Part shown: positions 1 to 46,489 of the stretch, one piece after another
Layout: every line of letters begins with the position of its first letter
Numbering within the stretch: the first letter of the stretch is position 1
NCBI GenBank assembly: GCA_035631035.1
Contig: DASQJL010000012.1
Coordinates: forward strand, 1 to 46,489
Source of the DNA: Candidatus Binatia bacterium
GTDB lineage: Bacteria > Eisenbacteria > RBG-16-71-46 > SZUA-252
DNA length: 46,489 bases
Reading direction: 5' to 3'
Position numbers and translations under genes: made by a program
Notes under the pieces: generated by a model
Seen by the model: only the letters and a program-made list of their open reading frames with translations
The model's database searches: none
What the model was told of the DNA's origin: nothing

Positions 1-67
1 GAGCGATCAGCGACGCGGCAATCGTCGCGGCCAAGAGCCACAGCACCAGCACCCACGTTCGAAGCAT
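1..67 (-). CDS. N-terminus of a membrane or exported protein (partial)
   Basis: The reading frame starts with ATG at 67 on the minus strand and runs off the window after 22 codons. The visible start, MLRTWVLVLWLLAATIAASL, is one arginine followed by an uninterrupted hydrophobic stretch, so it is a membrane segment or signal peptide. A good Shine-Dalgarno (GGGGAGGA) lies just upstream of the ATG. It is downstream of, and in the same direction as, the ABC permease that ends at 165. In BMP/nucleoside-type ABC operons the ATPase and first permease are usually followed by a second permease of about 300 residues, which would fit here. That identity is inference from gene order only; too little sequence is present to test it. 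Confidence 0.6.
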   Translation of the reverse strand, partial: MLRTWVLVLWLLAATIAASLIA

Positions 68-164
68 GACCATCCTCCCCGCGCACGGTGGCGCGTTCGT
101 GGCGTCGGGGATGACGGGTACGGAAGAGCGGAGGCTTAGAGCGAAACGGAGCTGAGCGGAGGCG

Positions 165-1217
165 CTACCCCTCCCGGTGCCTCGTGCGCCACACCGCTCG
201 CGGCGCGCCGAAGTCGGGGAACGTGCGGGGGAGGATCCACAGCGCGGGCAAGAGCAGCAACGCGGCCGCTCCGGCGCCATAGCCGGGCTGGCCCAGGACT
301 TGGGCCACGTACGGGGTGTTGAGCCATGCCGCGAGCACGAACGCGGCGATCGCCGCACCGCGCAGGGAGCCCAGCCCGAGCAGCGCCACGGCGATTCCTG
401 CGAAGCCGAGCGGGAAGGGCCAGCGCTCGAGCGCCACGGCCGGCGAGGTCCAGAGCTGGAGCGCGCCGGTCACGCCGGCGCAGGCGCCGCCCAGCGCCAT
501 CATCGAGCGCTGGATTCCCTCGACGTCGGTGCCGATCGCGGCGGCGGCGAGCGGATTGGCGCCCGAGGCGCGCACCTCGAAGCCGCTGACCGTGGCGCGC
601 AGGAAGTGCGCGAAGAGCACGGCCACGACCATGGAGAGGGCGAGCAGCAGGATGCCCCAGGCGAGCACCACGCCGGGAGCCAGCGACAGCCCCGGCGCCC
701 ACTTCAGCGGCTGGGTCAACGCGGGGAAATCGATCGCGAGCGCCGGCGGCGCCATCCGGTCCACCGACAGCGCCCGGGCCAGCGGCACGAAGAGCGCCGC
801 CCCCAGCAGTCCGCTCAGGATCTCGTGCACCGCGAACTTCTGACGCAGCGCCGCGATCCCGAAGCCGACCAGCGCCCCCACGGCCGCGCCGGCCACCAGG
901 CCCAGCCCCGCCTGCAGCCCGGGACCGAACACGCCGCCGCGGACGATGATGGCGCCCACCGAGTAGCCCGCGAGGAACTCGGCGTGGATGCCGAGATTGA
1001 TCATCCCGCCGTGCAGCGGCATCAGGAACGCGACGCCCAGAAAGAGGAGCCCCGCACCCACGAGGACCACGTCGCCGGTCCAGGGCGCGGTCCAGCGCGA
1101 GGGATTCAGGTCGAGCACGCCGACGCCGAGCGCGTGCGTCCCGCCGATCAGGGCGAGCAGGACGAGCGCGTTGGCCAGGATCTCCCGTTTGCCCGCGCGG
1201 CAGCGGCCCGGGATCAT
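165..1217 (-). CDS. ABC transporter permease, BMP/nucleoside (BPD_transp_2) type
   Basis: A 350-residue polytopic inner-membrane protein with about eight to ten hydrophobic segments. It shows the architecture of the branched-chain amino acid/simple sugar permease superfamily (YufP-like). The cytoplasmic coupling loop is recognisable as GFEVRASGANPLAAAAIGTD, equivalent to the family's 'RAVGxNPxAARxAGI' segment. A conserved membrane region GGMINLGIHAEF resembles the 'GxxNIGxEGQ' signature of nucleoside permeases. It starts 31 bases after the stop of the ABC ATPase and is surely its partner. The substrate cannot be read from the sequence; the family takes up nucleosides, purines or sugars with a BMP-type binding lipoprotein, and no such binding protein is in the window. 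The protein has normal length and no sign of damage. Confidence 0.85.
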   Translation of the reverse strand: MIPGRCRAGKREILANALVLLALIGGTHALGVGVLDLNPSRWTAPWTGDVVLVGAGLLFLGVAFLMPLHGGMINLGIHAEFLAGYSVGAIIVRGGVFGPGLQAGLGLVAGAAVGALVGFGIAALRQKFAVHEILSGLLGAALFVPLARALSVDRMAPPALAIDFPALTQPLKWAPGLSLAPGVVLAWGILLLALSMVVAVLFAHFLRATVSGFEVRASGANPLAAAAIGTDVEGIQRSMMALGGACAGVTGALQLWTSPAVALERWPFPLGFAGIAVALLGLGSLRGAAIAAFVLAAWLNTPYVAQVLGQPGYGAGAAALLLLPALWILPRTFPDFGAPRAVWRTRHREG

Positions 1218-1248
1218 CGGGCCCTCCCGCGGAAGCCCGGCGCCCGCG

Positions 1249-2778
1249 TCACGCCGCCGCTCCCGACATCTCCGCGATGATCGCCTCGCGCGTGAGGGTT
1301 TCCGTCACGGGAAGCCACACGAACTTGCCCAGCGTGAGAACCGCGAGCCGGTCGGCCACGCGCATCGCCTCCTCGGGCTCGTCGGTCAGCCACAACAGGC
1401 CGCTCCCCCGCTCGCACTGGAGGATCAGCGTGCGGCGCACGTATTCCTGGGCGTCCAGCGACAATCCCTGCCCCGGGGACCGCACGACCAGAAGCCGCGG
1501 GTTGTGAATCACCTCGCGCGCGACGATGAGCCGCTGCCGCTGCCCCAGGCTCAGATCGCGCAGGCGCGTCTTGGGCGTGGCGCCCACGATCTCGAAGTCC
1601 TCGAGCGCGCGGAGGCAATTCCCCCGTACCGACTCGGGCCGGAGGAACCCCTTCCGCGCGAAGGGAGGCACGTGAGTCTGCCCCAGGATGAGGTTTTCCT
1701 CGACGGTGAACTCGTCCACCGACTGATCCCGCGCGATCGGCGGGTTCACGAAGGTCATCCCCGACTCGACGCGCACGCGGCGCGGAGCCTTGGCGATCTC
1801 CTTCCCGAGAAAATGGATCGAGCCCTGGTCGGGACGCCGGTTTCCGAGGAGCGCGTCGTGGAGAAGATCGAGCCCGTCGGCCGGGGCGCCCACGATCGCG
1901 AGCACCTCGCCCGCCGCGGCGTCGAAGTCCACGCCGGCGAGCGACGTCTCGCGGCCACGGCCGTGCAAGATCAACCCCTCGACGCGAAGGAGCACGTCTC
2001 CGGGCGCGTGCGGACCGCTGGGCGCGCGGCGGATGTCGAGGCCGCCGGTCCAGCGCTCGACCAGCGCCGATTCGGTCATCCCGTCCAGCGAGAGCGTCGC
2101 GGGATCGGCGTTGCGCCACAGGATGGAGACGGACGAGCCCTCGGGGAACGCGTCGCGCGGCCAGGTCGTGGCGAGCACCCCGGGAATCTTCTCTTCGCCC
2201 AGGATTCGATGGAGGATGGCGAGGAAGTGGCGGGCTTCGTGCGGACCGAGGTCGGCGGTCGGCTCGTCGAGGAGCAGCGCGGCCGGACGCTGGCGCACGG
2301 CGGCGGCGACCTCGATCAGCTTCCGCTCGACGGGGCGGAGCGCTTCGTACGGCACGTCGAGGAGGGCATCCAGCCCCACGCGCGCGGCGAGAGCGCGCGC
2401 CTCCTCGCGACCCTGCTTCCACTGGATCCCGACCTTCGCGGCGCGCGGGGTGTCGTGGAGGAGGAGGCGCTCGAGGACCCGAAGCTGGCGGATCGGGGCT
2501 TCACGCGGAATCAGCGCCAGCGCGCGGCGCCGCGCGGCCGGAGGAGCCTCTTCTCCGCCCACCAGCACCGCGCCCTTCGACGGCGCGCGAAGACCCGCGA
2601 TCGTCTCGAGGAGCGCGGTCTTTCCGGTGTCGCGCTCGCCCAGGATCAGCTGCAGCGACCCCGCTCGCGCGGCGAAGGTCAACCCGCGTATCGCCCAGCG
2701 CCCGTCCGACGCCACCGAGAGATCGCGCACCGCGATTCCCGAATCGCGCCCTGCGACCGTCGCCTCCTTGCCGCCCAT
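1249..2778 (-). CDS. Double-domain ABC ATPase (YufO/RbsA-like) with degenerate motifs
   Basis: A 509-residue protein with two fused nucleotide-binding domains, the layout of sugar/nucleoside ABC ATPases. Domain 1 has a good Walker A (GERDTGKT, residues 47-54) and Walker B (LLLDEPTADL, near 168), but its signature loop is LRPVERK and its Q- and H-loops are not recognisable. Domain 2 has an intact signature (LSLGQRQR, near 409), but its Walker A is GAPADGLD (297-304), lacking the Lys, and its Walker B has RSPGQGLS in place of the acidic residues. In a head-to-tail dimer this leaves one plausible ATP site (Walker A/B of domain 1 with the signature of domain 2) and one dead site. The second domain of this family often lacks the catalytic Glu, but loss of the Walker A Lys is unusual. 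A purine-rich stretch (GGGGAGGG) precedes the ATG. Confidence 0.88.
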   Translation of the reverse strand: MGGKEATVAGRDSGIAVRDLSVASDGRWAIRGLTFAARAGSLQLILGERDTGKTALLETIAGLRAPSKGAVLVGGEEAPPAARRRALALIPREAPIRQLRVLERLLLHDTPRAAKVGIQWKQGREEARALAARVGLDALLDVPYEALRPVERKLIEVAAAVRQRPAALLLDEPTADLGPHEARHFLAILHRILGEEKIPGVLATTWPRDAFPEGSSVSILWRNADPATLSLDGMTESALVERWTGGLDIRRAPSGPHAPGDVLLRVEGLILHGRGRETSLAGVDFDAAAGEVLAIVGAPADGLDLLHDALLGNRRPDQGSIHFLGKEIAKAPRRVRVESGMTFVNPPIARDQSVDEFTVEENLILGQTHVPPFARKGFLRPESVRGNCLRALEDFEIVGATPKTRLRDLSLGQRQRLIVAREVIHNPRLLVVRSPGQGLSLDAQEYVRRTLILQCERGSGLLWLTDEPEEAMRVADRLAVLTLGKFVWLPVTETLTREAIIAEMSGAAA

Positions 2779-2838
2779 CCTCCCTCCCCCTCGGCCGTCT
2801 TCCCGTACGGCTGCCGTTCCGCCCGCCGCGAGCGGCGC

Positions 2839-3795
2839 TCAATCGCGCCGGATGCGCGTCCCCTGCTGCCCCGCCAGCGCCGGGATCAGGTTCCCCGGCG
2901 AGGTGATCACCACCTCGCGGCCGCCGCCGCGGAGGAACTCGATCGCGCTCTGGATCTTCGGCCCCATGCTTCCCGGGGGAAAATGCCCCTCGTCCATCCA
3001 GCCGGCCATCTCGTCGGCGGTCGCCTCGGTCAGCTCGCGCTGTTCCGGCCGGCCGTAGTGCAGCGCCACCCGGTCGATGCCGGTGATAATCACCAATTGC
3101 TCGCAGCCGAGCAAGCGCGCGAGCAGACTGCCCGCAAGATCCTTGTCGATCACGGCCTCGATGCCGTGAAGGGCCCCGTCCCACTGGCGCGTGACCGGGA
3201 TCCCGCCTCCCCCCGCCGCGATCACGACGGCGCCGCTTTCGACCAGCTCGCGGATGGCGCCGATCTCGATCACCTCGAGAGGACGCGGCGAGGCCACGAC
3301 GCGGCGATAGCCGCGACCCGAATCCTCGACCACCGTCCACCCCTTCTCGCGCGCCAGAAGGCGGGCCCGCTCCTGGGTGTAGAAGGGGCCGATCGGCTTG
3401 GTCGGCCTGCGGAAGGCCGGATCGCGCTCGTCCACCAGCACCTGCGTGACCGCGGTGACCACCGTCCGGTCCCCCAGGCCGATCCGCTTCAGCTCGTTCT
3501 GGAGCAGCTGCTGCATCATGTAGCCGATGCCGCCCTGCGAGTCGGCCCCGCACACGTCGAGCGGCATCGGGGGGATCTGGTCGCGCGAGGCCTCGTTCCG
3601 GATCAGGATGTTCCCGACGATGGGCCCGTTGCCGTGCGAGAGCACCACCCGGGCGCCGTCGCGGATCAGCGCCGCGATCGGCTGCATCGTGGTCCGCGTG
3701 ATCGCGCACTGCTCCTCGAACGTCCCCGTCCCGCGCGCGGGGAGGATCGCGTTGCCGCCGAGCGTGATGAAGACGCGTCGCGCCGGATCGCTCAT
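2839..3795 (-). CDS. arcC: Carbamate kinase
   Basis: A 318-residue enzyme of the amino-acid kinase family that catalyses the reversible reaction carbamoyl phosphate + ADP = ATP + carbamate. Family motifs are all present: LGGNAI near the N-terminus, SHGNGPIVGN, DVCGADSQGGIGY, an AAGGGGIPV loop, VIDKDLA, and the C-terminal PPGSMGPKI. The length is normal (300-320). It sits 39 bases after the aminotransferase and 60 bases before the ABC ATPase. No arginine deiminase or ornithine carbamoyltransferase is nearby, so the arginine deiminase pathway is not supported. Carbamate kinases next to nucleoside/BMP transporters occur in purine (allantoin/oxamate) and pyrimidine degradation clusters, where they harvest ATP from carbamoyl phosphate; this is the inference here. 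Confidence 0.93.
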   Translation of the reverse strand: MSDPARRVFITLGGNAILPARGTGTFEEQCAITRTTMQPIAALIRDGARVVLSHGNGPIVGNILIRNEASRDQIPPMPLDVCGADSQGGIGYMMQQLLQNELKRIGLGDRTVVTAVTQVLVDERDPAFRRPTKPIGPFYTQERARLLAREKGWTVVEDSGRGYRRVVASPRPLEVIEIGAIRELVESGAVVIAAGGGGIPVTRQWDGALHGIEAVIDKDLAGSLLARLLGCEQLVIITGIDRVALHYGRPEQRELTEATADEMAGWMDEGHFPPGSMGPKIQSAIEFLRGGGREVVITSPGNLIPALAGQQGTRIRRD

Positions 3796-3834
3796 GGAAT
3801 CGCCGAGCCGCCGGACAAGGTCGCGCTCATCGAT

Positions 3835-5013
3835 TCATCGCGCGGCCTTGCTGTGGCTCTCGACGAAGGCGCCGAAGCGCTTCAATCCCTCCCGGATGTT
3901 GTCGATCGAGTTGGCGTAGGAGAAGCGCAGGTAGCCCTCGCCGAACGAGCCGAACGCCGTTCCCGAGAGCGCCGCGACGCCCCCTTCCTCCAGGAGCGCG
4001 TGCTCCACCTCGGAGGACTTCATCCCGAGCCCCTTCACGTTCGGGAACACGTAGAACGCCCCCGAGGGCTTGGCGCACGTGACGCCCGGAACCTCGTTCA
4101 ACCCCGCCACGATCGCGTCGCGCCGGCGGCGGAACTCGGCCACCATCGCCTTCACCTCGTCCTGCGGCCCGCCCAGCGCCGTCGGCGCCACCCGCTGCAC
4201 GAACGACGTGGCGCACGAATAGACGTTCGTGGCCAGCCGCGCGACATGTTTGGCGAGGGTTGGGTTCATGACGCCGTAGCCCAGCCGCCAGCCGGTCATG
4301 GCATAGGTCTTGGAGAAGCCGTCGAGGAGGATCGTGCGCTCCTGCATGCCGGGGCGTGTCGCGATCGATTCGTGCACCCCGTCGTACAGGATCTTCGAGT
4401 AGATCTCGTCCGAGAGGACCCAGATGTCCTTGCCCTTCAGGAGGGCGGCGATCTGATCGAGGTCGGAGGGGTCGAGAACCGATCCGGTCGGATTGTGCGG
4501 CGAGTTCAGGATCAGCATCTTCGTGCGCGGGGTGATCAGCGCCTCCACGTCGGCCGCGCCGAAGCGGAAGCCGCGCTCCTCGCGCAGCGCGAGCGAGACC
4601 GGCGTGCCGCCGGCGAAGCGGACCGCCGACTCGTAGATCGGGAAGCCCGGGTTGGGAACGATCACCTCGTCGCCCGGATTGACGCAGGCGAGCACCGCGA
4701 AGGTGAGCACCGGCTTTCCGCCGGGCGTCACCACGACCTGGTCGGCGGCCACCGTCAGCTTGCGGTCCCGCGCGATGTGGGCCGCGATCGCCTCGCGCAC
4801 TTCCGGCAGGCCCGCCGAGGGGCCGTAGTGGGTGAATCCCTCCTCCAGCGCGCGCACCGCCGCCGCGCGAATCGCGGCCGGCGTGTCGAAGTCCGGCTCT
4901 CCGATCTCGAGATGCACGACGGAGCGTCCCTTCGCCTCGAGCGCCCGCGCCTTGGCGAGCACCTCGAAGGCGGTCTCCGTTCCCAGCTGGCTCATCCGAT
5001 CCGCGTAACGCAT
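3835..5013 (-). CDS. PLP-dependent class I/II aminotransferase
   Basis: A 392-residue cytosolic fold-type I aminotransferase of the AspB/AAT-like group. The PLP-binding lysine is K235 in DGFSKTYAMTGWRLGY. Other cofactor residues are N174 in NSPHNPTG, D202 and Y205 in SDEIYSK, and the substrate-carboxylate Arg in the C-terminal GYLRFSYANS. The start at 5013 is preceded by GGAGG/GGGGG stretches; an alternative ATG lies six codons in (MSQLG). Members act on aspartate, alanine, aromatic or branched amino acids, and specificity cannot be read here. It is the first gene of the catabolic/transport run 5013 to 1; the beta-rich protein gene 5053-6507 ends 39 bases upstream and may or may not share the transcript. 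Confidence 0.9.
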   Translation of the reverse strand: MRYADRMSQLGTETAFEVLAKARALEAKGRSVVHLEIGEPDFDTPAAIRAAAVRALEEGFTHYGPSAGLPEVREAIAAHIARDRKLTVAADQVVVTPGGKPVLTFAVLACVNPGDEVIVPNPGFPIYESAVRFAGGTPVSLALREERGFRFGAADVEALITPRTKMLILNSPHNPTGSVLDPSDLDQIAALLKGKDIWVLSDEIYSKILYDGVHESIATRPGMQERTILLDGFSKTYAMTGWRLGYGVMNPTLAKHVARLATNVYSCATSFVQRVAPTALGGPQDEVKAMVAEFRRRRDAIVAGLNEVPGVTCAKPSGAFYVFPNVKGLGMKSSEVEHALLEEGGVAALSGTAFGSFGEGYLRFSYANSIDNIREGLKRFGAFVESHSKAAR

Positions 5014-5052
5014 GCGATCCCCCGATCCTCCAGAGTCTCCCCCTGGACGATT

Positions 5053-6507
5053 CTATTGGTCTCCCCGCCCCCACTCGATGCGGAGCGAGCCCGCGGACGA
5101 TCCCTCTCCCTCCGGCGCCGCGGCGTCGGAGACGAGCGCTTCCAGTCGAAATCCACCCATCCGAACCCAGGCCCGGCCCGAAGCGGCGATGCCGGAGCCC
5201 GCGTGCGCCGCGATCGTCTCCGCTCCCGAGGGCGCGAGCGACGCGGTCCATGCGGCCGGCGCGTCGCCCTCCGACCCGCTCCGCGCGGCCGCGCGCCGTG
5301 CCTGCATCACCAGCACGGCTCCGGCGCGTCCCCGCGCCGACAGCGCCAGCCGCCCCCCGAATGCCGACGCGATCGCGCTCCCGGCCGCCCGGCGGGAATC
5401 CCGCACGGATACGAGGACCGAGAACGCGCGACCGCGCTCGCGCGCGATGCCGACGTCCGCGATGGCGTAGCGCTCGCCGCCGCTTCCGCTGGAGGACAGG
5501 AGCGCGTCCTCGGCGGCACGCGCCCCGAGCCGCATTCGTATCGGACCGCGACCGGCGTCTCTCACCGTCGTCTCCAGCTCGACACGCCCGTCGTCGGCCG
5601 GCGCCCGCGCCGACCACGGACGCCAGGATAGCCGCGCCCGCATCGGGCCCAAGCCCCAGCGCGCCACGAGCTCCCCCGCGACCGGCCTCGCTTCGCCCGG
5701 CCTTCGGCGCCAGCGCGCCTCCACGGCGAGCGGCCCGGCGGAGCGAACGGCCTCGGCGAGGAGCTCCGGACCCCGCTCGCGCGAGAGGAGCACTTCGCAG
5801 GAGAGGCGATCCTCTCCGGCGGTGCGCCCCAAACCCGCCGACAGCGAACCGGCGCGCCGGGCGCCGCGGACCGCGCCCGCGGCGACCGTCGCGGCCAGCG
5901 CTCCATGGCGCCAGGCGAATCCGCCCGCGTGAAGGAGGCGATCATCGCCGTCGTTCCCGATCAGCCCCCAGGCCGCGACCGGGCCGGCGGCAGCCGCCGT
6001 CGCCGCTCCGCGCACGGCGGGGCTCGACGCGCCGCGCGGCCCCTCCAGCATCGGCAGGCCAGACTCGAAGCCGGGCTCGGGCCGTCGCGGGGCGCGAAGC
6101 GTGCGCGTGAGTCCGAGCGCCTCACCGAAGAGCGACGGCGGACGGCGCACCACGATGGCCCCGGCCACCAGAGCCGCGCGGGGTCCGCGCCGGATCCCCA
6201 GCGTGCCCCAGGCCGCGCCGTTCGCGAGCGCCAGCCACTCCGCTCGCACCGAGCCCAGCGGACGCCACGCCGCCTCCGCCCAGACGCGCTTCGGCTTCCA
6301 GCGACCCTCGCGAAGGTCGGACCGCGCTCCAGCGCCGGGCCCGGCCTCGGGACCCCTCTCCTCGAGACGGTCGGGCGCCTCGAGATCGCCGGTCTCCTCG
6401 GGGAGCCACACGGCGGCGGACTCGGCGTCCGCGGCCGCACACGCGTGCGGGGCGGCGGCGAGCGCCGCGAGGAGTCCCGAAATCGCTAGTTGCCTTTTCC
6501 GTCGCAT
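5053..6507 (-). CDS. Exported beta-strand-rich protein, probable outer-membrane barrel
   Basis: 484 residues from ATG at 6507. The start was chosen because MRRKRQ plus a hydrophobic stretch ending near AAPHACAAA forms a signal peptide; no clear Shine-Dalgarno is seen. The rest is Ala/Gly/Arg-rich with many alternating polar/hydrophobic strands ending in SLRIEWGRGDQ, the look of an outer-membrane beta-barrel. In related genomes similar barrels often follow a helix-hairpin-helix segment and lamin-tail proteins; no helix-hairpin-helix is visible here, so the N-terminus may be shortened. It lies in the same reading frame as the exported protein at 9682-10518, with the plus-strand gene 6796-9606 between them. 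The frame stays open antisense through that gene, so an automatic caller could produce one false giant gene. Function unknown. Confidence 0.6.
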   Translation of the reverse strand: MRRKRQLAISGLLAALAAAPHACAAADAESAAVWLPEETGDLEAPDRLEERGPEAGPGAGARSDLREGRWKPKRVWAEAAWRPLGSVRAEWLALANGAAWGTLGIRRGPRAALVAGAIVVRRPPSLFGEALGLTRTLRAPRRPEPGFESGLPMLEGPRGASSPAVRGAATAAAAGPVAAWGLIGNDGDDRLLHAGGFAWRHGALAATVAAGAVRGARRAGSLSAGLGRTAGEDRLSCEVLLSRERGPELLAEAVRSAGPLAVEARWRRRPGEARPVAGELVARWGLGPMRARLSWRPWSARAPADDGRVELETTVRDAGRGPIRMRLGARAAEDALLSSSGSGGERYAIADVGIARERGRAFSVLVSVRDSRRAAGSAIASAFGGRLALSARGRAGAVLVMQARRAAARSGSEGDAPAAWTASLAPSGAETIAAHAGSGIAASGRAWVRMGGFRLEALVSDAAAPEGEGSSAGSLRIEWGRGDQ

Positions 6508-6604
6508 GATAGCAAAGCGGAAAGGGGCCAACAACGCGACCCGGAGCGGTGCCGGAGCGCCCGCACGGGCGACGTCGCAAGCTGAACGCAGCACACGATT
6601 TCCC

Positions 6605-6633
6605 TCGACTTCGGCGCCGCGATCGGTTATCAT
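6605..6633 (+). promoter_or_regulatory. Probable sigma70-type promoter for the secreted protein gene at 6796
   Basis: The -35 box is TCGACT (6605-6610) and the -10 box is TATCAT (6628-6633), with 17-base spacing. Transcription would begin near 6640 and give a leader of about 155 bases. This divergent region (6508-6795) has no other clear signal. A TATCAT on the minus strand overlaps the start codon at 6507, which is too close to serve that start. Confidence 0.45.
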
Positions 6634-6795
6634 GCCGCCCTTAGCGCACCCACGCTCGGTTTCCGGTCGCTTGCCTCTGTCGCGACACCTCGGACTCCAA
6701 GGGATCACGAAGGCGACATGCCGCGTCTCCCATCCCGGATCACCGTTCCCCCTCGTTTCCAGGCTGCGCCCCGTATCGTCCGGAGGACTCCCCCC

Positions 6796-9606
6796 ATGCG
6801 CCCGCTTCGTAGCCGCATTGTCTTCCTCGCCCTCGTTCTCGCCGCCGCGATTCCGGCGTCGGCTCATGCGGCCCGCACGGCGCCCGCCGGAGTCGAACCG
6901 CCCCCGGCCGGAGTCGTGCGGAATCAGGCATCGTCGCTCGAGCTCATGCCCCCGGGGATGAAACCGGGCCGCATCCAGCGCGCGCCCGCGGCCGGTGAGA
7001 CGCTCTATGTGTTTCGCGACAGCCTGGAGACGCGATCCAGCCCCAACAACGAGGGGGGCTGGTCGCACTACGACCAGTCGCTCAAGCCGACGGCGTGGCA
7101 CGTCGACAGCCTGCTGAGCTGCCAGGGAGCGGCTTGGTGGTGTGGGCTCGTCGACTCGACCTGGATCTACGACACGAATCGGGCGGGCTACGACAACGAC
7201 TGGACGCAGTACCTCTCCAACATCGTCGACCTGAGCGGGATTCCGGCCGGAACGCCGGTGACGCTCGGATTCCGGCACCGGTTCAACGCCGAGCCGCTGT
7301 ACGATTTCGGCAGCGTCCAGATCTTCGATCCCGACGACGCCGACTGGAACAATCTCGCGACGTTCACGGGAGCGGTCCCGAACAATCAGAACAACTGCGA
7401 CACCGTGACCGTCGTCATCCCCGACTCGACCCGGCTCAAGTACAACCCGGTCTCCTTCCGATTCAAGTTCACGTCGGACGTCGGATATTCCTCGGCCGAC
7501 GGGCTCTACAACGGGGATGGCTGGATCATCGACAACGTCACGATCAAGGCGGGAACCGACGTCCGGCTGTTCGACGACGGCCACGGCAACGCGGGCCACT
7601 GGTCGGTCACGACGAATCCGGGCGTGGGAGACCTCTTCTGGCTGAGCGGCAACCTCTTCACCGAGGACGTCTGCTCCAGCAACACGTCGAAGGTCTGGAC
7701 CGGGTGGGATCCCGTCGTCCAGTCCCTGGTCCCCCGCATGGACGACCTCTTGAACATGCCCCCCGTCGCGATCAACCGGGCGTCGGACGCGTTCGTGGAA
7801 TTCGACGTCTACCGGAACCTGCCGCTCCAGGCGTGCTTCTACTACCACCTGAACTTCCGCACGAAGAACGTGGGCGGGAATTGGAGCGCGTGGCAGGATC
7901 CGACCTTCTTCGTCTACTACGGCGGCAGCAAGGACTGGGCGCGGCAGCGGATTCCGCTCCCCGGCGCGGGCGAGCACGATTCGCTTCAGGTCCAGCTGGG
8001 CCTGCGCGACTACTCGGCCACCTTCTGCGACGGCATCTCCTCGCCGAACGGCGTCTATGCGTTCTTCGACAACGTCGCCATCGGCGTGATCGGCACGGCG
8101 CCACCGTCGTTCGTGGTGCGCGATCTCGATCTCTTCAACGATACGTTCTCGACGACGCCGTTCTACAAGGACGACAACTTCAACAGCGCCGTCGGCGACA
8201 CGACGGTGGTCAACGTGAACACGTCGCTGGGGTACAAGCAGGGGTTCCTGTTCTACCGGACGGCTCCGAGCGGCGCCTTCAGCTCCACGCCGCTCGTCAA
8301 CGTCGCGCCGGCGATCCCGACCCGCTTCTACGCCGACGTGCCCGCCGCGAGCTATGCGGCCGGCACGACGCTGCAGTACTACTTCTCCGCCACCGACAGC
8401 ATGAACAACACGGCGACCTATCCGACCGACGCCGTCTCGGCGCAGCACTACCTGACCGCGTCGATCCTGCCCCTCAAGACGGCCACCAACCCCGGAAACG
8501 GCTGCTTCGACAGCCTGGCCACCATTCTGTTCGTGAACCACTTCTCCGGTCGCGAGACGTCGCCACGGATCGCCGACGCGCTGAAGGCGCTGGGGTACAA
8601 GTTCGATACCTGGGACGTGAACGGACCGAGCAGCGGCGTGGGGAACTGCCTGGGAGGCTCCGATCCCAACGACATCCAGTACCACTGGCCCCCGACCAAC
8701 GTCGCCTCGCTGACGCAATACAAGACGATCATCTGGCACTCGGGGGATCTCTCGTCGTTCACGATCACACCGCAGGACGAGGCGGTCTTGCAGTCGTGGA
8801 TCCAGCAATCCGGACGGGACCGGAACCTCTGGATCACCGGCGACGACGTGGGGTACGAGCTGACGGCCAGCGGCGCCGATTACAACAGCTTCATGGGATT
8901 CACCGCCGGAGCGCGCTACCTGCGCGACAGCTGGGAGACGCAGCCCGCCGATACGCTCCACCCGATGGTCTCGGGCGTGGCCGGCGGTCCGGCCGCCGGG
9001 CGGTTCTTCCACCTGAACGGGGACTGCCCCATCATCAACAAGTTCGACCTCATCACTCCCTCCAACCAGGCGCAGTCCGGCGGCAAGTGGGGCGTCCTGC
9101 TCCGCTACCCGAACACGCAGCCCGCCGCCACGCGCTATGCCACGAAGTACGTCTCGTTCGGCACCGACAGCGCGCGGGCCGTCTTCATGGGATTCAGCTT
9201 CAACTCGATCGAGGAGGGCGGCGAGCGCCTTCAGCTGGCCAAGGCGATCACGCAGAGCTATTTCCTGGAGAACCCCTGCTACTCGCCGACGGCGGTGCTC
9301 GAGGATCCCGCGGGCCAGGCTCCGCCCGTTCGCACGCAGCTCTTCCAGAACGCGCCCAACCCGTTCAACCCGGCCACCACGATCCGCTTCTCGGTGGCGC
9401 AGCGCGGCCCCGTCCGGATCGACATCTTCGACGTCGGCGGCCGCCACGTGCGCACCCTCGTCGAGAAATCCTACGAGCCGGGCGTGTACACCGCGCGCTG
9501 GGACGGCGTGGACGACGGCGGCCGGCCGCTCGCGAGCGGCGCCTACTTCTATCGCATGACGGCACCGGGCGCCTCCGACGCCAAGAAGCTCATTCTGCTC
9601 CGCTGA
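6796..9606 (+). CDS. Secreted multidomain protein with jelly-roll, GATase-like and FlgD-like sorting domains
   Basis: 936 residues if started at ATG 6796, which has GGAGG nine bases upstream and begins MRPLRSRIVFLALVLAA, a clean signal peptide. An ATG at 6718 in the same frame lacks these. After the signal comes a MAM/immune-inhibitor-A-like beta-sandwich region (DNDWTQYLSNIVDLSG ... GDGWIIDNVTIKAG), then a second sandwich. Around residues 560-830 is an alpha/beta domain resembling ThuA/glutamine-amidotransferase-like folds (LFVNHFSGRETSPRIADALK, TIIWHSGD, LWITGDDVGYEL). The protein ends in a sorting domain (NAPNPFNPATTIRF ... FDVGGRHVRTLVE ... GAYFYRM). Probably surface-anchored or secreted. 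It contains no TTA, CTA or TCA codon in frame, which is why the exact antisense frame is open throughout. Confidence 0.88.
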   Translation: MRPLRSRIVFLALVLAAAIPASAHAARTAPAGVEPPPAGVVRNQASSLELMPPGMKPGRIQRAPAAGETLYVFRDSLETRSSPNNEGGWSHYDQSLKPTAWHVDSLLSCQGAAWWCGLVDSTWIYDTNRAGYDNDWTQYLSNIVDLSGIPAGTPVTLGFRHRFNAEPLYDFGSVQIFDPDDADWNNLATFTGAVPNNQNNCDTVTVVIPDSTRLKYNPVSFRFKFTSDVGYSSADGLYNGDGWIIDNVTIKAGTDVRLFDDGHGNAGHWSVTTNPGVGDLFWLSGNLFTEDVCSSNTSKVWTGWDPVVQSLVPRMDDLLNMPPVAINRASDAFVEFDVYRNLPLQACFYYHLNFRTKNVGGNWSAWQDPTFFVYYGGSKDWARQRIPLPGAGEHDSLQVQLGLRDYSATFCDGISSPNGVYAFFDNVAIGVIGTAPPSFVVRDLDLFNDTFSTTPFYKDDNFNSAVGDTTVVNVNTSLGYKQGFLFYRTAPSGAFSSTPLVNVAPAIPTRFYADVPAASYAAGTTLQYYFSATDSMNNTATYPTDAVSAQHYLTASILPLKTATNPGNGCFDSLATILFVNHFSGRETSPRIADALKALGYKFDTWDVNGPSSGVGNCLGGSDPNDIQYHWPPTNVASLTQYKTIIWHSGDLSSFTITPQDEAVLQSWIQQSGRDRNLWITGDDVGYELTASGADYNSFMGFTAGARYLRDSWETQPADTLHPMVSGVAGGPAAGRFFHLNGDCPIINKFDLITPSNQAQSGGKWGVLLRYPNTQPAATRYATKYVSFGTDSARAVFMGFSFNSIEEGGERLQLAKAITQSYFLENPCYSPTAVLEDPAGQAPPVRTQLFQNAPNPFNPATTIRFSVAQRGPVRIDIFDVGGRHVRTLVEKSYEPGVYTARWDGVDDGGRPLASGAYFYRMTAPGASDAKKLILLR

Positions 9607-9631
9607 CCTCGGCGCGCGATCGCGCGCGAGG
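9607..9631 (+). terminator. Terminator-like hairpin after the 6796-9606 gene
   Basis: A near-perfect palindrome (CCTCG, one bulged G, CGCGCGATCGCGCG, CGAGG) starts one base after the stop codon. Only a weak pyrimidine tail follows (CGTTCCTCC). It is nearly symmetrical and could also stop transcription arriving on the minus strand from 9682-10518. Confidence 0.5.
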
Positions 9632-9681
9632 CGTTCCTCCGGGGGGCGGTCCGCGGTCGTCGCGGGCCGTCCCCTTTCGTC

Positions 9682-10518
9682 ACCGGCGAGACCGACGCTC
9701 AGGGAGGCGATGCCGTCGCCGGCCGCGCCGTCCAGGCGGCCCGCCGCGATCTCGAGGCGCCCCCATCGCGCCGCGAGCGAAAAGCCCAGCCGGCCCGGAC
9801 CCTCACCGCGCGCGGCGCGCAGGGTGAGGAGCGACGCGACCGGCAGCTCGATCGCGAGGCGGGGACTTCTCCGCCCCGTCCGCTCCCAGCGGTCGGCCAG
9901 CGCGACCGTGACGCCGCCCGACCGCAGCCGCACCACCGCCGCAGCGGAGGGACCGGCCCCGAGACGCTCGGCGCCGCGGCTCCGGACGATCCGGTCGGCG
10001 TCGAGGACCACCTCGAGGTTGCCGCGAGCGCCCGCGAGCCGCGCGGCGATCCCCGCGCCCCCGGCCCACCCCGCGGCCTCCGGATCGCCCGCGAAGCGGA
10101 GCGCAAGCCGTTCCATGCGCGCGCGGATCCGGATCGCGCGGGGGCCGCGCTCATCGAGCGCGAGGGATTGGACCGACTCGGAAAGGTCGGGCGTGCCGGC
10201 GCGCGACCAGGCGGCGAGGACCGTGAACCGGGGCCACCCGCGCCCCGCCGCGACGCGGTCGGCCGCGAGTCCGGGCACGCCGTAGAGCGAGGCATGGCTC
10301 GCTTCGGCGATCCAGGCGGGCGCGCGATCGCGATCGTGGATCGGATCGAACGCGAGGTCCGCCGACGCCGCCCCGAGGGCCGATGGAGCCGCGCTTCGAA
10401 GGTCGAAGGCGGCGCGAGCCACCCCGCCGGGCGGCGGTGCCGCGAGCACCGCGAAGGCCGCGACCAAGCCGAGTGCCGGGCGGCGCGCCACGACGCCGAG
10501 TGCCGGGCGGCGCGTCAC
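9682..10518 (-). CDS. Exported beta-rich protein of unknown function; no in-frame stop found
   Basis: The start is GTG at 10518 in a GTGA overlap with the stop of the lamin-tail gene, implying translational coupling. The N-terminus has a signal-like hydrophobic stretch (LGLVAAFAVLAAPPPGGVARA). The mature part begins AFDLRSAAPSALGAASADL and contains HASLYGVPGLA, reminiscent of the PorV/PorQ-type opening of outer-membrane proteins, followed by alternating beta strands to GIASLSVGLAG near 9684. The right edge given here is where strand-like sequence ends. The frame has no stop there: it runs on antisense through the next gene down to 5053. Stops exist in the other two frames at 9680-9682 and 9699-9701, so a one-base indel or sequence error would give a normal ending. 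Confidence 0.55.
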
Positions 10519-12263
10519 CGGGCGGTCCCTGCCGCCGACACCGCGACCGGGATCGCCGTGCGCCGCGGTCCGCGCCCGTCCTCCGCGACGGCCTCGGCCG
10601 CGACGACGTAGAGTCCGGGGCGCACCCACGCTCCGCCGGCGTCGCGGCCGTCCCACGCGAATGCGCCCTCGCTGGCGTAGCGCTGCCCCGCCACCAGGGT
10701 GCGCACGCGGCGCCCGAGAAGATCGTAGACCTGGACGACGAGCGAGCGTCCGCGCGCTTCCGGCGTGAGACGGAAGAGAAGCGGCGGCCTATCGGCCCCG
10801 CGGCGAAGCAGGCGCCCGCTCGCGAGCAAGAGCGCGCCGCGCGGAGCGAAGCCCCCCTCGGGGGCGCGGAGCGAATTGGGCCGGCCCGGGGTCGCCCGCG
10901 CCGGATCCACGCACTCGCCGAAGGTCCCGGGCTGATGGCCCGGCAGATCGGGGGAGAGCCGCTCCAGACTCCCGCCCCGCGAGACCGCCCGCGCGTCGTA
11001 GCGGATCACGTCGCAGGGAATGGAGTCGGACCCCATCACGCGCACGAGATCGGCGAAGCCGTCCGGGCCGTCGCCGTCGTTCAAGGCCGGCCAGGAGCCG
11101 GCGAGGCCGAGCACCGTCGTCGAATCCAGTCCATACCGGGCGCGCACGGCCGCGGGATCCTGGGCGATGACCAGGAGCGTCCCCGCCGTCGCCGCGCGCG
11201 GGACCGCCCCGCGCGCGACCGGCCGCGGCGGCGAGGAGCCGTCGGATAGCGCGAGAGCGCCGACGTCCGGCACCACGTCGCGAAACCAGAGCTCCACCCA
11301 CTCCCCCGCGCCGGCATCGTGGAATTCGATCTCGTTCACCACGGCGGGCGCGGCGAGGGTCCGTCCGGAGATCCAGGCGGTGTCGGCGAGATCGGACGCG
11401 GGCGCTGCCCCCTCCGCGGGCGCCGCGCGCAGGCGCACGCGGAGCGGCCCCGCCGTCGCGGCTTCGAGGCGGAGGTCGACCGACGCGCTCTCTCCCGGCG
11501 CGAGCGCCACGCCCCGCGCGACGGCCGCGGGGAGCGCCTCTCCGCGCCCGGCGCCGCTCGGCGAGGCGTCCTCCCATTCCGCCAAGAGCCGCCAGCGCGA
11601 GGCGGCCAGCGGAAGCCGGCCGCGATTGACGATGCGCGCGCGGAGCACGACCGTTTCGCCGGGCCAGGGCACGACGGGATCGAGGCTCGTACCGCCCGGC
11701 ACGAGCGCGACCCGCTCGTCCGGGTGGTTCGCGCGCCCGGGCGTGGGCGCCGGCTCCTCTTCCCAGTCGTCGGCGTTGCTCTGCGCGCCCGCCCCGTCCA
11801 CGCGCCGGGCCAGGCTGTGGCCCGACGCCGCGTCGGGCGCGGGGGCTCCCAGGGAGAGCGATGCCGCTTCGAGCGCGCCATAGCCGAGCAGGTCGAGAAC
11901 GACGCCGTCGCGCACGAGGCGCAGCGCGTCCGGCCCGTTCTGCAGCGCGCTCGAGAGGCTCCGGACGAGAAACGGCGCGCGCGGAGGGATGGTGTCGGCG
12001 GAAGCCCCGCGGTAGGCCGCGGTCCAGACATCCGGGCGCGAGCCGTCCGCCGTCTCGATCACGACGCCCGCGAGCGCGACCGGCGAGGGCCCGGGATTCC
12101 ACAGCTCGACCCACTCGTTCCCATCGTCGGTGCCGGCGGGATCGTAGAGCACTTCGTTCAGCACGAGATCAGCGCGGGCTTGCGCGGGGCCGAGCGGCGG
12201 CGGCGCGCCGGGCGCGGAGAGGCAAGCGGCGAGGGCGAGCGCCGCGAGCGACGGGCGGAACAT
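10515..12263 (-). CDS. Secreted protein with two lamin-tail domains and a C-terminal sorting domain
   Basis: 582 residues. The ATG at 12263 has a strong Shine-Dalgarno (GGAGG, six bases away) and a signal peptide (MFRPSLAALALAACLSAPGA). Residues about 32-165 form a lamin-tail domain (LVLNEVLYDPAGTDDGNEWVEL, VALAGVVIETADGS, LVRDGVVLDLLGYG). A second one follows the linker at about 320-450 (VVNEIEFHDAGAGEWVELWF, ALNDGDGPDGFADLV). The C-terminus carries a FlgD-like sorting module (VQVYDLLGRRVRTLVAG ... FAWDGRDAGGAWVRPGLYVV). Lamin-tail domains in bacteria are found on secreted or surface proteins, often beside nucleases; no nuclease domain is seen here. Its stop overlaps the next gene's GTG. It is probably the first gene of an operon whose later members were at 9682-10518 and 5053-6507. 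Confidence 0.85.
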   Translation of the reverse strand: MFRPSLAALALAACLSAPGAPPPLGPAQARADLVLNEVLYDPAGTDDGNEWVELWNPGPSPVALAGVVIETADGSRPDVWTAAYRGASADTIPPRAPFLVRSLSSALQNGPDALRLVRDGVVLDLLGYGALEAASLSLGAPAPDAASGHSLARRVDGAGAQSNADDWEEEPAPTPGRANHPDERVALVPGGTSLDPVVPWPGETVVLRARIVNRGRLPLAASRWRLLAEWEDASPSGAGRGEALPAAVARGVALAPGESASVDLRLEAATAGPLRVRLRAAPAEGAAPASDLADTAWISGRTLAAPAVVNEIEFHDAGAGEWVELWFRDVVPDVGALALSDGSSPPRPVARGAVPRAATAGTLLVIAQDPAAVRARYGLDSTTVLGLAGSWPALNDGDGPDGFADLVRVMGSDSIPCDVIRYDARAVSRGGSLERLSPDLPGHQPGTFGECVDPARATPGRPNSLRAPEGGFAPRGALLLASGRLLRRGADRPPLLFRLTPEARGRSLVVQVYDLLGRRVRTLVAGQRYASEGAFAWDGRDAGGAWVRPGLYVVAAEAVAEDGRGPRRTAIPVAVSAAGTAR

Positions 12264-12368
12264 GACGACCTCCGATTTCCGGAGGCGCGGGGGCGATGGA
12301 ACGGAACGAAACCGGCTCGGGTGCCGGGCGGCGACGCCGCGGACTCGGCGCTCGGGAGCGCCGCCTCA

Positions 12369-14570
12369 CTACATCAGATGGAACCGGCGCCGGAGCGCCC
12401 ACTCGAGCGCGAGCCCGAGCACCAGCACGACGAAGAGGAGCGGATTGTGGAAGAGGTCGATCTGGGCCAGGCGCGATCGGACGAGATCCGGCGACCGCAG
12501 CCGCTTCATCACGGCCTCGGGATTTCTAAGAGGCGCGCTCGCGCCGCCGGAGCGCTCGGCCAGGCGCGCGAGCACGTCGGGCTCGGCCGCGAGCGATTCG
12601 AACTCGATCCCCTGCGCTCCGACCGCCACGCGAACGCTGTCCATGCCGACCAGGCTTCCGCCGCGCTCCACGCGCCCGACGAGGAGGTAGACCCCCGGCG
12701 CCACCGCCAGCGAGCCGGTGTAGACGCCCGGCTCGGCCAGGGTCAGCGCCGCGCCACCCCCGGCGCTGGCCGAGCCGGATCCCTCGGCCGCGGATCCGCC
12801 CGAGGGAAGCCCCGTCGCGCCGATCCGTCGCGCGCGCACGCTCGCGGTCGCGCCGGGGCCGAGCGGCTGGGACACCGTGACGCGCACCGCCATGCTCCGC
12901 CCTTCCGGGGTGATGTCGGGCGCCGTGATGCGCACCGGCCGGTCCTCGCCCGAGGCGGCGAGCCATCGCGTGGCGCCGCCGAAGAAGGCCGCTTCGACGC
13001 CGGCGCCGTTTCCGAATCCTGCCGCGGTGAGCCCCCAGCGATAGACGCCCGCCGCGTTCAGGACGAGGACCCGGCCCGCGCCGACCTTCCCCGCCATGAC
13101 GAGCGGGATGTTGGCGTCGTCCACGCGCACGGTCAGGATCGGGACGACGGCGGTTCCGGTCGCGCGGAGCGCGACGGGGGGCTTCACGGGAGGAAGCCCG
13201 CGCCAGGTGCTGGCCGCGCTCGCCGCGTCCCCCTCGAGCAGCGTGACTTCGTGCACCCGTCCGGCCGGAGTCAGGTCGGCGGGCGCGTCCAGGCCGGGGT
13301 CCCGCCCCCAGAAGCCCCACGAGAGGCCCAGGGCGCGCGAGAGGGGGGACTCCGGCGGCATGCGGCCCTCGGGATCGATCCAGAGAAGAAGCCCGCCGCC
13401 GCGCTCCAGGTAGCGGAGCAGCGTCTGCGCCCGCTCGGGCGTCATCGTGCGGGTGTCGTAGCGGACGACCGCGGCCTCGGCGTTCTGGAGCCGCGCGGCC
13501 AGCGACGAGGTCGCGCCGTCCGGCGCGCTGACGGCATCGGCCCCGGAGGAGGTGAGGCGCTGCGCCGCCCACGAGGTGTCGGACTGGATGCCGCGCGCGA
13601 GCGACCGGAGGTCCCAGTCCCACGAGGAAGCGAGCACCGGGACCGTGCGCTTGGCGGGACGCGCCTCCACGGCGATCAGCCGCGCCTTGTTCTCGCGCAT
13701 GGGATCGCCCGGAACGGGATCGAGCGAGACGGAGAGGAAATGCTTCCCCGCCGTGAGCGGGGTCCAGGGAAGACTCACGCGGCTCGATGCGCCGGGACCG
13801 GCGAGCGCGTACGGCGACTTCGCCAGCTCACGCCCTCCCTCCCCCAGGCGGATCGTGCCGCGCGAGGCCGGGCGCGTGCCCTGGCGCACGGTCACGTGCA
13901 CGGCGGCCGGACGCTCGAGGACCGCTTCCAGCGGCGCCTCGACCCCCGCGATTCCCACGGTGGGGGGATCGGTGGCCGAGCCCGCGACGAGCGTGAAGGC
14001 CGGGAGCGACGCGTCGAGCGCGCGCTCGGGGTCTTCGCCGCGGTTGACGGCGCCGTCGCTCACGACGACCAGGGCGGCGACCGAGTCGGGGTCGACGCGC
14101 GACGCCGCTTCGCGGAGCGCATCCCCCAGCGCCGTCTCGCCCGTCAGGCCGTCGGCCGTGGAGGCCGGGGGCGCGCCGCGGGCGAAGGCGCCGAGCGCGG
14201 CGTCGAAGGGCGCCGTGCGCACGTCGTAGCGCCGGCCCAGCTCCCGCGCGATCGCGGCGGCGGCGCTGTCGGCGGCCCCGACGCGGCTTCGGCCTCCGGG
14301 CGCGTCGCGCACCTCCATGCTCCCGGAATGGTCCACGAGCACGAGCAGCCGGTTCCGCTCCTTGGACGCGGTCGGGAACCGGGCGACGGGGGCCAGGGAC
14401 GCCACGAGGAGCGCGATCAGGGAGAGGAGGCGCGCGCCGAGCAGGATGGCGCGTTGGCGCGGCGGCAGCACCGGATAGCGCGTGGCATACGCCCAGATCG
14501 CGACCCCGATCGCGGCCAGGACGAGCGCGAGCGCGATCGGGACCGGGGTCAAGGACAGCGACGTCTTCAT
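12369..14570 (-). CDS. Membrane-anchored von Willebrand factor A domain protein
   Basis: 733 residues with two N-terminal membrane helices (about 10-30 and 42-62) and one near the C-terminus (LLFVVLVLGLALEWAL, about 710-728). Between them is an extracytoplasmic VWA domain with an intact metal-ion-dependent adhesion site start (DHSGSM, residues 80-85), TGETALGDAL and VVVSDGAVNRGED. A middle region (about 290-540) with VPVLASSWDWDL, LLRYLERGGGLLLWIDPEG and VPILTVRVDD resembles the GATase-like domain found in this class of large VWA proteins. Family members of this layout usually sit near MoxR ATPases and BatA-like genes; none is present here, so the partner is unknown. It begins 177 bases after the STAS gene and ends 105 bases before the lamin-tail gene. 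Confidence 0.85.
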   Translation of the reverse strand: MKTSLSLTPVPIALALVLAAIGVAIWAYATRYPVLPPRQRAILLGARLLSLIALLVASLAPVARFPTASKERNRLLVLVDHSGSMEVRDAPGGRSRVGAADSAAAAIARELGRRYDVRTAPFDAALGAFARGAPPASTADGLTGETALGDALREAASRVDPDSVAALVVVSDGAVNRGEDPERALDASLPAFTLVAGSATDPPTVGIAGVEAPLEAVLERPAAVHVTVRQGTRPASRGTIRLGEGGRELAKSPYALAGPGASSRVSLPWTPLTAGKHFLSVSLDPVPGDPMRENKARLIAVEARPAKRTVPVLASSWDWDLRSLARGIQSDTSWAAQRLTSSGADAVSAPDGATSSLAARLQNAEAAVVRYDTRTMTPERAQTLLRYLERGGGLLLWIDPEGRMPPESPLSRALGLSWGFWGRDPGLDAPADLTPAGRVHEVTLLEGDAASAASTWRGLPPVKPPVALRATGTAVVPILTVRVDDANIPLVMAGKVGAGRVLVLNAAGVYRWGLTAAGFGNGAGVEAAFFGGATRWLAASGEDRPVRITAPDITPEGRSMAVRVTVSQPLGPGATASVRARRIGATGLPSGGSAAEGSGSASAGGGAALTLAEPGVYTGSLAVAPGVYLLVGRVERGGSLVGMDSVRVAVGAQGIEFESLAAEPDVLARLAERSGGASAPLRNPEAVMKRLRSPDLVRSRLAQIDLFHNPLLFVVLVLGLALEWALRRRFHLM

Positions 14571-14747
14571 GCGTTCAGGGTACCCCGCGCGGATGGAATG
14601 AGTCCGTGCATGACGTACGACGGGGGCAGCGCGGCAGGTGAAGCGAATTCGAGGGGGCCGTGGGGGAACGGTACGGAAGCGTCCCCGGAGGGGTCAAGTG
14701 GAAATCGACGCGGCGCCGCGCGGCGCGCGGCGCGCGCCGGGCCGCGC

Positions 14748-15395
14748 TCAGCTCTCGGCGGCGGGGGCGGTCTGTCCCGTCTTCGCGAACGCCTCGCGGC
14801 CCTCGCGCGTGTCCAGGCCCAGCTTGCGCAGGAGCACGTAGAGCTGGACCGGATTCAGCTCGCGCGATCCGTACTCCGGCTTCCGCAGCTCCTTCTGGAC
14901 GCGCATGAGGCCGTAGTCGGGATGGCGCCGCGCGATGTCGCGGACGATGTCCTCGTCGGTGAGCACCGCTTCCGTCCGCTCCGCGCCCGTCGCCGTATCG
15001 GCGGCGAGCGACTCGCCCAGGGGCCGGTCGGCCGGCACGATCGGGCCGAACGATCCCACCGCGAGATCCGGCTCCGGGAAGGCCTGGAGGATGTTCTCGA
15101 ACTCGAGCAGGTCGAACACTTCGCGCACGTCCGCGACCATGCCGGCGAGCTTCAGATCGCCGCCGTGCTCGCGGATCTCGCGGATCTCGCTGATGAAGAT
15201 CCCCCAGCCGGCGCTCGAGATGTACTCCACCCGGGAGAGGTCGACGACGATGTGATAGCGCTTCTCGCGCAGCAGCGCCTGCATGCGCCGCTCCAGCTCG
15301 GGGCTGGTCGTCGTGTCCACGTAGCCGGAGACGCGGAGCACCGAGACTCCACGGTTCTGCACCGCCTCCTCCACATAGACGTCGATTCCCTTCAT
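14748..15395 (-). CDS. STAS anti-sigma-factor antagonist with C-terminal transposase-type HTH domain
   Basis: 215 residues. Residues 1-115 are a STAS domain of the SpoIIAA/RsbV type (GVSVLRVSGYVDTTTSPELE, then VVDLSRVEYISSAGWGIFI). Ser60/Ser61 in the ISSAG loop is the expected phosphorylation site. After a linker, residues 145-207 (DEDIVRDIARRHPDYGLMRV ... YVLLRKLGLDTRE) match the HTH_21-like segment of IS3-type transposases. They also match residues 735-782 of the upstream phosphatase: by my ungapped hand alignment 15 of 48 residues are identical. Its ATG overlaps the phosphatase stop (ATGA, 15392-15395), so the two are translationally coupled. The likely role is the substrate of the kinase and phosphatase domains of that protein. 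A C-terminal DNA-binding-like domain on a STAS antagonist is unusual. Confidence 0.88.
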   Translation of the reverse strand: MKGIDVYVEEAVQNRGVSVLRVSGYVDTTTSPELERRMQALLREKRYHIVVDLSRVEYISSAGWGIFISEIREIREHGGDLKLAGMVADVREVFDLLEFENILQAFPEPDLAVGSFGPIVPADRPLGESLAADTATGAERTEAVLTDEDIVRDIARRHPDYGLMRVQKELRKPEYGSRELNPVQLYVLLRKLGLDTREGREAFAKTGQTAPAAES

Positions 15396-17845
15396 GCTTC
15401 CTCTCCTTGTGGTTGGCCGGGCTCTGCCGGTGACGGCGCGGACGCGGCCGGCGCGCTCGAGGACAAGGCTTTCGCAAGCCTCGCCATCCGGTTATCGGAC
15501 CCGTTCTGAGCGAACTGTAGCCGTTTCTCCCGCGTGTTAAGTCCGTGGCGACGCAACACTTCATAGACGCTCCGCTCCGTCATGTCGGCACGGCAGCGGT
15601 CCGTTCCCTGGAGGAGGTCCAGAATCCGCTTCGAGCCCAGGAGCGGCTCGGCGTGGACGATGGCGAGGATGGCCGCCTCCTCTTCGAGGCTCGCCCGCGC
15701 GAACCCGGCCCCGCGGCGGGACGCTTTCATCCCCTCCACGGCGCCCATCGTCTCGACGCGCCGGCGGTAGCGGTAGTACGTCGAGGGTGCCACATGGAGC
15801 CGCTCGCACGCCTCGGCCACCGGCAGCCCCTCGGTCTCGATCAGGCGGAACAGCTCCCGCCGGGTCTCCTCGAGCCGCTCCTCCACCGCGGTCTTCTCCT
15901 TGATCGCGACGAGCGTGATGTCGTCGTTCTGGAGGGCGCCGGCGGTGAACTCGTGGATCTCCTCGCTCAGAGCGTCGGCGAACTCCTGCGGCGTCTTGTG
16001 GCCGTGGCGCTTGATCGCGGTGAGGAGCCGCGCCTCGCCGAACTGCTCCTTGGCCGGGTTCATCGCCTCGGTGATCCCGTCGGTGTAGATCACGAGCATG
16101 TCGTCCTGGCGAAGCGTGAGCTTCTCGACCGAGATGGTCTTCCGGAAGAGGTCCTGGTCGGGGGCGTTGATTCCCACCGGAATTCCCTTGGGCTTGAGGA
16201 AGTACGTGGCGTCCTGGCCGCCGCGATAGAGAATCATGGGATTGTGCCCCGCGCTCGCGTAGGTCACGGCGCGGTTGACCGAGTCGAGCACGACGTAGAA
16301 CATCGTCACGAACATCCCCTTCTTCATGTCCTCGGTCACGAAGCTGTTCATTTTGGACATGACGTCGGAGGCCGACCGGTTCCCGCGCGCCTCCATGCGG
16401 AGCGCCGTGCGGATCATGGTCATGACCAGGGAGCCGGGGACGCCCTTCCCCGAGACGTCGGCCACCACGACGCCGACCGTGCGCTCGTCCACGGCGATGA
16501 AGTCGAAGTAGTCGCCGCCGACCTCCTTGGCCGCGCGGTAGAGGTAGCCCAGCTCGAAGCCCTCGAGCTCGGGGACGCTGCGCGGGAGCAACGTCTGCTG
16601 GATCTCCTGCGCGACCTGCATCTCGCGCTGGATCCGTTCCTGCTCCATGAGGTTGCCCTGCGCGGCGCGGAACTTGGCCGTGACCTCGTTGAAGGCCCGC
16701 GCGATGTCGTCGATCTCCTCGTTCCCGCTCGATCCGATCTCGGTGAGCATCTGCCCCTCGCCGATCGCGCGGACGGTGTCGGAGAGCGCCTGGATCGGCT
16801 TGACGAAGATTCCGATCAGGAGCGCGCTCAGGACGCACCCGGCCAGGAGGGTGAGGAGCGCGACCGTGGCCAGCTCGAAGCGCGCGCGCTGCACCCGCTC
16901 GGTGATGGCGGACTCGCGCAGCGACACCTCGATCCAGCCGACGGGCGCCCGGAGGATCTTGTTCCCCTCGGCCTCCGGCTGGAGCACCGGCTCGTACAGC
17001 GTGCGCGCGTCGCCGTCCCGGATGACCCCCGTCTTGGGAACGCTCCGCCGCGTGAACAGCTCCTCGAACTGGTTGGATCCCCAGACACGCCCGCCGGCGT
17101 CGAGCACGCGGACGGTGCGGTACTCGGGATGCGCCCTCATGGTCGCGCGGATCGACTGGTTCAGCATCGTCTGGTCCGGCGACATCGGCTCGGGACGCGA
17201 CAGAATGCCGAGGGCGGGGTCGGAGAGGCTTCGCGCGCCGCTCCGGGCCTGGGCCACCATCTCGTCGGCGAGCGAAGCGGCCTGCCGGACGTGGACCAGC
17301 GTGAACGCCAGCGTCACGAGGAGGGCGAGCGCGCCGAAGGTCTGCAGCGTGTACTGGAAGCGCAGCGAGCGGCGCGGCCCCTCGATGCCCTTCCGCTTGC
17401 GGACGCGGCGCCGGTCGAGCCGCTTCGCCATGATCAGCGTGTTGCCGTCGTGGCCGTGGCGGTAGCGCACCTCGTCCATCAGCTGGTTCATGATGAAGAC
17501 GCCGAGTCCGCCGCGCTTCCGGTTCTCGACGTACATCTTGAGGTCGGGGCTCTGGACGTTCCGGAGGTCGAACGGGCGCCCCTTGTCGTGGATGGCGATC
17601 GAGAACTCGCGCCCGTTTCCGGTGATCACGACCTCGATCGGCCCCCCCGGAAGATCCTTGTACCCATGCTTGACCACGTTCGTGCACGCCTCGTCCACGG
17701 CGAGCTTCGTGTTCGCGAGGATCTTGTTCGGGATGAGGAGCTTCTCCCCCGTCTCCTCGACGAAGTCGCGGATCTCGGCCAGGTGGCGCTCTTCGGCGGG
17801 CACCTTCAGGCTGAAGCGGCGCGTGGGCTGGATCTTGATGTTCAT
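15392..17845 (-). CDS. Fused RsbW-like kinase, membrane sensor, SpoIIE phosphatase and IS3-type HTH protein
   Basis: 817 residues from ATG 17845, which overlaps the previous stop (ATGA). Domains in order: residues 10-145, HATPase of the anti-sigma kinase type (LAVDEACTNVVKHGY with N56, HDKGRPFD, RGGLGVFIM); a TM helix about 166-187; a periplasmic sensor about 190-320; a TM helix about 325-347; HAMP 348-400; coiled coil 395-425; SpoIIE/PP2C phosphatase 430-650 with metal-binding Asp in GGDYFDF (D445), VADVSGKG (D463), YTDGITEA (D589) and NDDITLV (D641/D642). Residues 655-785 then hold ELFRLIETEGLPVAEACERL, HVAPSTYYRYRRR and GSKRILDLL ... YEVLRRHGLNTREKR, the two HTH modules that precede the catalytic domain in IS3-type OrfB transposases; no DDE domain follows. 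Kinase and phosphatase for the STAS partner thus share one chain. No sigma factor is nearby. Confidence 0.9.
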   Translation of the reverse strand: MNIKIQPTRRFSLKVPAEERHLAEIRDFVEETGEKLLIPNKILANTKLAVDEACTNVVKHGYKDLPGGPIEVVITGNGREFSIAIHDKGRPFDLRNVQSPDLKMYVENRKRGGLGVFIMNQLMDEVRYRHGHDGNTLIMAKRLDRRRVRKRKGIEGPRRSLRFQYTLQTFGALALLVTLAFTLVHVRQAASLADEMVAQARSGARSLSDPALGILSRPEPMSPDQTMLNQSIRATMRAHPEYRTVRVLDAGGRVWGSNQFEELFTRRSVPKTGVIRDGDARTLYEPVLQPEAEGNKILRAPVGWIEVSLRESAITERVQRARFELATVALLTLLAGCVLSALLIGIFVKPIQALSDTVRAIGEGQMLTEIGSSGNEEIDDIARAFNEVTAKFRAAQGNLMEQERIQREMQVAQEIQQTLLPRSVPELEGFELGYLYRAAKEVGGDYFDFIAVDERTVGVVVADVSGKGVPGSLVMTMIRTALRMEARGNRSASDVMSKMNSFVTEDMKKGMFVTMFYVVLDSVNRAVTYASAGHNPMILYRGGQDATYFLKPKGIPVGINAPDQDLFRKTISVEKLTLRQDDMLVIYTDGITEAMNPAKEQFGEARLLTAIKRHGHKTPQEFADALSEEIHEFTAGALQNDDITLVAIKEKTAVEERLEETRRELFRLIETEGLPVAEACERLHVAPSTYYRYRRRVETMGAVEGMKASRRGAGFARASLEEEAAILAIVHAEPLLGSKRILDLLQGTDRCRADMTERSVYEVLRRHGLNTREKRLQFAQNGSDNRMARLAKALSSSAPAASAPSPAEPGQPQGEEA

Positions 17846-19944
17846 CGGCGCGCCTCCGACTTCATCCGGTCGCGGGCTTCGAGGACGTTCTTGCGCGCGT
17901 TCTCGTTCAGCGGGTCGAGCACCAGGATCTGCTCCCAGTTCCGGAGCGCCTCCTGGTAATCCCCCTTGGTGAACGCCTCCATGCCCTGGATGTAGAGCTG
18001 CTTGATGCGCGCGTCCAGCTCGGGCCGGGGCGCGGCGAGGCGGCGGTCCACGCGCTCGCGCCAGGCGCGCGCTTCCGCGCTCGTCGGGTCGGCCGCCAGC
18101 GCCCGCTTCACCGCGCGGGCGGCGTCGTTGTAGCGGCCCTCGTTGAACGCGAGGGAGGCTTCGTGCACCGCGGTCAGCGCTTCGAGGCGCCGCGCGAGCA
18201 CGGAGGCTTCGGCGGCGCTCTTGCCGAAGGAGCCCTCGAGCGACGTCCAGAGCGCGGTGGCGCGCGGGTCCTCGGGGCGGAGCCGAAGGGCGAGCGCGGC
18301 CTCCCCCGCCGACTGGAGGAGCATCCCCCGCGCGCGAAGCGAGTCGGCGCGCGCGACGGCGCGATCGGCCGCCTGGTCCCGGGCCGCGCCGATCCGGCGC
18401 TCGAGGAGCGCCAGGCTGTCGGCCCCGCCGGGCCCGCCGTTCGTGGGCGCGCCGCCGAGCGCGCGCGTGAGCCCCGCCGCCTCCTCGACGTCGCCGCGAT
18501 TCAGCGCCTCGTGCGCGAGGACGGCCAGGGTGTCCGCGAGGAGCCGGCGGCTCGCCGCGTCCAGGTCTTCCTTGGCGCGAAGCGCGATCGCCGCGCGTGC
18601 GGCGTCGGCGCGCGGCCTGAGCGAGGGGTCGCCCGGAAGGTCGCGCGCGAGCACTTCCCAGAGGACGAGCGCGGTCTCCCAGTCGCCCGCCTTCTCGGCC
18701 GCCTGCGCGCGGGCGCGGTCGCCGGCGATCCGCGCCGCGCTCTTCGCGCGGAGCGAATCCTCGGCGGCGCGCGCGTACTCCTGGCGCCGCCGCGTCTCGT
18801 ACTGAGACACCGGCTCGCCCCAGGCGAGCCGGATCCCCAGCTGCTTGGTCATCTCGAATTCGTTCGGCACCATCGAGAGGTCGACGGCATAGCGCCGGTA
18901 CTGGATCCCCACGCCGAACACCGGCCGGCCGCGATCGAAACCCGCCCGCAGGGCGCCGAGACCCGCGCGCGCGTATTCCACGCCCAGGCGCATCCGCGTG
19001 CCCTCGCTTCCGTGGCGCGCGACGTCGAGCGCGGCGCGGAGGGCCCCCGAGCGCCCCAGGCGCCACTCGGGCCCGGCCGCCCCGAGACGGAAGGAGCGGT
19101 CGATGGCCGAGGCGGCGCCGCCCAGGTCCAGCGAGCCCGCCACCACGTTCTCGGCCGTGAATCCGATCTGGCCGCCGCGAAGCCGGGCGGGTCGCCAGGC
19201 CACGCCCAGGTCGAGCGCGGGCGCGGCTGCCGAGACGTCTCCCAAGGACTGGCTCAGCACCTTGAAGGTGACGCCGGCGTACGCCGCGCCGATCGCGCGG
19301 CGCGCGACGCTCGCGGCGAGAGCGGTCTCGGTGTAGCCGAACGTTCCGAGCGGCTGGTTCTGGGCGTCGTAGGCCTCGAGTCCGGAGGTGCCCAGGCGCG
19401 CGACGCCGATCCCCGCGGCGCCGAGGCCGGGAATGGGGTACGAGACGGCCGCCATGTCCCATCCGGTGTCGAACTGCAAGAGCCCGTGCTGAACGAGGAG
19501 CGTGCGCTCGTCCTGCGAGGCGAGCCCGGCCGGGTTCAGGAACACGGCCGTCGGGTCCTGGGCGAGCGCCGTCGTCGCCGAGGGAGCGCCGCTCGTCGGC
19601 CACCCCGCGGGGGAGCTGAGCAGATTCGCGGTTCCGGCGGTCTGGCTCCGGGCCGGCCGCGCCACGAAGGCCACCACCATCATGGCGATCAGGGAGAGCG
19701 CCACGGCGACCGCGCGGACGATCTGCTGATTCTTCCCGCCGTAGAGATCGAAGTGGTGCCGGGAGCGGCGCGCGCGAAGCCGCCGGCAGCGCCGGAACCG
19801 GTACCACGGCGAATGCGCGAGGAGGCGCCGCTTGGAATGGCGGTGGATCCGCGGCACGCGCGCGCGCGCACGGCGCTCCCCGAGCGACCGGAGCCGCCGG
19901 CGGCGGCGGCGGAAGAGACGGATCCGAAGGCGCGGGAGCCTCAT
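17842..19944 (-). CDS. PorV-like outer-membrane barrel with TPR-type C-terminus and Arg-rich N-terminal extension
   Basis: 700 residues from ATG 19944, which overlaps the giant gene's stop (ATGA). The first 70 residues are extraordinarily basic (LRIRLFRRRRRRLR and several later Arg/His runs) and precede a hydrophobic stretch (IVRAVAVALSLIAMMVVAF) ending near ARPARSQ, probably a signal peptide. Then comes a PorV/PorQ (UPF0164)-type barrel: GAPSATTALAQDPTAVFLNP followed by AGLAS, with strands to about residue 390. The C-terminal 300 residues are helical with TPR-like repeats, clearest at the end (QGMEAFTKGDYQEALRNWEQ, VLDPLNENARKNV). PorV proteins shuttle or anchor sorting-domain cargo at the outer membrane. 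Here the immediately upstream coupled gene encodes such a cargo. The Arg-rich segment might be a mis-called start, but no better in-frame start was found. Confidence 0.82.
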   Translation of the reverse strand: MRLPRLRIRLFRRRRRRLRSLGERRARARVPRIHRHSKRRLLAHSPWYRFRRCRRLRARRSRHHFDLYGGKNQQIVRAVAVALSLIAMMVVAFVARPARSQTAGTANLLSSPAGWPTSGAPSATTALAQDPTAVFLNPAGLASQDERTLLVQHGLLQFDTGWDMAAVSYPIPGLGAAGIGVARLGTSGLEAYDAQNQPLGTFGYTETALAASVARRAIGAAYAGVTFKVLSQSLGDVSAAAPALDLGVAWRPARLRGGQIGFTAENVVAGSLDLGGAASAIDRSFRLGAAGPEWRLGRSGALRAALDVARHGSEGTRMRLGVEYARAGLGALRAGFDRGRPVFGVGIQYRRYAVDLSMVPNEFEMTKQLGIRLAWGEPVSQYETRRRQEYARAAEDSLRAKSAARIAGDRARAQAAEKAGDWETALVLWEVLARDLPGDPSLRPRADAARAAIALRAKEDLDAASRRLLADTLAVLAHEALNRGDVEEAAGLTRALGGAPTNGGPGGADSLALLERRIGAARDQAADRAVARADSLRARGMLLQSAGEAALALRLRPEDPRATALWTSLEGSFGKSAAEASVLARRLEALTAVHEASLAFNEGRYNDAARAVKRALAADPTSAEARAWRERVDRRLAAPRPELDARIKQLYIQGMEAFTKGDYQEALRNWEQILVLDPLNENARKNVLEARDRMKSEARR

Positions 19945-22900
19945 CGCAGCACCCCCACCTTGACCGCCTCGTTCACGCCGCCTCCCTCGATCCGCGCGAC
20001 GTAGACGCCCGGCCGCACGGTCTCACCCTTTCCGTTCCTGCCGTCCCACGCCACCTCGTTCAGCCCCGCGGCCCCGCCGGGGCCGCCCGCGGCGAGCGCC
20101 ATCTCCCGAACGAGATCGCCCAGGAGCGTGTAGATCGCGACATGGACCGAGGCGTCGGCGGCGAGCCGGTAGGAGAGCCGCACGTCCTCGCGCCCCGCGC
20201 GGAAGGGATTCGGGTATCCGTGGGGCTTGGCGAAGAGGGTGACCGCGGTCGACGTGATCGGCTCGAACGGAAGGCCGCCCGCGGCGCGCACGGCGACCGG
20301 CGTTTGGGTCAGGTCGTCGCGGACGTCGAGGTCGGAGGGATCGGCGAGCCGGAGCGCGACCGCGCGGGCCGCGGAACCGGGATGGAGCGCCACGTCGACG
20401 CGGAGCGTCACCGGAGGGCCGGTGAGCGCGAGCGGCGACGCCAGCGTGAGCGCGACCTTGCCGGGGCCCGCGCCCGGGGAGCCCTGCGCGAGGATCGAAC
20501 CCTGGTCGTCGCGCAGCGTGATCCGGTCCACGGCAGCCGCCGCGTTCGAGGCGGGCGCGCCGTCCACGAGCACGGTGAACGCCGCGGTGACGAGGTGGGA
20601 CGAGGCCGCCCCTCCCGTCGCCACGAGCGGCGTGAGCTCGAGCGTCCAGAGGCGCACGGGCCCGTCCTCGGGCGCCACCTGCACCGGCGCGCCGCCCGGA
20701 AGCCCGCGGACCTGGAGCGCCGCCACCGGCTCGACCACGCTCAGCTCGCCGGCCGGCGAGACGACGGCGGTGCTCTCGGCCAGACCCCATTCCGTGCCGT
20801 GCACCAGGAGCGCGACGGGATAGGCCTGGCTGGCCAGCGCGGCCGGGAATGCGACCGCGTTGAACGCGAGCGGCGCGGAGGCGCCGGGGGCGAGGGCGAA
20901 AGGCGATCCGGAGGCCGCGGCGGCCGCCGACTCGACCCCGTCGGTGACGAGCAGGGTGGTCGCGGCGGGATCGATCAGGAAGGTCGAGCCGCCGTCGTTC
21001 CGGATGGTTGCGGCGAGGGACATCGTCTGCCCCGCGCGGACGGTGTCGGGGGCGGTCGAGCCCGGTACGTAGGCGAGCCGCGCCGGGGCCTCGACCGCGA
21101 GGGAGCCCGCGTCGAGCGCCTCGTCGCGCGCGCGGCCGTCCTCGGTGCCATGGGCTTCGAGGAGCGCCGGAGCGGCGCCGGGCGCGGCGGTGCTGGTGCC
21201 GAGCGCGGCGGGACCGAACGTGACGACCAGGGAGCCGCGCGCCGGGATGGTGCCCGCGGATGCGGGCGCCAGGCTGGTGAAGACCGGCGCGTCCAGCGTG
21301 AGGCGCGTCGCGGGGCTCAGAACGTAGGGGACGTCACCGGCGTTGGCGACCGTGACCGCGAGGGAGCGGGTCTGCCCCGCGCTGACGCGGGCGGGAACGA
21401 GCGGGCCGCTGACCGCGAGCAGGGCCGGCTCGATCACGTCCACGCTGTCGGGCGCGAGCGGGATGGTGTCGGCGAACGCCTGGCCCGATTCCGTGCCGGA
21501 GAGCGCCAGCGCGGCCGCGTAGCGGCCGAGGGTGGCCCCGGCCGGGATCGCGAGCGAATCGAACGCGAGGTCGGCGGCCGCCGAGCCCGGGACGACCGTG
21601 GCCGCGGCAAGTCCCGTCGTGAGACGCGCGGCGCCACGCGTCAGGACGAGGCGCGTCGCCCCGGGATTCAGCGTGACCGATGCCGTCCCGCTGTTCGTGA
21701 GGCGCGCCGCGGGGGCGAAGGCGCGGCCGCGGAGGTAGCGTGACGGCGCCGTACCCGCGGGCGACGAGGTTAGCGTGGCGCCGGAAATGACTTGGAACCG
21801 CAAAGGACTTTGCGTCGCACCCTGCACCGTCGCCGTGCCGTAGGAGACCGACGCCGCCAGGTCTGCCGCGATCTCCGTCCCGTCCGGAATCCCCGATGAC
21901 GGGACGGCGACGGTCAGCGTCAGGGTCGTGCTCCCGAGGGCTCCGAGGGCCGCGGGAAGGGGCGGCGTCACGCCGGTCACGACGAACGCGGAGGGGGTGA
22001 GCGCCACCGCGTCGATCACGGCCGCCGTCGCCGCAAGGTTGTCCACGCGGTACGTGAGCGCAAGCCCCGCCGAGCCGAGCGGCACGGGATCGGGGGCGGC
22101 CCCCACGGCCGCGACCTGGACTCCCGCCACGTGCACCTGCGCGCCGGCCAGCGAGAGATAGAAGTCGAGGGGGCCGCCGGCCGCGTCGGTGCCGACCGCG
22201 CGGAGCGAGGGCGCGTAGGTCCCGGGAAGGAGGCCCGCCGAAACGGGAGCGCCGGTCATCGCCAGGGTGCGCACGGCGCCGGCGGGGATGGTGACCGCCG
22301 ACGTGAGCGGGACGGAATAGGCGCCCGCGCCCGAGCCGAAGGAGAAGAGCGATCCGGTCCCGAGCGTGACCGATCCCGACGCGGCGGCATTCCGGACGTC
22401 CAGCGCGAAGGAAGCCGTCTGCCCCGGCGCCACGACGGTCGGCGAAAGCGCTCCCGCGAACGCGAGCGAAGGGGGCGGGAGATAGACGACCGCCAGCGAA
22501 TCGCGGGCCGAGCCGAGAACGCTGGCCGCGCGGATCATGCCCGGACCCGCCACGGCCGGGGCCACCAGCACGGCGCGCGCGAGGTCGCCGGCGCCGGTCG
22601 CGATCTGGAGACCCGGTGACGGGGAGGCGTCAGGCGCGACGAGCGAGTCGGCGCTCACGGTGATCAGCGTTCCCGGTGCGGCGGTGTTTCCGTAGGCGTC
22701 GCGCAGCGGCCCGAACGTCACCGTGGTCGTGCTCCGGCCGTCGGCCGTCAGCGTATCGCGGGCGGCCGCGATCGGAATCGCGCCCGACGGCGCCGCCGGA
22801 GCGACAACGACCGGACCCGACGTGAAGGTCGCCCCACCGCCGGCGGCGCGCGCGGTGACCTGGAGCGGTCCCGCCGCGGTGGCCGTGGCGAACGTCACGA

Positions 22901-25900
22901 AGTCGCCCCCGGAGAGCGATCCGAACGCGGGCGCAAACGACACGCCGCCCCCCGTCGAGCCCATCACGATGGTCGCGGTGTCCCCCAGAGCGGGGTTCCC
23001 CGAGGCGTCCAGCGCGCGCACGCGGACGCGCACCGGCGCGCCCGCGGTCCAGGAGGCGGCATCCGGCAGGACGACGAGTGAATCGACGCCGGAGGGGGCG
23101 ATGCTCGCGGCGATGCTCACGGGACCGACGGAGGTCCCGCGCGCGTAGATGAGATCCCCCGCGGGAGCTGCGGTCGGCGCGCGGTAGCGGACCGCGAGCG
23201 AGCCGGCCGCGTCCGTGACGCCGGCCTGCGTCGTGCCGGTGCCGGAAGTCGCGCCCAGCGATTCCAGCGAGCCCGCGGGCGCGGAGCCGAGATAGAAGGT
23301 GAGCGGGGCTCCGGGGACCGGGTTCCCGAAGCGGTCCCGCGCGGTCGCGGTGACGGGCGAGGCCCCGCCCGGTCCCAGGGACAGCGACGAGGGCTGGAGC
23401 AGGAGCGCCGCCGCCGTGTCCGGCAGCGCGGTCGCGCTGAAGAGGACGCTGTCCCCCGCGACCGGAAGCAGGGCCGCGATCCGGTTGTTCGAGACGCCGG
23501 CGACTGTGCCCAGGCGCACGACGTCGCAGCGGGCCTCGCCGCTGGCGCCGGTCACCGCGTCGGAATCTGCGGGCGCTCCGCTCACGACGTCCAGCGAGCC
23601 GCCGCCGGCGCGAACGCGGAACGAGACCACGGCGCCTGGGGCCGGATTGCCGAACGCGTCGCGCACCGTCACGCGGAGCGGCTGCGCGAGCAGACGGTCC
23701 ACGACCGCGGTCTGCCCGTCCCCGCCGCTCGCCGCGAGCGTCGCGGGGGCGGCGGGCGTCACGACCACGTCTCCCGAGGAGGCGATGGGGCCGACGCCCG
23801 AAGCGCTCAGGCGCAGGGTCTCGGCCCGCGTCAATCGGACCCGCAGGGTGACCGTGCCGGAATCGGCCGGCGCGAAGGTGTAGGAGGCGCGATCGTCGGC
23901 CGGATCGTCCACGAGCGATCCCACGGCACCGGGGCCGATGGACCACGAGACCGAATCCGGCAGCGACGACGAGGTGTCCAGCTGAAGGGTGGGCACCGCG
24001 CCGAGCGCGACGTTTCCGAACGCGTCGCGCAACGTGATCGCAAGGTCGAGAGGGCTCCCCGCCGTCACGGTTCCCGCCGCCGCGATCTCGACCGTCGCGG
24101 CCGAGGACGGGGCGACCGACACCGACACGGAATCGGAACGGACCGCATCCGGCGCCGCGCTCCCCAGGACCGTGAGCCGCAGCGTCACCGTCCCCGGCGC
24201 CGAGCCCGCGTTCAGCGTGAAATCCGCGGCGCCCGAGACGTCGGTCACGGCCGCGGCGGGAACGACGCTCCCACCGCCAAGAACCACCGACGCCGCGACG
24301 GTGTCTCCCGGCGCGGCGTTCCCAAACGCGTCGAACACACGCGCGCGAACCGTCGTCGAGCCGCCAGCAGGCAGGGTGCCGGCGCCCGGCGGGTCAGCGG
24401 CGAGCCGGTAGGGCGCGCCGGCCGCCACGACCACGGGACCGTAGCTCGCGGCGTGGGACGAGTCGTCGGTGACGGCGATCGTGAGCGGGGCGGCGAGCGA
24501 CGGCGTGAACGGGACCGTCGCGACGCCGCCGCTCAACGCGACCGTCGCGGGGAGCCCTGTCGCGGCGCCCGTGGTCGCCGCGAGATGCACCGTGTCGGTG
24601 CGTCCGGGCATCGCGTTGCCGAACGCGTCGCGCGCCTCGACCCGAAGCGACTCGGCCGCCCCGGCCGTGAGCGGGCCGGCCGGTCCGCTCAGCACGAGCG
24701 TGTCGAGCGCGCCAGGGACGTAGAGGATCGTGGGAGCCGTCAGCGGCACTCCGCGCGCCGTGACCGAGAGCGCGGCCGGGCCGGTTGCCGTCGCCGTCGC
24801 GGCGTAGGCGATCGCGCCCCCGCTGTCGGTCGCGCCGGCGAGCGGCGCCGCCGCGATCGGAACGCCCGACGAGGAGACCGTGATCGAGTCGCTCGGCACC
24901 AGGGCGAGCGCGTGGCCGCGCCGGTCCCGCAGCGTGACGGTCACGACGCTTCCCGGGGCGCCGACCGGCACCGGAGAGGTGGCGGTCACGGACGAGCTGT
25001 CCGCGCTCACGGCGCCCGGCACGAGGCGCACACTGATCGATCCGGACGCCGTCCCGCGCACCGAGGCGGCCGATAGGACCGCGGTTCCCAGGACGCTCCC
25101 CCCCAGGAGATCGAACGCGATGGCCCCGCCCGCGGCGCGCACCTGAACGCCCGGCGTCACGGGATCGGCGTCGGCGGTCGCGATCGAGCCGAGCGTCGTG
25201 GAGACGGTGTAGGCCTCGCCGTCCTGAACCGGGTTCAAGAACGCGTCGCCCAGACCCGAGGCCGCGATCGAGCGCACGGAGATCCCGTCCGCCGCGACCG
25301 AGTCGGGCGAAGCCGAGAGCGCGATCGATCCCGCCGGCGGTCCGGCGACCAGACGCAGCGCCGCCGCACCGGTCGCGCTTCCCCGTTCCGACACGAGACC
25401 CAGGCCGGCGGCGCCTGCGACGGTTCCGGCACGCACCCGGCCCGACACCGTGCCGTCCGCGGCGACCGTCCACTGGAAACCCGGCGTGCCGGGATCCGCG
25501 TCGGTGATCACGCCCAATCCCGTCCCCGTCGCGGTGAATCGCTCCCCGGCCGCGACCGCGTTTCCGAACGCGTCCCGCACGACTCCCGAGACGACGGTCG
25601 CGGAATCGACCCCCCCGGCAACGAGCGTGTCGGGCAGGGCCGTCAGCGCCAGCGTTCCCGCGGGCGCGGCCGGCGCCGTGAGCACGGCGGATTCGGCGAA
25701 GCCCACGAACGGCGCGACGCCGTTCGCGTCGATGACGCGCATCCGTCCAGGGGCCGTCGTGGCCTGGGTGTCGCGGAATCGCACGTCCGCCGAGTCGCGT
25801 CCCGCCGGAACCACGACCGAGAAGATCGGACTTCCGCCCAGATCTTCGAAGCGCCCCTGCGGACGATCGGTCCAGAGGGTCAGTTCCTCGGGGGCGGAGA

Positions 25901-27221
25901 ACGGCGCCCGGTTTCCGAAGACGTCGCGGGCGACCACGGTGACGGTGTCGGGCGTGCCCGCCGCGAGGCGAAGCGTGTCGGGTCGAAGCTCGAGGTGGTC
26001 GGGCACGGAGGGGGCGACGTTCAGCCGAAATCGCGGCGCCGACTCACGCCCCGTCAGCGTGTCGCGCGCGGCCACGTAGAAGACCCCGGCGCGGCGGGCC
26101 GTGAGCGTCCCGCTCCACGCCCCGGCGGTCAGCGTGGCGTTCGGGCTCACGAACGAGGGATCGGACGGCGCGGCACCGAGCGAATCGGTATAGCCCACGA
26201 AGCGGACCGGCTGCGCCGATCCCACATCGTCCGTGACGCGGTTTCCGTCGGCGTCCCTGGCCTCGGCGGTCGCCGCGAAGGGCCCGCCCGCGGTCGCCGA
26301 TCCCGCCGCCGTCGCGACGAGCGCCGCGTAGGCGCCGTGGAACACGATCACGGCGTTCGTCGAGTCGTGCCAGGAACCGCTGTCCGCGAAGACCTTGCCC
26401 GCGCCGGGCCGGTTGACGACGAGCCTGCGGCTCGAGACCGTCGAGTCGGTCAGGAAGCCGATCCCGCCGGTCACGCGCCACGCTCCGTTCACGAACCGGG
26501 CGAAGTTGCCGTAGCGGTCGTACCCGCGCAGGTAGAAATGCGTCGTGTCCTGGTCGGTGGTGCGCGCCAGGCCGCCCACCTCGACGCCGGCCCCGTCCGC
26601 GATCCGCACCGCCGCCACGGCGTCGGGAAGCACCCGCACGCGCGGCGACCCGGCGGCCAGCGTGTCGAGCGTGCCCGTGTTCTGCGGATCGCTCGAGACC
26701 GTGAACCGCGCGACACCCGCCACGGTGTCGGTCACCGCTTGGGACGAGGGACCGCCGACGCCGTAGAGAACGCTGATCAAGTCCGAGGCGAGGAACTTCT
26801 TGGTGGCGGGAGGGCCGCCGCCCAGCACGAGCCGGACGGTCTGCCCCGAAATCGAGATCGACGTGACGGCCGTCGCGTTCGTGTAGTCCACGTATCCCGG
26901 GGCGCCTGAGCTGGCCCGCTGCGGGGGCGTCCACCCGTTCGGGATCCGGACTTCGAGGACGCCCCCCTGGGGATTCCCGAAGTCCTCGGACGGGTCGTAG
27001 ACGACGGTCCACTGATGTCTGGAGCCGGCCACGGCGCTGTCGGGCTGGATGATCTGCGCGGCGCCGGAACCGGGGGCGGCCATGGCGATGCGGGCGGCGA
27101 AGAGGAGCGAGGGGAACGCGAGGAGCGGCACGGACGCGGCGAGACGCGCGGCGCGCGCGCGACATGCGCGGCCGGCTCCCCGATGCGGACCGATGGAGCG
27201 CAGCGTGAGACGGGACAGCAT
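19941..27221 (-). CDS. Giant Ig-repeat surface protein with C-terminal sorting domain
   Basis: 2426 residues. A signal peptide with a long n-region (hydrophobic core LAASVPLLAFPSLLFAA) is followed by a beta-domain and then a long string of bacterial Ig-like/invasin-type repeats. Each repeat carries a 'D-x-F/Y-G-N-x-x-x-G' motif: DRYGN, DADGN, DVFGN, several DAFGN, DAFLN, DRFGN, DASGN and DAYGN, about twelve in the N-terminal 1550 residues. Residues about 1600-2200 hold a second repeat type centred on 'tlNPGATxLxLT'-like strands and AGTIPARGSLVVTF. The end is a FlgD-like sorting domain (GYPNPFRAGREDVRLSYRL ... YTLLGDLVREMAL ... AWDGRNGKGETVRPGVYVARI). Probably a long rod-like adhesin or surface fibre. 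It is the first gene of the coupled four-gene operon that encodes its likely outer-membrane partner and the partner-switching regulator. Confidence 0.9.
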   Translation of the reverse strand: MLSRLTLRSIGPHRGAGRACRARAARLAASVPLLAFPSLLFAARIAMAAPGSGAAQIIQPDSAVAGSRHQWTVVYDPSEDFGNPQGGVLEVRIPNGWTPPQRASSGAPGYVDYTNATAVTSISISGQTVRLVLGGGPPATKKFLASDLISVLYGVGGPSSQAVTDTVAGVARFTVSSDPQNTGTLDTLAAGSPRVRVLPDAVAAVRIADGAGVEVGGLARTTDQDTTHFYLRGYDRYGNFARFVNGAWRVTGGIGFLTDSTVSSRRLVVNRPGAGKVFADSGSWHDSTNAVIVFHGAYAALVATAAGSATAGGPFAATAEARDADGNRVTDDVGSAQPVRFVGYTDSLGAAPSDPSFVSPNATLTAGAWSGTLTARRAGVFYVAARDTLTGRESAPRFRLNVAPSVPDHLELRPDTLRLAAGTPDTVTVVARDVFGNRAPFSAPEELTLWTDRPQGRFEDLGGSPIFSVVVPAGRDSADVRFRDTQATTAPGRMRVIDANGVAPFVGFAESAVLTAPAAPAGTLALTALPDTLVAGGVDSATVVSGVVRDAFGNAVAAGERFTATGTGLGVITDADPGTPGFQWTVAADGTVSGRVRAGTVAGAAGLGLVSERGSATGAAALRLVAGPPAGSIALSASPDSVAADGISVRSIAASGLGDAFLNPVQDGEAYTVSTTLGSIATADADPVTPGVQVRAAGGAIAFDLLGGSVLGTAVLSAASVRGTASGSISVRLVPGAVSADSSSVTATSPVPVGAPGSVVTVTLRDRRGHALALVPSDSITVSSSGVPIAAAPLAGATDSGGAIAYAATATATGPAALSVTARGVPLTAPTILYVPGALDTLVLSGPAGPLTAGAAESLRVEARDAFGNAMPGRTDTVHLAATTGAATGLPATVALSGGVATVPFTPSLAAPLTIAVTDDSSHAASYGPVVVAAGAPYRLAADPPGAGTLPAGGSTTVRARVFDAFGNAAPGDTVAASVVLGGGSVVPAAAVTDVSGAADFTLNAGSAPGTVTLRLTVLGSAAPDAVRSDSVSVSVAPSSAATVEIAAAGTVTAGSPLDLAITLRDAFGNVALGAVPTLQLDTSSSLPDSVSWSIGPGAVGSLVDDPADDRASYTFAPADSGTVTLRVRLTRAETLRLSASGVGPIASSGDVVVTPAAPATLAASGGDGQTAVVDRLLAQPLRVTVRDAFGNPAPGAVVSFRVRAGGGSLDVVSGAPADSDAVTGASGEARCDVVRLGTVAGVSNNRIAALLPVAGDSVLFSATALPDTAAALLLQPSSLSLGPGGASPVTATARDRFGNPVPGAPLTFYLGSAPAGSLESLGATSGTGTTQAGVTDAAGSLAVRYRAPTAAPAGDLIYARGTSVGPVSIAASIAPSGVDSLVVLPDAASWTAGAPVRVRVRALDASGNPALGDTATIVMGSTGGGVSFAPAFGSLSGGDFVTFATATAAGPLQVTARAAGGGATFTSGPVVVAPAAPSGAIPIAAARDTLTADGRSTTTVTFGPLRDAYGNTAAPGTLITVSADSLVAPDASPSPGLQIATGAGDLARAVLVAPAVAGPGMIRAASVLGSARDSLAVVYLPPPSLAFAGALSPTVVAPGQTASFALDVRNAAASGSVTLGTGSLFSFGSGAGAYSVPLTSAVTIPAGAVRTLAMTGAPVSAGLLPGTYAPSLRAVGTDAAGGPLDFYLSLAGAQVHVAGVQVAAVGAAPDPVPLGSAGLALTYRVDNLAATAAVIDAVALTPSAFVVTGVTPPLPAALGALGSTTLTLTVAVPSSGIPDGTEIAADLAASVSYGTATVQGATQSPLRFQVISGATLTSSPAGTAPSRYLRGRAFAPAARLTNSGTASVTLNPGATRLVLTRGAARLTTGLAAATVVPGSAAADLAFDSLAIPAGATLGRYAAALALSGTESGQAFADTIPLAPDSVDVIEPALLAVSGPLVPARVSAGQTRSLAVTVANAGDVPYVLSPATRLTLDAPVFTSLAPASAGTIPARGSLVVTFGPAALGTSTAAPGAAPALLEAHGTEDGRARDEALDAGSLAVEAPARLAYVPGSTAPDTVRAGQTMSLAATIRNDGGSTFLIDPAATTLLVTDGVESAAAAASGSPFALAPGASAPLAFNAVAFPAALASQAYPVALLVHGTEWGLAESTAVVSPAGELSVVEPVAALQVRGLPGGAPVQVAPEDGPVRLWTLELTPLVATGGAASSHLVTAAFTVLVDGAPASNAAAAVDRITLRDDQGSILAQGSPGAGPGKVALTLASPLALTGPPVTLRVDVALHPGSAARAVALRLADPSDLDVRDDLTQTPVAVRAAGGLPFEPITSTAVTLFAKPHGYPNPFRAGREDVRLSYRLAADASVHVAIYTLLGDLVREMALAAGGPGGAAGLNEVAWDGRNGKGETVRPGVYVARIEGGGVNEAVKVGVLR

Positions 27222-27394
27222 GACCTCGAGTGATCGGTGTGGAGTCGCCTGTTTCGCCCAGGGATTTGGTCCCGTTCCGGTAGCGCAAGATGGGTGCCAC
27301 GCAAGAGCTTCGACGCGAGGCGGGAAGCAGCCCGAACTCGGCGGCTGCTAGGGAATTGCGGCTCTGGGGATTAAGGGGTGCGGAAGCGTCTTTT

Positions 27395-27424
27395 CAGATA
27401 GGGCCGAAGCATTGCATTTCGCAA
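27395..27424 (-). promoter_or_regulatory. Weak candidate promoter for the giant surface-protein operon
   Basis: On the minus strand TTGCGA (27424-27419) and TATCTG (27400-27395) are 18 bases apart, placing a start near 27388 and a leader of about 165 bases. The rest of the 247-base gap 27222-27468 shows no convincing terminator, RNA motif or gene. The giant gene's ATG has only a weak, very close GAGGT. Confidence 0.3.
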
Positions 27425-27468
27425 GGGTGCGTGCGGCGCGCCTTTGGCCGGCGGCCAGCGGCTGGCCG

Positions 27469-28413
27469 TCAGATCCGCGGCGGGCGGATCTCGCCGACGA
27501 CCTTGGCCGGCGCCTCGGCGGGTGCGATCACGGCGCGGGGGCCGGCCGCGATCGAGCGGCGGTTCGCGAGTCCGATGAACACGACCTGGATGAACGTCGC
27601 CACCGCGAGAGCGGCGAGCGCGACGTCGAAGACGCCCTGAAGGCGCTGACGCGTCGTCTCGCTCCACAGCGCGACGCCCAGGAGCAGCAGCCCGACCAGG
27701 GACGTCGTGAACACGCCGGTCAGCTTGCCGAAGCCCGTCGGCTCGATGCGGACGGGGCCGCGGAACACGTAGAGGTACACCGTGCCCGCGACCAGGAGAC
27801 CGTAGCGCGCGAGCATGAGCCCCGCGACCCACCACGGGATCATCCCCGTCTGGGCGAGCGTGACGAAGATCGTCACGTTGAACACGATGTCCACGATCGG
27901 ATCGAGCACCTTCCCGGTGTGCGACTCCATGGCCAGCGCGCGCGCGAGCACGCCGTCCAGGACGTCGGTGAGCGCGGTGCCGACGAAGGCCCACACCGCG
28001 ATCGACCACATGCCGTGCCTCACGAAGAGCACCACCGCGGGGAGCGCGACCAGGCGGAGCATCGTGACCGCGACCGGAAGCGGAAGGCGGCGCAGGATCC
28101 CGGTCCCGGGCGCGGGGCCGGTGAGAAGCCCGAGGTGCGCGAGGACCCAGAAGCAGGCGCCGAGCAGGAGCGCGCTGGAGGCGACCAGGTACGACACCCC
28201 GAAGTCGCGGCCGAACGTGGCGGAGAAGTAGAGCGCCGCGGCGAACTGCAGCGCGAAGAGGACGAGCGCGGTCGCGGCGACCGAGCGCACCGAGTCGGCG
28301 TGCTGCGGCACGCGGTGCACGGCGCGGGCCGTGATGTCGCGGACGTAGCGGACGATCGCGGCGGGCGTGAAACGGGCGCGTCGAAGCTCCCGAAGGAGGT
28401 CTTCCGCGAACAT
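27469..28413 (-). CDS. CDP-alcohol phosphatidyltransferase family membrane protein
   Basis: 314 residues. The diagnostic motif D-x2-D-G-x2-A-R-x8-G-x3-D-x3-D is complete in TDVLDGVLARALAMESHTGK followed by VLDPIVD, so the metal-binding active site of the family is intact. About six membrane helices surround it. These enzymes transfer a phospho-alcohol head group from a CDP-activated lipid in the inner membrane (for example phosphatidylglycerophosphate or phosphatidylinositol-phosphate synthases); the exact product cannot be told. An N-terminal cytosolic stretch of about 45 residues and two extra helices before the core are longer than in PgsA. The start at 28413 is two bases after the stop of the cytochrome gene, so the two are co-transcribed. 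Confidence 0.85.
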   Translation of the reverse strand: MFAEDLLRELRRARFTPAAIVRYVRDITARAVHRVPQHADSVRSVAATALVLFALQFAAALYFSATFGRDFGVSYLVASSALLLGACFWVLAHLGLLTGPAPGTGILRRLPLPVAVTMLRLVALPAVVLFVRHGMWSIAVWAFVGTALTDVLDGVLARALAMESHTGKVLDPIVDIVFNVTIFVTLAQTGMIPWWVAGLMLARYGLLVAGTVYLYVFRGPVRIEPTGFGKLTGVFTTSLVGLLLLGVALWSETTRQRLQGVFDVALAALAVATFIQVVFIGLANRRSIAAGPRAVIAPAEAPAKVVGEIRPPRI

Positions 28414-28415
28414 GG

Positions 28416-29642
28416 CTAGGGAACCCGGAGGGTGGCCTCGGCCAGCGTCCGCTCGGCGCCGTACGTGTTCTCGTCGAGACCGTAGGCGGTGAGCGTCAGC
28501 GGCTTGGAGCGGCGGTAGAGAAGGTGGGCCTCGACCTTGAGCGCCCCCTTCGTCCCCGACAGCGGGATGTCGTAGCGGACGCGCGCGCTGCCGCCGGCCT
28601 TGATGCGCCGGTCGCTCAGCGTCTTCACCGCGTTCCAGGTGTCGGCCGGCCAGTTCCCCAGCTCGTCGGCCAGGATCAGCCCGAACACCGAGACGTTCCA
28701 CTCGGTGAAGGGATCGTTCTCCCAGACGATCTTCCCGTCCGCGCCCGTCACGCGAATGCGGATCAGGGCGAGGTTCTGGTCGTTTCCGGTCGGAAGCGAG
28801 TGGCCCCAGCCCGTGTTCGTCGCGAGCGCGAAGACGCGCAGGGTGTCGGCGCCGGGGCGCCGCGCGCCGGTCAGCGTGAGGGTCGCGCTGTGGGGGCGCG
28901 CAGCCGCGAGCGCGTCGATGCTGAAGGAGTGGTCGGCCACGCGCGGGCGCTCGGGACCCTGGTTCGAGTTCCGCCCCGCCTTGCCCGGCATGTGACAGCC
29001 CTGGCAGCTGATCCCCTGCTTCGCGTAGCGCGAGCGCTTCCACTCGCCGTACGTGTCGGCGATCTTCACGCCGTGCTGGTTCGAGTAGGCATGGCAAGCG
29101 CCGCAGAAATCGGAGCCCTTGAGGTAGGGCGCGTACGCGGACGGATGCCCGCTGGTCTTGACCGGATTGGCGATCGGCCCCTGATAGGCGGAGAGATCGA
29201 GCGTGTACGGAGGGATGCCGCGCTCGGCCGGGCCCGAGACGGAGTGGCAGTAGGTGCAGGTCACCCCCTCCTGCGAGACCTCGCGCACGAACTCGAAATC
29301 CTGGTTCACGAAGGTCGCCGTCTCATGACACGGCCCGCAGGAGAGCATCGTCCCGCCGCGCGTCGCCTTGAGCGAATAGAAGTACATGCGCCCGAAGAGA
29401 AGGCTCTTCGTGCGGTCGGCCCTGGAATGGGCCGAGCCGTTCCACTGCTGCGTGATGTCCAGGTGGCAGGAGCGGCAGGTCGAGGAGGGCTGCAGGTTGA
29501 CGTCGTTGCGCAGCAAGGGCGGCGGCGTGTAGCCGCAGGCGCCCCAGGCCAGGAACGCAAGGAACACCAGGGTCGGCACGGAAACGGGACGTTGGAGTCG
29601 CAAGATGGCCCGATGGTATCGCGGTGCGGCGGAAGGGGTCAA
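28416..29642 (-). CDS. Pentahaem c-type cytochrome, membrane-anchored or periplasmic
   Basis: Up to 408 residues with five CxxCH haem-binding sites: CRSCH (56-60), CGPCH (102-106), CTYCH (129-133), CGACH (180-184) and CQGCH (213-217). Spacing and context resemble cytochrome c-554/doubled-CXXCH-type proteins. The C-terminal 170 residues are haem-free and beta-rich. The N-terminus has a hydrophobic segment (VPTLVFLAFLAWGAC), perhaps a lipoprotein signal, although the residue at -3 (Trp) is atypical for a lipobox. The first possible start is TTG at 29642, overlapping the glycosyltransferase stop (TTGA); a second TTG at 29603 would give a more usual signal length. Probable role is periplasmic electron transfer. 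No terminal reductase lies next to it. Confidence 0.85.
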   Translation of the reverse strand: MTPSAAPRYHRAILRLQRPVSVPTLVFLAFLAWGACGYTPPPLLRNDVNLQPSSTCRSCHLDITQQWNGSAHSRADRTKSLLFGRMYFYSLKATRGGTMLSCGPCHETATFVNQDFEFVREVSQEGVTCTYCHSVSGPAERGIPPYTLDLSAYQGPIANPVKTSGHPSAYAPYLKGSDFCGACHAYSNQHGVKIADTYGEWKRSRYAKQGISCQGCHMPGKAGRNSNQGPERPRVADHSFSIDALAAARPHSATLTLTGARRPGADTLRVFALATNTGWGHSLPTGNDQNLALIRIRVTGADGKIVWENDPFTEWNVSVFGLILADELGNWPADTWNAVKTLSDRRIKAGGSARVRYDIPLSGTKGALKVEAHLLYRRSKPLTLTAYGLDENTYGAERTLAEATLRVP

Positions 29643-30379
29643 GGCGCGCCCCGGCGCGCTCCGGGTTTCTCTTCGGCGGCGCGGCGCACCGGACCGCGGC
29701 GGAGCAGGTCCGCCGCGATGGTGGCCAGGATCTTCATCCCGGCGCGAACGGCCCCGGAAACGGTGCCCGAGATCTTCGAGCGGCCGATCCGCCGCCGATA
29801 GCGCACCGGCACCTCCAGCCCGCGGAGCCCGGCGCGCGCGGCCTTGACCTGCATTTCAACGGTCCAGCCGAAATCGGGGTCGCGCATGCCCAGGGCCTGG
29901 AGCGCCTCCCAGCGCACCGCGCGAAAGGGGCCGAGGTCGGTCCACCGGGCGCCATAGAAGAGCCGGATCAGCCCCGTCGCGAGCCAGTTTCCGAAGCGCG
30001 CCTGGGGGGTGAGCGCCCCGGGCTCGCGCCGGCCCAGCGTGCGCGAGCCGATGACGATGTCCGCGCGCCCGGAGGCGATTGGCTCGATCAGTGCCGGCGC
30101 TTCGGAGGGATCGTCGCTGCCGTCGGCATCGAGAAAGAGGACGGTGTCGGGCGGGTCGCTCCGGAGGGCGTCCAGGGCCCGGAGGCATGCCGAGCCGTAG
30201 CCGCGGCGCTCCTCGCGCACCACCAGCGCGCCGCGGGTGCGCGCCTCCTCGGCCGTGCGATCGCGCGAGCCGTTGTCGCACACGACGACGCGGCGCACCA
30301 GGCCCGGCGGGAGCGACAGGAGAACGCCCCCGATCGAGGCTTCCTCGTCCAGGGCGGGAATGACGGCGTCCACGATCAT
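29639..30379 (-). CDS. Family 2 glycosyltransferase (polyprenyl-phosphate sugar transferase-like)
   Basis: A 246-residue GT-A fold enzyme with AVIPALDEEASIGG at the start, DNGSRDRT (residues 35-42), the metal-binding DADG (84-87) and a downstream DLGPFRA and FGWTVEMQVKAARAG segment. The last is typical of DPM1/GtrB-like transferases that load a sugar onto a polyprenyl phosphate on the cytoplasmic face. The C-terminal RYRRRIGRSKISGT is also characteristic. It lacks the two C-terminal membrane helices of GtrB, so it resembles the soluble DPM1-like form. It lies 40 bases after the dikinase gene and overlaps the cytochrome start. The donor sugar and pathway are unknown. Confidence 0.87.
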   Translation of the reverse strand: MIVDAVIPALDEEASIGGVLLSLPPGLVRRVVVCDNGSRDRTAEEARTRGALVVREERRGYGSACLRALDALRSDPPDTVLFLDADGSDDPSEAPALIEPIASGRADIVIGSRTLGRREPGALTPQARFGNWLATGLIRLFYGARWTDLGPFRAVRWEALQALGMRDPDFGWTVEMQVKAARAGLRGLEVPVRYRRRIGRSKISGTVSGAVRAGMKILATIAADLLRRGPVRRAAEEKPGARRGAP

Positions 30380-30419
30380 CGCGCGCGCCGTGACGGAACG
30401 GCCCGAAGGTCCCGGTGGG

Positions 30420-33287
30420 TCAGGCCCGCGCGAGCGCGGCGCGCGCGGCCGCGAGCCGGGCGAGCGGCACCCGGAAGGGGCTGCACGAGACGTAGTCCAG
30501 CCCGGTCTGCTCGAAGAACGCGATCGAAGCCGGATCGCCGCCGTGCTCGCCGCAAACCCCGATCTTGAGGCCGGGCTTGGCGCGGCGCCCGGCGAAGCAG
30601 GCGCGCTGGATCATCACCCCCACGCCCCGCTGGTCGAGCGAGACGAACGGGTCGATCGGCAGGATCCCGGCCTCGACGTACTCGGGGAGAAAGCGGCCGC
30701 AGTCGTCGCGCGAGAAGCCGAACGACATCTGCGTGAGATCGTTCGTGCCGAACGAGAAGAAGTCGGCGTGCTCGGCGATCTCGTCGGCGAGCATCGCGGC
30801 GCGCGGGATCTCGATCATGGTTCCGATCGTGTAGGGGATGGTGGTTCCCAGCCTGGCCATCACTTCCTGGGCGACCGACTCCACCTCGGCGCGCTGGCGC
30901 CGCAGCTCCTCCTTGTCCCCGACCAGCGGGATCATGATCTCCGGGCGCACGGGAAGCCCGTCCTTGGCCACCTGCGCCGCGGCCTCGAAGATGGCGCGCG
31001 CCTGCATGCGCGTGATCTCGGGATGGAGGATGCCGAGCCGGCAGCCCCTGAATCCCAGCATCGGATTGAACTCGTGCAGCTCCTCCACGCGCTCCAGGGT
31101 GCGCTCCAGGCGCGCCTTCCGGGGATCGTCCTTCTTCGAGCGGCGGAGCGAGGCGATCTCGGCGAGGAGCTGCTCCCGCTTGGGGAGGAATTCGTGGAGC
31201 GGAGGGTCGAGCGTGCGGATGGTGACCGGCGTCCCCTCCATGGCCAGGAAGAGTCCCTTGAAATCGGCGCGCTGGAGCGGCAGGAGCTTGGCCAGCGCGC
31301 CGTCGAACGCCTGGATCGCCGCCTTCCCCTCCTTCTTCGCGCGCGCCAGCTCCTTCGTCAGCCGCGGCCGGTCCGATTTCCCGGCCTCGGCCAGGTCGGA
31401 TTCGATCCGCGCGATCCGGAGCCGCGCCTGGCGGGCCTCCTTGGCGTTCAGGATCATCGTGACGACGTGCGGGATCCGGTCCTCCGCGAAGAACATGTGC
31501 TCGGTGCGGCATAGCCCGATCCCCTCGGCGCCCAGCGCGCGGGCCACCTTGGCGTCGCGCGGGATGTCGGCGTTCGCGCGCACGCGCAGCCGACGCACCT
31601 CGTCGCACCAGGCCATGAGCCGCTCGAAGCGCTGGTAGAGCGGCGCCTGCGCGGCGGTCATGCGGCCGGTCAGCACGCGGACCACCTCGGAGTCGGAGGT
31701 CGGGACGTCCCCCTCCAGCACCTCGCCGGTCGAGCCGTCGAGGGAGAGGAAGGCGCCCTCGGGGAACGTGCGGTTCCCGATCCGGAGCGTGCGCTTCTCC
31801 TCGTCCACAAGAAGCGCGGTGCATCCGGCGACGCAGCACTTCCCCATCCCGCGCGCGACCACCGCCGCGTGCGAGGTCATGCCGCCGGTCGCGGTCAGGA
31901 TCCCCTGCGCCGCGTTCATCCCGGCGATGTCGTCGGGCGAGGTCTCGGCGCGGACGAGGAGCACGCGCTCCTTCTTGCCTCGAGCCACCGCCTCGTCCGA
32001 CGTGAAGACGATCGCGCCCGCCGAGGCGCCCGGCGACGCCGGAAGCCCCTTCGCGAGCAGCGCATGCTTCTTCCGCGCGGCCGGGTCGAGCACGGGATGG
32101 AGCACCTGGTCCAGATGGTCCGGTTCCACGCGCTCCAGCGCCTCGCGTTTCCCGAGGAGTCCCTCGTCCACCATGTCCACCGCGATCCGGAGCGCCGCGA
32201 TGCCGGTCCGCGCGCCGCGCCGGGTCTGGAGCATGAAGAGGCGCCCCTCCTCCACCGTGAACTCGAAGTCCTGCACGTCGCGATAGTGACGCTCGAGGCG
32301 CTCGGTGATCTGCCGGAGCTGGGCGTACGCCGCGGGCAGCTCCTTCTCCATCATCTCGATCGGATGGGGCGTGCGGATCCCCGCCACCACGTCTTCCCCC
32401 TGGGCGTTCATGAGGTATTCGCCGTAGAAGCGGGGCTCTCCCGTGGAGGGATCGCGCGTGAAGCCGACGCCGGTGGCCGACGCGGCGCCGAGATTGCCGA
32501 ACACCATCGCCTGGACGTTGACCGCGGTGCCCAGGGTCTCGGGAATGCCGTTCAGCGCGCGGTAGTGCACCGCCCGGTCGGTGTGCCAGGAGCGGAAGAC
32601 CGCGTCGCGCGCGGCCGCGAGCTGCTCGCGGGCGTCCTGCGGGAAGGCTTTCCCCGTCTCGTCGCGAACGATCCGCAGCATGCGCGCGCAGAGCGGCCCG
32701 AGGTCGCTCTCGCCCAGCTCGACGTCGCTCTTCGCGCGCGCGCGGCGCTTGGCGGCGGTCAGCTCGCCCTCGAGGAGCGCGCGCGGCACGCCCAGCACGA
32801 CGTCGGCGAACATCTGGATGAAGCGGCGGTAGGAGTCGTAGGCGAAGCGCGCGTTCTGCGTCTTCCGCGCGAGCCCCTGCACGGTGGCGTCGTTCAGGCC
32901 CAGGTTCAGGATGGTGTCCATCATGCCGGGCATCGAGACCGGCGAGCCGGAGCGCACGGACAGGAGAAGCGGATTTTCGGGATCGCCCAGGCGCCGTCCC
33001 AGCAGGCGCTCCAGCCGCGCGAGCATGGCCTTCTCCTCGCGCGCGATGCTCTCCGGCAGCCGGCCGCCCGACTCGAAGAAGAGGCGGCAGGCCTCCGTGG
33101 TGATCGTGTACCCGGGCGGCACCGGCACGCCGGCGTTCATCATCTCGGCGAGCCCGGCCCCCTTGCCCCCGAGGAGATCGCGCATGCGCGCATCGCCTTC
33201 GGCCTTGCCATCGCCGAAGAAGTAGACCGCCTTGCGTGGGGCGGGGCTCAGGGCCCGCTCCGGTTCCAGGATCGTGCTGTTGCTCAC
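30420..33287 (-). CDS. ppdK: Pyruvate, phosphate dikinase
   Basis: 955 residues covering the full enzyme: an N-terminal ATP-grasp domain (GKGAGLAEM, SVRSGSPVSMPGMMDTILNL, ATGVGFTRDPSTGE), the swivelling phosphohistidine domain with catalytic H473 in GGMTSHAAVVARGMGK, and the C-terminal TIM barrel (LCRTEHMFF, GTNDLTQMSFGFSRDD, and IGVCGEHGGDP with the catalytic Cys). It interconverts pyruvate, ATP and phosphate with PEP, AMP and pyrophosphate. It is longer than the usual 870-900 residues, mainly because of a Lys/Arg/Glu-rich helical stretch around residues 640-690. The start is GTG at 33287, in a GTGA overlap with the asparaginase stop. Probably serves gluconeogenesis or pyrophosphate-linked glycolysis. 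Confidence 0.95.
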   Translation of the reverse strand: MSNSTILEPERALSPAPRKAVYFFGDGKAEGDARMRDLLGGKGAGLAEMMNAGVPVPPGYTITTEACRLFFESGGRLPESIAREEKAMLARLERLLGRRLGDPENPLLLSVRSGSPVSMPGMMDTILNLGLNDATVQGLARKTQNARFAYDSYRRFIQMFADVVLGVPRALLEGELTAAKRRARAKSDVELGESDLGPLCARMLRIVRDETGKAFPQDAREQLAAARDAVFRSWHTDRAVHYRALNGIPETLGTAVNVQAMVFGNLGAASATGVGFTRDPSTGEPRFYGEYLMNAQGEDVVAGIRTPHPIEMMEKELPAAYAQLRQITERLERHYRDVQDFEFTVEEGRLFMLQTRRGARTGIAALRIAVDMVDEGLLGKREALERVEPDHLDQVLHPVLDPAARKKHALLAKGLPASPGASAGAIVFTSDEAVARGKKERVLLVRAETSPDDIAGMNAAQGILTATGGMTSHAAVVARGMGKCCVAGCTALLVDEEKRTLRIGNRTFPEGAFLSLDGSTGEVLEGDVPTSDSEVVRVLTGRMTAAQAPLYQRFERLMAWCDEVRRLRVRANADIPRDAKVARALGAEGIGLCRTEHMFFAEDRIPHVVTMILNAKEARQARLRIARIESDLAEAGKSDRPRLTKELARAKKEGKAAIQAFDGALAKLLPLQRADFKGLFLAMEGTPVTIRTLDPPLHEFLPKREQLLAEIASLRRSKKDDPRKARLERTLERVEELHEFNPMLGFRGCRLGILHPEITRMQARAIFEAAAQVAKDGLPVRPEIMIPLVGDKEELRRQRAEVESVAQEVMARLGTTIPYTIGTMIEIPRAAMLADEIAEHADFFSFGTNDLTQMSFGFSRDDCGRFLPEYVEAGILPIDPFVSLDQRGVGVMIQRACFAGRRAKPGLKIGVCGEHGGDPASIAFFEQTGLDYVSCSPFRVPLARLAAARAALARA

Positions 33288-34405
33288 GGCGCCTCCCGCG
33301 TGAGGCGCGCGACCCCGCGGATCGCGCCCACTTCGAGTCCCGCATGATTCGTGAGGCGCTCCTCGGCCAACGGTGCGAGGACTTCGAACGCCTCCGCGTC
33401 GAGCACGCCCGCTTCCGCGAGAACGGCGACGACCGCCGGCGCCAGCGCGCGCCGCGTGCCGTCTGCAACCTTAACCGCGATCCCCGCCGCGTTCCCTACT
33501 ACTCCGGTAGCATGCACCGCCTCGGCGCCGGCCTTGGCGACCAGGTCCGGCGCGGCCCGCATGATGCGCGTGTCCAGCCGTCCCTCGCCGGCCACCGCCT
33601 CGGGATGGGCGCGCATCGCCTCGCGGATCCGCTCCAGAGCCGGAACCGGCCGGCCGGCCGCGTCGACGCCCGCGGCGAGGAGGGCGAACGCGCGGGCCAG
33701 GGTCCCGAGCGCCATGCGCGGCGTGGGGGCGCTGCAGCCATCCACGCCCACGTCGTCGGGCGGCTCCCCCATGAGCTCCTGAAAGCGCGCGAAGATGGCC
33801 CGCTGCACCGGATGCCCGGGATCGAGGTAGCTCTCGAGGGGCGCCTTGAGAAAGCGGGCCAGGAGAAGCATCCCCGCGTGCTTCCCGCTGCAGTTGTGGC
33901 GCAGGGGCGTGGGCTCTTCGCCGCGCGCCCGGAGCGTCGCGGCGGTCGCCTCGTCGTAGGGAGCGTGGGCGCCGCAGCGCAGATCGCTCTCCCGCGCTCC
34001 GGCGGCGTCGAGGATGGTCTGGACGAGGGCCGCGTGGGCGTCGGTGCCGTTGTGGGAGCCCGCGATGACGGCCAGCGCGTCGGGTCCGAGGCCCGAGCGC
34101 GCGAACGCTCCCGATTCCACGAGAGGAAGGGCCTGGAACGGCTTGAAGGCGGAGCGCGGAAAGACGAGCACGCGGGGCGAGCCGGTCCAGGCGAGGAGGC
34201 GTCCCGTCGGGTCGACGATGGCGGCGTGCCCGTAGTGCACGCTCTCCACCTGACCGTTTCGGAGCACGTGGACCAGCGGCTCGGGACGCACCGCGGCGGA
34301 CGCGGGGTCGAGCGGCTCGAAGACCGGAGTGGGCAGGGGCGCTCCGGAGCTCCCGATGACATGCCCCACGGATCCGGATCGAGGCTTCACAGTGCGGGAG
34401 GACAC
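33284..34405 (-). CDS. Asparaginase of the L-asparaginase II (PF06089) family
   Basis: Up to 373 residues. Family features are RNGQVESVHYGHAAIVD, SPRVLVFPRSAFKPFQALPL, SHNGTDAH, LRHNCSGKHAGML, VDGCSAPTPRMALG and the C-terminal VVGNAAGIAVKV. This family is distinct from the AnsA/AnsB type and is found in Rhizobium etli AnsA-like and many uncultured bacteria; it hydrolyses asparagine to aspartate and ammonia. The start is uncertain: the longest frame begins with GTG at 34405, and another GTG follows five codons later. Its stop overlaps the dikinase GTG, so translation of the two is coupled, and it lies 18 bases after the aldehyde dehydrogenase. Confidence 0.85.
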   Translation of the reverse strand: MSSRTVKPRSGSVGHVIGSSGAPLPTPVFEPLDPASAAVRPEPLVHVLRNGQVESVHYGHAAIVDPTGRLLAWTGSPRVLVFPRSAFKPFQALPLVESGAFARSGLGPDALAVIAGSHNGTDAHAALVQTILDAAGARESDLRCGAHAPYDEATAATLRARGEEPTPLRHNCSGKHAGMLLLARFLKAPLESYLDPGHPVQRAIFARFQELMGEPPDDVGVDGCSAPTPRMALGTLARAFALLAAGVDAAGRPVPALERIREAMRAHPEAVAGEGRLDTRIMRAAPDLVAKAGAEAVHATGVVGNAAGIAVKVADGTRRALAPAVVAVLAEAGVLDAEAFEVLAPLAEERLTNHAGLEVGAIRGVARLTREAP

Positions 34406-34423
34406 GCCGCGCCGGCTAAACGC

Positions 34424-35968
34424 TCATCGGTCGATCTGCGCCTTCTGAAGCTTGCCGCTGTAATCGATGTAGACCGACTTCCACTCCGTGAACGCGTCGA
34501 TCACCGTGGGCCCTCCCTCCCGATGGCCGTTCCCGGTCTCCTTGACGCCGCCGAACGGGAGCTGCACCTCGGCGCCGATCGTGGGGCCGTTCACGTAGGT
34601 GATGCCCGCCTCGATGTCGCGCACCGCGCGCATCGCGCGGTTCACGTCGCGCGTGTAGATGGAGGAGGAGAGGCCGTAGGGCGTGTCGTTCAGGACGCGG
34701 ATCGCCTCCTCCAGCGAATCCACGGTGAGCACGGAGAGCACGGGGCCGAAGATCTCCTCGCGAGCGATCCGCATGGCCGGCGTGACGTTGTCGAAGATGG
34801 TCGGCCGGTAGAAGGCTCCCTGGCGCAGCGCGCCCTCCTCGGCGACCGAGCCGCCGGCGGCGAGCTTCGCCCCCTCCCGGATGCCGATCTGCACGTACTC
34901 GTGGATGCGATCCCGGGCCGCCGTGTTGATGACCGGACCGACTTCGCTCTGCGCATCGAGGCCGTCGCCCAGTCGGAGCCGTCCCGCCCGCTCCACCAGC
35001 CGGCGCACCATCTCGTCGTGCACCGGGCGCGCCACGATGAGGCGGCTGGTCGCGGTGCAGCGCTGCCCCGTCGTGCCGAACGCGCCCCAGAGCGCCCCTT
35101 CGAGCGCCAGATCGAGGTCGGCGTCCTCCATGACGATCTGCGCGTTCTTCCCCCCCAGCTCCAGCGAGACGCGCTTCAGGGTGGGGCCGCAGCGCTCGGC
35201 GATCGCCTTCCCCACCTCGGAGGAGCCGGTGAAAGAGATCAGCTTCACGTCGGGATGCGTCGTGAGCGGCACGCCCACGGCATTGCCGCCGCCGTGGACA
35301 ATGTTGACCACGCCCTCCGGCGCTCCCGCTTCGACGAGGATCTCGACCAGGTGGTGCGCCGAGGCCGGCGTGTCGGTGGCGGGCTTGATCACGACGGTGT
35401 TCCCCGCGACGAGCGCCGGGAAGATCTTCCACGAGGGGATCGCCATCGGGAAATTCCAGGGCGTGATGAGCCCGCAGACCCCGAGCGGCTGGCGGATCGA
35501 CATCGCGAACTTGTTGGGCAGCTCCGAGGGGACGGTGACGCCGAAGAGCCGGCGCCCCTCGGCGCCGATGTAGTAGGCCATGTCGATGGCCTCCTGCACG
35601 TCGCCGCGCGTCTCGGCCAGCACCTTCCCCATCTCCCGCGTCATCGCGCGCGCGAGGTCTTCCTTGCGCTCGCGGAGGATCTCGGCCGCGCGCAGGATGA
35701 TCTCGGCGCGGCGGGGCGCGGGGACCAGGCGCCAGGACGCAAACGCCGCGTGGGCGGCGCGCACGGCCAGGTCCACGTCCTCGGGGCCGGAGCTGGGGAA
35801 GGTTCCGATCAGATCATCGGGGCGGGCGGGATTGCGGTTCTCGGTGGTCTTGCCCGACCGGGCGGGCACCCACTGGCCGCCGATCAGGTTCAGGTAGGGG
35901 CGCGGCGCGGTCCCGGAGCGCTCCGGTGAAGCCGGTGCCGACGCCGGGGAAATGGTCTGCGGGTTCAT
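34424..35968 (-). CDS. NAD(P)-dependent aldehyde dehydrogenase
   Basis: 514 residues with the complete ALDH fold: TPWNFPMAIPSWKIFPAL and VIKPATDTP for cofactor binding, FTGSSEVGK, the general base E270 in LELGGKN, the nucleophile C304 in GTTGQRCTATSR, and EEIFGPVLSV and LPFGGVKETGNG at the C-terminal half. It oxidises an aldehyde to the acid in the cytosol. The motif style is closest to the semialdehyde dehydrogenase branch (alpha-ketoglutarate- or aminoadipate-semialdehyde-like), but the substrate cannot be assigned. A strong Shine-Dalgarno (GGAGGAGC) lies four bases before the ATG. It begins 48 bases after the secreted protein at 36017, and leads the ALDH-asparaginase-dikinase set. Confidence 0.93.
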   Translation of the reverse strand: MNPQTISPASAPASPERSGTAPRPYLNLIGGQWVPARSGKTTENRNPARPDDLIGTFPSSGPEDVDLAVRAAHAAFASWRLVPAPRRAEIILRAAEILRERKEDLARAMTREMGKVLAETRGDVQEAIDMAYYIGAEGRRLFGVTVPSELPNKFAMSIRQPLGVCGLITPWNFPMAIPSWKIFPALVAGNTVVIKPATDTPASAHHLVEILVEAGAPEGVVNIVHGGGNAVGVPLTTHPDVKLISFTGSSEVGKAIAERCGPTLKRVSLELGGKNAQIVMEDADLDLALEGALWGAFGTTGQRCTATSRLIVARPVHDEMVRRLVERAGRLRLGDGLDAQSEVGPVINTAARDRIHEYVQIGIREGAKLAAGGSVAEEGALRQGAFYRPTIFDNVTPAMRIAREEIFGPVLSVLTVDSLEEAIRVLNDTPYGLSSSIYTRDVNRAMRAVRDIEAGITYVNGPTIGAEVQLPFGGVKETGNGHREGGPTVIDAFTEWKSVYIDYSGKLQKAQIDR

Positions 35969-36016
35969 GAAAGCTCCTCCAAGCCGCGTTTCTTGGCCGG
36001 GAGCCCGGCGTCGCGG

Positions 36017-37297
36017 CTACTTGATGACGACGAAGTGTCCTTTCCGGGTTCGTCCTTCCCGGGTCTCGACCTGGTAGACGTAGATGCCCGACACGACCTT
36101 CTGCCCCTTGCCGTTGCGCAGGTCCCACGCCAGCTCGCCCGACGTGCCGCCCGAGTTGACGCTCGCGTCGAGGGTCAGCTCGCGAACCAGCTCGGCGCTG
36201 GCCGTGAAAATGCGCACGGTCGCCCCGTCGGGAAGGTGGATGAAGTGGATCCGGCCATCCCCGGGCGCGGGATCCCATTCGGCTCTCCCCTTATAGGGGT
36301 TGGGAACGACGGCGACGCTCTCGAGATTCCCGGTCGGCGGAGTCCCGGGAGTGAGGGAGACGATCGGCGAGTTGGCGAGCGGGGTCTCGACGAAGTCGGT
36401 GCCGTTGCTGGAGGTGATGGAGGTCACCCGGTAGTCCACCTTGAATCCCGCGATGGTGGCGAGGTCGACGAAGACCCAGCAGTTCGAGCACTCGTCCACC
36501 GGGGCCCCGACCGGATAGTCCAGGACGTACTTGCCGTTTCCGAGCGAGTTGTTCCGGAAGCCGCGGAAGAAGAGTCCCGTCCCGTTGAAAACGAAGCTGT
36601 CGGGAACGCAGGGCTGGGTGATATTCAGGCAGATCGGGGAGGTGGGCGTCTTCTGCGTGACGGTGGTCTTGTTGCGGACCGTCTCCACCGAATCGGTGTA
36701 CTGGCCGGCAACCTCCCAGGGTTCGGTGCTGATGCCGTAGATGTGGCGGTGGACCCGGTAGCCGTTCCAGGAGACCGAGTCCGCCTCGGGGATCGACCCG
36801 TCCCAGACCAGATACGAGATCACGCCGCTGGCATTCCGGATCGGGACGTTCGCAGGCAGCGCGGCGTAGTAGGCGCGGACGTTGGTCGGCGGCAGGAGAT
36901 TGTGGACGACCAGCGTCGTCGTCGTGTCCGTCTGGCCCAGGGAGTCGTTCGCCAGGGTCCAGTGCACAGTATAGGTTCCGAATTGGGTAAAGCTGGGCGT
37001 CCCCGACAGGACGATCACCGGCGCCACGTTGGGTCCCACCGATGACGGGCCGGTAAGAAACGGTGCGTCATTGGTTTGGCTGAGCGTCATCAGTCTTGTC
37101 AGGATCGTGTCGGGCTTGATTCCGGCGGCGCTGAAGGTCACGGGCAGGCCGACGATGGCGTCCACGCGGCTCCGCGTCTTGATGGTGTCAGCCAGAACTG
37201 CCGTGGCGGCGTGAGCGGGGCCGGTGGAGACGGCGGACGTGAGGAAAATAGCCAGCGCGGCGGCAAATAGCAGGCAACTTCTTTTATGATAGGACAT
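36017..37297 (-). CDS. Secreted protein with C-terminal sorting domain
   Basis: 426 residues from ATG 37297, chosen because GAGGGG lies six bases upstream and the protein then begins MSYHKRSCLLFAAALAIFL, a standard signal peptide ending near GPAHA. Two upstream ATGs fit less well. The mature part has a cadherin/PKD-like beta-domain (GTYTVHWTLANDSLGQTDTT), a fibronectin-like region (WNGYRVHRHIYG), four Cys that may form disulfides, and ends in a sorting domain (VVPNPYKGRAEWDP ... IFTASAELVREL ... AWDLRNGKGQKVVSGIYVYQ). Codon use is less GC-extreme at the N-terminus. Function unknown beyond being an exported surface or secreted protein. Confidence 0.85.
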   Translation of the reverse strand: MSYHKRSCLLFAAALAIFLTSAVSTGPAHAATAVLADTIKTRSRVDAIVGLPVTFSAAGIKPDTILTRLMTLSQTNDAPFLTGPSSVGPNVAPVIVLSGTPSFTQFGTYTVHWTLANDSLGQTDTTTTLVVHNLLPPTNVRAYYAALPANVPIRNASGVISYLVWDGSIPEADSVSWNGYRVHRHIYGISTEPWEVAGQYTDSVETVRNKTTVTQKTPTSPICLNITQPCVPDSFVFNGTGLFFRGFRNNSLGNGKYVLDYPVGAPVDECSNCWVFVDLATIAGFKVDYRVTSITSSNGTDFVETPLANSPIVSLTPGTPPTGNLESVAVVPNPYKGRAEWDPAPGDGRIHFIHLPDGATVRIFTASAELVRELTLDASVNSGGTSGELAWDLRNGKGQKVVSGIYVYQVETREGRTRKGHFVVIK

Positions 37298-37435
37298 TAA
37301 CATCCCCTCGTCCGAAGGCATCCCCGGCCGCGCGCGTGCGCAAAGAGAGTCTTGTGTTGGGGGGGTACCGATGTCTGGTGTAGACTTGGTCAATCCAGCC
37401 GCGGGGAGTCATCCTCCGGGCCCGACCTGTTGGGC

Positions 37436-37464
37436 AGACTATGGGCCAAGTGGTGGCCTGTCAA
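37436..37464 (-). promoter_or_regulatory. Candidate promoter for the 36017-37297 gene
   Basis: Minus strand: perfect -35 TTGACA (37464-37459), 17-base spacer, weak -10 TAGTCT (37441-37436). Its -35 box lies about 45 bases from the -35 box of the divergent promoter at 37509, so a regulator bound between them could affect both genes. Confidence 0.4.
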
Positions 37465-37508
37465 GGCATTTTTGAACCACGGGCACGCCTGTAAGTTCCA
37501 AAAATCCC

Positions 37509-37538
37509 TTGACACTCCCCCGCCATCTCCCGTATACT
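37509..37538 (+). promoter_or_regulatory. Strong sigma70-type promoter for the 37709 gene
   Basis: Perfect -35 TTGACA (37509-37514), an 18-base C-rich spacer, and -10 TATACT (37533-37538). Transcription should start near 37545 and give a leader of about 165 bases. This is the best promoter match in the window, and it suggests high expression. Confidence 0.75.
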
Positions 37539-37618
37539 CTGACGAGTAAAAACACGGGGCGAACTCACCCGATTACAAACCAACACAGCATCTTAGCTGG
37601 AATCCAAATTGTGATCTC

Positions 37619-37631
37619 TAAGGAGGTGATC
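37619..37631 (+). promoter_or_regulatory. Extended Shine-Dalgarno-like element in the leader of the 37709 gene
   Basis: TAAGGAGGTGATC is a 13-base perfect complement of the usual bacterial 16S rRNA 3' tail. It lies 77 bases upstream of the ATG it cannot directly serve. A short frame (GTG 37641 to TGA 37664, eight codons) follows 14 bases later. The true ribosome-binding site (GAGGAG, 37695-37700) can pair with TCCTCTT at 37656-37662. A standby site or leader-peptide control is inference. Confidence 0.5.
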
Positions 37632-37708
37632 AGGCTCACAGTGTCGTCTACCTTATCCTCTTGAGGTGTCTTCTCGCTTTTACCCGCGTTAGAAGAGGAG
37701 ATTAGGGA

Positions 37709-39580
37709 ATGAAGAGATTACTAGGCCTCGTCGCAATCATGGCGCTCGTGGCTTCCGTGATGCCCGGCATCGGGTACGCGGGATACCGCGGCGCGTTCGA
37801 CCCGATCGGTCGAGGCGACATCCCCGCCGCCGATGGCGTAGTGTTCGGGAACGGGCTCTCCAATGGCGAGCAGACTCCCGTCGCCCGCCCCGTGCCGGTA
37901 GGCGTAGGCAACGGCGTCGCCCTCATGGAGCGTTGGGTGTCGTTTACCACGCGCGACCAGGTGGTGGGATTCGAGGGTTCGCGTGAAATCTGGCAGATGT
38001 TCAATCGCACCCAGCCGGGAACCCTGGTCGCCACGATCGCTGAAGCGCGCTCGAAGGTCCTGGGCGATCCGACGGGCGTGATCTCCTACATCGATCCGAA
38101 GTGGAGCCCGAACGGCAAGTACCTCGCGTACGTCCTTTCGGACACCCACGTCACGGCGAGCCACATCGTCGTCCAGGAGTTCACGGTCAGCACCAACATG
38201 TTCACGTCGATCACGCCGGTCGGCGCTCCGATCGAAGTCACGCCGGCCGTGGCTGGCGTGCGTGATCGTCACCCCGATTGGAGCCCGGACGGCAACTCGC
38301 TCGTGTTCGACTCCGATCGCACCGGCCTTTCCGATGACATCTACACCGCCACCGTGTTCCCGACGGTCGGCGCCGCGGTCCGCCACACGTTCGTGGACAA
38401 TCGTGCCGAGCAGAACCCGGCGTGGTGCCCGGACGGCAGCAATCGCGTCGCGTACGATACGAACCGGTTCGGCCCGAACGTCATCGAGATCGTGGATCTC
38501 GACACCGACGCCGTGAGCCTGGCCGAGACGAACTTCGCCTCCGTGTCCCACAACCACCCGGGCTGGAGCAGCGACGGCGGCTCGATCTATTACGACGCTC
38601 CTGAGAGCGAAGACTCCCAGCAGAACCCGGACATCTGGAAGATCGACCTGGCCTCGCAGGCCAAGTGCCCGATCCACATGGACGGCGCCGGTGACGTGAA
38701 CGTCAACGTTTCGCGTTACCTGAACCACACGGCGGACGGCCTCCCGTACAACGACATCTACTACGAGTCGCAGGCGTTCGGCTTCGCGCCTGGCATCGTG
38801 GTCTGGCGCGCGAACCCCGTCCAGAGCTGCTTCAGCCCGCTCCCGATGGCGGTCGAGTTCAGCCCGCAGACGATCAACCTCGACAATCCGAACGGCAAGA
38901 GCAACAACGTCGACAAGATCACCGTGACGCTTTCGTTCCCGCCCGAGACGCAGGCTGCCGGCTACCAGTGCCTGTCGTTCAACGGACCGCGCGAAGGTGT
39001 CCGCATGCGTTCGAACGCGGTCTTCCCGAGCCCGACGCTGTTCGGCTCGCTCCGCGCATATGACCCCGAGGGCGATGCACTTCCCAACGGCCCTGGCCCT
39101 GGCGGCACGTTCAACGACAACCCGTCGCAGGGGACGATTGCCGTGTACTTCAACGCCCGCAGCGTGCAGACGCGCCTCGTGGCGCTTGGACTGGTCAATC
39201 AGAACGTCGCGGTCCGGTGCGACGCTTATTCGAACATCGTCGGCCGCACGTTCCGCGGTTTCGGTCTGATCCATCTCTCGGGCGCCAGCTTGGCGGCCTC
39301 GACGGTGAAGCTCGAGCAGAACTCGCCGAACCCGTTCAACCCGGTCACCAAGATCCGCTTCGCGGTTGCCAAGGATTCCAAGGTTGCGCTGCGCGTGTAC
39401 AACGTGCGTGGCCAGCTGGTGAAGACGCTCGCGAACGGGACGATGGCGCAGGGCATGCACGAAGTGAGCTGGGACGGCCGTGATGCCGGCGGCAGCCACG
39501 TTGCTTCGGGCGTCTATTACGCCAAGGTCGCGGCGGATGGTGGAACGACGGACGTGATCAAGATGGTGATGGCGAAGTAA
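37709..39580 (+). CDS. Secreted TolB-like beta-propeller protein with C-terminal sorting domain
   Basis: 623 residues. The signal peptide is MKRLLGLVAIMALVASVMPG ending near GIGYA. At least four PD40/TolB-type blades are visible: DPKWSPNGKYLAYV, HPDWSPDGNSLVFDSDRTG, NPAWCPDGSNRVAYDTNRFG and HPGWSSDGGSIYYDAPESE. A beta-rich linker follows, and then a textbook sorting domain (QNSPNPFNPVTKIRFAVA ... YNVRGQLVKTLANG ... SWDGRDAGGSHVASGVYYAK). Propellers of this kind bind proteins or polysaccharide at the cell surface or in the periplasm; no partner is identifiable. The gene has its own strong promoter, a long leader, a GAGGAG site eight bases before the ATG and an intrinsic terminator, so it is a monocistronic, probably highly expressed unit. 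Its codons are slightly less GC-extreme than its neighbours'. Confidence 0.92.
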   Translation: MKRLLGLVAIMALVASVMPGIGYAGYRGAFDPIGRGDIPAADGVVFGNGLSNGEQTPVARPVPVGVGNGVALMERWVSFTTRDQVVGFEGSREIWQMFNRTQPGTLVATIAEARSKVLGDPTGVISYIDPKWSPNGKYLAYVLSDTHVTASHIVVQEFTVSTNMFTSITPVGAPIEVTPAVAGVRDRHPDWSPDGNSLVFDSDRTGLSDDIYTATVFPTVGAAVRHTFVDNRAEQNPAWCPDGSNRVAYDTNRFGPNVIEIVDLDTDAVSLAETNFASVSHNHPGWSSDGGSIYYDAPESEDSQQNPDIWKIDLASQAKCPIHMDGAGDVNVNVSRYLNHTADGLPYNDIYYESQAFGFAPGIVVWRANPVQSCFSPLPMAVEFSPQTINLDNPNGKSNNVDKITVTLSFPPETQAAGYQCLSFNGPREGVRMRSNAVFPSPTLFGSLRAYDPEGDALPNGPGPGGTFNDNPSQGTIAVYFNARSVQTRLVALGLVNQNVAVRCDAYSNIVGRTFRGFGLIHLSGASLAASTVKLEQNSPNPFNPVTKIRFAVAKDSKVALRVYNVRGQLVKTLANGTMAQGMHEVSWDGRDAGGSHVASGVYYAKVAADGGTTDVIKMVMAK

Positions 39581-39602
39581 TCGCCTTCACATCGCAGCAA
39601 CA

Positions 39603-39645
39603 AGAGGCCGCGGGGCCAAAAGCTCCGCGGCCTCTTCGTTTGTGT
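39603..39645 (+). terminator. Rho-independent terminator of the 37709 gene
   Basis: A perfect 11-bp stem (AGAGGCCGCGG with CCGCGGCCTCT, 39603-39613 and 39625-39635) with an 11-base loop, followed by TCGTTTGTGT. It begins 23 bases after the stop codon. Confidence 0.9.
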
Positions 39646-39753
39646 CATGACAGGTCTGGCGGGCCAAGCACCTGCGCCTAGGTTGGCCGAGGACCGGGAC
39701 GGGGCGAGCGGCTGGGCGGGCTTGGTTGAATGGCGCTCGGCAATCTGATGAGC

Positions 39754-39841
39754 GCCTGGGCCGCTGGACGGGGCTGAGCGCCGGGCCTGGGCAGCTTGGC
39801 GGGGCTGAGCGCCGCCTGGGCAGCTTGGCGGGGCTGAGCGC
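39754..39841. repeat. Minisatellite, about 30-bp unit, three copies
   Basis: Three copies beginning with GCCTGGG at 39754, 39785 and 39814 share GCCTGGGCAGCTTGGCGGGG and CTGAGCGC. Degenerate half-copies flank them on both sides. Confidence 0.8.
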
Positions 39842-39967
39842 ATGGCTGATGGGAGCCTGGGCTTGCCGAGCGCCTGGAACGGACCGGTGGCCGCCTCCGT
39901 GGCTCTGGCTCCGACGCCGGCAACGGCCGCGAGCTCGGACGCGCCGCCCTGGCCTGCTTCCGTCCTG

Positions 39968-39990
39968 GCGCCCTTCGGGGAAAGCGGCTC
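39968..39990 (+). repeat. Partial copy of the two-hairpin dispersed repeat
   Basis: GCGCCCTTCGGGGAAAGCGG matches the first half (UUCG hairpin and AAAGCGGC) of the full copies at 41027 and 41375. The AACTCG palindrome half is absent. Confidence 0.5.
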
Positions 39991-40359
39991 CTTGCCCATT
40001 CCAATGAATGACAGGATGTCACACGAAAGAGCGCGGCGCGCGAGCCGGATCGGGAACTTCATGAAGCGGCGCGGCGCGCGAGCCGGGAACTTCATGAAGC
40101 AGCGGTTTCCCTTTCGGCCGCTCCATGAAAACATGGCCGCGGCGGGCGTGCCGGCAGTTCCTCCGGAGCTGAAGTGCCGTCCACGACGACAGGTGTCGCT
40201 GATTTTCACCGCTGCTAGCGAGTGTGAAACCGGCGACATCTGCCGCCCTGGATGACAGCTATGCGAGTTCCTCCTGCAGGTAGTTGCATCCTCAAACACC
40301 CCATCTTCTAAGACACCATCCTCAAGGACCCTGGCCGAGGTTTTCCGCAGCCGGGAGAA

Positions 40360-40764
40360 TCAGGCTCCCTTCGCGGCCCAGGCGAGCTGGACGAGCTGAA
40401 TCAGATTCCCGCAGGTATCGTCGAGGATGGCGATGACGGAGCCGGTCGTGGGAGTGACGGTCTGCGTGAACTTCACGCCTCTTGCCGCCAGTCGATCATG
40501 CTCCGCCTGGACGTCGCTGACGAGGAACTGAGCGGCGGGCCGGCCCTGGGCCCGCACCGCCTCCTGATATGCCTTCCCCGCCGGGTTCGCATTCGATTCC
40601 AGGAGCAACTCAACCCCATCCGGATCCTCCGGCGACACCACCGTCAGCCAACGATAGTTCCCCTGAGAGAAATCCGCCTTCTTCTGGAAGCCGAGCGCTT
40701 CCGTATAGAACTGAAGCGCCTTCGCCTGATCGCTGACGTAGATGGTCGTCCACTGGATGCGCAT
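40360..40764 (-). CDS. VOC-superfamily (glyoxalase/bleomycin-resistance-like) protein
   Basis: 134 residues in the vicinal-oxygen-chelate fold: two beta-alpha-beta-beta-beta modules, the first starting IQWTTIYVSDQAKALQFYTE with ALGFQKKADFS, the second at QFLVSDVQAEHDRLAARGVK. PDGVELLLE and GNLIQLVQL correspond to the strands that usually carry metal ligands. The best strand residues are E and Q rather than a clear H/E set, so metal binding is uncertain. The ATG at 40764 has AGGAGG five bases upstream. The family includes small-molecule-modifying and drug-binding proteins; the substrate is unknown. It stands alone in repeat-rich DNA between converging transcription units, and may be a recent arrival. 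Confidence 0.88.
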   Translation of the reverse strand: MRIQWTTIYVSDQAKALQFYTEALGFQKKADFSQGNYRWLTVVSPEDPDGVELLLESNANPAGKAYQEAVRAQGRPAAQFLVSDVQAEHDRLAARGVKFTQTVTPTTGSVIAILDDTCGNLIQLVQLAWAAKGA

Positions 40765-40879
40765 GGGGTCCTCCTATTCCCGGACGGGGCGGCGTCACGC
40801 CGCCGGCTCGTTCATCGAGTCGTCCATGAGTCTGGTGAGGAAGGGACGATCATGACAAGCGATGATTGGGAGGGCGGCG

Positions 40880-41021
40880 CTGCGTCGGTTGGGCCGATTG
40901 GAGACGGCCCTGCGTCGATTGCGCCGATTGGGGGATGGCCCTGCGTCGATTGCGCCGATTGGGGATGGCGCTGGCGTCGATTGCGCCGATTTCGGGGCGT
41001 GGCGCTGCGTCGATTGGGATC
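40880..41021. repeat. Minisatellite, 30-34-bp unit, five copies
   Basis: Copies start at 40880, 40910, 40941, 40971 and 41005 with the core CTGCGTCGATTGCGCCGATT. The period is 30-34 bases, so reading frame is not conserved between copies, which argues against a coding repeat. Confidence 0.85.
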
Positions 41022-41026
41022 ACCCG

Positions 41027-41082
41027 CTCCCTTCGGGGAAAGCGGCAACTCGCCCCGGGGCGAGTTAATATAAATATTAGTG
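41027..41082 (+). repeat. Dispersed two-hairpin repeat, full copy
   Basis: The first hairpin is TCCC-TTCG-GGGA (a UUCG tetraloop, 41028-41039). AAGCGGC follows, then a perfect 20-base palindrome AACTCGCCCCGGGGCGAGTT (41047-41066), then an AT-rich tail (AATATAAATATTAG). It is matched on the opposite strand at 41375-41435. Confidence 0.7.
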
Positions 41083-41107
41083 GCCGCCCCACGGCCTCCG
41101 GAACCGG

Positions 41108-41198
41108 CGGGCGCGACGAGCGGGCGCCGCGAGGGGGGCGCCACGAGCGGGCGCCACGAGCGGGCGCCACGAGCGGGCGCGGCGAGGGGCGCGACGAG
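41108..41198. repeat. Minisatellite, 13-bp unit, seven copies
   Basis: Seven contiguous units of CGGGCGCCACGAG or one- to three-base variants; the third unit is 14 bases. GC content is close to 80-85 percent. Confidence 0.85.
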
Positions 41199-41374
41199 GT
41201 CGCCCTCGCGGCCTGGGCACCTTCGCTGTGCGTGCCCGTGCCTAGCAACTCGTCCGTGGACGAGTCGGCGATTTCACCGACCCGGAACACCTTGTTAACG
41301 CAACCTCCCGTGGTCGTCTCGGTGGAATCCGAGGAGGAGCGCCACGGCAAAGCGGCGCCTTGTCGCAGCATCTT

Positions 41375-41435
41375 TGGGCATTAATCCTTACCTTAACTCG
41401 GCCTGGGACGAGTTGCCGCTCTCCCCGAAGGGGCG
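41375..41435 (-). repeat. Dispersed two-hairpin repeat, inverted full copy
   Basis: On the minus strand it reads CCCCTTCGGGGAGAGCGGC, then the imperfect palindrome AACTCGTCCCAGGCCGAGTT (41414-41395), then AAGGTAAGGATTAA. It is nearly identical in order and spacing to the copy at 41027. Confidence 0.7.
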
Positions 41436-41632
41436 TTGGTCGCTGCCTACGGGCTAGGCGGTTGGGCGTTGCCGAGGGGCCGGGCCGACGGGGCGGGCCG
41501 ACGGCGTGCGCACGCGGTCCAGTCGGAGCGTCGACAACGCCTCCTACCTAGAGAGTCTCCGATGAGCGCGGCCCAGGGTCAGCGCCGTGCGGTCTTCTGA
41601 CATCCGACGGGGCAACCTATGCGGACTGCAAA

Positions 41633-41670
41633 CCGAAAGCCCGCCGGGTTGCTTACCCGACGGGCTTCGG
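41633..41670 (-). terminator. Terminator of the 41696 lipoprotein gene
   Basis: Stem CCGAAGCCCG.CGGG with CCCG.CGGGC.TTCGG, one mismatch and one bulge, loop TAAGCAA on the minus strand, followed by a short T tract (GGTTTGC). It lies 26 bases after the lipoprotein stop and is nearly symmetrical. Confidence 0.75.
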
Positions 41671-41695
41671 TGTTACGACTTGCTGGCTCTACAGC

Positions 41696-44083
41696 CTAGG
41701 GCGCGTAGGCCGGGAGCGTCGGCGAGGCGTTCACGTAGGCAAACGCGGCGCGCATCATGGCGTAGGCCTGCGGATCCTTCATGTAGTACATCGGGAATCC
41801 GAACATCACGGTCCGGCCGATCACGCCCCGCGAGGTCTGGAAGGTGATCGGTCCCGTGAGCCCGCTCGTGCCCAGGTCGTGCGCCTGGGTCGCGATCGCC
41901 ACCACCATCCCTTCACGCGGGGAGATGCCGGTTCCAATGTAGGGCGGCATCCCTTTCGGAGCGCCGTGATAGGTCAGGATCGGCATCGAGATCGCTCCGT
42001 CGTGCTCCTTCCGGACCGTAACGTCCTGCGGGAAGCACCCGAACCGCTGTCCATTCTGCTCCATGAGTCTCCAGCCTTCGACCTTCGGAAGGCCCGGAGC
42101 GAAGGTCTGGTCGGTCGTTCCGAACGCCAGCGTGTCCCACTTGGCCGTCTGCCTCCCGACGTCGATGTCACCCGAGGTGAAGCCCAGGGCCGCGCCGTCC
42201 GCCGTGACGCGAGCACCGATGAAGTCCCGAGCGCCATCGTTGGAGCGGCTGGCTCCATCGTTCGGCAGCGTCCCATCGATCCCCATGAAATCGCGAATGA
42301 AGTAGGTCCCTCGGAAATTCGGATCGCCCTCGGGGACCGCCGCGCACAGCCCACGCGAGAGGGACTGCGACGGTACGCTGCCGACCTTCGACGCCTGCTG
42401 GGCGAGCTGGAACCCCGTGAGGATGAGGGTGCCTCCGGCGCGGAGATACCCCGCGAGCTCGCTGTAGCTGCCGCCAACCAGCGTCTTCCAGAGCGCGGTC
42501 GGAGAGGAGCCCGTGTTGTTGAAGTCCGCATACCAGATGATCGTCCGGTAGTTGGCCAGATCGTCCGGCGTGAACGAGGGGCGCAATCCGCCCTCGGCGG
42601 TCAGCGCCCGGTAGACGGCGTCGTGCTCATCATCCTGGCGGATGTTCACCCCGAATTCCTGGGTCAGCTTGATCAGCACGTTGTTGAACCACCACTGGTC
42701 CTCGACGGATACGGACGAGGCGTCGGTAAGCAGTGCGTCCTTCGGGAAATTGGGACTACCTCGCAGTGCGGTGGACCAGTCGCCCGGAGGGGGCGCGAAG
42801 TCGTCGACGTAGAGAACCTGCGGCCTCCCCGTGGGAGGATCCTTGAAGATCGGGTGCACGATCCGGATCGGGATCTTCATGTTCGTGACGAGTCCGCCGT
42901 CGTCCACCGCGCGCACGAAGAGGAAGTGCGGGCCGACCGAGAGATTGGTCAGCGTCACGCTGGTGCTCGTGATGTCGATGGAGCCCCACTTGGCCGTGGA
43001 CGTGTCGTCGAGGGCCGAGGTGTACCCGGCGATCTCGCCGCCGTAGGCCTCCCCCGTCGCGAACCAGGAGAAGGAGATCGTCTCTCCCTCGAAGATCTGG
43101 ATCTCCTTGCGAACGATATCCTCAGGCCCCGAAGTCGAGGGCAGAGCGTCCACCAGCACGCTGCTCGTGACCGTGAGCGACGGCCCCGGATTGCGATTCG
43201 TCACGTTGAAGTCGCGGATGTTCCTGGGGTCGGACGCCTGGAGCGATGGCACCGACCACGAAATCCCGTTGATGGGAGGGGTCTGGGTCAGGGTCAGCTT
43301 CTCCGTGGCGCCCGCGATGTCCACCGCGCGCACCGCGAACACGTAGTAACCAGGCGTGACGTTCCGGAATCGCTTGCGCTTCGCGCGGATCCCCTGCCAC
43401 TTCCAGTCGTCATTCGGCGGCGGAAGCGAGGGGCCGGTCGCATTGACGATCAGCTTGACCCAGTCCTTGCGCGCGGACGGCAGGGACAGGGGCGGATGCC
43501 CCGGATCCAGCTGCGCGCCATTCTGCAGGAGCAGGTACTCGAACGAATCCACCGGAGCCGAACCGCCGGTCTCGCCGCCGTCCGGATCGATCCCCTCCCA
43601 CTCGAACGTGAAATTGGGGCCGATGATCGTGCCCGGAGCGTTGGGTCCGCGGGTGATTCGCGACACGGGGGGAACCGTCTTGGCCGAGAAGAAGCGCTTG
43701 GCCGGGGTCGGATCGAACTTTCCGTCGTTGTCTTCGGACACGACCCAGAAGACGTGCCCCTTCACCTCTTTCACGGGATCGACCAGGAAGAGGAGCGTCG
43801 TGTCCTTGGCCGTCGTGGAGATCCACTGCGAGGGGGGCTTCAGCGTGTCCGCGTCCAGCGCATAGCGGAACTGCGTCACCTCGCCGTCGTTGTCGTACCC
43901 GCTCCAGTAGAAATGGATTCGATAGCTGGCCGTGTCGCCCTGGAGCGGCGCATACGTCAGCTCCGTCTCGGGGGCGAACCGCTGAGGAGGCGCCACCGTC
44001 GGCGTCTTCGAACAACCGACGACGATCGACAACGCGATGAGAGCGACAGCTGTAAGAGTGATTCCGATCCTGCGACGCGCCAT
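41696..44083 (-). CDS. Lipoprotein with Ig-like repeats and a C-terminal GATase-like domain
   Basis: 795 residues from ATG 44083, selected because AAGGAG lies upstream and the lipoprotein signal MARRRIGITLTAVALIALSI ending in VVGC is then of normal length; an ATG at 44104 has no ribosome site. The N-terminal half contains several Ig/fibronectin-like modules (IHFYWSGYDNDGEVTQFRYA, FEWEGIDPDGGETGGSAPVD, GYYVFAVRAVDIAG, PHFLFVRAVDDGG). From about residue 425 a Rossmann-like domain follows (QVLYVDDFAPPPGDW, YRTIIWYADFNN, LAGYLRAGGTLILTGFQLA, GRTVMFGFPMYYM), resembling the domain in the secreted protein at 6796. The first module is clearly related to the next gene's first module, so the two are tandem paralogues in one operon, 33 bases apart. 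Confidence 0.85.
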   Translation of the reverse strand: MARRRIGITLTAVALIALSIVVGCSKTPTVAPPQRFAPETELTYAPLQGDTASYRIHFYWSGYDNDGEVTQFRYALDADTLKPPSQWISTTAKDTTLLFLVDPVKEVKGHVFWVVSEDNDGKFDPTPAKRFFSAKTVPPVSRITRGPNAPGTIIGPNFTFEWEGIDPDGGETGGSAPVDSFEYLLLQNGAQLDPGHPPLSLPSARKDWVKLIVNATGPSLPPPNDDWKWQGIRAKRKRFRNVTPGYYVFAVRAVDIAGATEKLTLTQTPPINGISWSVPSLQASDPRNIRDFNVTNRNPGPSLTVTSSVLVDALPSTSGPEDIVRKEIQIFEGETISFSWFATGEAYGGEIAGYTSALDDTSTAKWGSIDITSTSVTLTNLSVGPHFLFVRAVDDGGLVTNMKIPIRIVHPIFKDPPTGRPQVLYVDDFAPPPGDWSTALRGSPNFPKDALLTDASSVSVEDQWWFNNVLIKLTQEFGVNIRQDDEHDAVYRALTAEGGLRPSFTPDDLANYRTIIWYADFNNTGSSPTALWKTLVGGSYSELAGYLRAGGTLILTGFQLAQQASKVGSVPSQSLSRGLCAAVPEGDPNFRGTYFIRDFMGIDGTLPNDGASRSNDGARDFIGARVTADGAALGFTSGDIDVGRQTAKWDTLAFGTTDQTFAPGLPKVEGWRLMEQNGQRFGCFPQDVTVRKEHDGAISMPILTYHGAPKGMPPYIGTGISPREGMVVAIATQAHDLGTSGLTGPITFQTSRGVIGRTVMFGFPMYYMKDPQAYAMMRAAFAYVNASPTLPAYAP

Positions 44084-44116
44084 GTGACTCGTGCTCCTTA
44101 CCATCGGCGGTTAGCG

Positions 44117-45673
44117 CTAGGGGAGTAGGCTGATGTCGAACGTGACCGAAATGGGATCCGAGTAGAAGCCGGCTCGATCCCGCACGCGAATCTCGAGCTT
44201 GTGCGGGTTCGACGGCGCGAGCGCTCGGAAGTCCGACTCCGGAATGGTAATGGATTGTATGCGCTGCCCTGTGGTCGCCTTGAGGCTCAAGCTCTTGATG
44301 TCGTCCAGGGTGTACAGCACTTCGCCCGTGGGACCGTCCTCGGGATCCCTGCCGTCGAAGCTGAACACCTTGACCCGCGGACTATTCGGCGCGGGGCCGT
44401 CCGCAACCGTCAGGTCGCTGACCGTCGGAGGGCGGTTGCAGTTGAACTGGAACGACGCCGGCGTGCCGTCCGAGCGCCCCGAAAGATCCTTGGCCGCCAC
44501 CGTGAACAGCATGTTGCGCCCGGCGTCCAGCGAGTCCAGCACCAGGGCCGTGAAGCCGCAGTTCGTGCGCACGGCCTGGGGAGCGTTCGAGGTGAAGAAG
44601 ACCGAGTCGCCGTTCGCCATGCAGAGGAAATCGCGGAATCCGGTGATATAAGGGTCGCCGCCGTCGCGGGTGCCTTCACGCAAGGTCGCGGCAAACCCGG
44701 CGATCCCCTGAGGGCTGTCGCAGGCGTCGTCAAATCCCTTCCAGTCGAAGTACACGGTCGAGCGATAGGGAATCGTGTCCCCCTGGTGGAAGGGGATCCA
44801 GGGGCCGCTGTCGCTGACGGCGACCTCGTTTCCATTATCAAAACGCGCCTGGTAGTACCCGAGCGGTCCGCCCGAATCCCCGAGAATCACCGTCTCGGGA
44901 TCGTGGTTCACGAGGAAGAGAGTCCGGCCGCCCGTGGCCGGGTCGCTGAGCGCGAACGCGTTGTCGGCGGCGACCACGGTGAACGTATAGGTTCCGTTGA
45001 CCAGAGATACCGAGCGGGGATCGTTCGGGTCGTTGAACACGGCGCAGGTATCCGAGGAGAACCCCTTCGAGAAGACCCCGACGTCCCAGCGGTAGTACTT
45101 CACGTATCCGTCCACGTCACTGCCGGTCCAGCAGATGGTGAAGGGCGTGTGGTCACAGATCGTGTCGGGCGCCGACGTGAGATTGCTGGGAAGCGGTCCC
45201 ACGAACCGAACCACCGGCTTCGACGTGCTGGCGTTGAAGACCCGGCGATTGAAGCGCGCGAGGTTCGGGTCGGCCTTGCCCAGGTTGTCCACGGCGCGAA
45301 TGAAGAACGTGTGGTTCTTGGATTGGGACGGCTGCTGCTGCCCGGTGCCGACCACCAAGGCCAGCGAGTCGTTGACCTCGAGATCGAAGACGCTGTCGGT
45401 CCTGGTCGTGTAGCGGAATGCGCTGATGGTGGAGTCGTCCCACGACCACAGGAAGCCCGCGACGTAGCCGTCGGGATCCTCGCCGCGCCAGTAGAGATGG
45501 ATCTTGTACGAGGCGCTCGCGCTCTCCGCCGGAGCCCCGACGAGATAGGTCACGGGGGGACGATTGCGATCGACCCGCAGCGGATCCTTGGCGCACGAAA
45601 CCAAAACCCCCACACAGCAAAGCGCTAGCACAACCACACGGGCGAGTGATCGCCTCGTCATGGAATCGGGCAT
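44117..45673 (-). CDS. Lipoprotein with Ig/fibronectin-like repeats
   Basis: 518 residues from ATG 45673 (GGAG six bases upstream); a second ATG four codons later also gives a full signal. The lipoprotein signal is SLARVVVLALCCVGVLVSC with lipobox LVSC. Modules follow with the motif YKIHLYWRGEDPDGYVAGF, ICWTGSDVDGYVKYYRWDVG, VYFDWKGFDDACDSPQGIAGF and FSFDGRDPEDGPTGEVLYTL, each a beta-sandwich with a 'W.G.D.DG.V..Y.W' core. It is shorter than its downstream paralogue and lacks the Rossmann-like domain. Probably anchored in the outer membrane. A promoter lies about 70-100 bases upstream. Function unknown. Confidence 0.85.
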   Translation of the reverse strand: MPDSMTRRSLARVVVLALCCVGVLVSCAKDPLRVDRNRPPVTYLVGAPAESASASYKIHLYWRGEDPDGYVAGFLWSWDDSTISAFRYTTRTDSVFDLEVNDSLALVVGTGQQQPSQSKNHTFFIRAVDNLGKADPNLARFNRRVFNASTSKPVVRFVGPLPSNLTSAPDTICDHTPFTICWTGSDVDGYVKYYRWDVGVFSKGFSSDTCAVFNDPNDPRSVSLVNGTYTFTVVAADNAFALSDPATGGRTLFLVNHDPETVILGDSGGPLGYYQARFDNGNEVAVSDSGPWIPFHQGDTIPYRSTVYFDWKGFDDACDSPQGIAGFAATLREGTRDGGDPYITGFRDFLCMANGDSVFFTSNAPQAVRTNCGFTALVLDSLDAGRNMLFTVAAKDLSGRSDGTPASFQFNCNRPPTVSDLTVADGPAPNSPRVKVFSFDGRDPEDGPTGEVLYTLDDIKSLSLKATTGQRIQSITIPESDFRALAPSNPHKLEIRVRDRAGFYSDPISVTFDISLLP

Positions 45674-45741
45674 CTGGTTCTCCGAGGAGGCTTTTACTTC
45701 ACACCGGCAGGTGTAAATGGTGATGCATCGGGGACGTAGGT

Positions 45742-45771
45742 ACCGTACCAATCGCGTCAAGGGGGTGTCAA
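45742..45771 (-). promoter_or_regulatory. Candidate promoter of the lipoprotein operon
   Basis: Minus strand: perfect -35 TTGACA (45771-45766), 18-base C-rich-start spacer, weak -10 TACGGT (45747-45742). The 18-base spacing beginning with C-rich sequence matches the strong promoter at 37509. Confidence 0.45.
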
Positions 45772-45801
45772 TGGGTTTTGTTGTCTCCTGCGGGCGGCGT
45801 C

Positions 45802-46003
45802 GCCAAAGGGGGGCCGGGCGCACTGCGTTTTGGCGCGAGGAAGGCAGCCCTGCGGGCGGACCGCCCTCCGGCCCGATTCTGCCTCGACCTTGCTCACCAC
45901 CCCGGCGGGCCTCCGGGAGGCCGCCCTCCGCGGCTGCCTTCCTCGCGTCCACAGACGCGCTGCGGCCTGCCCTCCCATCTCTCGAAGACCACCGAAGGGA
46001 CAC
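45802..46003 (+). repeat. Structured hairpin element, copy 1
   Basis: It begins GCCAAAGG..GCCGGGCGC and contains a perfect 16-bp stem, CGCGAGGAAGGCAGCC (45834-45849) with GGCTGCCTTCCTCGCG (45932-45947), enclosing smaller GC hairpins (GCCCTGCGGGC, CGCCCTCCGG). It ends in CTGCCCTCCCATC..CCGAAGGG. It is present again in inverted orientation at 46091-46261. Confidence 0.75.
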
Positions 46004-46090
46004 CCCCCCATTCCTTGTAAGTTGAACAATTCCGGCCCTGTAAGGCAATACGTCGGGCAAGGGAAAACCTGACGACCGATCCGCCTCTGG

Positions 46091-46261
46091 GTGTGCCGCC
46101 CGTCGGAGTTTTCGGCGATGGGGAGGGCAGGTCGAGACGCGATCCTTGGACGCGAGGAGAGGAGGCTACCAGACTCGAGTCAGTGTCGGGCCGGAGGGCG
46201 GCCGCCCGAAGGGCTGCCTCTCCTCGCGCAAAGAACGCGTAGCGCCCGGCTCGCCTTTGGC
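46091..46261 (-). repeat. Structured hairpin element, copy 2 (inverted)
   Basis: Read on the minus strand it has the same order of blocks as copy 1: GCCAAAGG, GCCGGGCGC, GCGCGAGGAGAGGCAGCCC, GGGCGGCCGCCCTCCGGCCC, CTCTCCTCGCGTCC, CTGCCCTCCCCATC. Its stem is CGCGAGGAGAGG paired with CCTCTCCTCGCG (46217-46228 with 46151-46162). An extra G in one arm is matched by an extra C in the other relative to copy 1. It is about 30 bases shorter in the loop. Confidence 0.75.
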
Positions 46262-46289
46262 AAGGAAGCCCGAACGGGTGCCGCAACCG

Positions 46290-46327
46290 CCAAAACGAGA
46301 AGGGCCGCCGGGTTTCCCCAGCGGCCC
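46290..46327 (-). terminator. Rho-independent terminator of the 46353 gene
   Basis: On the minus strand: stem GGGCCGC.GGG with CCC.GCGGCCC around a GAAA loop, followed by TTCTCGTTTT. It lies about 25 bases after the stop of the partial gene. Confidence 0.88.
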
Positions 46328-46352
46328 CCTCGCTACTGCCTTGCGACCAGTG

Positions 46353-46489
46353 TTACTTCACAAGCGCCATCCGGCTTCCAGACTCGGAGCCGTCGGCAAA
46401 CTTCACCTTGTAGAAGTAGACGCCGCTCGCCAGCTGCGTTCCGTCATCACGACGACCGTTCCAACGAACCTCGTTGGCACCGGCCTCGG
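46353..46489 (-). CDS. C-terminal end of a sorting-domain protein (partial)
   Basis: The last 45 codons of a gene that enters from the right edge, ending in TAA at 46355-46353. The translation, EAGANEVRWNGRDDGTQLAS then GVYFYKVKFADGSESGSRMA then LVK, is the final half of a FlgD-like/T9SS-type sorting domain (W-N-G-R-D-D, ASGVYFYKV). The protein is therefore exported, but its main body lies outside the window. It has no visible start here. A good intrinsic terminator follows. Confidence 0.92.
   Translation of the reverse strand, partial: EAGANEVRWNGRRDDGTQLASGVYFYKVKFADGSESGSRMALVK

Follow-up and report, generated by a model that had tools for sequence, protein, structure and literature searches.

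Dispersed 20-bp palindromes in an Eisenbacteria genome and their predicted pairing with a multi-copy HTH-HNH protein family

The window analysed here, a contig of 46,489 nt from an Eisenbacteria genome, contains several related inverted elements between 39968 and 41435. The original prediction described them as a dispersed repeat built from a UUCG hairpin and an AACTCG palindrome, either REP/BIME-like or MITE-like. This locus raises the question of which part of the element is dispersed in the genome, and of which enzyme is its partner.

Local and dispersed parts of the repeat

Both full copies, one on each strand, were present where claimed. Direct reading and a repeat search paired them into an inverted repeat of 57 nt (41029-41085 and 41376-41432), 82% complementary with 290 nt between the arms. 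The half copy was also confirmed by the repeat search, which found 39968-39997 to be 87% identical to 41026-41055. On the plus strand, the UUCG arm CCCTTCGGGGAAAGCGGC (41029-41046) is followed by the perfect 20-bp palindrome AACTCGCCCCGGGGCGAGTT (41047-41066, type AACTCG), which forms 10/10 pairs and was the top covariance-model match of the genome. Behind it lies the AT-rich tail AATATAAATATTA (41067-41079), which in doublets elsewhere is the spacer separating two inverted palindromes. The minus-strand copy contains an imperfect palindrome of the same AACTCG dispersed family (41395-41414; 8/10 pairs, covariance-model E 1.5e-8), adjoined by its AT-rich tail (41379-41394) and a UUCG arm (41415-41432). 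The half copy has an arm on the plus strand (39971-39988) with no palindrome behind it; both of these arms were located by pattern and repeat search. The lone related palindrome, AACTCGTCCGTGGACGAGTC, was read from the sequence at 41247-41266 and is of the AACTCG type without an AT-rich tail.

The palindrome-plus-TTAA pattern had two matches in the window and 0 in each of 100 shuffles, and the UUCG arm, allowing up to three mismatches, had five window matches, including three exact ones, where shuffling gave 1.29 on average. RNA folding of the plus copy was better than that of shuffles (z -2.26), while the minus copy (z 0.46) and the half copy (z 0.26) folded no better than shuffles. Rfam models at gathering scores had no match in the window, and a tRNA search found none. 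Other repeats crowd the same intergenic patch (39581-41695), with 30-31-nt units at 39753-39846 and 40869-41018 and, in the repeat search, 13-nt-spaced units at 41107-41193. A small ORF in the middle of the patch (40360-40764, minus strand) presumably encodes a VOC/glyoxalase-like protein, and we take the protein before it (37709-39580, plus strand) to end in a SPNPFNPVTKIRF-type sorting or Ig-like tail.

The genome searched was a 3.35-Mb draft of 135 contigs, 97% complete. The UUCG arm had three exact matches in it, all in the window, and eight more at two mismatches (2 for the reversed-pattern control). The arm together with the start of the palindrome had no match in 98 other genomes. The palindrome half, AACTCGCCCC/GGGGCGAGTT, with its AT-rich tail is a genome-wide family of dozens of copies. 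Because the arm was confined to the window whereas the palindrome half was found genome-wide, the composite of UUCG hairpin and palindrome is a local unit. The UUCG half is a local duplication, and the dispersed family consists of the palindrome and the AT-rich tail only. The original interpretation was partly supported. A MITE built from the UUCG unit was rejected, since the whole unit is not dispersed, and the arm stands outside any dispersed MITE because it does not accompany the palindrome family.

The palindrome family and the REP/RAYT question

The genome-wide count showed that the palindrome half extends well beyond this locus. The palindrome pattern gave 9+16 matches in the own genome against 0+3 for the control, and a wider pattern gave 50/54 strand hits against 0/0; in a second genome, G005, the wider pattern gave 30/30 strand hits, also against 0/0. 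A covariance model built from 21 copies found at least 112 strand-matches at E ≤ 1 in the own genome, with 150 of 2861 candidates scored and with a single palindrome able to match on both strands. The copies are 20-bp palindromes without a loop, of the types AACTCG, AACTTG and AACATG, and their cores include GCCCC/GGGGC and GCGCC/GGCGC. Many have the AT-rich tail, either as the spacer of two inverted copies or in arrays (C57, C105, C36, C21). Pattern counts against control confined high site numbers to two genomes. A scan of the genome_contigs collection for palindrome plus tail returned 0, in a collection from which near records may be absent.

To describe the surroundings of the copies, 62 sites were derived from 64 covariance-model rows, the remaining rows being mostly the same sites on the opposite strand and the weak matches on C42, C96 and C54 being excluded; in five of the 62, the best 20-mer had only 6-7/10 pairs. 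As many as 52 of these sites were intergenic, though the loci are 88% coding. Ten sites fell inside called genes: six in HNH ORFs, two (C94) in a weak call, and two (C70, C78) that are probably one place, resembling two overlapping contig ends matched via the tail. Genes were predicted with a home-made codon caller, and orientation, counted by eye, was convergent at 12 of 21 loci, codirectional at 7 and divergent at 2. Compared with 19 convergent among 115 gene pairs, this shows a preference for convergent genes (Fisher p 2e-4). Because several copies are situated close to contig ends (C24, C36, C67, C70, C75, C78, C94, C105), further copies may be hidden by assembly breaks. Two other identities were considered and set aside: a C-terminus encoded by the AT-rich tail (NSPRGEL followed by a stop), since linker copies use a different frame, and an integron attC site, suggested by the AAC/GTT ends and dropped by eye.

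The REP/BIME-like part of the prediction fits the anatomy of the palindrome half, which is intergenic, lies between convergent genes and forms inverted doublets. Excerpts of PMC3733652 describe REP/REPIN elements and RAYT (TnpA-REP) in like terms, as short intergenic palindromes in opposite-orientation doublets, some inside genes, at convergent and unidirectional gene ends, with a cognate chromosomal nuclease. However, the search for a RAYT-type transposase that the prediction proposed found none: Y1_Tnp (PF01797) matched in none of nine genomes of the taxonomic family f1, including the two richest in copies and the own draft, which at 97% completeness could miss a gene. Y1_Tnp genes occurred in 19/20 genomes of family f8, mostly with one match each, yet f8 has fewer palindrome copies. 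Around ten of these f8 genes (L112-L121) there was no perfect palindrome of the AACTCG-type family; three of the ten loci had looped AAC(G)GGAGC...GTT hairpins downstream. No GTAG/CGTC tag was seen by eye in the flanks of 45 rows, where flanks varied and GGC was commonest. The palindromes are therefore not REP elements in the defined sense, for want of both a Y1/RAYT-type transposase and the tag. Ordinary REP/REPIN elements moved by RAYT, as an explanation, are largely refuted and in our judgement very improbable. They would account for short intergenic palindromes and doublets with a convergent preference. The palindromes here are perfect and without a loop. The evidence points to another partner, an HTH-HNH nuclease family whose proteins seem to recognise double-stranded DNA and whose multi-copy genes hold the site inside.

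HNH genes that carry the palindromes

In relatives, the palindromes recurred inside one gene encoding an N-domain, a linker and an HNH domain. This family had eight matches in the own genome, eight in G005 and 0-23 in other genomes of the class. To examine the placement, a set was assembled from protein matches alone; of its 79 loci, both domains could be located in 63, and the 16 without such a linker were dropped. At least 9/10 pairs were required of a linker palindrome. Such palindromes were present in 26 of 31 Eisenbacteria genes, with 31 in 6,957 nt of linker against 0 in 23,162 nt of the same genes' domains, and 30 of the 31 stood in frame 1. The excess was weak in Myxococcota (2/9 genes; 2 in 2,088 nt against 4 in 7,143 nt of domains) and in Acidobacteria (3/10 genes; 3 in 2,544 nt against 4 in 7,374 nt), and none of 13 Deltaproteobacteria genes in this set had one. 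In a pool of 118 distinct genes, partly fetched through palindromes, there were 86 linker palindromes, whereas 200 codon shuffles averaged 2.3 and gave 7 at most, and 80 of 81 were in frame 1; the frame and covariation counts leave out four genes whose reading frame is interrupted. The 122 linker palindromes comprised 96 different sequences in which pairing was kept, with all four Watson-Crick pairs at positions 4 and 5 and pair 9-12 kept in 114. Sense-strand departures at pairs 2-9 were 10 G.T/T.G against 16 A.C/C.A, so there was no G-U leaning such as an mRNA hairpin would give.

Presence of the gene went with presence of the sites. Among genomes of the class, those with the gene had more sites than control in 22 of 30 cases (180 vs 32), and those without it in 1 of 17 (4 vs 12). 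Yet HNH copies are not always matched by dispersed sites, as G030 and G031 had 16 and 7 HNH matches and no pattern site. The own HNH linkers carry AACTCG (C81), AACTTG (C7) and AACATG (C32), which are the three main dispersed types of the own genome; no linker palindrome was found in the own gene on C2. In G005, the other of the two genomes compared, linkers carry AACTTG, AACCTG and AACTGG, and dispersed sites are mostly AACTTG, plus AACATG and AACCTG, with no AACTCG. With one query, HNH relatives were found on no PLSDB plasmid or INPHARED phage at 1e-5. A homing endonuclease whose own target is destroyed by gene insertion was rejected, for what appears to be the site lies unbroken within or next to the gene.

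The window contains a second palindrome family at 40186-40245, with core TTTCACCGCTGCTAGCGAGTGTGAAA (40204-40229), GACA..TGTC-like arms and a fold z of -4.85. It resembles the linker palindrome of the own HNH gene on C76 (43 identical positions, 53-nt-stretch alignment). A stop lies inside the match of that gene, which may be broken. In the sequence examined, further copies of this family were on C2, C11, C24 (two) and C102. Judged from sequence, the window very probably holds dispersed copies matching two of the own genome's HNH genes.

Outside Eisenbacteria, 9 of 34 loci had palindromes no more than 350 nt from the gene, three of them on both sides. There were six upstream (260-284 nt) and seven downstream, each within 0-350 nt, and none at 350-700 nt on either side; the flank criterion for these 34 genes was relaxed after a first look at the results. 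A TTGACA followed the palindrome by 36-59 nt in 6/6 upstream cases (L239, L216, L221, L226, L230, L247), and these six loci together have eight TTGACA in 29 kb. A scan with the AACTGGATT-type pattern found 16 sites in 6 of 15 other-phyla genomes (control 0), and an HNH gene adjoined such a site in 9 of 15 fetched loci.

The structure of one relative was modelled with a mean pLDDT of 84.6, the sole stretch below 50 being residues 148-180 in the linker. For the N-domain (residues 21-138), the 12 best structural rows were DNA-binding domains of ParB, Noc or Spo0J with Z 6.7-8.9, values that are middling for a helical domain and may reflect a common helix arrangement; these alignments covered about 100 residues at 8-10% identity, and KorB reached Z 5.7. 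Foldseek alone gave no match under E 0.001, and the best hit in a sequence search of solved structures had E 0.1. The modelled N-domain appears to resemble the site-binding domain of ParB/Noc. The C-domain (residues 247-330) matched McrA-type and other HNH nucleases with Z up to 6.3. It has invariant Cys, His and Asn columns, and at E ≤ 1 PF01844 (HNH) matched 31 of 37 proteins, the best at 1.7e-7. DUF222 matched weakly in 2/37 proteins (best E 2.8e-5) and in 0/9 of another set at E ≤ 0.01. The C81 protein alone had no match in a Pfam search; its only NCBIfam match, IscB, scored 21.8 bits against a cut-off of 175 and was rejected.

Predicted site recognition and its alternatives

Covariation between palindrome letters and protein residues was computed over 111 columns in 61 genes, the letter-residue partners having first been found in 55. 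The best partners were residue 69 for letter 4, residue 73 for letter 5 and residue 66 for letter 6, all three on the predicted recognition helix of the modelled N-domain. Corrected mutual information was 0.389, 0.265 and 0.344 for letters 4, 5 and 6, against a maximum of 0.175 in 100 shuffles, which do not keep relatedness; in none of the 100 did all three best columns fall within 64-76. Identity-controlled pair contrasts gave r 0.43, 0.50 and 0.74, and 0.49, 0.47 and 0.80 for closer pairs. At letter 4, T went with Y/F (33/39) and A with A/S (10/12); at letter 5, G with R (21/24) and T with Q (18/22); at letter 6, G with D (42/47) and T with Q/E (12/13). The HNH domain, used as control, was flat (mutual information 0.105, 0.116, 0.081; r 0.23, 0.12, 0.16), and on the re-run with this control letter 5 reached only 0.181, near the shuffle maximum. 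Letter 9 had its best partner off the predicted recognition helix, at residue 122 (0.313). The own genes on C68 (letter 4 G with S69) and C2 do not follow the code. Among nine held-out distant genes with flanking palindromes, letter 4 fitted 9/9, with T in all nine and with Y/F the commonest partner anyway, while letter 5 fitted 2/7 (G with R) and letter 6 fitted 1/9 (G with D). The code of letters 5 and 6 does not transfer to distant genes.

Taken with the placement in linkers and flanks and the apparently ParB/Noc-like modelled fold, the helix covariation with its flat HNH control makes it highly likely that the palindromes are double-stranded recognition sites of the HNH-family proteins. 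The protein-site pairing would thereby rest on several independent lines of computation. That the sites spread by nuclease-provoked copying, by analogy with REP/RAYT (PMC3733652) and with the gene conversion of REP13E12 (PMC13061034), is a possibility we rate at somewhat short of even chances. For the two combined, a predicted recognition-site family and its copying by the cognate HTH-HNH protein, we estimate a probability of roughly 60%. The protein would be a multi-copy chromosomal one with an N-terminal ParB/Noc-like helix-turn-helix, a disordered linker and a C-terminal HNH nuclease domain. A dimer would bind the palindrome through its HTH domains, and the HNH domain might nick or cut the DNA close by, possibly within the AT-rich spacer of paired sites. 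Repair could then copy sites from place to place, and dozens of solo and paired sites would accumulate where tolerated, mainly between convergent genes. More tentative and, on balance, doubtful is a new selfish system of nuclease and site, in which the genes of a ParB-like-HTH/HNH family carry their own intact palindrome within the coding sequence or in their flanks, protein and site co-diversify, and break-provoked copying spreads the sites. The TTGACA motifs downstream of the six upstream palindromes lower the odds of both the combined explanation and the selfish system.

Those motifs would also suit proteins that bind the sites for regulation, including autoregulation, or for nucleoid organisation, as Noc, ParB and KorB do, with no nuclease copying. 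The modelled fold appears to be that of the site-binding domains of these very proteins, and a palindrome within the gene could act as a roadblock. We consider this reading a serious alternative, though a less likely one, since the 12 convergent loci of the own genome lie away from promoters, the tandem arrays and the doublets sharing an AT-rich spacer look copied, and only two genomes have large site numbers. Transcription terminators or other RNA hairpins would explain why GC-rich stems stand between convergent genes, close to where genes end, but no T run follows the stem, pairing reaches the centre (pair 9-12), and the G-U leaning is missing. Moreover, a 3.35-Mb genome has only dozens of sites, and the window lacks an Rfam match, so that this explanation has a very small probability. 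The near-constant reading frame of the linker palindromes would be expected if the palindrome in the gene arose as a side effect of encoding a conserved peptide (Q-L-A-P-G-R-V) with GC-rich codons and had no relation to the dispersed copies. Against this, the residues vary with base pairing (L/H/P at the second position, R/Q/H/P/T/I towards the end), the structural model leaves this stretch disordered, codon shuffles fall far below the observed count, and the letters covary with the N-domain, all of which leaves such a side effect scarcely credible.

The predicted recognition of the palindromes by HTH-HNH proteins has counterparts among known systems. Excerpts of PMC7383237 describe parS and NBS sites as 16 bp long and attribute specificity to a small number of residues in the helix-turn-helix region. 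ParB/parS, Noc/NBS and KorB/operator (PMC7383237) are alike in palindromic sites of similar size and in the small number of specificity residues, and apparently in the modelled N-domain fold. Unlike in these systems, an HNH domain here replaces the CTPase and dimerisation domains, the palindrome letters vary from gene to gene, and sites lie inside coding sequence. Rickettsia palindromic elements, in the part of PMC3733652 that treats them, are palindromes inside ORFs of many gene kinds, whereas those described here cluster in a single gene family, and the encoded protein apparently recognises them. The REP13E12 regions of Mycobacterium are presented, in sections of a preprint (PMC13061034), as gene-conversion hotspots without a defined function. 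These DUF222-HNH repeats (PMC13061034, PMC10589994, in excerpts) are likewise multi-copy chromosomal HNH gene repeats, and DUF222 is the domain matched weakly above. In a literature search, mostly judged without full texts, we recognised no publication on such palindromes with HNH genes.

To our knowledge, a single class of partner enzyme is known for REP-like palindromes. The helix that changes in step with the palindrome letters suggests, from sequence comparison, that a nuclease is paired with dispersed copies of the site it is predicted to bind, an arrangement not yet described. This is evidence for a partner unrelated to RAYT, in phyla where genetics is scarce, and its protein-DNA letter code was derived from sequence alone. 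What a multi-copy HNH family does, and perhaps what the mycobacterial 13E12 repeats do, becomes testable. Should the weak DUF222 connection prove sound, the putative selfish system would give a mechanism both for the 13E12 repeats, so far without an explanation, and for how often they undergo gene conversion.

Follow-up and report, generated by a model that had tools for sequence, protein, structure and literature searches.

A low-copy family of long palindromic intergenic repeats arranged largely as inverted doublets in a draft bacterial genome

RIME elements are intergenic palindromes of about 100-160 bp with a long stem-loop. In the part of PMC2229807 that treats them, ERIC and Correia (NEMIS) elements are intergenic palindromes of about 100-160 bp with long stem-loops, TA ends and target-site duplications, while YPAL, or RU-2, of Yersinia is an abundant element of about 168 bp with target-site duplications of 3-26 bp. 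The RAYT-associated REP doublets known as REPINs have a doublet spacing of about 71-110 bp, conserved 16-mer ends and hundreds of copies (PMC3116915). REPs tagged with GTAG or CGTC occur mostly as dimers in opposite orientation, which may fold separately or as one large structure; those of the CGTC type are 20-40 bp long with stems of 8-9 bp, and have a high copy number and no dedicated transposase (PMC3733652).

The window analysed here (46,489 nucleotides) corresponds to the complete contig C12 of a draft genome (3.35 Mb, 135 contigs, 97% complete). An earlier note, made from the sequence alone, had placed two inverted copies of one element at 45802-46003 (plus strand) and 46091-46261 (minus strand). 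Sequence inspection and an independent repeat search both bore this out, as units a and b were found to be the same hairpin element, inverted relative to each other (Table 1). The place of the copies was right, and only their ends had to be moved, the homology extending slightly further (about 45791-46003 and 46096-46272). The local alignment of the extended unit a with the unit on contig C4 spanned positions -21 to +225 relative to the core start.

The repeat search also recovered the stems by which each copy had been said to fold on itself, of 16 bp in the first and 12 bp in the second. The stem of unit a (CGCGAGGAAGGCAGCC and its partner) lies inside a 42-nt arm with 74% complementarity, and the unit folded much better than dinucleotide shuffles (z = -4.67). 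In unit b, CGCGAGGAGAGG and the opposite arm were 100% complementary, and the fold in unit orientation was not significant (z = -1.10). Alignment with the close relative on contig C4 showed that unit b is incomplete, its inner 3' arm being shorter by about 37 nt, which explains both its shorter stem and its weaker fold. The stems vary as GAGGA-AGG/CCT-TCCTC against GAGGAGAGG/CCTCTCCTC, and the extra G in one arm of unit b, matched as the note had observed by an extra C opposite, is genuine. Mechanical ORFs cross the units; no reading frame is conserved and single-base indels separate the copies, in agreement with the claim that no protein is encoded. With the fold of unit a and eight further units in the genome, the repeat pair is far beyond chance.

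Table 1. Positions of the repeat units and adjoining features in the window.
Feature	Positions	Strand	Basis
Unit a with 5' flank motif (CGTCGCCAAAGGGG) and tail	45791-46003	+	Inverted-repeat search; alignments; local alignment of extended units
Unit a core, 160 nt, long imperfect hairpin	45812-45971	+	Covariance model R1, 138.2 bits
Unit a perfect 16-bp stem, 5' arm	45834-45849	+	Sequence, repeat search, folding
Unit a perfect 16-bp stem, 3' arm	45932-45947	+	Sequence, repeat search, folding
Spacer between the cores of units a and b, 155 nt	45972-46126		Not common to other pairs; common to contig C4 by segmental duplication
Unit b including flanks, opposite in orientation to unit a	46096-46272	-	Inverted-repeat search, alignment
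Unit b core, 125 nt	46127-46251	-	Covariance model R1, 73.9 bits; alignment to C4
Unit b 12-bp stem, one arm	46151-46162	-	Repeat search
Unit b 12-bp stem, other arm	46217-46228	-	Repeat search
Terminator-like hairpin lying between the end of the FlgD-tail gene and unit b, separate from the element	46300-46329	-	One found against 0.9 expected in shuffles
3' end of gene with FlgD_ig/CHU_C-type C-terminal domain	46356-46489	-	Pfam PF13860, E = 4e-6; alignment

Overall, BLAST, a motif scan and the covariance model R1, built from the genome's own copies, agreed on ten units (full or partial) at six loci, on contigs C4, C12, C42, C48, C50 and C62. The units are about 160 nt long, or roughly 200-235 nt when the flanks are included, with self-pairing of up to about 46 base pairs, and share invariant blocks at the outer end (GCCG and GCGC) and at the stem base (CGTC). 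Exact matches to the outer motif GCCGRGCGCNNNGCGKT, with central ACT or TAC, fell at precisely the ten unit sites, with no further element-type match in the draft genome. Four of the loci hold inverted pairs (C12, which is the window, C48, C50 and C62), while C4 and C42 hold single units. When ten units were placed at random 20,000 times, any close pair arose in 1.6% of the trials, and more than two pairs in none. The paired units have their 5' ends outward and their cores 138-202 nt apart, giving doublets of 456-555 bp, and the spacers are unrelated in sequence between pairs, save for a short hairpin tail common to C48b and C50b. Misassembly of an inverted duplication, named in the earlier note as grounds for refutation, was rejected, the pairs standing on four separate contigs with differing spacers and neighbours.

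Each of the four whole pairs was predicted to fold best into one giant hairpin, in which 82-93 base pairs are long-range; restricting the fold to local pairing cost 71-130 kcal/mol under RNA parameters and 46-89 kcal/mol under DNA parameters. These folds are consistent with the proposal that the window pair could form one very large cruciform. Within pairs, identity was 79-88%, not clearly above that between loci except at C62. In the unit tree, C62a and C62b formed their own clade (100/100 support) with their own interior, as joint evolution or movement of the two halves of a doublet would predict; the tree did not resolve outside this clade, and separate clades of a units and b units were looked for in it and not found.

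The family behaves like a doublet-forming palindromic repeat, with an arrangement resembling that of REPIN or BIME doublets. Extragenic inverted doublets, ends that pair into one hairpin, compensatory stem changes and a genome-specific sequence are common to REPINs and this family, and single units can be viewed as remnants in both (PMC3116915); two inverted palindromes pairing into one hairpin were found here in all four doublets. In contrast to the short tagged REPs of about 20-40 nt and high copy number, there are here ten units of 160 nt in far longer doublets, with no Y1/RAYT gene, and GTAG occurred, on the opposite strand, only in the TAC-type ends. Because a RAYT, a short tagged REP and a high copy number are all lacking, the family was not classified as REPIN. 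The invariant CGTC recalls the CGTC-tagged REPs, a match that may be due to chance. These bases are largely paired here: they sit at the foot of a 19-bp stem that encloses a long interior, and not unpaired beside an 8-9 bp stem with a loop of 4-5 nt. In size, intergenic site, inverted repeats, a composition that is not A+T-rich and the lack of TA termini, the units resemble YPAL/RU-2 as presented in the relevant part of PMC2229807, where YPAL is not described as forming inverted doublets and where target-site duplications, not found here, are reported. More generally, the units are non-coding, intergenic, dispersed, short and self-complementary like MITEs and YPAL-like elements, and differ from these in that the outer ends of the four pairs are not flanked by target-site duplications. 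RIME, ERIC and Correia elements, compared by description, are also alike in size, intergenic location and palindromic form, whereas the TA ends and target-site duplications of ERIC and Correia were not found here.

The palindrome has been maintained while its sequence changed. On the alignment of the ten units, a 46-pair structure contained 93.6% standard pairs, and seven pairs (15 cells) had changed on both sides compared with 2.7 pairs (5.0 cells) in shuffles, none of 500 reaching as high a value, so that the covariation proposed as a check in the earlier note proved significant; with further copies also present in the genome, the note's own refuting conditions did not apply. Slid structures gave 0-2 pairs changed on both sides, and the match between the two arms of a unit exceeded that between the 5' arms of different units. 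This covariation, together with stems of 16-19 bp and intergenic positions adjoining gene ends, speaks for a structured RNA or mRNA-processing element, whose hairpin would be kept since a 3' or 5' UTR transcript controls mRNA stability or termination; on the unit strand of the chosen structure, G-U cells (32) also outnumbered A-C cells (5). However, the folding energies of the two strands were about equal, with no consistent strand bias and with C42 clearly favouring the other strand, and the G-U excess is therefore at least partly inflated by a structure fitted on that strand, by one invariant G-U pair and by relatedness. Every paired locus, moreover, has a unit on both strands, a terminator-like hairpin of its own already follows the FlgD-tail gene before the unit is reached, and no Rfam family matched the window at gathering score. 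Covariation is no proof of RNA function, as template switching within a DNA palindrome can explain it: in replication, template switching creates or repairs stems, gives multibase compensatory changes and makes reverse-complement repeats (PMC8794818). An RNA element is thus unlikely, and since the units occur in both orientations, with no consistent strand bias and with a pair-level hairpin, the data are better explained by a palindromic repeat at the DNA level than by an RNA gene.

All ten units are intergenic, as judged from the gene neighbourhoods of the six loci. The window units lie between a lipoprotein-type gene and a FlgD-tail gene, the C4 unit between a TPR gene and a FlgD-tail gene, the C42 unit between a glutamine amidotransferase/PRTase (purF-like) and a T2SSE ATPase, and the C48, C50 and C62 units between GAF-GGDEF and another gene, a sugar transferase and a PAS-histidine kinase, and an ECF sigma and a T2SSF gene, respectively. 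As the neighbours differ among loci, the element is to be regarded as a dispersed repeat rather than as a component of a gene family. C4 and the window have in common a segment that includes unit b, the spacer, the terminator-like hairpin and the 3' end of the FlgD_ig/CHU_C-type gene, and from this alignment the C4 unit and unit b are one segmental duplication, which reduces the independent sites to at most five. Contigs C4 and C12 both stop in the identical FlgD-type C-terminal coding stretch, the assembly breaking at the duplicated gene tail, which accounts for the position of the pair close to a contig end.

Local inverted duplications by template switching, followed by segmental duplication and with no transposition, would account for this duplicated segment, and template switching is known to yield reverse-complement repeats (PMC8794818). 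At C42, C48, C50 and C62, however, little sequence outside the unit and its short tail is common to the loci, whereas segmental duplication would leave flanks. Judged on these flanks, the process explains the relation between the window and C4, and not the other four loci; as an account of the whole family it is improbable.

Comparisons outside the genome were made with class or phylum relatives and with family relatives, the genus being represented by this genome alone. Eisenbacteria may be the phylum concerned, since it would suit a small phylum whose members have FlgD-tail proteins. No copy was found by DNA search in 46 other genomes of the class, which are all the genomes returned for the phylum, and the covariance model with stricter filters gave no convincing copy in the same 46 genomes. 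Its only match outside (G013, E = 0.014) lay within a sugar-kinase-like coding frame and was taken as chance. The plasmids and phages searched held no copy, and the viral contigs no motif match. A GTDB motif scan, which may omit the window's own genome, returned seven matches in unrelated taxa, mostly Actinobacteria, none of which scored with the model at E <= 1; these too were taken as chance. The absence from same-family relatives, the presence of only six loci in 3.35 Mb and the lack of a recognised binding motif weigh against a protein-binding or architectural DNA site under selection (for a nucleoid protein, gyrase or a cruciform-binding protein), as has been proposed for BIMEs; the invariant blocks at the outer end and stem base and the giant pair-level hairpins would suit such a site, which nevertheless seems very doubtful.

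The family is probably a low-copy, lineage-specific, non-autonomous and non-coding palindromic intergenic repeat that spread as an element, through what we infer to be transposition. Of the two possibilities raised in the earlier note, a non-autonomous palindromic mobile element is thus the one retained, the units being dispersed, intergenic, non-coding, arranged in inverted pairs and absent from relatives, while a structured RNA family is disfavoured by the occurrence of both orientations, the lack of strand bias and the lack of an Rfam match. The doublet would be the ancestral dispersed form, with single units as remnants or duplicates. Against a mobile element stands the low copy number for REP-like elements, and against movement as doublets stand spacers that are not common to the pairs and a tree that groups only C62.

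No Y1_Tnp (RAYT) domain (PF01797) was found in the own genome or in eight family members, control genomes being positive, and RAYT-driven spread was rejected on this ground. The DDE_Tnp_1 and rve transposases, the other two families searched, were likewise absent from the own genome. The own genome looks poor in common transposases (no Y1_Tnp, DDE_Tnp_1 or rve match). Target-site duplications, suggested as a check on the copy ends, were sought at the outer ends of all four pairs, where direct repeats did not go beyond chance; the best case was C48 (shuffle p = 0.056). Spread of the element may have depended on a transposase since lost, or on one of a family other than Y1, DDE_Tnp_1 and rve, which would probably have acted on the hairpin in single-stranded DNA. 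The stems may have been kept matched by template switching in replication, one arm being corrected from the other, and any transcript would form a passive long double-stranded RNA affecting transcript processing or stability. It is rather unlikely, though conceivable, that the family is a nested palindrome, with two hairpin units making up each larger inverted doublet, that spread by an undescribed route in a transposase-poor genome, ongoing arm-to-arm correction keeping the doublets pairable.

The repeat family described here is long, palindromic and well defined, and comes from a bacterial lineage that has been little studied; it is also a clear case in which significant covariation does not amount to proof of RNA function. 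Should its mobility without a RAYT-type enzyme be shown, the family would help to explain the spread of CGTC-type repeats and other orphan palindromes.

The window also contains a second palindromic dispersed family (ACTCGTCCNGGGACGAGT-AATATATATATTA-ACTCGCCCCGGGGCGAGT), present as an inverted pair at 41029-41085 (plus strand) and 41376-41432 (minus strand). It recurs on C57, as a three-copy array with a period of about 263 bp, and on C67, C36, C82, C68 and C81. Minisatellites with periods of about 31 nt and 13 nt (40882-41018 and 41107-41193) lie beside and inside this second pair, and short tandem repeats of about 30 nt and 33 nt occur at 39753-39846 and 40033-40098.
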